From positions 1 to 37,364 of the forward strand of contig JAQUPB010000011.1 of assembly GCA_029004185.1 (NCBI GenBank): a DNA stretch of 37,364 nucleotides, given 5' to 3'. Every line of letters starts with the position of its first letter. Within the stretch, counting starts at the first letter, position 1. Below the pieces are notes generated by a model. It worked only from the letters and a program-made list of their open reading frames with translations, made no database searches and was not told the origin of the DNA. The translations under genes were made by a program, and so were the position numbers. Origin of the DNA: Bacteroidales bacterium. Its GTDB lineage: Bacteria > Bacteroidota > Bacteroidia > Bacteroidales > JAHJDW01. Positions 1 to 37,364 of this stretch are shown here, in pieces.

Positions 1-2376
1 TACTTTAAAAAAGAAGCAATTGAATGGGCTTGGGAATTACTTACAAAGGTTTATAAATTAGATAAAGAAAGATTATATGTTACTGTTTTTGAAGGCGATG
101 AAAAAGAGAAATTACCGAAAGATGATGAAGCATATAATTACTGGAAAAATATAATTCCCGAAAACAAAATACTACCGGGAAATAAAAAAGACAATTTCTG
201 GGAAATGGGCGATACAGGTCCTTGCGGTCCCTGCTCCGAAATACATATTGATTTACGAGATGAAACGGAAAGAAAAAAAGTTGATGGCTCAAAGTTGGTA
301 AATACAGGCAACCCTCTGGTAATTGAAATTTGGAATTTGGTTTTCATTCAGTATAACCGTTTGGCAGACGGAAGTTTGAAATTATTGCCAAACAAACATG
401 TTGATACAGGCATGGGATTTGAGCGGCTTTGCATGGCTATTCAGAATAAAAAATCGAATTATGATACTGATGTTTTTCAAACTCTGATTCAGAATATTGC
501 AAATATTTCCGGAAAAGAATATGGAAAAAACAAAAAGCAGGATATTGCAATGCGAGTTGCAGCCGACCATATAAGAGCTGTTTCTTTTGCAATTGCCGAC
601 GGACAACTTCCTTCGAACAATAAAGCAGGATATGTTATCCGAAGAATTTTACGGCGCGCAGTACGTTATGGATATTCGCATCTTGATTTGAAAGAACCTT
701 TTTTATTTCAGTTGGTAACTCCGCTTGCAACTCAAATGGGTGAAATGTTTCCCGAACTTGTTTCTCAAAAAGACTTAATTGAAAAAGTAATAAAAGAAGA
801 GGAAACTGCTTTTCTGCGAACGCTTTCCAACGGCATTCAGAAATTTGAAAATTATGTTTCAAACATTAAATCGAAAGAAATTAAGGGTGATTTTGCTTTT
901 GAATTATTTGATACTTATGGATTTCCGGTTGATTTAACTCAGCTCATGGCAAAAGAAAATAATCTTAATGTTGACATGAAAGGGTTTAATAAATTCATGG
1001 AAGAACAGAAAAACCGCTCGCGCCAGTCGGCAGTTGTTGAAACAGAAGATTGGACGGAGTTGAAAAAAGAGCAGAACACAGAATTTGTAGGATATGATTT
1101 AATCGAATGTAATTCCGAAATAATTAAATACAGAAAAATAAAATCAAAAGGGAAAGAACTATTTCAAATCGTTTTGAATAAAACTCCATTTTATGCCGAG
1201 TCGGGGGGACAGGCTGGCGACAGTGGTTTATTAATTTCCGGCGAAGAAAAGATTAATGTTATAAATACAGTAAAAGAAAACGATTTGATTATTCATATTT
1301 CCGAAAAACTTCCGAAAGATTTAGCAAAAAGTTTTACAGCAAAAGTTGATGAACACAGAAGAAATTTAACCGAAAATAATCACAGTGCAACGCATTTACT
1401 TCATGCTGCCCTGAGAAAGGTTCTTGGAACACACGTTGAGCAGAAAGGTTCACTGGTTGACGATGAACGTTTGCGTTTTGACTTTTCACATTTTGCAAAA
1501 CTTACGGATGAAGAAATTCAAAAAATTGAAAAATTGGTAAATGAAAAAATAAGCAAAAATATTTCAATTGAAGAATTCAGGAATATTACCATGCAGAAAG
1601 CAAAAGAAATGGGAGCAATGGCATTGTTCGGTGAAAAATATGGCGATAATGTTCGTGCAATTGCTTTTGATAAAAACTTTTCAATAGAACTTTGCGGAGG
1701 TACACATGTTAAAACAACCGGACAAATCGGAGTTTTTAAAATAAAAAGCGAATCGGCAATTGCTGCAGGAATAAGACGTATTGAGGCGGTTACATCAGAA
1801 AAAGCTGTTGAGTTAATTGCAAATATTGAGAAAGCAAGAATTACAATTATTGATAATTTGAAAGCAGAAATTAAAAAGAATATTTTAAAAATAAATGATA
1901 AGGAAACAAGAGAAACTTTACTATCAAAACTGGATAAAGAAGAGTCACTAGAAACATTAAAAGAAAATTCACTAAAGCAAATTTCGGAACAAAACAAAGA
2001 AGAAATTATAAAGTTAAAAGCTGAATTATCGGGCAAAGCAGAAAACATAAACGGAATAAATTTTATTTCAGCAAAGATTAATTTTGACAATGAATTTATT
2101 AAGGATCTGGCATTTCAGTTGAAAAATGAAATGAAAAATCTTTTTCTTGTTATTGGCTCGGAATATGATAATAAAGCAAGCATTAATGTTATGATTTCCG
2201 AAAATATTGTAAAAGAAAAGAACATCAATGCATCGGCAATAGTTCGTGAGCTTGCAAAAGAAATTGACGGCGGCGGCGGCGGACAACCATTTTTTGCAAC
2301 CGCAGGCGGGAAAAATATTGAAGGTATTGAAATGGCATTGAATAAAGCGAAAATAATGGTACAAAATTTAAAATAA
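1..2376 (+). CDS. alaS: Alanyl-tRNA synthetase, 5' end cut off by the window edge
   Basis: Charges tRNA-Ala with alanine in the cytoplasm. The reading frame is open from base 1 (YFKKEAIEWAWELL...), so the gene begins upstream of the window. 791 codons are present against a usual length of about 870, so roughly 80 N-terminal residues are missing. Numbered from the window start, the aminoacylation core includes GDTGPCGPCSEIH. The editing domain has its zinc-binding HxxxH (HSATH, 461-465) and CxxxH (CGGTH, 565-569). The C-terminal DHHA1 region has the glycine run DGGGGGQPFFATAGGK (Gly 757-761). The internal ATG at 205 lies inside the catalytic core and is not the start. Only six bases separate the stop from the inverted repeat that begins the DUF559 unit. 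Family identity is certain. Confidence 0.97.
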   Translation, partial: YFKKEAIEWAWELLTKVYKLDKERLYVTVFEGDEKEKLPKDDEAYNYWKNIIPENKILPGNKKDNFWEMGDTGPCGPCSEIHIDLRDETERKKVDGSKLVNTGNPLVIEIWNLVFIQYNRLADGSLKLLPNKHVDTGMGFERLCMAIQNKKSNYDTDVFQTLIQNIANISGKEYGKNKKQDIAMRVAADHIRAVSFAIADGQLPSNNKAGYVIRRILRRAVRYGYSHLDLKEPFLFQLVTPLATQMGEMFPELVSQKDLIEKVIKEEETAFLRTLSNGIQKFENYVSNIKSKEIKGDFAFELFDTYGFPVDLTQLMAKENNLNVDMKGFNKFMEEQKNRSRQSAVVETEDWTELKKEQNTEFVGYDLIECNSEIIKYRKIKSKGKELFQIVLNKTPFYAESGGQAGDSGLLISGEEKINVINTVKENDLIIHISEKLPKDLAKSFTAKVDEHRRNLTENNHSATHLLHAALRKVLGTHVEQKGSLVDDERLRFDFSHFAKLTDEEIQKIEKLVNEKISKNISIEEFRNITMQKAKEMGAMALFGEKYGDNVRAIAFDKNFSIELCGGTHVKTTGQIGVFKIKSESAIAAGIRRIEAVTSEKAVELIANIEKARITIIDNLKAEIKKNILKINDKETRETLLSKLDKEESLETLKENSLKQISEQNKEEIIKLKAELSGKAENINGINFISAKINFDNEFIKDLAFQLKNEMKNLFLVIGSEYDNKASINVMISENIVKEKNINASAIVRELAKEIDGGGGGQPFFATAGGKNIEGIEMALNKAKIMVQNLK

Positions 2377-2382
2377 GCAACA

Positions 2383-2421
2383 ACTCCCCTCCTGTTTTAG
2401 GAGGGGGGCAGGGGGTGGTTG
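2383..2421. repeat. Left arm of inverted repeat around DUF559 gene, with internal hairpin
   Basis: This 39-base sequence is the reverse complement of 2850-2887 apart from one extra G in a G run. It contains its own palindrome: CCCCTCCT (2386-2393), loop GTTTT, AGGAGGGG (2399-2406). It begins six bases after the alaS stop and ends one base before the ATG at 2423. Any ribosome-binding sequence for the DUF559 gene (G-rich, AGGAGG at 2399-2404, GGGGGTGG at 2411) therefore lies inside the repeat. No T tract follows, so a terminator role is not evident. Confidence 0.9.
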
Positions 2422-2422
2422 A

Positions 2423-2812
2423 ATGACAAGAATACAAGTAAATAACATTCCTGAACTGAAACAAACAAGAAGAAACTTACGTCATAATTTAACATCTGCT
2501 GAAGCAACGTTATGGAACCATCTAAAGAAAAGTCAGGTTGAAGGAAGAAAATTCAGAAGGCAGCACAGCGTTGGTTTATATGTTTTGGATTTTTATTGTC
2601 CTTCGGAAAAGTTAGCCGTAGAATTAGATGGAGCAAAACATTTTACACCTGAAGGCGAAGAACATGATAAAATAAGAACAGAATATTTAGAAAGATTTGG
2701 AATAAGGGTTATAAGATTTGAAAATAAAATGATTTTTAAAGATTTGAATTCGGTGATTGAGGGTATAAAGAGTAATTTTGCAAACAAAACTGAAGCAGGA
2801 GGAGGTAATTAA
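2423..2812 (+). CDS. DUF559 / Vsr-like endonuclease-domain protein
   Basis: A 129-residue protein of the DUF559 family, whose fold relates to very-short-patch-repair and other PD-(D/E)XK nucleases. The substrate is unknown. The family pattern is complete: RRNLRHNLTSAEATLW near the N-terminus, GRKFRRQ, then DFYC (Asp56) and AVELDG (Glu67, Asp69), then IRVIRFEN. Asp56 and Glu67 are the likely metal-binding acids, by family analogy. The C-terminal tail (TEAGGGN) is encoded by a GGA/GGAGG-rich stretch that resembles the flanking repeats. The gene sits exactly between two arms of a 38-bp inverted repeat and splits alaS from folE, to neither of which it relates functionally. That suggests a small mobile or formerly mobile unit. 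The biological role is unproven; the domain call is strong. Confidence 0.9.
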   Translation: MTRIQVNNIPELKQTRRNLRHNLTSAEATLWNHLKKSQVEGRKFRRQHSVGLYVLDFYCPSEKLAVELDGAKHFTPEGEEHDKIRTEYLERFGIRVIRFENKMIFKDLNSVIEGIKSNFANKTEAGGGN

Positions 2813-2813
2813 A

Positions 2814-2887
2814 CAACCACCCCCTGTGAAACAAGGGAGGATGTTTAAGCAACCACCCCCTGCCCCCTCCTAAAACAGGAGGGGAGT
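2814..2887. repeat. Right arm of inverted repeat, preceded by a decayed partial copy
   Basis: Positions 2850-2887 are the inverted partner of 2383-2421 and contain the hairpin CCCCTCCT (2864-2871), loop AAAAC, AGGAGGGG (2877-2884). Immediately upstream, 2814-2842 starts with the same 13-mer CAACCACCCCCTG (2814-2826, repeated at 2850-2862) but then diverges (TGAAACAAGGGAGG). It looks like an eroded extra copy. The block starts right after the DUF559 stop and ends 34 bases before folE. Confidence 0.88.
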
Positions 2888-2921
2888 CCAATTAATAAAC
2901 GATTTTACTAAATTTTTTACT

Positions 2922-3563
2922 ATGAAAAAAATTAGCAAACAAATGGCAAAGCAGAACATAATGGATAATTATGATGGAGTTGAAATATATAATCCTGCTG
3001 TTACAGCTGAAATTGCCGAAAGTTATAAAAGGGTATTAAAAGCAATTGGCGAAAATCCAAAAAGGGAAGGACTTTTAAAAACTCCAGAAAGAGTTGCACG
3101 GGCACTTCAGTTTCTTACGCACGGATATTCAATCAACCCCGAAGAACTTGTAAAATCAGGAATGTTCAAGGAAAAATACAGGGAAATGGTAATAGTGAAA
3201 GATATTGACATATATTCTCTTTGCGAACATCATATGCTTCCTTTCATTGGTAAAGCTCATGTTGCTTATATTCCCAACGGATATATTGTAGGGTTGAGTA
3301 AAATAGCGAGAATAGTAGACGCTTATGCAAGACGGCTACAAGTGCAGGAACGCCTGACTTCGCAGATAAAAGACTGCATTCATAATGCCCTTAAACCTCT
3401 TGGTGTTGCCGTTGTTATTGAAGCACAGCATTTGTGCATGCAGATGCGCGGAATACAAAAACAAAATTCAGTTACTACTACTTCCGACTTTACAGGTGTT
3501 TTCATGAAAAGCAATAAAACAAGAGCAGAGTTCCTTAACATAATAGGCTCAAAGCTTCATTGA
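2922..3563 (+). CDS. folE: GTP cyclohydrolase I
   Basis: Converts GTP to 7,8-dihydroneopterin triphosphate, the first step of tetrahydrofolate (and possibly queuosine or pterin) synthesis, in the cytoplasm. It has 213 residues, normal for the family. The zinc site is intact: Cys101 and His104 in [10 protein letters not shown], and Cys172 in [11 protein letters not shown]. The neighbouring His103 and His170 match catalytic positions of the E. coli enzyme. Other signatures are TPERVARAL, the GLSKIAR strand-helix and QVQERLT. ATG at 2922 gives a 30-residue lead before the conserved core; Met8 or Met14 could also serve. No clear TAnnTTTG box is visible between the upstream inverted repeat and the start, so the promoter may lie within or before the DUF559 unit. 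Confidence 0.96.
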
Positions 3564-3600
3564 TTATTTATTTCAATTAAACATTATTCAAAATGATAAA

Positions 3601-3636
3601 AGTTTGTTGTTTAAAAATGTTTGTGGTTTGTAGTTA
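3601..3636. repeat. Intergenic word repeat (GTTTGTTGTTT / GTTTGTGGTTTGTAGTT family)
   Basis: Degenerate tandem of GTTTGT-type words in the 241-base gap between folE and the BI-1 gene. The same words recur at 21204-21237 on the same strand and in reverse complement at 12162-12190. The rest of this gap is AT-rich. It also has a small palindrome, TCAGGTCAACCTGA (3657-3670), and a further word repeat near 3708 (CGACAAACGACAAAC). Confidence 0.6.
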
Positions 3637-3769
3637 AAAGATAAAAAAATATTTTTTCAGGTCAACCTGATATAAAATGAAAAAATTGCTAAATACCTTT
3701 CTATAATGCGAAACGACAAACGACAAACTCTTCAAACCACGCAAACAAGTATTTATTATAATTATTTCT

Positions 3770-3777
3770 TATTTTTG
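3770..3777 (+). promoter_or_regulatory. Bacteroidota -7 box for the BI-1 gene
   Basis: TATTTTTG matches the TAnnTTTG -7 consensus of Bacteroidota and lies 27 bases before the ATG at 3805. No convincing TTG -33 element is visible at the usual spacing, so this rests on the -7 box alone. If correct, it excludes a start at the earlier in-frame ATG (3706). Confidence 0.5.
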
Positions 3778-3804
3778 CACATAAAATTTCAAAAACTAAT
3801 TACT

Positions 3805-4545
3805 ATGGACTTACAAAAAATCAAATTCGGTTACTCTCCTGAAAAATATCAGGATGCTGCGGTTCCCAAAACATTTGTATCGAATGTTTTCTCGTGGATG
3901 TTCTTAGCACTCGGCATTACGGCATTTGTTGCATATTATTTTGCAGCAAATGAAAGTTTTATGAAATTATTGATTTATGCCGACCCTCAAACAGGCAAGG
4001 GCGGAATGACAGGTCTGGGATGGATAGTAATGCTTGCTCCACTGGGCTTGGTTTTATTAATGTCGCTCGGTATGAACAAACTATCGGCAATGGCAATGAC
4101 ATTAATTTTTATTGTTTATTCCGTTCTTATGGGAATGAGCTTAAGCTTTATTTTTCTGATTTATACTTCAAGTTCAATAGCTATAACTTTTGTTGTATCA
4201 TCCGCAATGTTCGGAGTAATGGCAGTTGCCGGTTATACTACAAAAGCAGACCTGACAAAATTCGGTTCCATTATGTTCATGGGATTGATAGGAATTATCA
4301 TTGCAAGTGTTATAAACATGTTTATGCGAAGCAGCGGGTTTGATTACATAATAAGCTTTATAGGAGTTTTAATTTTTACGGGTTTGACTGCTTACGATGT
4401 TCAGAAATTAAAAAACATAGGTTCACAAATTGAAGCAGGTACCGACACTGCCCGCAAAATGGCAATCTTCGGAGCATTAACTCTCTATCTCGATTTTATT
4501 AATTTGTTCCTGTTCCTGCTGAGATTTTTGGGAAGAAGAAATTAA
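3805..4545 (+). CDS. Bax inhibitor-1 (YccA/YbhL) family membrane protein
   Basis: A 246-residue integral inner-membrane protein of the Bax-inhibitor-1 / UPF0005 family. In characterised bacterial members the family acts as a pH-sensitive calcium leak channel or as a regulator of FtsH proteolysis; the role here is inferred from the family only. About seven hydrophobic segments follow a short cytosolic N-terminus (MDLQKIKFGYSPEKYQ). The C-terminal family signature is present: GLTAYDVQKLKNIG with its Asp, then LYLDFINLFLFLLRFLG. I chose ATG 3805 over the in-frame ATG at 3706. The extra 33 residues are not family-like, overlap intergenic repeat words, and would lie upstream of the putative promoter. 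Confidence 0.9.
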   Translation: MDLQKIKFGYSPEKYQDAAVPKTFVSNVFSWMFLALGITAFVAYYFAANESFMKLLIYADPQTGKGGMTGLGWIVMLAPLGLVLLMSLGMNKLSAMAMTLIFIVYSVLMGMSLSFIFLIYTSSSIAITFVVSSAMFGVMAVAGYTTKADLTKFGSIMFMGLIGIIIASVINMFMRSSGFDYIISFIGVLIFTGLTAYDVQKLKNIGSQIEAGTDTARKMAIFGALTLYLDFINLFLFLLRFLGRRN

Positions 4546-4548
4546 ATG

Positions 4549-4617
4549 CCAGTCAATAGTCACTGGTAATTAGTCATTAGGAAAAAACTTTAGACTTTAA
4601 ACATTAAACTTTAAACT
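4549..4617. repeat. Intergenic word repeats before fabD
   Basis: Two blocks fill the gap. The first is AGTCA/TAGTCA words with a small inverted repeat (CCAGT...ACTGG, 4549-4566). The second is CTTTAGA/CTTTAAA/ATTAAA words (4588-4617). They look like degenerate tandem text rather than a promoter; no TAnnTTTG box is visible. Confidence 0.5.
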
Positions 4618-4623
4618 GACTAC

Positions 4624-5496
4624 ATGAAAGCATACGTATTTCCCGGCCAAGGAGCTCAGTTCGTAGGAATGGGCAAGGACCTATATGAAAATTCTTCTCT
4701 TGCTAAAGAACTTTTCGAAAAAGCAAATGAAATTCTCGGTTTCAGAATTACCGATTTAATGTTCAGCGGAACCGATGCAGATTTAAAACAAACAAAAGTC
4801 ACTCAACCTGCAATATTTTTGCATTCAACAATTCTTGCAAAAACGATAAATGATTTCAAACCCGATATGGTTGCCGGACATTCACTTGGCGAGTTTTCGG
4901 CATTGGTTGCAAATCAGGCGCTGACTTTTGAAGATGGATTAATTCTGGTTTCAAAACGTGCAACAGCAATGCAAAAAGCCTGTGAGGCACAACCCTCAAC
5001 TATGGCGGCAATTCTCGGACTGGACGACAAAGTTGTTGAAGAAATTTGTACTTCAATAAATGAAATTGTTGTTCCGGCAAATTATAACAGCCCCGGACAG
5101 CTTGTTATTTCCGGCTCAATGGAAGGAATAAACATTGCATGTGAAAAATTAAAAGCTGCAGGAGCGAAACGTGCATTGCCTCTGCAGGTTGGCGGAGCAT
5201 TTCATTCGCCGCTTATGGAACCGGCCCGCGCAGAACTTGAAGTTGCAATTAATTCAACAAAATTTAATACTCCTCTTTGCCCGATTTACCAGAATGTAAA
5301 TGCAAAAAGAGTTACCGAACCCGAAGAGATTAAAAAGAATTTAATTTCCCAGTTAACATCTCCTGTACGCTGGACACAAATAGCTCAAAATATGATTGCC
5401 GATGGTGCTACGGAATTTATCGAAGTAGGACCGGGAACGGTTTTACAGGGATTGATTAAAAAAGTGAATAAGGATGCGGTGACGAGGAGTGCTTAG
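4624..5496 (+). CDS. fabD: Malonyl-CoA:ACP transacylase
   Basis: Transfers malonyl groups from CoA to acyl carrier protein, supplying extender units for type II fatty-acid synthesis in the cytoplasm. It is a normal-length 290-residue member. The N-terminal PGQGAQFVGMG loop, the nucleophile Ser87 in GHSLGE, the carboxylate-binding Arg112 and the catalytic His194 (GGAFHSPLM) are all present. The C-terminal GPGTVLQGLIKK is the standard family ending. The last 56 bases (5441-5496) recur as a diverged copy at 6366-6421, beyond a toxin-like gene pair, so the present 3' end may have been brought in by an insertion. Other fab genes are not adjacent. Confidence 0.97.
   Translation: MKAYVFPGQGAQFVGMGKDLYENSSLAKELFEKANEILGFRITDLMFSGTDADLKQTKVTQPAIFLHSTILAKTINDFKPDMVAGHSLGEFSALVANQALTFEDGLILVSKRATAMQKACEAQPSTMAAILGLDDKVVEEICTSINEIVVPANYNSPGQLVISGSMEGINIACEKLKAAGAKRALPLQVGGAFHSPLMEPARAELEVAINSTKFNTPLCPIYQNVNAKRVTEPEEIKKNLISQLTSPVRWTQIAQNMIADGATEFIEVGPGTVLQGLIKKVNKDAVTRSA
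5440..5496 (+). repeat. fabD 3'-end direct repeat, copy 1 (functional gene end)
   Basis: This is the last 18 codons and stop of fabD (VLQGLIKKVNKDAVTRSA). It matches 6365-6421, 925 bases downstream in the same orientation, with five base differences. Similarity starts abruptly at the GTT codon and ends at the stop. The two copies bracket the zeta-like kinase gene and its small partner. Confidence 0.9.
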
Positions 5497-5520
5497 AAAT
5501 TTAAGCATGTTTTTAAAACT

Positions 5521-5591
5521 TTCACGAAGTCACACGGAGTTACACGAAGAAAAAAATGGAATTTGAAGAAATTAAAAGAAAAATAAATTAG
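5521..5591 (+). repeat. CACGAAGT/CACGGAGT word repeat followed by an 11-codon reading frame
   Basis: Positions 5521-5550 hold the short words TCACGAAGT, CACACGGAGT and TACACGAAG. They are followed by ATG 5556 opening an 11-codon frame (MEFEEIKRKIN) that stops at 5591, three bases before the zeta-like start. The peptide could be a leader or a stub of a decayed gene. Its beginning loosely resembles the start of GxxExxY-family proteins, but it is too short to prove anything. Confidence 0.4.
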
Positions 5592-5594
5592 ATA

Positions 5595-6158
5595 ATGCAA
5601 AACTTATATATTATAGCAGGATGTAATGGTGCAGGAAAAACAACAGCTTCTTATACTGTTTTACCGGATATGCTAAAGTGTAAAGAGTTTATCAATGCAG
5701 ATGAAATTGCTCGTGGGTTATCTCCTTTCCAGCCGGAAAAATCAGCTATTGAAGCCGGTAAGCTAATGATACAACGCCTTAATGATTTATTAAATAAAAA
5801 AGTGGACTTTGCTTTTGAAACAACATTATCAGGCAAAGGTTTCGTGAATACTTTGAAAAAAGCAAAAAATAATAATTATTTTATAACATTAGTATTCTTT
5901 TATTTAGATTCACCAAGCTTGGCTATAGAAAGAGTTATAGCGAGAAAAATTGCCGGAGGACACAACATTCCCGAGGACGTTATAAGACGTCGTTATATTT
6001 CCGGAATAAAAAATTTATTTAAAGTTTATATTCCTGTTTCAGATTACTGGATGATAATAAATAACTCAAAAACTCCACCGATTGTGATCGCTGAGGGTAA
6101 TAAAAACTCAAAAATAATTAATAATGAAAAAATTTTTAAAAAACTAAAATCAATTTAA
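5595..6158 (+). CDS. Zeta-toxin-like P-loop kinase (COG4185-type)
   Basis: A 187-residue P-loop protein of the zeta-toxin/COG4185 group, whose better-known relatives phosphorylate UDP-sugars and poison peptidoglycan synthesis. Activity here is inferred only. The Walker A is GCNGAGKTT (9-17). It is followed by INADEIARG with Asp36, the conserved Glu75 in AFETTLSG, and a lid with RVIARKIAGGH (113-123) and RRRY (131-134). This layout matches the compact single-domain form. The ATG at 5595 puts the P-loop at the expected distance. One base separates its stop from a 53-codon gene, a likely cognate partner. The pair sits between two copies of the fabD 3' end, suggesting acquisition as a unit. No signal peptide or membrane segment. 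Confidence 0.85.
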   Translation: MQNLYIIAGCNGAGKTTASYTVLPDMLKCKEFINADEIARGLSPFQPEKSAIEAGKLMIQRLNDLLNKKVDFAFETTLSGKGFVNTLKKAKNNNYFITLVFFYLDSPSLAIERVIARKIAGGHNIPEDVIRRRYISGIKNLFKVYIPVSDYWMIINNSKTPPIVIAEGNKNSKIINNEKIFKKLKSI

Positions 6159-6159
6159 A

Positions 6160-6321
6160 ATGGATAAAAAAACAAAAAATATCAGGGATAAAATATTGAA
6201 AGGTATTGAAATAGCATTTAAGAAGCTGCTTGAATCAAAAATTAAAGAGGATGGAGAACTGATTTTCTCAATTGATGGAAAAATAAAAAAAATAAAAGCA
6301 AAAAATTTTATCAAATCCTGA
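6160..6321 (+). CDS. Small basic protein, candidate antitoxin of the zeta-like kinase
   Basis: A 53-codon gene starting one base after the zeta-like stop. It reads MDKKTKNIRDKILKGIEIAF then KKLLESKIKEDGELIFSIDG, ending IKKIKAKNFIKS. It has a Lys-rich amphipathic helix (about 8-27) and a short beta-like tail (ELIFSIDGKIKKIKA). As I recall, small proteins with a helix and a 'DGKI.+IK' ending commonly accompany COG4185 kinases and are assumed to be antitoxins. Here the small gene follows rather than precedes the kinase. The tight coupling supports a functional pair; the antitoxin role is inference. It does not resemble the classical epsilon antitoxin. Confidence 0.65.
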   Translation: MDKKTKNIRDKILKGIEIAFKKLLESKIKEDGELIFSIDGKIKKIKAKNFIKS

Positions 6322-6364
6322 GTAATATAATAACTAATAAATTCATAAAAATAAACCATCCGCA

Positions 6365-6421
6365 GTTTTACAGGGATTGATTAAAAAAGTGAATAAGAAT
6401 GCGGTGACGAGAAGTGCATAA
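6365..6421 (+). pseudogene. Displaced fabD 3'-end fragment (copy 2)
   Basis: In frame this reads VLQGLIKKVNKNAVTRSA-stop, the same as the fabD C-terminus except Asp to Asn. The other changes are synonymous (AGG/AGA, GCT/GCA, TAG/TAA). No start codon or ribosome-binding site precedes it, so it is not expressed as a gene. Mostly silent differences suggest it diverged while part of a coding sequence, which fits an original gene end pushed away by an insertion. The next gene starts only 20 bases downstream. Confidence 0.85.
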
Positions 6422-6441
6422 AAAATAAATTAAATTTATCT

Positions 6442-8400
6442 ATGTATAAAATTTTAAAAAACAACTTAGTTTTATTAATAATTATAATTATATATTCTTC
6501 GATTTTTTGTTCGATTTCCCTTGTGAATCATTACAATTTCAGAACTGCCGCCTGGGATTTGGGGATAAATAATAATGCAATTTTTGATTATGCTCATTTT
6601 CGCTGGAACAATGCAGCTATAATGTATCCCAATTCGCATTTTGAAAATGTTCTTGGTGACCATTTTTCTCTTTTACCAATACTTTTTTCTCCTTTATATT
6701 GGATTTGCGGAACATATACAATGCTTATAGTACAGATTTTGGGAATTGTTTTTGGCGGAATAGGAATATATAAATTGATTTTTGATTTGACTAAAAACAA
6801 AGTTATATCCGATATATCAGTAATATTTTTCTATTCAATTTTTGGGGTTTACTCCGCACTGAGTTTTGATTATCACGATAATGTTATGGCCGCAATGTTT
6901 GTTCCGTGGTTCTTTTACTATGTTTATAACAATAAATGGAAATACGCATCAATATTTTGCTTACTTGTGTTAATAAGTAAAGAAAATATGGCATTATGGA
7001 TGTTTTTTATTTGTCTTGGAGCAATAATATTATTTCATAAAGAGAAGGAAAAACTCAAATTTCTTTCATTTTATGCGATATTTTCAGTATTGTATTTTTA
7101 TTTTATTATGAAATTAATGCCGGCTATTTCTCCGGGTGAAAATAACTATAGACATTTTGATTATTCAGTTCTTGGAAAAAATATGCTTGAGGCAATTAAA
7201 ACGTGTATTAATAGGCCGAAATATGTATTCAGTTTATTATTTGAAAGTCCCATAAATGATTCTTTAACTTTTGGTATTAAATCGGAATTACATTACGCTG
7301 TTTTGCTTTCGGGCGGCGTTGTTTTACTTTGGAAACCGCAGTTTTTGATTATGTTGTTACCAATTTATGGACAAAAATTATTTAATGATGACTTCGGCAA
7401 ATGGAGCGTGGGAGGACATTATTCGATTGAGTTTGTACCAATATTGACAATTGCATTATTTTGGTGGATAAACGGATTAAATAATTTCAAAATAAGAACT
7501 AAAGTTATTATATCTGTATTATTCACCGTTATTTGCATGAAAATATCCTATGGGTTAATGGAAAAACAAGTAAATTGGTTTAATAAAGAACTCATTCAGT
7601 TTTATTCTAAAAATCACTGGAAAAGAGAGTTTAATGTTAAAAAAGTTTATGAGGGATTAAAAATTATACCAAAGAATGCAAAAGTAAGTGCACAAACAAT
7701 GTTAAGTTCTCATCTTTCTTTCAGAGAATATATATATACATATCCTTATGTTGCAGACGCCGATTATATTGTGTTATTACTATCAGATGGTCCGTATCCC
7801 CTGAACGATGAAGAATATAAAAAAGAATTAAATAAATATAAGGAAAGTAGCGAATGGGGAATAATTAAATATGATTACCCTTTGGTGATTTTTAAAAGAG
7901 GAGAAAAATCAGATTTATCCGATAAATATAAGACTGCTTTAATAAAAGAAAAAATTTTGTTTTGCGATGCAGAAAAAGTAACAGACAACAAAGAATTTTT
8001 TATCGGAAATAATGCTGATATTCTTTTTGAAAATGGTTATACTCAATGCGGTGAAAAAGCATATAACAGTAAATATTCTGCGAAGCTCACTAAAAACAGC
8101 CCTTATGGAATGACAATAAAATTAAAAAACACTCAAATAGGTGAAAATATTGATATTAATGTTTGGCGTTTTTCAAATGATAAAAAGGGAATAATTGTTG
8201 CTTCGTCTCTTGACGGAAAAGAATTGTATATAAGCGGTGAAAAAATTATTAAAGGTGAAACCAATGGCTGGGATTTAATTAATTTGAAATTCAGAATAGA
8301 AAAGAATTTGAGCAAAAATACAGTAATGATATATTTATGGAATAATGGAAATAATACTGTTTACTTTGATAATCTTGAGATTAAAAGAAGCTTCTTGTAA
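6442..8400 (+). CDS. DUF2079-type polytopic membrane protein with C-terminal carbohydrate-binding-like domain
   Basis: A 652-residue inner-membrane protein. The N-terminal part (about 1-380) has many hydrophobic segments and DUF2079 hallmarks: TAAWDLGINNNAIFDYA, and GDHFSLLPILFSPLYW in the first large loop. DUF2079 proteins resemble GT-C glycosyltransferases that use lipid-linked sugars, but no substrate is known. A soluble region follows. The final roughly 120 residues look like a beta-sandwich carbohydrate-binding module (ending IYLWNNGNNTVYFDNLEI) that clearly matches the body of the lipoprotein at 10110-10625. It is probably co-transcribed with the GT39-like gene 41 bases downstream. Without the toxin-like insertion it would directly follow fabD. 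Confidence 0.8.
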   Translation: MYKILKNNLVLLIIIIIYSSIFCSISLVNHYNFRTAAWDLGINNNAIFDYAHFRWNNAAIMYPNSHFENVLGDHFSLLPILFSPLYWICGTYTMLIVQILGIVFGGIGIYKLIFDLTKNKVISDISVIFFYSIFGVYSALSFDYHDNVMAAMFVPWFFYYVYNNKWKYASIFCLLVLISKENMALWMFFICLGAIILFHKEKEKLKFLSFYAIFSVLYFYFIMKLMPAISPGENNYRHFDYSVLGKNMLEAIKTCINRPKYVFSLLFESPINDSLTFGIKSELHYAVLLSGGVVLLWKPQFLIMLLPIYGQKLFNDDFGKWSVGGHYSIEFVPILTIALFWWINGLNNFKIRTKVIISVLFTVICMKISYGLMEKQVNWFNKELIQFYSKNHWKREFNVKKVYEGLKIIPKNAKVSAQTMLSSHLSFREYIYTYPYVADADYIVLLLSDGPYPLNDEEYKKELNKYKESSEWGIIKYDYPLVIFKRGEKSDLSDKYKTALIKEKILFCDAEKVTDNKEFFIGNNADILFENGYTQCGEKAYNSKYSAKLTKNSPYGMTIKLKNTQIGENIDINVWRFSNDKKGIIVASSLDGKELYISGEKIIKGETNGWDLINLKFRIEKNLSKNTVMIYLWNNGNNTVYFDNLEIKRSFL

Positions 8401-8441
8401 ATTTTTTATTGCATCAAAAACGGATATGAAAAATTAGTTAT

Positions 8442-10076
8442 ATGACCAATTTTAGATTTAAATTTTCCGGTATATTAATATTTGTTCTTTTAATTTTTGC
8501 AAATTTCTTTTTTAAGTATTTTTTCTTCACTGATTGTAGTCTTTGGTATGATGAATGTTTCACTATTTTTCATGCTCAGGGTTCGTTTAAAGACATGTTA
8601 CTGATTTCTGAATGGGATTTGAACCCTCCGTTATTTCAATATATCATGCATTATTGGATTAAATTTTTTGGTATAAGCGAATATAACGTGAGATTGTTTA
8701 GTTTAATTTGTAATTCCTTATCTGCCGGATTAATTTTTCTTTTTGCAAAAAAACATTTTAATAAACAAACAGCCATTTTTGTTTCTTTATTATTTTTTTC
8801 TTCTGATGCATTTTTTTATTATTCACAGGAAGCCCGTAGTTATTCTTTCCTTTTTATGTTATGTATTATAAGTACATGGCTCTTTTTTGAGCTATGTAAT
8901 AAACCTCATTGGTTAACAATGATAGCTCTTGCAATTGTTAACAGCTCAATTGTATACACACATTATATAGAAGGGCTAATAATCCTTTATCAGTTGGTTA
9001 TTGTTGTATTTTTATTCCGAACCAAATTATTTGCTTTTTTTACGGGATCTCTGGTTATTAGCTTCTTATTTACTTATAGTTTGTTCTATCATGCATTTGA
9101 AGTTTTAAAGTCTGTGAGACCTAATATTGTTGATTTTCCTACGATAAATGATTTTAAAAGTGTGTTTTTTGAACTTAATAATAATTATTTTTTAGGCATA
9201 ATTTTTATAATAATATTTATTATTGGAATTATACTATTTGTAATAAATTTCAGGAAAACCGAAAAGTTATTGCGCAATAAAATTTTATATTTTATTTTAT
9301 GGGCAGCCGTTTCATATTTTTTAATTTTTGTTATTTCTTTCAAATCACCCATGTTTACAAAGCGTTACCTTTTATTCATATTAATCGGATTATATGTAAT
9401 AATATCATATTTTATTTCATTTATTAAAATTCCATCATGGAGTAAATATTTGATTATATCGTTTATTTTTATTTTTTCTCTTACAAATATTAATTACAAA
9501 ATCAGCAAGGGAATGGATTTTAAAAATGCCGTTCCATTTATTAAAAATCTTCAGACCGATAAAACCGTGACAGTTTTACAATCAATAGATATAGGATCAT
9601 TGTTTGCCTATTATTATGATAAGGAAATTTTTAAAAATTATCATTTTGTTACAGAAGAATTAGGGAATAAAAATATTATTCTATGTAATGATTCTGAGGT
9701 TGTTAGAAATTTTGACTTTTCCACTTTTAATAAAATAATTTTAAGTCAAACATGGGAAAATTTTTGCGACCCAACAGGAACATTGAAAACATACATGGAT
9801 AAAAAATTTAAATTAAACAAAACATTCAACAATTACGAAGGGATAAAGATTTTTGTATATAGTAATCCAAATGCAATTAATTTGAATTTAAGTATTCAGC
9901 AATTAGCTGTTTTAAAAATGAAAAAAAAGATTGCTTATTATGAAAATAAAATAAGAAGTGATGCTACTTGGCTTAAGCAAGTTAAAGAAAAAGCAGAAAA
10001 AAATAAAATCTCATTAGATTCTATGGTATATATTGATGCTCTCTATTTGATCGAACTGGAGAAAAATAAAAAATGA
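8442..10076 (+). CDS. GT39/PMT_2-type (GT-C) membrane glycosyltransferase
   Basis: A 544-residue polytopic membrane protein of the dolichyl-phosphate-mannose transferase-like GT-C clan. The first periplasmic loop carries the conserved acidic pair in LWYDE (Asp37, Glu38). It is followed by WDLNPPLFQYIMHYW and SEYNVRLFSL, typical of PMT_2/ArnT-like enzymes that transfer a sugar from a polyprenyl-phosphate donor on the periplasmic side. About ten more hydrophobic segments follow, to around residue 350. The rest is a soluble domain ending in a charged, Lys-rich helix. Acceptor and sugar cannot be read from sequence. It lies 41 bases after the DUF2079 gene in the same direction and probably forms an operon with it. 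Confidence 0.82.
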   Translation: MTNFRFKFSGILIFVLLIFANFFFKYFFFTDCSLWYDECFTIFHAQGSFKDMLLISEWDLNPPLFQYIMHYWIKFFGISEYNVRLFSLICNSLSAGLIFLFAKKHFNKQTAIFVSLLFFSSDAFFYYSQEARSYSFLFMLCIISTWLFFELCNKPHWLTMIALAIVNSSIVYTHYIEGLIILYQLVIVVFLFRTKLFAFFTGSLVISFLFTYSLFYHAFEVLKSVRPNIVDFPTINDFKSVFFELNNNYFLGIIFIIIFIIGIILFVINFRKTEKLLRNKILYFILWAAVSYFLIFVISFKSPMFTKRYLLFILIGLYVIISYFISFIKIPSWSKYLIISFIFIFSLTNINYKISKGMDFKNAVPFIKNLQTDKTVTVLQSIDIGSLFAYYYDKEIFKNYHFVTEELGNKNIILCNDSEVVRNFDFSTFNKIILSQTWENFCDPTGTLKTYMDKKFKLNKTFNNYEGIKIFVYSNPNAINLNLSIQQLAVLKMKKKIAYYENKIRSDATWLKQVKEKAEKNKISLDSMVYIDALYLIELEKNKK

Positions 10077-10078
10077 AA

Positions 10079-10101
10079 ATCATTTTATTGTTCGAAATGA
10101 T
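10079..10101. terminator. Possible weak bidirectional terminator
   Basis: An AT-rich hairpin (ATCATTT, nine-base loop, AAATGAT) lies between the convergent GT39-like and lipoprotein genes, with A/T-rich flanks. The stem is short and poor in GC, so this is tentative. Confidence 0.3.
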
Positions 10102-10109
10102 AAATTCAA

Positions 10110-10625
10110 TTATTTTTCTAAAAATTTTATTTCAATATCATCAATAAAAGCAACATTTTTATTATTGTTCCATACGTAAATTCCAACGGTTGTTGCTTCG
10201 GGTTTATATTTGGGAAACTCATTTACAACTTCAACTTTAAACCATTTGTTGGGCTCGTTTACAAATTTGTTAATATCATGTCCCATCCAAAAAATTGATT
10301 TATTGTTGGAATCTAAAGAAACTACTAAACTAGTTATTTTAGTTAAATTTTCTAATTTAACCCAGCAACTTACTTTTACTTTCTTGATTGTACTTGGGCT
10401 TATTTCGCTCATTAACTTTTGAAAACCATAGGAATATTCATTTAAAGAATCCACTTTTGAACAATATTCATCTTCGTGTCCTCCGAATTTACCTACTGTT
10501 TGCATATTAATCCATTCACCGTTATTACCTATATCGGATTTAAATGTTGGATTAAATTCTTTATTTGAACAACTATAAAAACAAGTTACCAATACTGCAA
10601 AAGCTAAACACTTAATTCTTTTCAT
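10110..10625 (-). CDS. Lipoprotein with carbohydrate-binding-like domain
   Basis: A 171-residue predicted lipoprotein. A short signal peptide with a hydrophobic core (CLAFAVLVTCF) ends at a lipobox-like FYSC, giving Cys19 as the acylated residue. The rest looks like one beta-sandwich domain. Its C-terminal segment IYVWNNNKNVAFIDDIEI matches IYLWNNGNNTVYFDNLEI at the end of the DUF2079 protein, and an earlier segment VVSLDSNNKSIFWMG matches VASSLDGKELYISG there. The two therefore share the whole domain of about 115 residues. It is convergent with the GT-C pair rather than in their operon. Function is unknown; binding to the glycan or product made by the neighbours is an inference. Confidence 0.72.
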   Translation of the reverse strand: MKRIKCLAFAVLVTCFYSCSNKEFNPTFKSDIGNNGEWINMQTVGKFGGHEDEYCSKVDSLNEYSYGFQKLMSEISPSTIKKVKVSCWVKLENLTKITSLVVSLDSNNKSIFWMGHDINKFVNEPNKWFKVEVVNEFPKYKPEATTVGIYVWNNNKNVAFIDDIEIKFLEK

Positions 10626-10694
10626 AAAATAGTTTTTAAAATATTAATAAAATAAAAATTAATTAATTTAGAATGCAAACTTATATAATTTTTT

Positions 10695-11630
10695 TCATTT
10701 CATCCTCTCCCTCTTCAGCAAATATGTTATCAGAACATCGCGAAAACCTTTGTTGATGTCTATTTCCACAAAATCAATTCTATACTGGTTGCATTTTAGT
10801 TTAATGAGGTTTTTGTAATCGGTTATGGATTTTATGTATGTTTCTTTTATTTCCGAGGGATATGTTTTCACCTCTTCGCCGGTTTCCATGTCAATGAATT
10901 TATACGGGCGGTTTTCAAAATTGAAATCTATTTCTCTTTTTTTATCCGTTACATGAAACAAAATCACTTCATGTTTGTTGTGTTTTAAATGCTGCAGGGC
11001 ATTGAAAAGCTCGCTGCTTTTTTCCGAATTATCGAGCATATCGCTGAAAATAACAACTAGCGAACGCTTGTGAATGCTGTCGGCAATCTGATGTAATACT
11101 GATGCGGCAGAAGTTTTCTTTTGCTCTTTATTTGCAATATTATTGAGGATTTTTTCAAGTTCTGTAAATAAAATTTTCTGATGCACGGAACTTGACTTTG
11201 CCGGAGTATGTAATTCAATATCAGCGGAAAACAAACTTAATCCAAATGCATCGCGTTGTTTTTTCAGGAGATGCATCAGAACAGCAGCACAATAAACCGA
11301 AAAGGAAATTTTATTCAGATTTTCAATTGACGGTTTTTCAATTTCGGGATAATACATCGAAGAAGAATTGTCAATTACCAGTTGGCAGCGCAGATTGGTT
11401 TCTTCTTCGAACCGTTTTATGAAAAGTTTATCGCTGCGGGCAAACAATTTCCAGTCGATATATTTTGTTGATTCTCCCGGATTATAAATCCTGTGTTCGG
11501 CAAATTCGACCGAAAATCCGTGAAACGGACTTTTATGCAGGCCGGTGATAAATCCTTCCACAACCTGATGAGCAACTAATTCAAGATTCCCGAATTTCTG
11601 AACCTGCTTTAGAATGTAATTGCTTTCCAA
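10695..11630 (-). CDS. DUF58 domain protein (vWA-like, MoxR-associated type)
   Basis: A 311-residue cytosolic protein of the DUF58 family, usually encoded beside MoxR AAA+ ATPases and Bat/aerotolerance vWA proteins. The family signature is strong: SVEFAEHRIYNPGES, KYIDWKLFARSDKLFIKRFE, then a metal-ion-dependent adhesion-site motif DNSSSM (Asp87, Ser89, Ser91). No transmembrane segment is visible, fitting the short soluble form. The partner MoxR gene is not in this window, although in Bacteroidota it normally lies just upstream; here the upstream neighbour is thioredoxin, across a repeat-filled gap. The role, protein complex maturation or stress response, is known only at family level. Confidence 0.9.
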   Translation of the reverse strand: MESNYILKQVQKFGNLELVAHQVVEGFITGLHKSPFHGFSVEFAEHRIYNPGESTKYIDWKLFARSDKLFIKRFEEETNLRCQLVIDNSSSMYYPEIEKPSIENLNKISFSVYCAAVLMHLLKKQRDAFGLSLFSADIELHTPAKSSSVHQKILFTELEKILNNIANKEQKKTSAASVLHQIADSIHKRSLVVIFSDMLDNSEKSSELFNALQHLKHNKHEVILFHVTDKKREIDFNFENRPYKFIDMETGEEVKTYPSEIKETYIKSITDYKNLIKLKCNQYRIDFVEIDINKGFRDVLITYLLKRERMK

Positions 11631-11655
11631 AATGATTTTTTTTAAAATAAAATTT

Positions 11656-11739
11656 CACCGCAAAGACGCAGAGACACAAAGTTAACAGAGATTTTTTAAC
11701 TTCACAAATTCACCATCCCGACGAACTTCGTTATCGGGA
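11656..11739. repeat. Composite intergenic repeat block (ACCGCAAAGACGCAGAG, TTCACAAATTCAC, CCCGA hairpin)
   Basis: Three elements stand in a row between the DUF58 and thioredoxin genes. The first is an ACCGCAAAGACGCAGAG-type word (11656-11681), the second CTTCACAAATTCACC (11700-11714). The third is a two-step hairpin with TCCCGA (11716-11721) pairing to TCGGGA (11734-11739) and CGAA pairing to TTCG inside. The first two recur together at 24425-24514, the first in reverse complement. The hairpin lies 3' of the thioredoxin stop but has no T tract on that strand. Confidence 0.6.
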
Positions 11740-11755
11740 CAGGCTTCACAATATG

Positions 11756-12073
11756 CTACAGTAGCGTATCGAGCTTAGCCTTCAGTGTTGGTTTTGAAGC
11801 AGCACCGACCTGCTTGTCAACTATATTTCCGTTTTTGATAAACAGAACCGTAGGAATATTTCTGATGCCGAATTTTGTGGAAAGTCCGGGATTTTCGTCA
11901 ACGTTGACTTTTCCTATAATTGCTTTTCCTTCATATTCAACAGCAAGTTCATTTAAAATCGGACCTATCATTCTGCAGGGACCGCACCATTCAGCCCAGA
12001 AATCAATGACTACGGGCTTATCGGCTTTTGTAACTATTTCATCATAGTTTAAATCGGTTATTTCTACTGACAT
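11756..12073 (-). CDS. trxA: Thioredoxin
   Basis: A 105-residue cytoplasmic thioredoxin that reduces protein disulfides, recycled by thioredoxin reductase. The redox site WCGPC is at 29-33, the cis-proline is Pro74 in RNIPT, and the buried acidic Asp24 (VIDFWAEWCGPC) is present. All match the standard single-domain family and its length. The ATG at 12073 is preceded by a strong GGAGGT five bases away. There is no signal peptide, which separates it from the TlpA-like lipoprotein at 33750-34925. It is transcribed alone or into the DUF58 gene after a gap filled with repeats. Confidence 0.96.
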   Translation of the reverse strand: MSVEITDLNYDEIVTKADKPVVIDFWAEWCGPCRMIGPILNELAVEYEGKAIIGKVNVDENPGLSTKFGIRNIPTVLFIKNGNIVDKQVGAASKPTLKAKLDTLL

Positions 12074-12078
12074 TTTTT

Positions 12079-12084
12079 ACCTCC
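12079..12084 (-). promoter_or_regulatory. Strong Shine-Dalgarno of trxA
   Basis: GGAGGT on the minus strand, five bases before the ATG. Most genes in this window have no such consensus, so it suggests high translation and fixes the start. Confidence 0.75.
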
Positions 12085-12092
12085 GTTTAGTT

Positions 12093-12190
12093 AGTTTTCA
12101 GTTCTCAGTTTTCAGTTTAGAGTTGTGCAAAGAAAATGCTAATTAAATATTTTTTCTATAACTACAAACAACAAACCACAAACAACAAAC
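12093..12190. repeat. Word repeats in the trxA leader region
   Basis: Two degenerate blocks: AGTTTTC/AGTTCTC words (12093-12124) and CAAACAACAAACCACAAACA-type words (12162-12190). The second is the reverse complement of the GTTTGTTGTTT family at 3601-3636 and 21204-21237. If the -7 box at 12196-12203 is right, both blocks lie in the trxA 5' untranslated region. Confidence 0.55.
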
Positions 12191-12195
12191 TTTTC

Positions 12196-12203
12196 CAAAT
12201 ATA
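12196..12203 (-). promoter_or_regulatory. Bacteroidota -7 box upstream of trxA
   Basis: TATATTTG on the minus strand fits TAnnTTTG. There is no good TTG at 19-21 bases further upstream. It implies a leader of roughly 115 bases for trxA. Confidence 0.4.
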
Positions 12204-12262
12204 TAATAAATTTACAAAAAATAAAAACACACATAAAATGCAGACTCTGAATTCATGTCTCA

Positions 12263-15200
12263 TTAATTCAACTTACAATTAACCTGCAATGTTGACGAAA
12301 CATCGCTAAAGAAATCATTACTCGGTTCGATAAAATATTTTTTGGAAAATAATTCCACAGCCAGCTTATCGGTTTTATCAATTATTGCAAACTTAAGTTT
12401 TGATTTGCCCGGATATTTTTTAATAATATCATTGATTTTTAAAATTGATTTTTCGTTAATTTCTGTAAGTTCCATCTGCAATGTGATGCTTCGTATATAT
12501 TTATCTTTTATTTCGGACAACAATTCAATTGAATGTATTCTTGGTTCAAAAATATCGGGTGAGTTATATCGCGGTTCGACTTTTCCTTTAATAAATAAAA
12601 ACCAGTTTTTTTCGAGATATTTTTTAAACTGAACATAATCTTTTGAAAACAATGCAAACTGGTGTGAACCCGAATAATCTTCGAGCACGAATGTCCCGAA
12701 AGGGTTCCCGGTTTTTCCTGTTTTATGAAGCACCGATGTTACAATGCCGGCAACCGTAAATTCTTTATTTCTGTATGCATCGGTATTGTTTGAAAGCTCG
12801 TCCAGAGTGAGCGTGCAGAAATTATTTATTTCAATTTGAAAATTATCAAGCGGATGACCTGATATGTAAATTCCTGTTACTTCTTTTTCTTTTTTTAATT
12901 GCTCAATATTCGACCATGGTTCGCATTCGGGAACTTTCGGCTCTGCAACCATGCTTTCATCCGTTTCTCCGAAAAGTGATTGTTGCGAACTGTCTTTATT
13001 GTTCTGATAGTCAGCGCCAAAAGAAATCAATTTTTCAATAAATATTGTATCATTGGTTGATTCCTGGTGAAAATATTGTGCGCGGTGAATATTTCCAAAA
13101 CTGTCAAATGCACCTGAAAGCACAAGTGCTTCAATGCATTTTTTGTTACAGGTTCTCAGACTTACACGTTCCACAAAATCGAAAATATTTTTATAATTGC
13201 CGTTTTCTTCTCTTTCCTGAATTATTGATTCAACTGCATTTCCGCCTATTCCTTTTATTCCTCCCAAACCGAAACGTATCTCACCTTTTTTGTTTACTGT
13301 AAACTTGAGTGAACTTTCATTTACGTCGGGACCTAAAACGGGAATTCCCATTTTCTTCGACTCGTCCATGTATAGCGTAATTTCATCAAGATTATTAAGA
13401 TTTCTGGTAAGTATTGCCGCCATGTATTCTGCCGGATAATTTGTTTTCAGGTAAGCCGTTTGATACGCAAGAATAGCATAAGCTGCGGAGTGAGAACGAT
13501 TAAATCCGTATTTGGCAAATTCCTGCATCATGTCGAAAACCTCTCCTGCCTTTTTTTCATCAACACTGTTGGCAACAGCCCTTTCAATGAATATTTTTTT
13601 CTGCTGTTCCATTATCGACATTTTCTTTTTTCCCATTGCACGGCGAAGCAAGTCGGCTTCGGCTAACGAAAAACCTGCCATTATCTGAGCCGTCTGCATT
13701 ATCTGTTCCTGGTAAACCATTATCCCGTATGTCGGTTTAAGAACGTCTTCAAGCCAAGGATGAGGATATTCCGTTTTTTCTTTTCCGTTTTTTCTGCTTA
13801 TATATAATGGGATAAACTGCATTGGACCCGGGCGATACAAAGAGTTCATTGCAATAAGGTCTTCGATATTTGAAGGCTTGAGATTTTTCAAATGCTCTCT
13901 CATTCCGTCCGATTCAAACTGAAAAATTCCTATTGTTTCACCTTTCTGAAACAATTCGAAAGTTTTTACATCAGTAACATCAATTTCTTCAAAATCAATT
14001 TTTGTTTTATGTCTTTCGTATATACTTTCAATGGCATCTTTAATTATTGAAAGTGTTTTTAATCCCAGAAAATCCATTTTCAGCATGCCCACCATTTCAA
14101 CCAGGTGTCCTTCATATTGCGTAACCAGTAATTCCGAATCTTTCTGTTTGCATAAAGGAATATGTTCCATCAAATCATCAGGTCCTATGATAATTCCGCA
14201 GGCATGAGTTCCGGTCTGACGAACCGAACCCTCAAGCGCTTCGGCAAAAATTAAAGTTTTTTTAATAAGAGGATTTTTGCTGTTTTTCTCGTCAGCTAAT
14301 TCTTTAACATCCTTGAATGCCGATTTGAGAGTTACACCGGGTCCGAGCGGAACAAGTTTTGCAAGGCGGTTAGCTTCAGGCAGGGGTAATTTCAGAATAC
14401 GCGCAACATCGCGGATTGAAGATTTTGCAGCCATAGTGCCGAAAGTAACAATCTGAGCGACTTTTTCCTCGCCATATTTGTTTATTACATATTCTATAAC
14501 TTTATTTCTGCCGTCATCGTCGAAATCAATGTCTATATCGGGCATTGAGATTCTTTCAGGATTGAGAAATCTTTCAAAAAGAAGATTATATTTTATGGGG
14601 TCAATGTCTGTAATGCCCGTGCAATAAGCAACTTCCGAACCTGCGGCAGAACCTCTGCCCGGTCCAACCGAAACTCCCATTTTTCTTGCTTCATTTATGA
14701 AATCCTGAACTATCAATAAATATCCCGCAAATTTCATGTTCGTTATAACCGATAATTCAAAATCCAGACGCTGTTTTATTGTTTCGGAAATTTCACCGAA
14801 ACGTCTTTTAGCTCCTTCATATGATAAATGTTTAAGATAATCATCTTCGGAAGAAAACTCTGTCGGAAGAGGAAATTTAGGAAGTATCACATCGTGATAT
14901 AAATTATAACTTTCAATTTTATTTGCTATTTCCGCAGTGGTTTCAACGGCTTCGGGATATTCCTTAAACAACTCCGTCATTTCCTCGGGCGATTTTAAAT
15001 ACTCCTGTCCTGTGTATTTCATTCTGTTCGGGTCGTCATAATCTTTGTTTGTATTCAGGCATATAAGAATATCATGGGCTTCGGCATCGCCTGCATTTAT
15101 AAAATGAAGGTCATTGGTAGCAACAAATTTTATTGATAATTTTTCCGAAATGCGCTTTGTGGCTTCTCTTACGGTTTTTTGTTCGGGTAACCCGTGGTCG

Positions 15201-15724
15201 TGAATTTCAAGATAAAAATCATCACCGAAAATTTCCCTGTATTCTTTTACAACAATTTCTGCTTTTTCTTCGCCTTTATTTAATATCGTGTCGGCAACTT
15301 CTCCTGCCAGACAAGCTGATAAAGCAATTAATCCTTCTTTGTATTTTTTCAGAAGTTCCTTATCAACACGGGGTGTGTAATAAAACCCTTCTTTAAAACT
15401 GAGAGTGCAAAGTTTGGAAAGATTATTATATCCTTTAAGATTTTTTGCAAGCAATATAAGGTGAAACCCGCTCCTGTCTTCCTTTCCTTTTTTATCAAAC
15501 CGGCTTTCTTCGGCAACATAAACTTCGCAACCGATTATGGGTTTTATTTTGGCGTTTTTACATGCATCAATGAAATCAAGAACTCCGTACATATTGCCGT
15601 GGTCGGTAATGGCAAGGGCGTTCATTCCGTACTCTTTGGTTTTTGCTACAAGCTTTTTTATGTCGGCAGCTCCATCAAGTATCGAAAATTGTGTGTGGAC
15701 ATGTAAATGTGTGAATTCAGACAT
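12263..15724 (-). CDS. dnaE: DNA polymerase III subunit alpha
   Basis: The catalytic subunit of the replicative polymerase (1153 residues). Order of domains: an N-terminal PHP domain (THLHVHTQFSILDGA, ITDHGNMYG); the polymerase palm with catalytic acids in MPDIDIDFDDDG (Asp396, Asp398, Asp400) and GMLKMDFLGL; the fingers (YQEQIMQTAQIMAGF, LLRRAMGKKK); then helix-hairpin-helix and OB-fold regions. A probable internal beta-clamp-binding motif QQSLF lies at 914-918. I chose ATG 15724 (MSEFTHLHVH), the normal family start. An in-frame TTG two codons earlier is not needed. It is a DnaE1-type enzyme without the polC exonuclease insertion. It is transcribed towards trxA, 189 bases away. Confidence 0.97.
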   Translation of the reverse strand: MSEFTHLHVHTQFSILDGAADIKKLVAKTKEYGMNALAITDHGNMYGVLDFIDACKNAKIKPIIGCEVYVAEESRFDKKGKEDRSGFHLILLAKNLKGYNNLSKLCTLSFKEGFYYTPRVDKELLKKYKEGLIALSACLAGEVADTILNKGEEKAEIVVKEYREIFGDDFYLEIHDHGLPEQKTVREATKRISEKLSIKFVATNDLHFINAGDAEAHDILICLNTNKDYDDPNRMKYTGQEYLKSPEEMTELFKEYPEAVETTAEIANKIESYNLYHDVILPKFPLPTEFSSEDDYLKHLSYEGAKRRFGEISETIKQRLDFELSVITNMKFAGYLLIVQDFINEARKMGVSVGPGRGSAAGSEVAYCTGITDIDPIKYNLLFERFLNPERISMPDIDIDFDDDGRNKVIEYVINKYGEEKVAQIVTFGTMAAKSSIRDVARILKLPLPEANRLAKLVPLGPGVTLKSAFKDVKELADEKNSKNPLIKKTLIFAEALEGSVRQTGTHACGIIIGPDDLMEHIPLCKQKDSELLVTQYEGHLVEMVGMLKMDFLGLKTLSIIKDAIESIYERHKTKIDFEEIDVTDVKTFELFQKGETIGIFQFESDGMREHLKNLKPSNIEDLIAMNSLYRPGPMQFIPLYISRKNGKEKTEYPHPWLEDVLKPTYGIMVYQEQIMQTAQIMAGFSLAEADLLRRAMGKKKMSIMEQQKKIFIERAVANSVDEKKAGEVFDMMQEFAKYGFNRSHSAAYAILAYQTAYLKTNYPAEYMAAILTRNLNNLDEITLYMDESKKMGIPVLGPDVNESSLKFTVNKKGEIRFGLGGIKGIGGNAVESIIQEREENGNYKNIFDFVERVSLRTCNKKCIEALVLSGAFDSFGNIHRAQYFHQESTNDTIFIEKLISFGADYQNNKDSSQQSLFGETDESMVAEPKVPECEPWSNIEQLKKEKEVTGIYISGHPLDNFQIEINNFCTLTLDELSNNTDAYRNKEFTVAGIVTSVLHKTGKTGNPFGTFVLEDYSGSHQFALFSKDYVQFKKYLEKNWFLFIKGKVEPRYNSPDIFEPRIHSIELLSEIKDKYIRSITLQMELTEINEKSILKINDIIKKYPGKSKLKFAIIDKTDKLAVELFSKKYFIEPSNDFFSDVSSTLQVNCKLN

Positions 15725-15910
15725 TTGCAAAATCAGAAATTAAAATAATTTTTTTAAGTTTTAAGCTACGAGAATGTGCAGAATATTACATCTAAGAACA
15801 TCTTTGAACTGAAAACAGAAAACTTTTTATTACTACAAAAATATTCAATTTCCTGTAAAGTTTAGTTATAATCGGAAAAAGTTTTGAACAAAAATTTGTA
15901 AATTTCATGA

Positions 15911-15946
15911 AAGACCTGACAGAGTTTTTAAACCTGTCAGAGTCTT
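15911..15946. repeat. Imperfect palindrome (AAGACCTGACAG ... CTGTCAGaGTCTT)
   Basis: Twelve-base arms with a single bulged A around an 11-base AT-rich loop. The CCTGACAG/CTGTCAGG type of palindrome is, from memory, a recurring intergenic element in Bacteroidota genomes. Here it lies between divergent promoters and has no T tract in either direction. Confidence 0.6.
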
Positions 15947-15998
15947 GCTAAATAAATAAATTACTCAAAAAGTTTTTATTTCCCGAAAAGATTTAAGA

Positions 15999-16004
15999 TA
16001 TTTG
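15999..16004 (+). promoter_or_regulatory. Probable -7 region of rpsP promoter
   Basis: TATTTGCACCCC closely resembles the TAnnTTTGCACCCC context often seen before Bacteroidota ribosomal genes, but it is one T short of the full consensus. It lies about 50 bases before the rpsP ATG. Confidence 0.45.
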
Positions 16005-16053
16005 CACCCCTTAAAATAAGGGATTGTATAACTAAAGAAAAAATTAACAAACT

Positions 16054-16728
16054 ATGCCTACACGAATAAGACTACAGAGAAGGGGAAAAAAAGGACAACC
16101 TTTCTATCACATTGTTGTTGCAGATAGTCGCAGCCCACGGGATGGGAAGTGTATAGAGAAAATAGGAGTTTACAACTCACTAACTTCTCCTGCTGTAATT
16201 GACCTGAATTTTGAAAAAGCTATAAGCTGGATTCAAAAAGGAGTGCAACCATCTGACACTTGCAGAATACTTCTGTCGGAAAAAGGAGTGATGTTTAAAG
16301 CACATTTGCTGAAAGGTGTGAAAAAAGGAGCCATAACCGAAGAACAAGCGGAAAACAGATTTCAACAATGGCTGAAAGAGAAAGAAGAAAAAGCCGAATC
16401 GGAAGTCAAACAGAATATCACCAAAGTTCATTCGGAAGTTAAAAAACGTTTGGAGGCCGAAGTAAAGGCTAATGAAGTCAAAGCACAAAAAGTTGCATTG
16501 AAAAGATCGAAACTTGCAAAGGAACTTGAACAAGCCGAACTTTCAGTTGAAACTCCTGCCGAAGTTGCGGTTCCGGCTGCAACAGAAACTGCTGTTGAAG
16601 AACCAAAAGCTGAAGCACAGGAAGAAAAACCTGCCGATATGCCAGTTGTAGAAGAACCAAAAGCCGAAACACCTGCTCCAGAGGCTGCTGCCGGCACCGA
16701 AAAAGAAGCACCACCAACAGAAGCATAA
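16054..16728 (+). CDS. rpsP: 30S ribosomal protein S16 with long acidic/alanine-rich tail
   Basis: A small-subunit ribosomal protein needed for 30S assembly. Residues 1 to about 85 are the S16 fold (MPTRIRLQRRGKKGQPFYHI, DSRSPRDGK, IEKIGVYNSL, AISWIQKGVQPSDT). Usual bacterial S16 is 80-90 residues; this one has 224. Residues 86-170 are a charged, probably helical extension (EEQAENRFQQWLKEKEEKAE). Residues 171-224 are low-complexity Ala/Glu/Pro with VEEPKAE repeated twice. Extended S16 is usual in Bacteroidota, though this tail seems long. rimM follows nine bases after the stop, as in the classic rpsP-rimM order; trmD and rplS do not follow. Confidence 0.95.
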   Translation: MPTRIRLQRRGKKGQPFYHIVVADSRSPRDGKCIEKIGVYNSLTSPAVIDLNFEKAISWIQKGVQPSDTCRILLSEKGVMFKAHLLKGVKKGAITEEQAENRFQQWLKEKEEKAESEVKQNITKVHSEVKKRLEAEVKANEVKAQKVALKRSKLAKELEQAELSVETPAEVAVPAATETAVEEPKAEAQEEKPADMPVVEEPKAETPAPEAAAGTEKEAPPTEA

Positions 16729-16737
16729 TTCTCTAAA

Positions 16738-17262
16738 ATGCAGATAAAAGATTGCTATCTTCTTGGTTGTGTATCAAAAACCATAGGAAACAAAGGAGAA
16801 GTAGTGTTTTTTATTGATGCTGATAATCCTGCGAAATACAAAACACTTAAATCGGTTTTTATTGAAATAGGCGGACAGCTCGTACCCTTTTTTATTAAGA
16901 AAATTAAAATAAATAAGAATACAGCTATTGTGTCTATTGACGGGCTCGACTCTGTTGAGAAATCCATTATGCTTGTGAGCACAAAAATATATTTGCCGCT
17001 TGAGTTATTGCCGAAACTTAAAGGCAACAATTTTTATTTTCATGAGGTAACGGGATTTACTGTGATTGATAATTATAAAGGAAATATCGGAATAATAGAA
17101 AGTATAATTGAAAATTCAGGCAATCCTCTTATTCAGATTAAGTCAGGTGAAAAGGAAATTTTAATTCCCTTAAAAAAGAAGTTCATAAAAAAAGTTGACA
17201 GGGAAAATAGAATTATTGAAATTGAAGCACCCGAAGGACTTATTGATGTATATTTAGGATAG
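16738..17262 (+). CDS. rimM: 16S rRNA processing/ribosome maturation factor RimM
   Basis: A 174-residue factor that binds S19 and helps 30S head maturation. The N-terminal beta-barrel domain begins with CYLLGCVSKTIGNKGEVVF, the diverged form of the usual 'GxIxxxHGlkGEvkv'. The linker is followed by a C-terminal PRC-barrel: YFHEVTGFTVIDNYKGNIGI, EKEILIPLKKKFIKKVD and a terminal EAPEGLIDVYLG. The last matches the family ending 'PEGLLD'. It is coupled to rpsP with a nine-base gap and shares its promoter. Its 3' end is convergent with the secreted protein gene on the other strand, only 14 bases away. Confidence 0.93.
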   Translation: MQIKDCYLLGCVSKTIGNKGEVVFFIDADNPAKYKTLKSVFIEIGGQLVPFFIKKIKINKNTAIVSIDGLDSVEKSIMLVSTKIYLPLELLPKLKGNNFYFHEVTGFTVIDNYKGNIGIIESIIENSGNPLIQIKSGEKEILIPLKKKFIKKVDRENRIIEIEAPEGLIDVYLG

Positions 17263-17268
17263 TGATAT

Positions 17269-17280
17269 CTGAAATTTCAG
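17269..17280. terminator. Small perfect palindrome between convergent genes
   Basis: CTGAAATTTCAG is a 12-base perfect palindrome, with GATAT and ATATC just outside. It lies between the rimM stop and the minus-strand stop codon at 17277 and overlaps the latter. It may act as a weak shared terminator, but there is no T run, so this is only a suggestion. Confidence 0.25.
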
Positions 17281-19052
17281 TAAACAAATATCTTCACAAC
17301 ATTATCTTTTCCGTTACTTACTTTCAAAAAATACATCTCGCCTTTATTAAGATTTATAAGTTTTACATTCAGTTTTGTGAATTCATTTTTTTCTGTAGCA
17401 TATATTTGGGAATAATAAACTGAATTAAAAACATTGGTTATTTCCACAAAAACTATCAGATTGCCTGTATTTTTGACTTTCACTTCAAGTTCATCTCCAT
17501 TGTGTTCGGGAGGACTAACAATCAATTCGGAAGAAAAATTATTTGATCTTGCGGCAATGGCATCGCTTGTTTTAAAAGAACCATTTTCGGAACTTTGTTT
17601 AAGACGGTAATAAACAACTGAATTTTTCGGAGGATTGTCATCGGCAAGAGAAAATTTCTCACTTCGGTTTTTTGTGCATTTTTTGTTAACTGAATTAAAA
17701 GCATTAAAAGACCTGCCATTTATGGAACGTTCAACCAAAATGTTATCACCGTTTTCAGCCGGAGCTGTTGCCCAATAAAGTGAAATTTTTCCTTCTTCAT
17801 AAATTCCTTCAAATGACAATAATGGAAGAGGAACAGGAATTTCCTTATAGTTACCCATCGTAATCCTTGATAATTCACTTAATTCGGAAGTTCTGAAATA
17901 GTTATTTCCGAGATTTCTGGATTTTGTTTCCATAAACGACCAATCTGTTCCTTCATTTGTGGAATAAAAGAAACTTAGCTTGTCTTTGGCCTGATTATTT
18001 AACTCTGATTCGAAAAAATAAAAACCCAGAATAGCATTTAATTCCTTATTATTTGATGGTATTATTTTATAGTATCTTTTTATGCCTGTAAAATTTGTAC
18101 CCGTTTGAGCTTCATGTCCCCTTATGATTATCGTTTTACCAAGGTCAGCATGGGAAGTAATCGCTATTCCCAGATTGCCTGCATTTACAGAATCGGGTTT
18201 ATCTAAATTTCTTATTGTGGAAACAGTTCCCTTGCCATAAATTTTATTGCTGTTGGTTTCTCCGGTTATTGAACAACTCGGACACAATGTTATATGATGT
18301 TCATTTAAATTGAGATTACCTGCATTAAAAATCAAATTTCCGTTAATTGTTATGTCTGAGTTTAAAAACAAAAGCAAAACCCTGTGATTTAAAGTAAGAT
18401 TCCTCAGGCTTGTATTATCATAAGGAAGTTCTTTTCCTGTACTAATGCTATTTGTTGTATTATAAACCAAATCAACAACTCCTTCAAAATTAACAACGCC
18501 TTTGGTTGATGAAGCTGTTATTGTTCCTCCGGTGCAGGTTATTTCAACGCCATTGGCAAAAGTAATTGCAGAATTAAAAACATCAAATTCTCCGTTTAAT
18601 ATGGTTAATTTATGAACAACACGAATGTTGTTATTTAATTTAATTCCGGCAACATTGTTAATCGTTAGATCATAAAATGTTAAAGTTGAACCATCATTCA
18701 CTGTTATGGTCTGCAAATATGGTCCGTTAAGGATAACGTTGCTTTTGTTGCAGAAAATATTTGAAGCCCTGTTTAAATTTATGTTTCCGCTTATGTTTAT
18801 GGTGTTGCTGCTTAAATCCAAAACAGCACCACTGTTGTTTATTGTTAGCAAACCACAATTCCCGGTTGTATTAAGAGTAACCTTAACATTTTTATTTATT
18901 GTAGTTGAAATTCCAGCGGCAGGAACGCCTTTCGACCATTTTGCAGATGCATCCCAATTGCCGTTATCATCAAAATTCCAGTTTGTCTGAGAATGTAATC
19001 TGCATTCTGAAAGTAGTATAAAAAGAATAAGCAGGTAAAAATACTTAAGCAT
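17277..19052 (-). CDS. Large secreted protein, beta-helix/adhesin-like, possible T9SS sorting domain
   Basis: 591 residues with an N-terminal signal peptide (MLKYFYLLILFILLSECRLH, probable cleavage near HSQ-TNW). Residues 25-300 are rich in Asn, Thr and Ile with repeating strands such as NISGNINLN, LTFYDLTINN and ITINGNLIFNAGNLNLN. That pattern suggests a right-handed beta-helix or adhesin-like domain. A fibronectin-like segment follows (LPLLSFEGIYEEGKISLYWATAPAENGD...). The last roughly 80 residues (ELIVSPPEHNGDELEVKV ... EMYFLKVSNGKDNVVKIFVY) resemble a type IX secretion C-terminal domain, though the usual 'YPNP' start is replaced by VSPPEHNG. The function is not recognised; surface exposure is inferred. 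Confidence 0.72.
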   Translation of the reverse strand: MLKYFYLLILFILLSECRLHSQTNWNFDDNGNWDASAKWSKGVPAAGISTTINKNVKVTLNTTGNCGLLTINNSGAVLDLSSNTINISGNINLNRASNIFCNKSNVILNGPYLQTITVNDGSTLTFYDLTINNVAGIKLNNNIRVVHKLTILNGEFDVFNSAITFANGVEITCTGGTITASSTKGVVNFEGVVDLVYNTTNSISTGKELPYDNTSLRNLTLNHRVLLLFLNSDITINGNLIFNAGNLNLNEHHITLCPSCSITGETNSNKIYGKGTVSTIRNLDKPDSVNAGNLGIAITSHADLGKTIIIRGHEAQTGTNFTGIKRYYKIIPSNNKELNAILGFYFFESELNNQAKDKLSFFYSTNEGTDWSFMETKSRNLGNNYFRTSELSELSRITMGNYKEIPVPLPLLSFEGIYEEGKISLYWATAPAENGDNILVERSINGRSFNAFNSVNKKCTKNRSEKFSLADDNPPKNSVVYYRLKQSSENGSFKTSDAIAARSNNFSSELIVSPPEHNGDELEVKVKNTGNLIVFVEITNVFNSVYYSQIYATEKNEFTKLNVKLINLNKGEMYFLKVSNGKDNVVKIFVY

Positions 19053-19253
19053 TATTATTTTTATTAATATTTAAAACGAGTAAAAATGAAATTTACGTAA
19101 AAAAACAAAAAATATTATATAAACAAAAATAAATCATTCTATTAGAAATAAAAATTTTTCAATAATATGTACTTGATTAATTAATAAATGATTAAATTTA
19201 TGGCTTCATATATATTTATCTTTTAAATATTTTCAATTTTAAATTTTTTAAAA

Positions 19254-21173
19254 ATGAAAAATTTCAGATTTCTTACAAAAATTTTATTAGCATTTATGCT
19301 AATGCTTTCTGTTTACGGCTTTTCGCAGGATAAACAAATTCCGGATTATTCATTAAAAGACAGAAAAGATGTTCCGGTGGAATTTACATGGAAACTTGAG
19401 GATTTATACTTAACCCTTGATGCATGGAAAGCTGATAAGGACGAAGCAAAAAAATTAATGGAAAAAGTTGATGAATATTCGAAAGACTGGACATCTTCTC
19501 CTCAAAAAATGTTTGCTTTGCTTGATCTGACAGATATTATAAATTTAAAGGCAGAAAAATTGTATGCGTATATGCTGCAATTAAATGATGCCGACATGGA
19601 AAATGCTGTATACCAGGACCTGAAAGGCGAATTGCAGGCAATGTACGTTCAGTTCAATTCAAAACTTGCTTTTTTAAACGCAGATATAATTAAACTGGGA
19701 AAAGAAAAATTTGATTCATATCTTAAAACCGAGCCCAAACTTAAACCTTATGACTTCTGGATGTACGATATTTTACGCAGTAAAGACCATGTTTTACCGC
19801 AGGAACAACAAAACATAGTATCGCTTACAAGTTTGTTTTCACAGGGACCGGGGAGTGCCGCAAGTATGATGAATGACGTTGAAATTCCGTTTCCTGAAGT
19901 TACCATGAGCGACGGACAAAAAGTAACTCTCAATTTAACAGGTTATCTGAAATGGAGAAAATCAAAAGTTCCCGATGATAGGCGTCTTGCCTGGAACACA
20001 TTCTGGGGTAATGAAAAAAAGTTCGAGAAAACAATAGCAATTCTTCTTAACACGTCAACACAAAAACATTTTTTCAACACACAGGTTTATAAATTTCCCG
20101 ATTGCCTTTCAGCAAGATTGTTTGATGATAATATTGATACAAGCGTTTATTACCAACTTCTTCGTTCGGTTCACGAAAACCTCGCACCTCTGCATCGTTA
20201 TCTTGAATTAAAGAAAAAAATGCTGGGACTTGATAAATTTATGTATCAGGATATTTATGTGTCGACAGTGAAAAATGTTGAAAAAAAATATACTTATGAA
20301 GAAGCACAAAAAATGATTATCGAAGCCATGAAACCATTAGGTACCGAATACACTGATGTTTTGAAAACTGCAGTCGCAAATCGCTGGATAGATGTTTATA
20401 CCAATAAAGGAAAACAAAGCGGAGCTTATTCAAGAGGTGTGTACGGAGTTCATCCTTACATAAAGTTGAACTATGATGGCGAATATTACGATGTTGGTAC
20501 TTTTGCACATGAACTTGGCCATACGGTACATTCATATTATTCAAATAAAACCCAGCATTTCGAAAAATCAAATTATCCGGTATTTCTTGCCGAAATTGCA
20601 TCGACTTTTAATGAGGAAATGCTGTTGGATTATGTGCTGAAAAATGAAAAAGATGATTTGTTCAAGCTGTTTATTCTTAATAGTTATATTGAAGATGCAA
20701 GAAACTCTCTTTACCGCCAGACAATGTATGCGGAATTTGAACTTGCAATCCACAAAAGAGTTGAAGAAGGCAAAACCCTTACTTCCGACTGGATGAACAA
20801 TAAATACCTTGAACTTGCAAATGAGTATTATGGAAAAAGCAAGGGAATAATTGAAATACCTGATCTCGTCAGCACTGAATGGACAAGAGTTCCGCATTTA
20901 TATTATAATTTTTATGTATATCAGTATAGTACAGGGCTGATTTCTTCCATGGCTTTATGCGATATGGTTCTTAAAGGCGGAGAAAATGAAAAAAACAAAT
21001 ATCTTGATTTGCTCAGAGCAGGTGGAAGCGATTACGCAATTCCATTATTGAAAAATGCCGGAGTGGACATGACAAAAAAAGATGCTTTTAATGCGGCTTT
21101 TAAAAGATTTGACTATCTGGTGGGGGAAATGGAAAAGATTTACGAGAAACTGAAAGCTGAAAATAAATTGTAA
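19254..21173 (+). CDS. pepF: M3 family oligoendopeptidase F with signal peptide
   Basis: A 639-residue zinc metallopeptidase that cleaves oligopeptides. The M3 zinc motif is HELGH at 419-423 in GTFAHELGHTVHSYYS, with a downstream Glu ligand in AEIASTFNEEMLL. The PepF N-terminal domain is recognisable (FTWKLEDLYLTLDAWKADKD, MLQLNDADMENAVYQ). Unlike the cytoplasmic Gram-positive PepF, this protein begins with a clear signal peptide (MKNFRFLTKILLAFMLMLSV followed by YGFSQ, cleavage near 24), so it should act in the periplasm or outside. The 200-base upstream gap is AT-rich with no convincing -7 box. Confidence 0.93.
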   Translation: MKNFRFLTKILLAFMLMLSVYGFSQDKQIPDYSLKDRKDVPVEFTWKLEDLYLTLDAWKADKDEAKKLMEKVDEYSKDWTSSPQKMFALLDLTDIINLKAEKLYAYMLQLNDADMENAVYQDLKGELQAMYVQFNSKLAFLNADIIKLGKEKFDSYLKTEPKLKPYDFWMYDILRSKDHVLPQEQQNIVSLTSLFSQGPGSAASMMNDVEIPFPEVTMSDGQKVTLNLTGYLKWRKSKVPDDRRLAWNTFWGNEKKFEKTIAILLNTSTQKHFFNTQVYKFPDCLSARLFDDNIDTSVYYQLLRSVHENLAPLHRYLELKKKMLGLDKFMYQDIYVSTVKNVEKKYTYEEAQKMIIEAMKPLGTEYTDVLKTAVANRWIDVYTNKGKQSGAYSRGVYGVHPYIKLNYDGEYYDVGTFAHELGHTVHSYYSNKTQHFEKSNYPVFLAEIASTFNEEMLLDYVLKNEKDDLFKLFILNSYIEDARNSLYRQTMYAEFELAIHKRVEEGKTLTSDWMNNKYLELANEYYGKSKGIIEIPDLVSTEWTRVPHLYYNFYVYQYSTGLISSMALCDMVLKGGENEKNKYLDLLRAGGSDYAIPLLKNAGVDMTKKDAFNAAFKRFDYLVGEMEKIYEKLKAENKL

Positions 21174-21203
21174 AATTTTAAGCGACTAAGCTGTACTAAA
21201 ATA

Positions 21204-21237
21204 AGTTTGTAGTTTAAAAAGTTTGTTGTTTGTTGTT
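21204..21237. repeat. Intergenic GTTTGT word repeat
   Basis: AGTTTGTAGTTT followed by GTTTGTTGTTTGTTGTT. It is the same word family as 3601-3636 and, inverted, 12162-12190. It lies between pepF and the methyltransferase gene, followed by TTAGCACTTAACC-type words to about 21290. Confidence 0.55.
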
Positions 21238-21320
21238 AAAAAACATTCTTAGCACTTAACCTCTATGCTCTATGCCCTTAGCTCTAAGCAAATTTCAGAC
21301 ACTTAATTACCATCATTAAA

Positions 21321-22034
21321 ATGTCCGAAAAATATTTCAGGTTCAAACAATTCATAATAAACCAGGAGAATGTTGCAATGAAAGTGGGCACTGATGCCGT
21401 AATTCTGGGAGCATGGGTAAATCCACAAAATGCAAAAAAAATACTTGATGTTGGCTCAGGAACCGGTATTATTGCATTAATGCTTGCACAAAAATCCAAT
21501 GCAGTTATTGATGCTGTTGAAATTGATAAAGACTCTTACCTTCAGGCAAAAGAAAATTTTGAAAATTCAAAATGGAGAAAAAGAATTAATGTTTACAACG
21601 AATCATTTCAGGAATATTCAAAGAAAATTTCTTTTAAATACGATATTATTGTTTCAAACCCTCCGTATTTTATAAATTCCTATAAATCAGTCTCTGAGGA
21701 AAAAAATAAAGCAAAACATAATGTAAATCTATCGTTCGATGAATTAATAAAATACAGTTCAAACATTCTTAAGCCTTCGGGAATGCTTTATTTAATAATT
21801 CCTTCTGATAGTTTGCAGAAAGTTGTTTTGATGGCAGAAGAAGAAAAATTATATTGCAATGAGGTTCTAAATGTCTTTCCCAAACCCCGAAGTAAAGCCA
21901 AAAGAGCTGTTTTAAAACTCGAATTTGTTAAAAAGAAGTTAATAGAAGAAAAATTAACAGTAGAAAACAATGAAAGACATGATTATACTGATGAATACAA
22001 AAACCTTACAAAAGTTTTTTATTTATTTTTATGA
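21321..22034 (+). CDS. trmN6: tRNA1(Val) (adenine37-N6)-methyltransferase-like protein (TrmN6/YfiC)
   Basis: A 237-residue SAM-dependent methyltransferase. SAM-binding motif I is ILDVGSGTGIIALMLAQ, followed by DAVEIDKDSYLQAKENF. The catalytic N6-adenine motif NPPY is at 113-116 in DIIVSNPPYF. The N-terminus (FRFKQFIINQENVAMKVGTDAVILGAW) is the TrmN6/YfiC signature, and this group methylates A37 of tRNA-Val. The C-terminal beta region contains PRSKAKRAVLKLEF, also typical. It has its own start 23 bases after a word-repeat block, and the outer-membrane protein gene follows with its own promoter. Substrate assignment is by family. Confidence 0.88.
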   Translation: MSEKYFRFKQFIINQENVAMKVGTDAVILGAWVNPQNAKKILDVGSGTGIIALMLAQKSNAVIDAVEIDKDSYLQAKENFENSKWRKRINVYNESFQEYSKKISFKYDIIVSNPPYFINSYKSVSEEKNKAKHNVNLSFDELIKYSSNILKPSGMLYLIIPSDSLQKVVLMAEEEKLYCNEVLNVFPKPRSKAKRAVLKLEFVKKKLIEEKLTVENNERHDYTDEYKNLTKVFYLFL

Positions 22035-22065
22035 AAAAAATTTAGTTTAATATATACTAATTGTT

Positions 22066-22073
22066 TATATTTG
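22066..22073 (+). promoter_or_regulatory. Bacteroidota -7 box for the outer-membrane protein gene
   Basis: TATATTTG matches TAnnTTTG exactly, 24 bases before the ATG at 22098. The -33 region is only weakly matched. Confidence 0.55.
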
Positions 22074-22097
22074 TAGCTGTTATTTAAAAATTTAAAT

Positions 22098-22841
22098 ATG
22101 AAAAAGGTATTTTTACTTATAACAGTTTGTATATTATTAGAGTTTACAAACGTATTTTCGCAAAATCTTGGCAGGGTAAGGTTCAAAAATTTTATTAACC
22201 AGGATTGGTACATTAATGTCAATTATGGCTCATTGCTTTTTTGCGGTGACATCAAGCAATACGACTTTTATCCTGTGGAACAGGAAAGGAAATGGGGATA
22301 CGGAGTGATTTTTGGCAAAAGTTTTAACCAGACTTTTTCTTTACAGGGACAGATTATCTCGGGCGAACTTTCCGGAATTAATAGAAACAAAAACCAGCAA
22401 TTTGATGCAGAAATTCTTGAATATAGCCTGAATGCTGTAATTGACTTTACCGATATGTTTTGCTTTTTGTTGTTTAATAAAATTGATAATAGTCCTAAAA
22501 AAGTTAAACTATACTCATATGTTGGATTAGGATACCTTGATTTTAGATCAATACAGAAAACTTATCAGGAAGAAAAATTTGTTGCAGCACAAGGATATTC
22601 GGCAGACGGAACCGTTAAAGAAGAAATGACAACTGAACTTGTAGTTCCTGTGGGAATAGGTTTGAACTTTAGATTATCCAGAGCATTGAGCTTTAATCTG
22701 GAAGCTTCTTTAAGAAGTGTATATTCCGACAAACTTGATGTAAGCATTGTTCCTAACTCATCAAAAGATAAATACGAATATATTTCATTAGGGTTGAAAT
22801 ATAAATTCAATCTGGCAAAAGGATATAAAGCCCAGTTATAA
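22098..22841 (+). CDS. Outer-membrane beta-barrel protein of unknown function
   Basis: 247 residues with a signal peptide (MKKVFLLITVCILLEFTNVF, cleavage after FSQ). The mature protein alternates polar and aromatic strands ending in aromatic residues: WYINVNYGSLLFCGDIKQYDF, GYGVIFGKSFNQTFSLQGQI and ALSFNLEASLRSVYSDKLDV. Its last strand is YISLGLKYKFNLAK. This is the pattern of a small outer-membrane porin-family beta-barrel, like OmpW/OmpA-type or 'outer membrane beta-barrel domain' proteins of Bacteroidota. No catalytic motif or peptidoglycan-binding domain is visible. It has its own promoter and ends at a clear intrinsic terminator, so it is probably monocistronic. Confidence 0.75.
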   Translation: MKKVFLLITVCILLEFTNVFSQNLGRVRFKNFINQDWYINVNYGSLLFCGDIKQYDFYPVEQERKWGYGVIFGKSFNQTFSLQGQIISGELSGINRNKNQQFDAEILEYSLNAVIDFTDMFCFLLFNKIDNSPKKVKLYSYVGLGYLDFRSIQKTYQEEKFVAAQGYSADGTVKEEMTTELVVPVGIGLNFRLSRALSFNLEASLRSVYSDKLDVSIVPNSSKDKYEYISLGLKYKFNLAKGYKAQL

Positions 22842-22862
22842 CAGGCACTTTTTAATTAGAGG

Positions 22863-22898
22863 AAAAGCAAATCCACGTTTGGGTTTGCTTTTTTTTTT
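22863..22898 (+). terminator. Intrinsic terminator after the outer-membrane protein gene
   Basis: The stem AGCAAATCC (22866-22874) pairs with GGGTTTGCT (22881-22889) with one G-U pair and a six-base loop. It is followed by about ten T's, and A's before the stem extend the pairing. It is the best terminator in the window and lies 22 bases after the stop. Confidence 0.85.
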
Positions 22899-22914
22899 AA
22901 TTTAATTACATTTG
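22883..22914 (+). promoter_or_regulatory. lpdA promoter overlapping the upstream terminator
   Basis: TTTG (22883-22886) and TACATTTG (22907-22914) fit the Bacteroidota -33/-7 pair with 20 bases between TTG and TA. The -33 element lies inside the 3' arm of the preceding terminator hairpin. The start codon is 71 bases downstream. Confidence 0.6.
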
Positions 22915-22925
22915 CAAAAAACATA

Positions 22926-22949
22926 CGAACAATCGAACAATCGAACATT
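22926..22949. repeat. Three tandem copies of CGAACAAT
   Basis: Two perfect 8-base units and a third with one change (CGAACATT), in the lpdA 5' leader just downstream of the promoter. Such CGAACA words are another example of the intergenic repeats in this window. Confidence 0.75.
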
Positions 22950-22985
22950 TGAATAGTAGAATAAAAAGTACTAAAAAAACAACTT

Positions 22986-24377
22986 ATGGATTTTGATATA
23001 ATAATTATTGGCAGCGGACCTGGAGGTTATGTTGCCGCAATAAGAGCCTCAAAACTCGGACTAAAAGTCGTTGTTGTTGAGAAAGCTGAAGTGGGCGGTA
23101 TTTGTCTGAATTGGGGCTGTATTCCCACAAAGGCATTGCTTAAAAGTACACAGGTTTATGAATATGCAAAACATTCTTCCGATTACGGAGTAATGATAAA
23201 CGGCGAAATAAAACCTGATTTTAATGCTGTAATTTCGCGAAGCAGAACTGTTGCCGATACCATGAGCAAAGGAGTTCAGTTTTTATTTAAAAAAAATAAT
23301 ATTGAAATAATTAAAGGGTCCGGGAAAATAAAAGCACCTAAAACAGTTGAAGTAACTGATGAATCAGGAAGTATAAAAGAAATATCAGCAGAAAGAATAA
23401 TATTGGCAACCGGCGCAAGGTCAAGAGAATTGCCTAATTTAAAACAGGACGGAAAAAAAATTATAGGTTACCGCGAAGCGCTTACAATGCAGAAACAACC
23501 TAAATCAATGCTCGTTGTAGGTTCGGGTGCAATAGGAAGCGAACTTGCATATTTTTATAATTCAATGGGAACACAGGTAACTCTTATAGAGCTTTTACCT
23601 AATGTTTTACCAATTGAAGACGAAGATGTATCAAAACAAATTGAACGTTCTTTTAAAAAAGCGGGAATGAAAGTAATGCTCGAATCACTGGTAGAACAGG
23701 TAAATATTGAAGGTGATATTTGTAAAGTAGTTGTTAAAACAAAAAAGGGAATTGAAAATATTGAAGCAGAAGTGGTATTCTCGGCCGTTGGAATAGCTGC
23801 AAATATTGAAGGAATAGGGCTGGAAGAAGTTGGCGTAAAAACCGAAAAAGGAAAAGTTGTTGTTGATGATTTTTATAAAACAAATGTTGAGAGTATTTAT
23901 GCAATAGGAGATATTGTTCACGGTCCGGCTTTAGCTCACGTTGCTTCAGCGGAAGGAATAATATGTGTTGAAAAAATTGCAGGATTAAACCCTGAACCTC
24001 TCGATTACAGTAATATTCCCGGATGCACTTATACAACCCCTGAAGTTGCTTCAGTGGGAATTACCGAAAAACAAGCGAAAGAAAAAGGTTATGAAATAAA
24101 GGTTGGAAAATTTCCCTTTACGGCTTCAGGAAAAGCTACATCAGCAGGAAACAGGGACGGCTTTATAAAAGTGATATTCGATGCAAAAACCGATAAATGG
24201 CTTGGGGCTCATTTTGTAGGAGCAAACGTAACAGAAATGATTGCCGAAGCTGTTGTTGCCCGTCGCAAAGGACTAACCGCCCACGATATAACCCGTTCGG
24301 TTCATCCTCACCCTACAATGTCGGAAGCAGTCATGGAAGCAGTTGCCGCCGCATACGGGGAAGTGATTCATATTTAA
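22986..24377 (+). CDS. lpdA: Dihydrolipoyl dehydrogenase (E3)
   Basis: A 463-residue FAD-dependent oxidoreductase that reoxidises dihydrolipoamide in 2-oxoacid dehydrogenase and glycine-cleavage complexes. The FAD-binding GSGPGGYVAAIRA is at the N-terminus. The redox disulfide is Cys40-Cys45 in GGICLNWGCIPTKALL. The NAD-binding site is LVVGSGAIGSELAYFY, and the second FAD motif is SIYAIGDIVHGPALAHVA. The C-terminal active-site base is in HPHPTMSEAV (His440/His442, Glu447). All key residues of the lipoamide-specific clade are present. There is no adjacent E1, E2 or lipoate gene, so the complex served cannot be read from this window. It has its own promoter. Confidence 0.96.
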   Translation: MDFDIIIIGSGPGGYVAAIRASKLGLKVVVVEKAEVGGICLNWGCIPTKALLKSTQVYEYAKHSSDYGVMINGEIKPDFNAVISRSRTVADTMSKGVQFLFKKNNIEIIKGSGKIKAPKTVEVTDESGSIKEISAERIILATGARSRELPNLKQDGKKIIGYREALTMQKQPKSMLVVGSGAIGSELAYFYNSMGTQVTLIELLPNVLPIEDEDVSKQIERSFKKAGMKVMLESLVEQVNIEGDICKVVVKTKKGIENIEAEVVFSAVGIAANIEGIGLEEVGVKTEKGKVVVDDFYKTNVESIYAIGDIVHGPALAHVASAEGIICVEKIAGLNPEPLDYSNIPGCTYTTPEVASVGITEKQAKEKGYEIKVGKFPFTASGKATSAGNRDGFIKVIFDAKTDKWLGAHFVGANVTEMIAEAVVARRKGLTAHDITRSVHPHPTMSEAVMEAVAAAYGEVIHI

Positions 24378-24424
24378 AAATTCGATAATTTGAAAATGTG
24401 GCAATGAAAAAAATAATAATAAAA

Positions 24425-24514
24425 CTTTGCATCTTTGCGTCTCAGCGGTAAAAAACAATCTTACACGGTTTATTTTATACTTCACAAATTCACAAATTCA
24501 CAACTTCACAAATT
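24425..24514. repeat. Composite intergenic repeat (CTTTGCGTCTCAGCGGT, TTCACAAA words)
   Basis: CTTTGCATCTTTGCGTCTCA-type text (24425-24450) is the reverse complement of the block at 11656-11681. The second block (24480-24514) is four degenerate TTCACAAA units, also seen at 11700-11714. Both are in the leader region between lpdA and the AsnB-like gene. Confidence 0.65.
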
Positions 24515-24527
24515 ACCCAAATTTCCC

Positions 24528-24535
24528 TATATTTG
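24528..24535 (+). promoter_or_regulatory. Bacteroidota -7 box at the head of the polysaccharide cluster
   Basis: TATATTTG matches TAnnTTTG, 48 bases before the GTG start at 24584. It could drive the whole co-directional cluster to 33757. No clear -33 TTG at the right spacing. Confidence 0.5.
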
Positions 24536-24583
24536 CTATAAATTTTTATATAGTATAAATTAAGTTTTAATTTCTAAATACAG

Positions 24584-26488
24584 GTGTGCGGAATTACAGG
24601 AATAGTGGCTTTAACCGATAAAGGTAAATCGCTTTTTAATAAAATTGATTTATCGGTAAAAGAATTATCGAAAAGAGGACCAGATGGCAATGGAACTTTT
24701 AAGCATAACAGAGTTGCATTAGGTCATGCCAGGCTGGCTGTAATTGATACTACAGATGCTGCAGCACAACCGTTTACAGATAATTCGGGAAGATATACCA
24801 TAGCTCTTAACGGAGAATTTTTTAATTATAAAGAACACAGAAAACAATTATCAGATAAAGGATTCAAATTTCGCTCACAAAGCGATACCGAGGTTTTGCT
24901 GCAACTATATATTAATGAAGGAGTTTCTTGCCTTGAAAAAATAAACGGTTTTTTTGCTTTCGCAATCTATGATAATGTTGAGGAATCGTTATTCATTGCG
25001 AGAGACCGTATAGGAATAAAACCATTGCTCATTTACCGCGATGAAGATAAATTTTTATTTGCATCGGAAATGAAAGCATTGCTTTCATATGGTATTCCTA
25101 AAGATATTGACGATGCCTCGCTGTATACATATTTACAGCTTAATTATATTCCCAATCCGTATTCGATTTTTAAAAATGTAAGAAAACTTGATGCAGGTTC
25201 GTTTTTGATGATACAAAATCTTAAAAATCAAGGAAATGCAAAAATCGAACAAAAAACTTATTATAGAATACCAGAGCCATCAGAAAAAATTAACATTTCA
25301 TATACCAAAGCACAAAATAAACTTGAAGAATTAATGAATAATTCTGTTGAATTAAGATTGATTTCGGATGTTCCGCTCGGTGTGTTTTTAAGCGGAGGTA
25401 TCGATTCTTCAATTATTACAGCAATTGCTTCGCGGTATAAAAAAAACATAAATACTTTTTCCATTGGCTATAAAGACGAGCCATATTTTGACGAAACTTA
25501 CTATGCAAAACTTGTTTCCGACAAATTTAAAACCAACCATACGGTATTTTCACTTACGAATGATGATTTGTTTTCTCATCTTCACAGAGCCCTTGATTAT
25601 ATTGATGAACCGTTTGCTGATTCTTCGGCATTGGCGGTGAATATTCTTGGTCATCAAGTCAGAAAGCACGTTACTGTTGCTCTTTCAGGTGATGGCGGAG
25701 ATGAAATGTTTGCGGGATACAACAAGCATCGGGCAGAATATTTTATACAAAAAAATAAAAATGCTTCAAAAACCATAGGACTTTTAAAACCGCTGTTAAA
25801 TGCATTGCCCCAATCAAGAAATTCAGTGATTACCAATAAAATAAGGCAATTTAACCGGTTTGCCAACGGTATTGCCTTGAATGCCAAAGAAAGATACTGG
25901 CTATGGTGTGGCTTTTCTTCGGAAAATAAAACAAAAGCATTAATAAACAATGAGTTGCATTTAGAAGAATATTTTAAAAGAAAGTGCGAAATTTTAAAAC
26001 ATATTGATAAAAATAACGTACAACTATACTCTATTTTATATACTGATATGAATTTGGTATTAAAAGGAGATATGTTAACAAAAACAGATATGATGTCGAT
26101 GGCAAATAGTCTTGAAGTCAGAGTTCCTTTTTTGGATTACAATGTGGTGAATTATGCATTCTCATTGCCGGAAGAATTTAAAATTGATAAAAAACATCAG
26201 AAGAAGATTTTGAAAGATACATACAGAAAATATTTGCCGGATGAAATTTATTCAAGAAAAAAGCATGGATTTGAAGTGCCTTTGCTCAAATGGTTAAGAA
26301 CCGACCTTAAATCAATGCTCGAAGGTGATTTATTAAACGACAGTTTTGTAAAAGAACAGGGAATTTTTAATGTATCGGCAATTAACAACATGAAAAATAA
26401 ATTATTTTCTTCAAATCCCGGAGATGTACACGCGCAAATATGGGGATTGGTTGTATTTCAATACTGGTGGAAAAAATATATGAACTGA
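24584..26488 (+). CDS. asnB: Glutamine-hydrolysing asparagine synthetase-like protein (GTG start)
   Basis: A 634-residue two-domain enzyme. The N-terminal class II glutamine amidotransferase starts with the nucleophile Cys2 (MCGITGIVAL) and has KRGPDGNG. The C-terminal synthetase has the PP-loop SGGIDSS (270-276), a second ATP-site segment ALSGDGGDEMFAGYNKHRAEYF, and TKTDMMSMANSLEVRVPFLD. The start must be the GTG at 24584, because Cys2 has to follow the initiator to become the N-terminal nucleophile; no ATG is available. At about 630 residues and heading a polysaccharide cluster, it belongs to the long AsnB type. That type often amidates sugar acids or other substrates rather than making free asparagine. 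The actual acceptor is inference. Confidence 0.92.
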   Translation: MCGITGIVALTDKGKSLFNKIDLSVKELSKRGPDGNGTFKHNRVALGHARLAVIDTTDAAAQPFTDNSGRYTIALNGEFFNYKEHRKQLSDKGFKFRSQSDTEVLLQLYINEGVSCLEKINGFFAFAIYDNVEESLFIARDRIGIKPLLIYRDEDKFLFASEMKALLSYGIPKDIDDASLYTYLQLNYIPNPYSIFKNVRKLDAGSFLMIQNLKNQGNAKIEQKTYYRIPEPSEKINISYTKAQNKLEELMNNSVELRLISDVPLGVFLSGGIDSSIITAIASRYKKNINTFSIGYKDEPYFDETYYAKLVSDKFKTNHTVFSLTNDDLFSHLHRALDYIDEPFADSSALAVNILGHQVRKHVTVALSGDGGDEMFAGYNKHRAEYFIQKNKNASKTIGLLKPLLNALPQSRNSVITNKIRQFNRFANGIALNAKERYWLWCGFSSENKTKALINNELHLEEYFKRKCEILKHIDKNNVQLYSILYTDMNLVLKGDMLTKTDMMSMANSLEVRVPFLDYNVVNYAFSLPEEFKIDKKHQKKILKDTYRKYLPDEIYSRKKHGFEVPLLKWLRTDLKSMLEGDLLNDSFVKEQGIFNVSAINNMKNKLFSSNPGDVHAQIWGLVVFQYWWKKYMN

Positions 26489-26498
26489 ATTTTAAAAA

Positions 26499-26532
26499 AC
26501 AATTAACGATTAACTGTTAACAATTAACTTTT
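26499..26532. repeat. AATTAAC word repeat between asnB and the GT4 gene
   Basis: Degenerate units AACAATTAAC, GATTAACTG and TTAACAATTAAC fill most of the 50-base gap inside the polysaccharide cluster. They contain self-complementary GTTAAC. Confidence 0.55.
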
Positions 26533-26538
26533 AAAGGA

Positions 26539-27744
26539 ATGCCAAGAGTATTAAGAATATTGAATCGTTTTAATTTGGGTGGTCCTACTTATAATGCAGC
26601 GTACCTGACAAAATATTTAGAACCCGAATTTGAAACATTACTTATTGGCGGTAATAATGATGAAACGGAAGAGAATTCAGAATACATCGTCAGAAGCCTC
26701 GGAATAATTCCTTTTACTATTCCTGAAATGAAAAGGAGCATAAATCCCTATTATGATATAATTGCATATAAAAAAATTAAAGATATAATAAAAAGATTCA
26801 GACCTCACATTGTTCATACGCATGCTTCAAAAGCCGGAGCATTGGGGCGCAGGGCGGCTTCATATATGAAAGTACCTGTTGTTGTTCATACTTTTCACGG
26901 ACATATTTTTGATGCATATTTTGGTAGTATTAAATCTTCATTTTACGTTAATATAGAAAGACAACTTGCAAAAAAAAGCACCAGAATCATTGCTTTAAGT
27001 GAAATGCAGAAAGAAGAACTTGTGAAAAAGTATAAAATCTGTAAACCTGAAAAAATTGAAATAATCCCTCTTGGTTTTGACCTTGACAAGTTTCAGGAAA
27101 ATACAAACTTTAAAAGGGAATCATTCAGAAAAGAATATAATTTGGCTTATGATGAAATTGCAATAGGTATAATCGGCAGAATTGTTCCTGTGAAAAATCA
27201 TATAATGTTTATTGAAGCATTGAAATATGTGCTGAACCGCACAGATAAAAAAATAAGGGTTTTTATAATTGGCGATGGTACCGAGAAAGCAAATATAGAA
27301 TTGAAAGCAAAAGAACTTGGAATAAGTTACCTGGAAGGAAATTACAAAAATGAAAAAGCAATAATCACTTTTACTTCCTGGATAAAAAATATTGACTATG
27401 CCATTTCAGGAATGGACATTATTACTTTAACATCATTGAACGAAGGAACTCCTGTAAGTTTAATAGAAGCTCAGGCAGCAAATAAACCCATTGTTACTAC
27501 TGATGTCGGAGGAATTAAAGATGCAGTAATTCCTAACCAGACGGCACTTGTATCACCCAACGGAGATGCAGAAAAATTCGGAGAAAATTTGTTAAAATTG
27601 ATAGATGATGATAATCTTAGAGCTAAGTTCGGAAAATCAGGAACAGATTTTGTCAGAGAAAAATATCACTACACAAGTTTGGTGAGTAATATGAAAAATC
27701 TATATTTATCGTTATTAAAGGAAATTGACGATAAAACAAATTAA
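26539..27744 (+). CDS. GT4-family glycosyltransferase
   Basis: A 401-residue GT-B-fold sugar transferase, probably cytosolic or at the inner face of the membrane, adding a sugar to a growing lipid-linked glycan. The N-terminal domain starts with VLRILNRFNLGGPTYNAAYL, with the GG(P) loop of the acceptor side, and includes PHIVHTHASKAGALGRRAA. The C-terminal domain has GIIGRIVPVKNH and the donor-binding EX7E motif EGTPVSLIE (Glu302, Glu310), followed by NKPIVTTDVGG. There is no membrane segment. It lies second in the polysaccharide cluster, with seven bases to the next start. Donor and linkage cannot be read from sequence. Confidence 0.9.
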   Translation: MPRVLRILNRFNLGGPTYNAAYLTKYLEPEFETLLIGGNNDETEENSEYIVRSLGIIPFTIPEMKRSINPYYDIIAYKKIKDIIKRFRPHIVHTHASKAGALGRRAASYMKVPVVVHTFHGHIFDAYFGSIKSSFYVNIERQLAKKSTRIIALSEMQKEELVKKYKICKPEKIEIIPLGFDLDKFQENTNFKRESFRKEYNLAYDEIAIGIIGRIVPVKNHIMFIEALKYVLNRTDKKIRVFIIGDGTEKANIELKAKELGISYLEGNYKNEKAIITFTSWIKNIDYAISGMDIITLTSLNEGTPVSLIEAQAANKPIVTTDVGGIKDAVIPNQTALVSPNGDAEKFGENLLKLIDDDNLRAKFGKSGTDFVREKYHYTSLVSNMKNLYLSLLKEIDDKTN

Positions 27745-27751
27745 TAAAAAG

Positions 27752-28540
27752 ATGAAGAAATTTTTATTTTATTTATTTATACTAAGTTTTTGCCTAACTT
27801 CCTGCAGGATATTTAATCCGAGTAAAATGTTGAGGACAGGAATTGATTACCAATATACACCTCTGCCGACAGATACAAACCAGATTTATAAAATTTCTCC
27901 CAACGATATTATTTCTTTTGTTATGTATACCAACGACGGAGAAAGATTAATTGACCCGGTAAGCGGTGTAGTGGGGGGTAATCAATATTACGGCGGAAAT
28001 AATAGTTATGGAGGAAATAACTCCGGTTATTACGGAGGAGGGCTCATGTTACCTGTAGAATATGATGGTACGGTGAAGTTTCCTGTTTTGGGAAGAATAC
28101 AGGTTGCCGGACTAACAGTAAGGGAAACCGAAAAAATGCTTGAAGAAAAATTTACCGTTTATTTCAATAGACCTTTTGTACAAATACACATTAGCAACAA
28201 CAGGGTTATTCTTATCCGCGGCGGTACAAACTCTTCGGTTATGCCATTATTAAATTCAAAAACAACCTTATTTGAGCTGATTGCACAGGCAGGAGGAATA
28301 GGCGAAGGAAAATCGCACAAAATTAAAATTATAAGAAGGACAAAAACAGAAAATCAGGTTTTTCAGATTGATTTGTCAAGAGTTCAAAATATTAACCAGG
28401 GTAATATAGTCCTTCAGGCAAATGATATTATTTACATAGAACCGAGAGATAATGCTCCTCAGCAGTTTATAAGCACTATTACTCCTTATTTGAGTTTGAT
28501 ATCAACAATATTATTAATCTATACCCTTGTAAAAAAATAA
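27752..28540 (+). CDS. Wza-type polysaccharide export lipoprotein
   Basis: A 262-residue outer-membrane polysaccharide exporter of the OPX family. The signal peptide ends at the lipobox LTSC, giving acylated Cys18. The poly_export (PES) domain contains YKISPNDIISFVMYTND and DGTVKFPVLGRIQVAGLTVRE; an SLBB-like domain follows (VILIRGGTNSSVMPLLNS, LIAQAGGIGEGKSHKI). A final hydrophobic segment (YLSLISTILLIYTLVKK) could anchor the C-terminus. An unusual insert rich in Gly, Asn and Tyr (about 75-98) interrupts the PES domain. I chose ATG 27752 because it begins directly with the signal peptide; an in-frame TTG nine codons earlier overlaps the previous gene and adds non-signal residues. Confidence 0.9.
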   Translation: MKKFLFYLFILSFCLTSCRIFNPSKMLRTGIDYQYTPLPTDTNQIYKISPNDIISFVMYTNDGERLIDPVSGVVGGNQYYGGNNSYGGNNSGYYGGGLMLPVEYDGTVKFPVLGRIQVAGLTVRETEKMLEEKFTVYFNRPFVQIHISNNRVILIRGGTNSSVMPLLNSKTTLFELIAQAGGIGEGKSHKIKIIRRTKTENQVFQIDLSRVQNINQGNIVLQANDIIYIEPRDNAPQQFISTITPYLSLISTILLIYTLVKK

Positions 28541-28560
28541 TTTTTAAGTTAGCATAAGTA

Positions 28561-31104
28561 ATGTTAAAAAAGAAAATATCAAATATAAACGATGAATTTG
28601 ACCCGAAACTATTCATATTTATATTCAGGAAAAGCATTTTATGGATAATTTCTTTTTTCGTTATAGCGGGAATAGTGGCATTTTTATATTTAAGATATAC
28701 CCATCCTATTTATGAAGCCGTTTCTGTTATTCAGCAAAATTCAACAAATACCGCAAACATTCTTAATACCGAAGATGTTCAGCAAAGCAGTATTGAAAAA
28801 GATCTTGAGTTATTAAGATCCCCTGTTTTTTTAAATAGAGTTTTTTCTAAACTTCCGTTAAATATAAGTTATTATCTGAAAGGAACTATACTGGACTTTG
28901 AAGCATATACAAGTGCTCCATTTAAAATAGAAGTTAAAGTTAAAGATCCTTCAGTCTTTGACAAGCAAATATTTTTGAATTTTGTTGATAACAGGCGGTT
29001 TAAAATTGATTATGAAATTAATGGTAAAATATACAATCAGCAAGGACTGGTAAACGTGTGGGTGATATTTCCTCAGATTGATTTAAAGATCAGCATTATT
29101 AATTATTCTGCTATTATTCAGCAAAGAAGTAAAAATTTGAGCGATGATTATTATTTTATTGTTAATGACCCGCAAAGAATAGTATCAATAAATTCATCAC
29201 GATTAAGGATAAACATACTTAACGGTGCAGCTAAAACAGTTCAGATCAGTTTTCAGGACAGAAATTCAAACAAGGCTGCAGATATTGTAAATACTATTGC
29301 GCAGGAATTTAAAATTTATGATATTGAAAAAAAGGCAGAAAGTGCAAAAAATATTCTTGAGTTTCTTGACAATCAACTTACAGAAGTTTATACCAAGTTA
29401 ATTGAAACGGAAACACAAATGCGGGCATATAGAAAAGGAAGTATTATTGAAGGATTAAAAAGCAAGAATTTTTTTGCTGATAATGGAATTGATACAAATA
29501 GCATAGATTCTTTTATCGCAAACGTTAAACTTCTTGAAGCAAAAAATATTCCCGTAAAAATTGACGATATAGAAAACAGAATAGTAAATATATATTATCA
29601 AAATGGTGTACTGAACGAAATTGAAAATAGTATAGTTAAAAACAAAGATGTTGACATATATAAGTTGATTGCAATACTCGCAGGAAGTGATTTACAACAA
29701 AGCATGATATCAGGTATATTAAGCAGTATTCAGCAATTGCTTGTAAGAAAAGAACAAATTTTATATGATGTAACACTCAAAAGCGGACAAGTAGAATCAT
29801 TGGACTTTCAGATAGAAGTTCAGAAAAAACTGCTCGGGGAAACAATAAAAGCAATAAGAAGAACCAATGATACGAAAAAGAAAGAACTCTTTGGTAAGAT
29901 ATATGAATATTATAAAATAATGAGCAAAGATGCGAACATTAATGACACCACCGGCGGACTCGGAATGTATCCTATAGAATATACTGTTTTGCAAAGAATG
30001 CATTCCATTAATGAAAAATATTATGACCAGTTGGTTCAGAAGAAAGCAGAATATTCAATTTCCAAAGCAGGATACACTTCAAATAATGAAATATTACAGG
30101 TTGCCATGGCACCAACAGTTCCTATTTCTCCTAATAAAAGAAATATTATAATGGCTTGTATTCTTGGAGCAATGTTTTTTTGTCTTGCTCTTATCATAAT
30201 AAGATATATATTATATAATTATATATGTTTGCTATCAGATATTACCAAATATACTGATATACCTGTACTTGGAATGATTCCCAAATACAGAAAAGAAATA
30301 CCTCTTACACAGTTGATTGTTGATAAAAGACCGAAATCATTAATTGCAGAATCATTAAGGGCGGTAAGAACAAACTTGCAGTTTATATCAAATGAACCGG
30401 GTTCGAAAATTATTTCCATAACTTCTACAATATCCGGTGAAGGGAAAACATTTGTTGCAGTAAATTTGGCGGGAATTATGGCTTTCTCGGCAAAAAAAGT
30501 GATTGTTATTGACTCCGATATGCGAAAACCAAAAATTCATCTTGGCTTTGGCGTTGATAACGATAAAGGACTCAGTACCGTATTAATCGGAAAAGATGTT
30601 ATTGAAAATTGCATCCGTTCAAGTGCTGTTGAATACCTTGATTTTTTAACTGCAGGACCAACTCCTCCTAATCCTTCAGAATTGATTCTGAGTTCAAAAA
30701 TGGACGAAACTATTAGTTATCTTAAAACAAAATATGATTACGTGATAATTGATAATCCTCCGGCAGGACTCGTAACCGATGGTATAATTAATATACAAAG
30801 AGCAGATTATCCTATTTATATTTTTAAGGCAAATTATTCAAATAAAGGGTTTATTGAAAATGTTGATAAACTGGTTAATGAAAATAAAATATCAAAACTT
30901 GCTATAATACTAAATGGAGTTGAAATTTTAACTTCTGAATACGGCTACGGAAAAGGATACAAAAACTATGGCTACGGTTACGGTTACGGTTATGGCTATG
31001 GCTACGGCTACGGTTATGGATATGGTTATGGCTATTATGATGAAGATAAAAATAAAAAAGTTAAAGTACCGTTTTTGAGGAAAATTTTAGGAATAAAAAC
31101 ATAA
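28561..31104 (+). CDS. Wzc-type polysaccharide co-polymerase / tyrosine autokinase
   Basis: An 847-residue inner-membrane protein that sets polysaccharide chain length and couples export to phosphorylation. An N-terminal membrane segment (about 21-43) is followed by a large periplasmic Wzz domain, a GNVR-like region and a second membrane segment (about 527-549). The C-terminal cytosolic BY-kinase has Walker A GEGKT (626-630), Walker A' IDSDMRKP (Asp651, Asp653) and Walker B VIIDNPPAG. The tail is extraordinary: 11 consecutive Tyr-Gly pairs then Tyr-Tyr (803-826), a much larger tyrosine cluster than usual. The Wza-type gene is 20 bases upstream, as expected for partners. No Wzb phosphatase is seen in the window. 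Confidence 0.94.
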   Translation: MLKKKISNINDEFDPKLFIFIFRKSILWIISFFVIAGIVAFLYLRYTHPIYEAVSVIQQNSTNTANILNTEDVQQSSIEKDLELLRSPVFLNRVFSKLPLNISYYLKGTILDFEAYTSAPFKIEVKVKDPSVFDKQIFLNFVDNRRFKIDYEINGKIYNQQGLVNVWVIFPQIDLKISIINYSAIIQQRSKNLSDDYYFIVNDPQRIVSINSSRLRINILNGAAKTVQISFQDRNSNKAADIVNTIAQEFKIYDIEKKAESAKNILEFLDNQLTEVYTKLIETETQMRAYRKGSIIEGLKSKNFFADNGIDTNSIDSFIANVKLLEAKNIPVKIDDIENRIVNIYYQNGVLNEIENSIVKNKDVDIYKLIAILAGSDLQQSMISGILSSIQQLLVRKEQILYDVTLKSGQVESLDFQIEVQKKLLGETIKAIRRTNDTKKKELFGKIYEYYKIMSKDANINDTTGGLGMYPIEYTVLQRMHSINEKYYDQLVQKKAEYSISKAGYTSNNEILQVAMAPTVPISPNKRNIIMACILGAMFFCLALIIIRYILYNYICLLSDITKYTDIPVLGMIPKYRKEIPLTQLIVDKRPKSLIAESLRAVRTNLQFISNEPGSKIISITSTISGEGKTFVAVNLAGIMAFSAKKVIVIDSDMRKPKIHLGFGVDNDKGLSTVLIGKDVIENCIRSSAVEYLDFLTAGPTPPNPSELILSSKMDETISYLKTKYDYVIIDNPPAGLVTDGIINIQRADYPIYIFKANYSNKGFIENVDKLVNENKISKLAIILNGVEILTSEYGYGKGYKNYGYGYGYGYGYGYGYGYGYGYGYYDEDKNKKVKVPFLRKILGIKT
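30967..31038 (+). repeat. Hexanucleotide tandem array (TAYGGN) encoding (Tyr-Gly)11-Tyr-Tyr
   Basis: Eleven in-frame TAT/TAC-GGN units plus two Tyr codons. The units use TAT and TAC, and GGC, GGT and GGA, in a mixed order, so the DNA array is imperfect while the peptide repeat is perfect. It lies in the tyrosine-cluster tail of the Wzc-type kinase. Confidence 0.9.
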
Positions 31105-31111
31105 AATTCTA

Positions 31112-31654
31112 ATGGAAATTATTAGAACCTTTATATCAGATTTAATAGTAATTAAGCCCAACGTTTTTAAAGATAAAAGAGGTTATTTCTTTGAATCGTA
31201 CAATGAAGAACTTTTTATTAAAAACGGAATAAATTACAAGTTTGTTCAGGATAATGAATCAAAATCGCAAAAAAATGTTATAAGAGGTTTGCATTTTCAA
31301 AATCCACCATATGAACAAGCAAAGCTTATTCGTGTTATAAAAGGTAAAGTTATGGATGTTGTTGTGGACATAAGAAAAAAATCCCCGACCTACGGAAAAT
31401 ATTTTTCCATTGAATTATCTGAAGAAAACAAAACAATGCTGTTGATTCCCGCTGGTTTTGCTCATGGTTTTGTAACAATGAAAAATGAAACAATTTTTTC
31501 ATACAAATGCTCCAATTTTTACAATAAAGATTCGGAAATATGCATTTTATGGAATGATGCCGACATAAATATTAAATGGAATATAAATAACCCTGTTCTT
31601 TCAGAAAAAGATAAAAAAGGTTTAAAATTGAAAGATTTTATAAGCTTATTTTAA
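31112..31654 (+). CDS. rfbC: dTDP-4-dehydrorhamnose 3,5-epimerase
   Basis: A 180-residue cupin-fold enzyme that epimerises dTDP-4-keto-6-deoxyglucose on the way to dTDP-L-rhamnose. Hallmarks are DKRGYFFESYNEELF, the catalytic His61 in VIRGLHFQ, VMDVVVDIRKKSPTYGKY, IPAGFAHGFVTM and the Tyr-containing YKCSNFYNKDSE. The length is normal. It begins seven bases after the wzc-type stop, inside the polysaccharide operon. rfbA, rfbB and rfbD are not in the window, so the rest of the rhamnose pathway must be elsewhere, unless the enzyme serves another dTDP-6-deoxysugar. That points to a rhamnose or related deoxysugar in the polymer. Confidence 0.94.
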   Translation: MEIIRTFISDLIVIKPNVFKDKRGYFFESYNEELFIKNGINYKFVQDNESKSQKNVIRGLHFQNPPYEQAKLIRVIKGKVMDVVVDIRKKSPTYGKYFSIELSEENKTMLLIPAGFAHGFVTMKNETIFSYKCSNFYNKDSEICILWNDADINIKWNINNPVLSEKDKKGLKLKDFISLF

Positions 31655-31664
31655 AAGAAAAGTC

Positions 31665-32735
31665 ATGAGTGGATTAATAGAAATAACAATATTTTTTATC
31701 AGTGCAATAGTATTTTCTTTTGTGATAAATGGTTTGTTTCTGAAATTTTCAAAAACTCTCGGAATAAGACATCAGAATGGAAATGCCATACGCTGGAGCT
31801 CTCAGGATAAACCTTCTCTTGGAGGCATCTCGTTTTATATATTATTTCTTGTTTCTATAATTTTCTGTTCGTTTTATCAAAGAGAAAATCATTCATTTAA
31901 TTTGAAATTTCTTGGTTTTTTCTCAGCCTGCACGATCGCTTTTGTTATGGGTTTGGCTGATGATGCTTTTAATACCCGCCCTCTTCTTAAGTTTTTTACT
32001 CAGCTTTTTTGTTCATTGATTTTAATATTCACTGGGACATATATTGATATTTTTCAGAACAATTTATATAATTACCTGATAACAATTTTTTGGGTGGTCG
32101 GTTTGATGAATTCAATAAATATGCTCGACAATATGGATTCAATAGCAACCATTGTTTCAATATTCATTCTTGTTTCTGCGTTAGTTCTTGTATTGCTTCA
32201 GAATTTTTTAATAGATGTATATGTGTTATTGCTGATTGGAATCCTTGCATCTTTAATAGGTTTTTTGTTTTATAACTGGCATCCTTCAAAAATGTACATG
32301 GGAGATACAGGCAGCCAATTACTTGGAGTGTTTTTAGCGGGAATCGGAATTGTTTTTTACTGGAACAATAAGGATTTTAACGGAAATGAAATATTTACGA
32401 AAAAAGTTTTAAATGCAGTTATAGTATACAGCTTACCGATAATAGATACCACAATAGTTGTATTAAACAGAATTTCAAAAAAACATTCGCCTTTTATCGG
32501 TGGAAGAGACCATACAGCTCATAATCTCTATTATCTGGGACATACTGAAAAACAAATTGCTTTAATTTTTTCTTTTCTTTCAGCTGTTTCATTGATAATG
32601 ATGGTGATTATTAATTCCATAACCGACTGGAGTTATCTTTATATTTCTTTGTTTGTATTATATTTAGTTTTTCTGTTTGGAACTTTATTTTATGTAACCA
32701 AGATGAAAAAAAACAATAATATTGAAAAATCATGA
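31665..32735 (+). CDS. WecA/MraY-family polyprenyl-phosphate sugar-1-phosphate transferase
   Basis: A 356-residue polytopic membrane enzyme (about ten or eleven segments) that loads the first sugar-1-phosphate from a UDP-sugar onto undecaprenyl phosphate. Family motifs are all present: DKPSLGGISFYILF, the Mg-binding Asp pair in MGLADDAFNTRPLLK, NSINMLDNMD, YMGDTGSQLLGVFL, and the cytosolic HIGG-like GGRDHTAHNLYYLG. The last two are typical of WecA-type rather than MraY enzymes. Position ten bases after rfbC in the polysaccharide operon makes it the likely initiating transferase for this polymer. The sugar (GlcNAc is common) is not determinable. Its stop overlaps the next start by four bases (ATGA). 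Confidence 0.92.
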   Translation: MSGLIEITIFFISAIVFSFVINGLFLKFSKTLGIRHQNGNAIRWSSQDKPSLGGISFYILFLVSIIFCSFYQRENHSFNLKFLGFFSACTIAFVMGLADDAFNTRPLLKFFTQLFCSLILIFTGTYIDIFQNNLYNYLITIFWVVGLMNSINMLDNMDSIATIVSIFILVSALVLVLLQNFLIDVYVLLLIGILASLIGFLFYNWHPSKMYMGDTGSQLLGVFLAGIGIVFYWNNKDFNGNEIFTKKVLNAVIVYSLPIIDTTIVVLNRISKKHSPFIGGRDHTAHNLYYLGHTEKQIALIFSFLSAVSLIMMVIINSITDWSYLYISLFVLYLVFLFGTLFYVTKMKKNNNIEKS

Positions 32736-33757
32736 TCTCTGCGAAGGTTTGGGTAAAGACAAAAAGATTATTGTCGGTATTATTTTTATTGATAGGGGTA
32801 ATTTTTATTTATAAACTCTTTGGTTTTTCGATAGAAGGAAAAAATGAGAATAAAAAATATGAAGATTATTTTCAGGACAGCTATAAAATATTTTCTGTTG
32901 AAATTCCACAAGAATTATCTTTTGCCGGTGAAAAAATTACAACCGACAGATTCGATATAAAGGAATCACTTGACAGAGAGATACTTACCAACGTTTATTG
33001 GCAATCCAATACATTGCTAATGCTGAAACGTGCAAACAGGTGGTTTCCCCGAATAGAGCCGATTTTAAAAAGAAATAATATCCCCGATGATTTCAAATAT
33101 CTCGCATTGATTGAAAGCTCATTTATTTATACTGTTTCATCTGCCGGCGCTTCCGGATTCTGGCAGTTTATGAAAAAAACAGCACAAAGTCACGGTCTTG
33201 AAATAAATGATGAGGTTGACGAAAGATATAATCTTGAAAAATCTACAGAAGCAGCGTGTAATTATCTTAAACAGGCATATGATACTTTGAAAAACTGGAC
33301 TCTCGCAGCTGCATCGTACAACATGGGAGTGGGTGGATTAAAAAATCAGGTTGAACTTCAGAAAACATCAAACTTTTATGATTTATGCCTCAATCTTGAA
33401 ACGTCAAGATACATATACAGAATTCTTGCAATGAAACTTATTTATGAAAATCCGAAAAAATACGGATTTCTTTTAAGAAAAAAAGATATGTATCCCGAAA
33501 TTGAAGTTCGAAAACTAAAAGTTGATACGCCGGTATATAACCTAATAACCTTTGCCGCAAATCAAAATACAAATTATAAAATTCTTAAAATATTTAATCC
33601 GTGGCTTAAAAAACCTTATCTTCTGAATAAATTAAGAAAAACTTACTTTATTGAAATTCCTGAAAAAATCAATTATTCCGATCTGATAAAAAATATTCCC
33701 GAAGAAGATTTAAAATTTATTGAGGACGCAGGGGATACTTGCAAAAAAATCAATTAG
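32732..33757 (+). CDS. Lytic transglycosylase, MltD/SLT type
   Basis: A 341-residue peptidoglycan-cleaving enzyme. An N-terminal hydrophobic segment (about 12-29) with basic residues before it acts as a signal anchor, so the enzyme domain faces the periplasm. The SLT domain (about 105-230) has the catalytic Glu128 in ALIESSF, then ASGFWQFMKKTA and AAASYNMGVGG. A C-terminal region (VYNLITFAANQNTNYKILKIFNPWL) resembles the linker before LysM repeats in MltD proteins, but no LysM is evident. Its ATG overlaps the WecA-like stop (ATGA), so translation is coupled and the gene belongs to the polysaccharide operon. A role in opening the wall for the exporter is plausible. Its 3' end overlaps the convergent TlpA-like gene by eight bases. 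Confidence 0.9.
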   Translation: MISAKVWVKTKRLLSVLFLLIGVIFIYKLFGFSIEGKNENKKYEDYFQDSYKIFSVEIPQELSFAGEKITTDRFDIKESLDREILTNVYWQSNTLLMLKRANRWFPRIEPILKRNNIPDDFKYLALIESSFIYTVSSAGASGFWQFMKKTAQSHGLEINDEVDERYNLEKSTEAACNYLKQAYDTLKNWTLAAASYNMGVGGLKNQVELQKTSNFYDLCLNLETSRYIYRILAMKLIYENPKKYGFLLRKKDMYPEIEVRKLKVDTPVYNLITFAANQNTNYKILKIFNPWLKKPYLLNKLRKTYFIEIPEKINYSDLIKNIPEEDLKFIEDAGDTCKKIN

Positions 33758-34925
33758 CCGGTTTAAAAATTTCTTCTAATTTTTTTTCAAGTTCTTCACC
33801 TACCAAACCTTTTGCAATAATTTTTCCTTCCATATCAAGTAAATATGTCATTGGAATTGCTTTAACATCATATTGTTTGGCAACAGCTGAATTCCAAGCG
33901 TCCAGGTCGCTTACCTGAACCCAGTTTATTTTTAAAACCTTTATTGCATCTTCCCATAAGAACTTTTTACCGTCAAGCGATACTCCATATATTTCAAATC
34001 CTTTTTTATGATATTTTTTGTAAATTTTAACAAGGTTGGGGATTTCATTTACACATGGTCTGCACCACGAAGCCCAAAAATCTATTAATACAAATTTTCC
34101 CTTCAATGATGATAATGAAATCATTTTGCCCTTTGTGTCGGGAAGCTTAATGTCGGGAGCAAAAGCACCAACAGCAAGCTTGTCTTCCTTCATGAGTTCT
34201 TCGGTTTTTATGCGTTTTATTTCTGAAATTCTTTCATGATAAACTTTTACATGTCCGTTTTTAGGATAAATTCCGCATAATGTACTGTCAATTTTTATGA
34301 AATAATCATAATCTTTCTGAGGTGTCATTAATCTTGTTCTTCCAAGTTCTTCTGAAATTGCAAGCATGCAGGCAAGAGAATTCATGTTTTTGTTTATGAA
34401 GTTTTTAATAAATGCCTGATGTTCGTTAAATATCACATACCATGTGGAATCAAGCGATAACTTTATTTTGTAAAAATCTTTTTCGTTTTGTTTTGCATTA
34501 AAAATATCTCTTAATGAATCAATGCTTTTCAAACTTTTTTGCATTCTTACTTCCAGTGAATGAATAAGCTCCGAACCTTTTGAGCCAATTATTTCATATG
34601 TCTGTCTTAATTTTTTCCCATCAGCCTTTATGAAAATATTATCTGTAGTATCAATTAAAAGAGTTATGGAATTTTTTTTATCCAGTTGTAAAATATAAAA
34701 TCCGATTTCTTTGGTATTTCTTTTAAATAAAAATGCACCATTGTTTATCGTAACCGAGTCAACAGTAAGAGTTGTATCCGGTGTAAGCTCAACCAACGTG
34801 ATTATTTGCCCGTTTTTTACATTTGTCAGTTCACCTTTTATTGTAAAAAAAGTTTCTTCTTTTTTATTGTTATTACATCCAATAATTATTGAAAAAATAA
34901 TAAACGAAAAAAATATTTTTCTCAT
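33750..34925 (-). CDS. TlpA-like thiol-disulfide oxidoreductase lipoprotein with DUF4369
   Basis: A 391-residue lipoprotein, probably in the periplasm. The signal peptide ends in IIIGC (Cys17) followed by Asn and Lys residues. Residues about 25-125 form a DUF4369 domain (FFTIKGELTNVKNGQIITL, INNGAFLFKRNTKEIGFYIL). A helical linker follows, then an AhpC/TSA-thioredoxin-like domain with FAPDIKLPDTKGKMISLSSL, the redox motif WCRPC (287-291) in FVLIDFWASWCRPC, and cis-Pro in KAIPMTYLL. Bacteroidota carry many such DUF4369-TlpA lipoproteins. They are thought to handle oxidised periplasmic proteins, but substrates are mostly unknown. It is convergent with, and overlaps, the lytic transglycosylase. 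Confidence 0.92.
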   Translation of the reverse strand: MRKIFFSFIIFSIIIGCNNNKKEETFFTIKGELTNVKNGQIITLVELTPDTTLTVDSVTINNGAFLFKRNTKEIGFYILQLDKKNSITLLIDTTDNIFIKADGKKLRQTYEIIGSKGSELIHSLEVRMQKSLKSIDSLRDIFNAKQNEKDFYKIKLSLDSTWYVIFNEHQAFIKNFINKNMNSLACMLAISEELGRTRLMTPQKDYDYFIKIDSTLCGIYPKNGHVKVYHERISEIKRIKTEELMKEDKLAVGAFAPDIKLPDTKGKMISLSSLKGKFVLIDFWASWCRPCVNEIPNLVKIYKKYHKKGFEIYGVSLDGKKFLWEDAIKVLKINWVQVSDLDAWNSAVAKQYDVKAIPMTYLLDMEGKIIAKGLVGEELEKKLEEIFKPAN

Positions 34926-34962
34926 ATTTTGATTTTTTAATAATTTTCAAATTGTTGAATTT

Positions 34963-36483
34963 TCAAATTAATATTTTACCCGTCATATCCTTCGGAATAT
35001 CAATGTTCATAAGCTTTAAAATCGTTGGTGCGATATCGCACAATTTACCATCGCTGATTTTTTTGTAATTGTCATCGAGTAAGTATATGGGAACTGGATT
35101 ATTTGAATGTGCTGTATTCGGTGAACCATCAGGATTTAATGCAAAATCGGCATTTCCGTGGTCGGCTGTTAATATTACCGAATAACCTTTTGCTCTTGCA
35201 GTGGTAATAATTTCTTCTATACATTTATCAACAGCTTCAAGGGCCTGTCGTATTGCCTGATAAAAACCGGTATGGCCAACCATATCGGCATTTGCAAAAT
35301 TGAGGCACACAAAATCTACTTCCGCCTTTTTCAGCTCTTTTACAATTGCATCTTTAACTTCATAAGCGCTCATTTCGGGCTTCAGATCGTAAGTAGCAAC
35401 TTTGGGCGACTGGATTAAAATTCTGCTTTCTCCTTCAAATGGTTCTTCTCTTCCGCCCGAAAGGAAAAATGTAACATGAGGATATTTTTCAGTTTCGGCA
35501 ATTCGTATTTGTTTCTTTCCGGCTTTTGAAATCACTTCGCCAATGGTATTTGTAACGTCTTCTTTATCGAAAATTATATTTATGTTTTTAAACGACTCAT
35601 CATATCTTGTCATTGTTAAATAATGCAGCGGGATTGTGTGCATATCAAATTCGGGCATTTCTTTTTGTGTCAAAACAGTTGTTATTTCCCTCAACCTGTC
35701 GGTTCTGAAATTGAAACATATGAATACATCACCTTTTTTTATCGTTCCGATAGGACTTCCGTCATCATCAGTTACAACAATTGGTTTTATAAATTCGTCA
35801 GTTATTCCTTCATTGTATGACTCCTGAATTGCTTTTAAAATATCGGTAGTTTGTTTTCCTTTGCCATGAACCAGTAAATCGTATCCCTGCTTAACTCTTT
35901 CCCATCGTTTATCTCTGTCCATTGTATAATATCTGCCCGAAAGTGAAGTAATTTTTGCAGTAGTTTTTTTCAGATGTTCATTTAATTCTTTAACATAACC
36001 CAGACCGCTTTTAGGGTCAGTATCTCTTCCGTCGGTGCAGCAGTGAACAAAAACATTTTTCAGATTCCATTCAGTAGCAATATCACAGAGTTTCATTAAA
36101 TGTGTTGAAAGAGAATGAACGCCGCCATCGGAAATCAAGCCAAGAAAATGGACGGCTTTATTATTTTCATTTGCATATTTGAAAGCGTTTATCAGCACCT
36201 TGTTTGAAGAAATCGAATTATCCCTTATTGCCAGATTAATTTTAACCAGATCCTGATAAACAACTCTTCCTGCACCGATATTAAGATGTCCGACTTCCGA
36301 ATTTCCCATTTGACCTTCAGGTAAGCCAACATCTTCGCCCGAACATAAAAGTTTTGCATGCGGTTCTTTCACCAGACTTTTAATAAAAGGAATATTTGCA
36401 CCGGCAATAACATCAGATTTTGTGCCATCGCCAATTCCCCATCCATCCATAATTATCAATATTACCTTTTTGTCTTTTCCCAT
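34963..36483 (-). CDS. gpmI: 2,3-bisphosphoglycerate-independent phosphoglycerate mutase
   Basis: A glycolytic enzyme interconverting 3- and 2-phosphoglycerate with a Mn-dependent phosphoserine intermediate. It has 506 residues, normal for the family. The phosphatase-domain acid is Asp13 in IIMDGWG and the nucleophile is Ser62 in [14 protein letters not shown]. Other sites are [35 protein letters not shown] and TADHGNAD. I chose ATG 36483 because the family start is a few residues before the DGWG motif, AGGAA lies just upstream, and a promoter sits at 36504-36534. A longer reading from a TTG at 36561 would add a spurious hydrophobic leader and extend past the promoter. Confidence 0.96.
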
Positions 36484-36503
36484 TTCCTGAATTTTGTAAG
36501 TTG

Positions 36504-36534
36504 CAAAAATAAAACAAATAAGGCTTAATAGCAA
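36504..36534 (-). promoter_or_regulatory. gpmI promoter (-33 TTG, -7 TATTTTTG)
   Basis: On the minus strand TTG (36534-36532) and TATTTTTG (36511-36504) are separated by 20 bases, the Bacteroidota spacing. The -7 box ends 20 bases before the ATG, implying a very short leader. Confidence 0.6.
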
Positions 36535-36563
36535 TATTTTGACAAAAGTCGTAAGTATCAATA

Positions 36564-36648
36564 AAGATGTATGAGGTATGATTTATGAAGTACGAAAAAA
36601 CAAAGCGCTAAATGCCAAAAGTAGAATTTCTCATACTTCATACATCTT
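36564..36648. repeat. Inverted repeat of 18 bases in the gpmI/FtsB-like intergenic gap
   Basis: AAGATGTATGAGGTATGA (36564-36581) and TCATACTTCATACATCTT (36631-36648) are reverse complements with one mismatch, 49 bases apart. A further half-copy, TTTATGAAGTACGA, follows the left arm. The whole divergent gap (36484-36785, about 300 bases) contains this repeat, the gpmI promoter and the FtsB-like -7 box, and no gene. Confidence 0.7.
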
Positions 36649-36740
36649 ACTTCTGTTCATAGAGCGCATTCATCTTTCTTTAATTTAGATTATTTATTAA
36701 TTATTAAGGTTACATAATACTTTGTAATTTATAAAAAACG

Positions 36741-36748
36741 TACATTTG
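36741..36748 (+). promoter_or_regulatory. Bacteroidota -7 box for the FtsB/DivIC-like gene
   Basis: TACATTTG fits TAnnTTTG, 37 bases before the GTG at 36786. A TTTG at 36721-36724 is closer than the usual -33 spacing (16 bases), so only the -7 box is convincing. Confidence 0.5.
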
Positions 36749-36785
36749 TATTATAGAAAAACGTAAATCTCATTAAAAATCAATC

Positions 36786-37100
36786 GTGAAGGTTATTAAA
36801 AAAATATTATCGGTTTTTATTAATAAATATGTTATTGCTGTGGTTGTTTTTCTTTCATGGATAGGGATTTTCGACAAAAATAATCTGATATTTCAGTACA
36901 AATTAAAATCCGAACTTAACCAATTGCAGAAGGATAAAAAATATTATTCCGATGAAATAAGAAAAAGCAAAGAAGAAATAGAAGGACTGACAAAAAACAA
37001 TAAAATTCTGGAAAAATTCGCCCGCGAAAAATATCTTATGAAAAAGGAAAATGAGGAAATATTCGTCATTGTAAAACAGAAAAAAGACAGTGTGAAATAA
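36786..37100 (+). CDS. Septum formation initiator family protein (FtsB/DivIC-like), GTG start
   Basis: A 104-residue bitopic division protein. A short cytosolic N-terminus is followed by one membrane segment (about 14-28, KYVIAVVVFLSWIGIF). A coiled coil then runs to about residue 75 (LKSELNQLQKDKKYYSDEI, KEEIEGLTKNNKILEK). The C-terminal block KFAREKYLMKKENEEIFVI is the conserved end of Bacteroidota FtsB/DivIC proteins. The family links FtsQ and FtsL and helps activate septal wall synthesis. The start is GTG 36786: no in-frame ATG precedes the membrane segment, and the next Met lies in the C-terminal block. Orthology to FtsB or DivIC specifically cannot be settled from length alone. Confidence 0.88.
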   Translation: MKVIKKILSVFINKYVIAVVVFLSWIGIFDKNNLIFQYKLKSELNQLQKDKKYYSDEIRKSKEEIEGLTKNNKILEKFAREKYLMKKENEEIFVIVKQKKDSVK

Positions 37101-37128
37101 TTTGAAAATTTGAAAATTTGAAAATTTT
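37101..37128. repeat. TTTGAAAA tandem repeat at the start of the radical SAM gene
   Basis: Three units of TTTGAAAA, followed by TTTTAAAG, just after the FtsB-like stop. The likely TTG start of the next gene (37118) falls inside it, so the repeat may supply its first codons. Confidence 0.65.
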
Positions 37129-37364
37129 AAAGATTTATTTCAATGAATTTGTAATTTGTTCTTCAAAATTATCCATTCGAAGATTTTTAAACTTATCGGC
37201 AAATTTACTTTCTTATTTTATTTCTTCTCTTTTTAAAAAGCCCGTAAATATTGGTTTTCCTGCAAGCATTACAATTGAACCGACAAATTTTTGTAACCTG
37301 AAATGTCCCGAATGTCCGAGTGGTTCTGGCATGCTTACAAGAGAAAAAGGATATATTGATTTAA
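37118..37364 (+). CDS. Radical SAM protein, N-terminal part, cut by the window end
   Basis: The frame is open from 37106 to the window end. Residues near the end read ASITIEPTNFCNLKCPECPSG, in which CNLKCPEC is the CxxxCxxC [4Fe-4S]/SAM-binding motif of radical SAM enzymes. The preceding residues (LLSYFISSLFKKPVNIGFP) fit radical SAM/SPASM proteins of Bacteroidota. No in-frame ATG precedes the motif. The TTG at 37118 (reading (M)KILKIYFNEF) is the best start candidate, but it lies within a TTTGAAAA repeat and is uncertain. 82 codons are visible. What it modifies cannot be said without the C-terminal domain. Confidence 0.8.
   Translation, partial: MKILKIYFNEFVICSSKLSIRRFLNLSANLLSYFISSLFKKPVNIGFPASITIEPTNFCNLKCPECPSGSGMLTREKGYIDL

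Follow-up and report, generated by a model that had tools for sequence, protein, structure and literature searches.

The BoxC/PIT repeats of Escherichia coli have been known since the 1990s, and we know of no explanation given so far for their origin. Together with the "TM" repeats, they reportedly adopt a purine-motif intrastrand triplex in vitro, in which the tail of the repeat acts as the third strand and lies antiparallel on the purine arm of the hairpin in GGC, AAT, and TAT triplets (Holder et al. 2015, PMC4666352). According to the same study, transposase, integrase, or other mobility functions were never found near the E. coli repeats, and ycjD is not mentioned there (PMC4666352). Earlier work put the product of ycjD, a member of the DUF559 family, close to Vsr (PMC1189080), and DUF559 was assigned to the EDxHD homing family in a genome paper of 2022 (PMC9403480). 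The papers found gave no function for YcjD or for its family member NGO0050 of Neisseria gonorrhoeae, and no earlier report of a link between DUF559 and triplex repeats was found in the literature searched, which lay mostly outside subscription papers.

The locus considered here lies in a window of 37,364 nucleotides (the whole stretch of Bacteroidales DNA that was analysed) and is probably a mobile genetic unit of minimal size, in which inverted, predicted triplex-forming repeats bracket a DUF559 nuclease gene whose protein would recognise them. As the initial annotation had stated, the unit occupies the gap between alaS (positions 205 to 2376, forward strand; a 723-amino-acid open reading frame as listed, named from its sequence and that annotation) and folE (2922 to 3563, forward strand; 213 amino acids). 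The left repeat (2383 to 2421, forward strand; 39 nt), which begins 6 nt past the alaS stop, consists of a hairpin at 2386 to 2406 (CCCCTCCT-GTTTT-AGGAGGGG), a connecting loop at 2407 to 2411 (GGCAG), and a predicted third-strand tail at 2412 to 2419 (GGGGTGGT); it was recovered by inverted-repeat comparison, a hairpin scan, and a strict triplex search. Its inverse, the right repeat (2850 to 2887, reverse strand; 38 nt), was recovered by inverted-repeat comparison, hairpin scan, and triplex match and has its tail at 2852 to 2859, a loop of 4 nt, and its hairpin at 2864 to 2884. The earlier description of the arms as an inverted repeat differing by one G, each with an internal 8-bp hairpin, was borne out: an extra G on the left is the sole difference, and each stem is an 8-bp CCCCTCCT/AGGAGGGG helix closed by a 5-nt loop. 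Folded as single-stranded DNA, the repeats reached about -10 kcal/mol each, with z scores of -2.0 and -2.5 relative to dinucleotide shuffles, and an RNA-family search of positions 2300 to 2950 gave no Rfam match.

The DUF559 gene (2423 to 2812, forward strand; 129 amino acids) is the only open reading frame within the unit. Its ATG lies one base beyond the left arm, as previously observed, and the left repeat overlaps its leader. The claim of a decayed third repeat copy at 2814 to 2842 (reverse strand) held for the 13-nt tail CAACCACCCCCTG (2814 to 2826), which is exact, but the hairpin part has degenerated and folds no better than shuffles (z, -0.05). Three solitary copies with this arm and tail, AGGAGGGG and GGGGTGGT with a short loop between them, lie elsewhere in the genome, near or at the ends of other genes. 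Four full DUF559 genes are present in the source genome, and the other three each have a C-rich/G-rich hairpin of different sequence and the same build close to one end. Also in the window are a 187-amino-acid open reading frame (5595 to 6158, forward strand) with an N-terminal P-loop (AGCNGAGKTT), which resembles zeta-toxin-type kinases and had no NCBIfam match, and a short tandem array of a GGCTAC-type unit (30966 to 31035).

The window protein matched PF04480 (DUF559) over residues 12 to 117 (E value, 4.8e-33; 113.7 bits versus a cut-off of 20.6), and its conserved residues are T24-xx-E27, Q47, D56-F57, E67-x-D69-G70, H73, and D82. Among 35 diverse DUF559 members, 14 residues were invariant. 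The folds nearest to a structure model of the protein (pLDDT, 87; pTM, 0.79) were 3hrl, itself a DUF559 protein (Z, 14.7), the homing endonuclease I-Bth0305I (Z, 11.0 over 94 residues), and Vsr (Z, 9.6), and the DUF559 family profile matched I-Bth0305I with an E value of 3e-5. The DUF559 identity given in the initial annotation was upheld, and the protein models as a PD-(D/E)XK nuclease of the Vsr/I-Bth0305I type. Matches to PADLOC defence families were weak, the best being mREase_II (E value, 2.5e-5) over part of the protein. Vsr nicks DNA, and a nicking role for the DUF559 protein is accordingly plausible.

Two features of the repeats had been overlooked, the match of the tail to the triplex code and the BoxC/PIT identity. 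The tail GGGGTGGT agrees with the antiparallel triplex code for the purine arm AGGAGGGG at 8 of 8 positions in both repeats, with hairpin and connecting loops of 5 and 5 nt on the left and 5 and 4 nt on the right. The repeats thus have the sequence characteristics of BoxC/PIT/TM elements (three blocks of 6 to 15 nt, AAT/GGC/TAT pairing, loops of 1 to 6 nt), including dispersed genomic copies, three solitary and two at the gene. By sequence definition the window repeats are members of the BoxC/PIT/TM family and putative triplex formers. A strict search for triplex elements in the 37-kb window returned only the two repeats of the unit, and the reversed-sequence control returned none.

The same relation between tail and arm was found in a large part of the 155 hairpins flanking DUF559 genes. 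With a fit defined as agreement at 85% or more of positions, the tail fitted its own purine arm in 46% of hairpins, compared with 3.4% for shuffled tails and 14% for tails swapped in from other DUF559 genes, the swaps reaching 22% at most in 200 rounds; roughly one repeat in two remained below 85%. The tail-arm pairs were mostly G:G (456), A:T (113), and A:A (91), with few others, and the connecting loop was mostly 3 nt. The density of strict triplex elements was 1.79 per kb up to 200 bp from DUF559 genes, 0.077 per kb at 500 to 900 bp, and 0.008 or 0.004 per kb in random stretches; none occurred in reversed-sequence controls.

Hairpins of this class were defined from the source genome and its order by an all-pyrimidine 5' arm with at least four C residues and a stem of at least 6 bp. 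With two sets of genes pooled, such a hairpin lay within 150 bp of 103 out of 123 stand-alone DUF559 genes, which represent at least a dozen phyla. In the first set, from the same order, 37 of 48 genes had such a hairpin and 19 had one on both sides, with 68 hairpins arranged pyrimidine first and 1 purine first. The second set of 75 genes was fetched after the class had been defined and came from Bacteroidota, Acidobacteria, Chloroflexota, Cyanobacteria, Patescibacteria, Thermodesulfobacteriota/Desulfobacterales, and others; 66 genes had a hairpin, and the arm order was pyrimidine first in 109 cases and the opposite in 3. The arrangement at the window gene is no local peculiarity. Such a hairpin was present within 150 bp of only 1 of 329 control open reading frames of at least 100 codons, and hairpin density was 4.8 per kb beside DUF559 genes, whereas random stretches had 0.013 per kb in those genomes and 0.015 per kb in genomes lacking DUF559. 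At about one DUF559 gene in six, no hairpin was detected. Some of the genes share a genome or kinship, so that the counts are partly non-independent, and the controls were unmatched for intergenic length, but the gap between genes and controls is too large for either to account for the association. Two contigs (L042, G026:C148; L046, G013:C135) each carry two DUF559 genes amid many degenerate repeats, resembling a growing tandem cluster.

Repeats and proteins also varied together. Sharing of k-mers between hairpin regions tracked protein distance, also between phyla (r, -0.24; p, 0.0005 with permutation within phylum), and fell from 0.16 at protein distances below 45% to 0.05 above 65%, with hardly any such trend in DNA 500 to 900 bp from the gene. 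Repeats of the window type (CCCCTCCT hairpin, GGGGTGGT-like tail) accompany proteins closely related to that of the window in Hymenobacter, Pontibacter, and Acidobacteria. Joint inheritance accounts for part of this co-variation and could produce it alone; over such protein distances, non-coding DNA that nothing maintains should have reached saturation.

DUF559 matches occurred sporadically, in 58 of 149 genomes of the order, and went together with dispersed GGAGAGGG/GGGTGAGG repeats: 19 of 28 genomes with the repeats had DUF559 versus 39 of 121 without them (odds ratio, about 4.4 to 5; p, 0.001), in a count that omits a genome whose only repeat copy is at the gene. For window-type repeats, no link with DUF559 presence in the order could be demonstrated (2 of 7 genomes). 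Three repeat-rich genomes had no DUF559 match, namely G095 (79% complete), with 64 GGAGAGGG-type copies, G136, with 14 copies, and G083, with 7 window-type copies; such genomes are expected if the repeats are long-lived and non-autonomous or if the gene was lost or unassembled. These three are candidates for orphaned repeats or a missing contig.

It is conceivable that the repeats are simply hot spots of recombination or replication and that a nuclease with another function, in repair or restriction, is carried along with them, neither acting on the other. Triplex repeats have reportedly been tied to genome instability in E. coli (PMC4666352), and some units lie beside or inside restriction genes (DUF1156, PglX, HsdM, type IIG). 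However, mere passengers would hardly explain a pairing with DUF559 that is nearly exclusive in many phyla when set against 1 of 329 control open reading frames, a match of repeat type to protein type that persists across phyla at protein distances expected to saturate non-coding DNA, or the genome-wide co-occurrence of repeats and DUF559, and we regard such passive association as improbable. At four loci (L167, L171, L153, and L240), the unit lies inside or adjoins a DNA methyltransferase-like gene of the restriction or BREX kind.

The class of the repeats was identified through E. coli, in which ycjD (gene order sapF-ycjD-fabI) is a DUF559 gene. It is adjoined by CCCTCTGGGGAGAGGGTTAGGGTGAGGGG, and the core pattern of the repeat had 11 exact copies across one E. 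coli chromosome; the repeats flanking ycjD are those scattered over the E. coli genome, which led to the assignment to BoxC/PIT/TM. In both E. coli and N. gonorrhoeae the DUF559 gene lies beside repeats of this triplex class. In E. coli strain 167 (L247), ycjD is annotated as a C-terminally incomplete pseudogene and the neighbouring triplex repeat is still present. Strains of E. coli differ at the ypfG-tktB gap (L246 and L261 to L266), some having a BoxC/TM repeat there and others a REP-like sequence (GTAGGCCGGATAAG...), which gives the impression that the two repeat families, though unrelated, have replaced each other at that site.

Several comparisons point to a mobile unit. Two loci of one genome (L024 and L044) share 581 bp at 86% identity, and the likeness starts exactly at the outer repeat end ACCTC and ends inside the repeat on the other side. 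In two pairs of loci from different organisms (L152/L155 and L154/L169), the gene and its flanking repeats are common to both loci, and similarity ceases at the repeats or within them. In Deinococcus psychrotolerans a DUF559 gene lies inside a repeat pair of approximately 55 bp between paaD and paaZ, and Deinococcus sp. QL22 has paaD-paaZ without the DUF559 unit. The window unit is likewise not fixed: in the one other genome of the same family that was compared (G026), there is neither repeat nor DUF559 upstream of folE, whose product is 69% identical. Since alaS does not adjoin folE in G026, this is no strict empty site. Other candidate comparisons were less clear. The E. coli sapF-fabI junction was rejected as a clean empty site since the other allele holds the eef efflux operon; Azospirillum offered no empty site, the gene being present in all close strains; and Picosynechococcus plasmids gave no clean filled/empty pair. 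Short partial matches on other replicons of close Azospirillum strains point to solitary repeats.

Some insertions are in frame. In genomes of several families, DUF559 and its repeats interrupt leucyl-tRNA synthetase (LeuRS) in frame at one site (NWIGxSxGA^FTTRPDT), with a few loop residues missing at the filled site; most other genomes, including members of the same families (G133 and G121), have a plain 31-residue segment there, and in G107 a repeat-derived insert remains with the nuclease absent. No target-site duplication was found in these comparisons, the Deinococcus and LeuRS empty sites being too diverged to show one. Further in-frame units were found in MetH (L180), IleRS (L181), an HsdM-like gene (L167), and a type IIG-like gene (L171), host genes that were named from sequence motifs rather than profile searches. 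The in-frame repeats translate as linkers, for example, PTPTLPQGEGE. At six LeuRS loci of the same order (L018, L021, L032, L035, L039, and L228), the DUF559 domains are in frame with catalytic residues apparently kept, and the insertion site is the editing region. Another LeuRS insert (L227) has no detectable hairpins, and two others (L217 and L218) are short and repeat-like, with no nuclease. At four loci (L222, L223, L224, and L225, in G035, G081, G101, and G128), DUF559 matched weakly at another position, within LeuRS or immediately behind it, and these matches are perhaps decayed insertions.

Such linkers bear on the suggestion that the hairpins are transcription terminators or expression controls of a DUF559 gene of unrelated function. 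The position of the hairpins on both sides of the gene, with the left repeat reaching into the leader, would suit this role. However, there is no T-tract, the same repeats are read in frame in LeuRS, IleRS, and MetH, solitary copies stand elsewhere in the genome, and PIT elements had neither promoter nor terminator activity in published tests (reported in PMC4666352). We consider this explanation very improbable.

A stronger rival is that the palindromes are pre-existing targets, spread by other means, which a free-standing DUF559 homing endonuclease cuts so that recombination copies the gene between two of them. The nearest named relative of the protein is the homing endonuclease I-Bth0305I, the family has been placed with EDxHD homing enzymes (PMC9403480), and repeat-rich genomes without DUF559 occur. 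Several genes (L043, L054, L058, L059, and L150) are flanked by direct rather than inverted copies of the repeat, and homing is favoured at those loci. In the window and at many other loci, however, the repeats are inverted; most genomes are repeat-free at the LeuRS site, so that the whole unit arrived there; and copies at unrelated loci have repeats and gene in common as a single block. The inverted arrangements and the LeuRS insertions favour movement of the whole unit. Homing onto pre-existing repeats is a rather unlikely explanation, though less so than the other alternatives.

The best reading is a REP/RAYT-like pair of repeat and nuclease built on an unrelated, homing-type enzyme. The repeat, as a single strand, would fold into a hairpin with a third strand, giving a purine-motif intrastrand triplex. 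The DUF559 nuclease would recognise the folded repeat, probably while it is single stranded, for example, during replication, and would then nick or cut at it, and repair or recombination could copy one repeat, or repeat, gene, and repeat together, to new sites. Solitary BoxC/PIT/TM repeats would then be non-autonomous copies, as REPs are for RAYTs. Points against this reading are the repeat-rich genomes with no DUF559 match, the DUF559 genes with no detected hairpin, the failure to find a target-site duplication, the loop residues missing at the filled LeuRS site, the co-variation that joint inheritance could explain, and the repeats whose triplex fit is below 85%. The initial annotation had proposed a mobile, REP/RAYT-like pair of nuclease and palindrome, and this core idea withstood the checks named there: the hairpin has other genomic copies, DUF559 genes elsewhere have flanking repeats of the same class, and the unit is not fixed. 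The DUF559 protein may bind, nick, or move the repeat, and folding may limit expression of the gene, as that annotation also suggested.

The DUF559-repeat pairing in many phyla suggests that a candidate missing partner has been found for long-known, unexplained bacterial repeats. A wider proposal, for which we judge the chances to be slightly below even, is that throughout the bacteria the triplex-forming BoxC/PIT repeats have DUF559 proteins as their cognate enzymes, in a system as widespread as REP/RAYT and of independent origin, whose enzyme reads an intrastrand triplex and in which one subfamily has specialised in in-frame insertion, for example, into LeuRS. With ycjD among the genes concerned, the question can be put to the test in E. 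coli K-12, a laboratory strain. Should the nuclease prove to read folded DNA, nature would have supplied a case of intrastrand-triplex recognition by an enzyme. The insertions in tRNA synthetases show that essential genes can accommodate such units without being destroyed.

Compared with known systems, the unit shares features with several. A classical insertion sequence, with terminal inverted repeats and a DDE transposase, was rejected because the only open reading frame of the unit is DUF559; no DDE transposase is present there. Like DUF559 units, Rickettsia palindromic elements are palindromic repeats in frame inside protein-coding genes, but they are not known to be linked to a nuclease. 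I-Bth0305I and Vsr resemble DUF559 in the fold of the catalytic domain, and I-Bth0305I also by profile, but the window DUF559 lies in no group I intron or intein; it has its own open reading frame between repeats in an intergenic gap, a free-standing gene with repeat ends and without a known target. YcjD of E. coli (NF007294) and NGO0050 of N. gonorrhoeae (3hrl) belong to the same family as the window protein. REP/RAYT (TnpA-REP) systems likewise have short, dispersed, intergenic hairpin repeats with an asymmetric tail and a partner gene flanked by copies, but their enzyme is a Y1 HUH protein rather than a Vsr-like PD-(D/E)XK protein, and their repeats bear a GTAG/CGTC tag, whereas neither arm of the window unit contains GTAG or CGTC on either strand and its tail fits as a triplex third strand; membership of the window unit in RAYT was rejected on the basis of the DUF559 protein with its restriction-endonuclease-like model and the missing tag. 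The closest likeness in the repeats themselves is to BoxC/PIT/TM, which have the same pyrimidine arm, purine arm, antiparallel third strand (GGC/AAT/TAT), and loops of 1 to 6 nt and are also G/C-rich, dispersed, and sometimes paired in inverted orientation; those were described as orphan intergenic repeats, whereas the repeats of the DUF559 unit bracket a specific nuclease gene.
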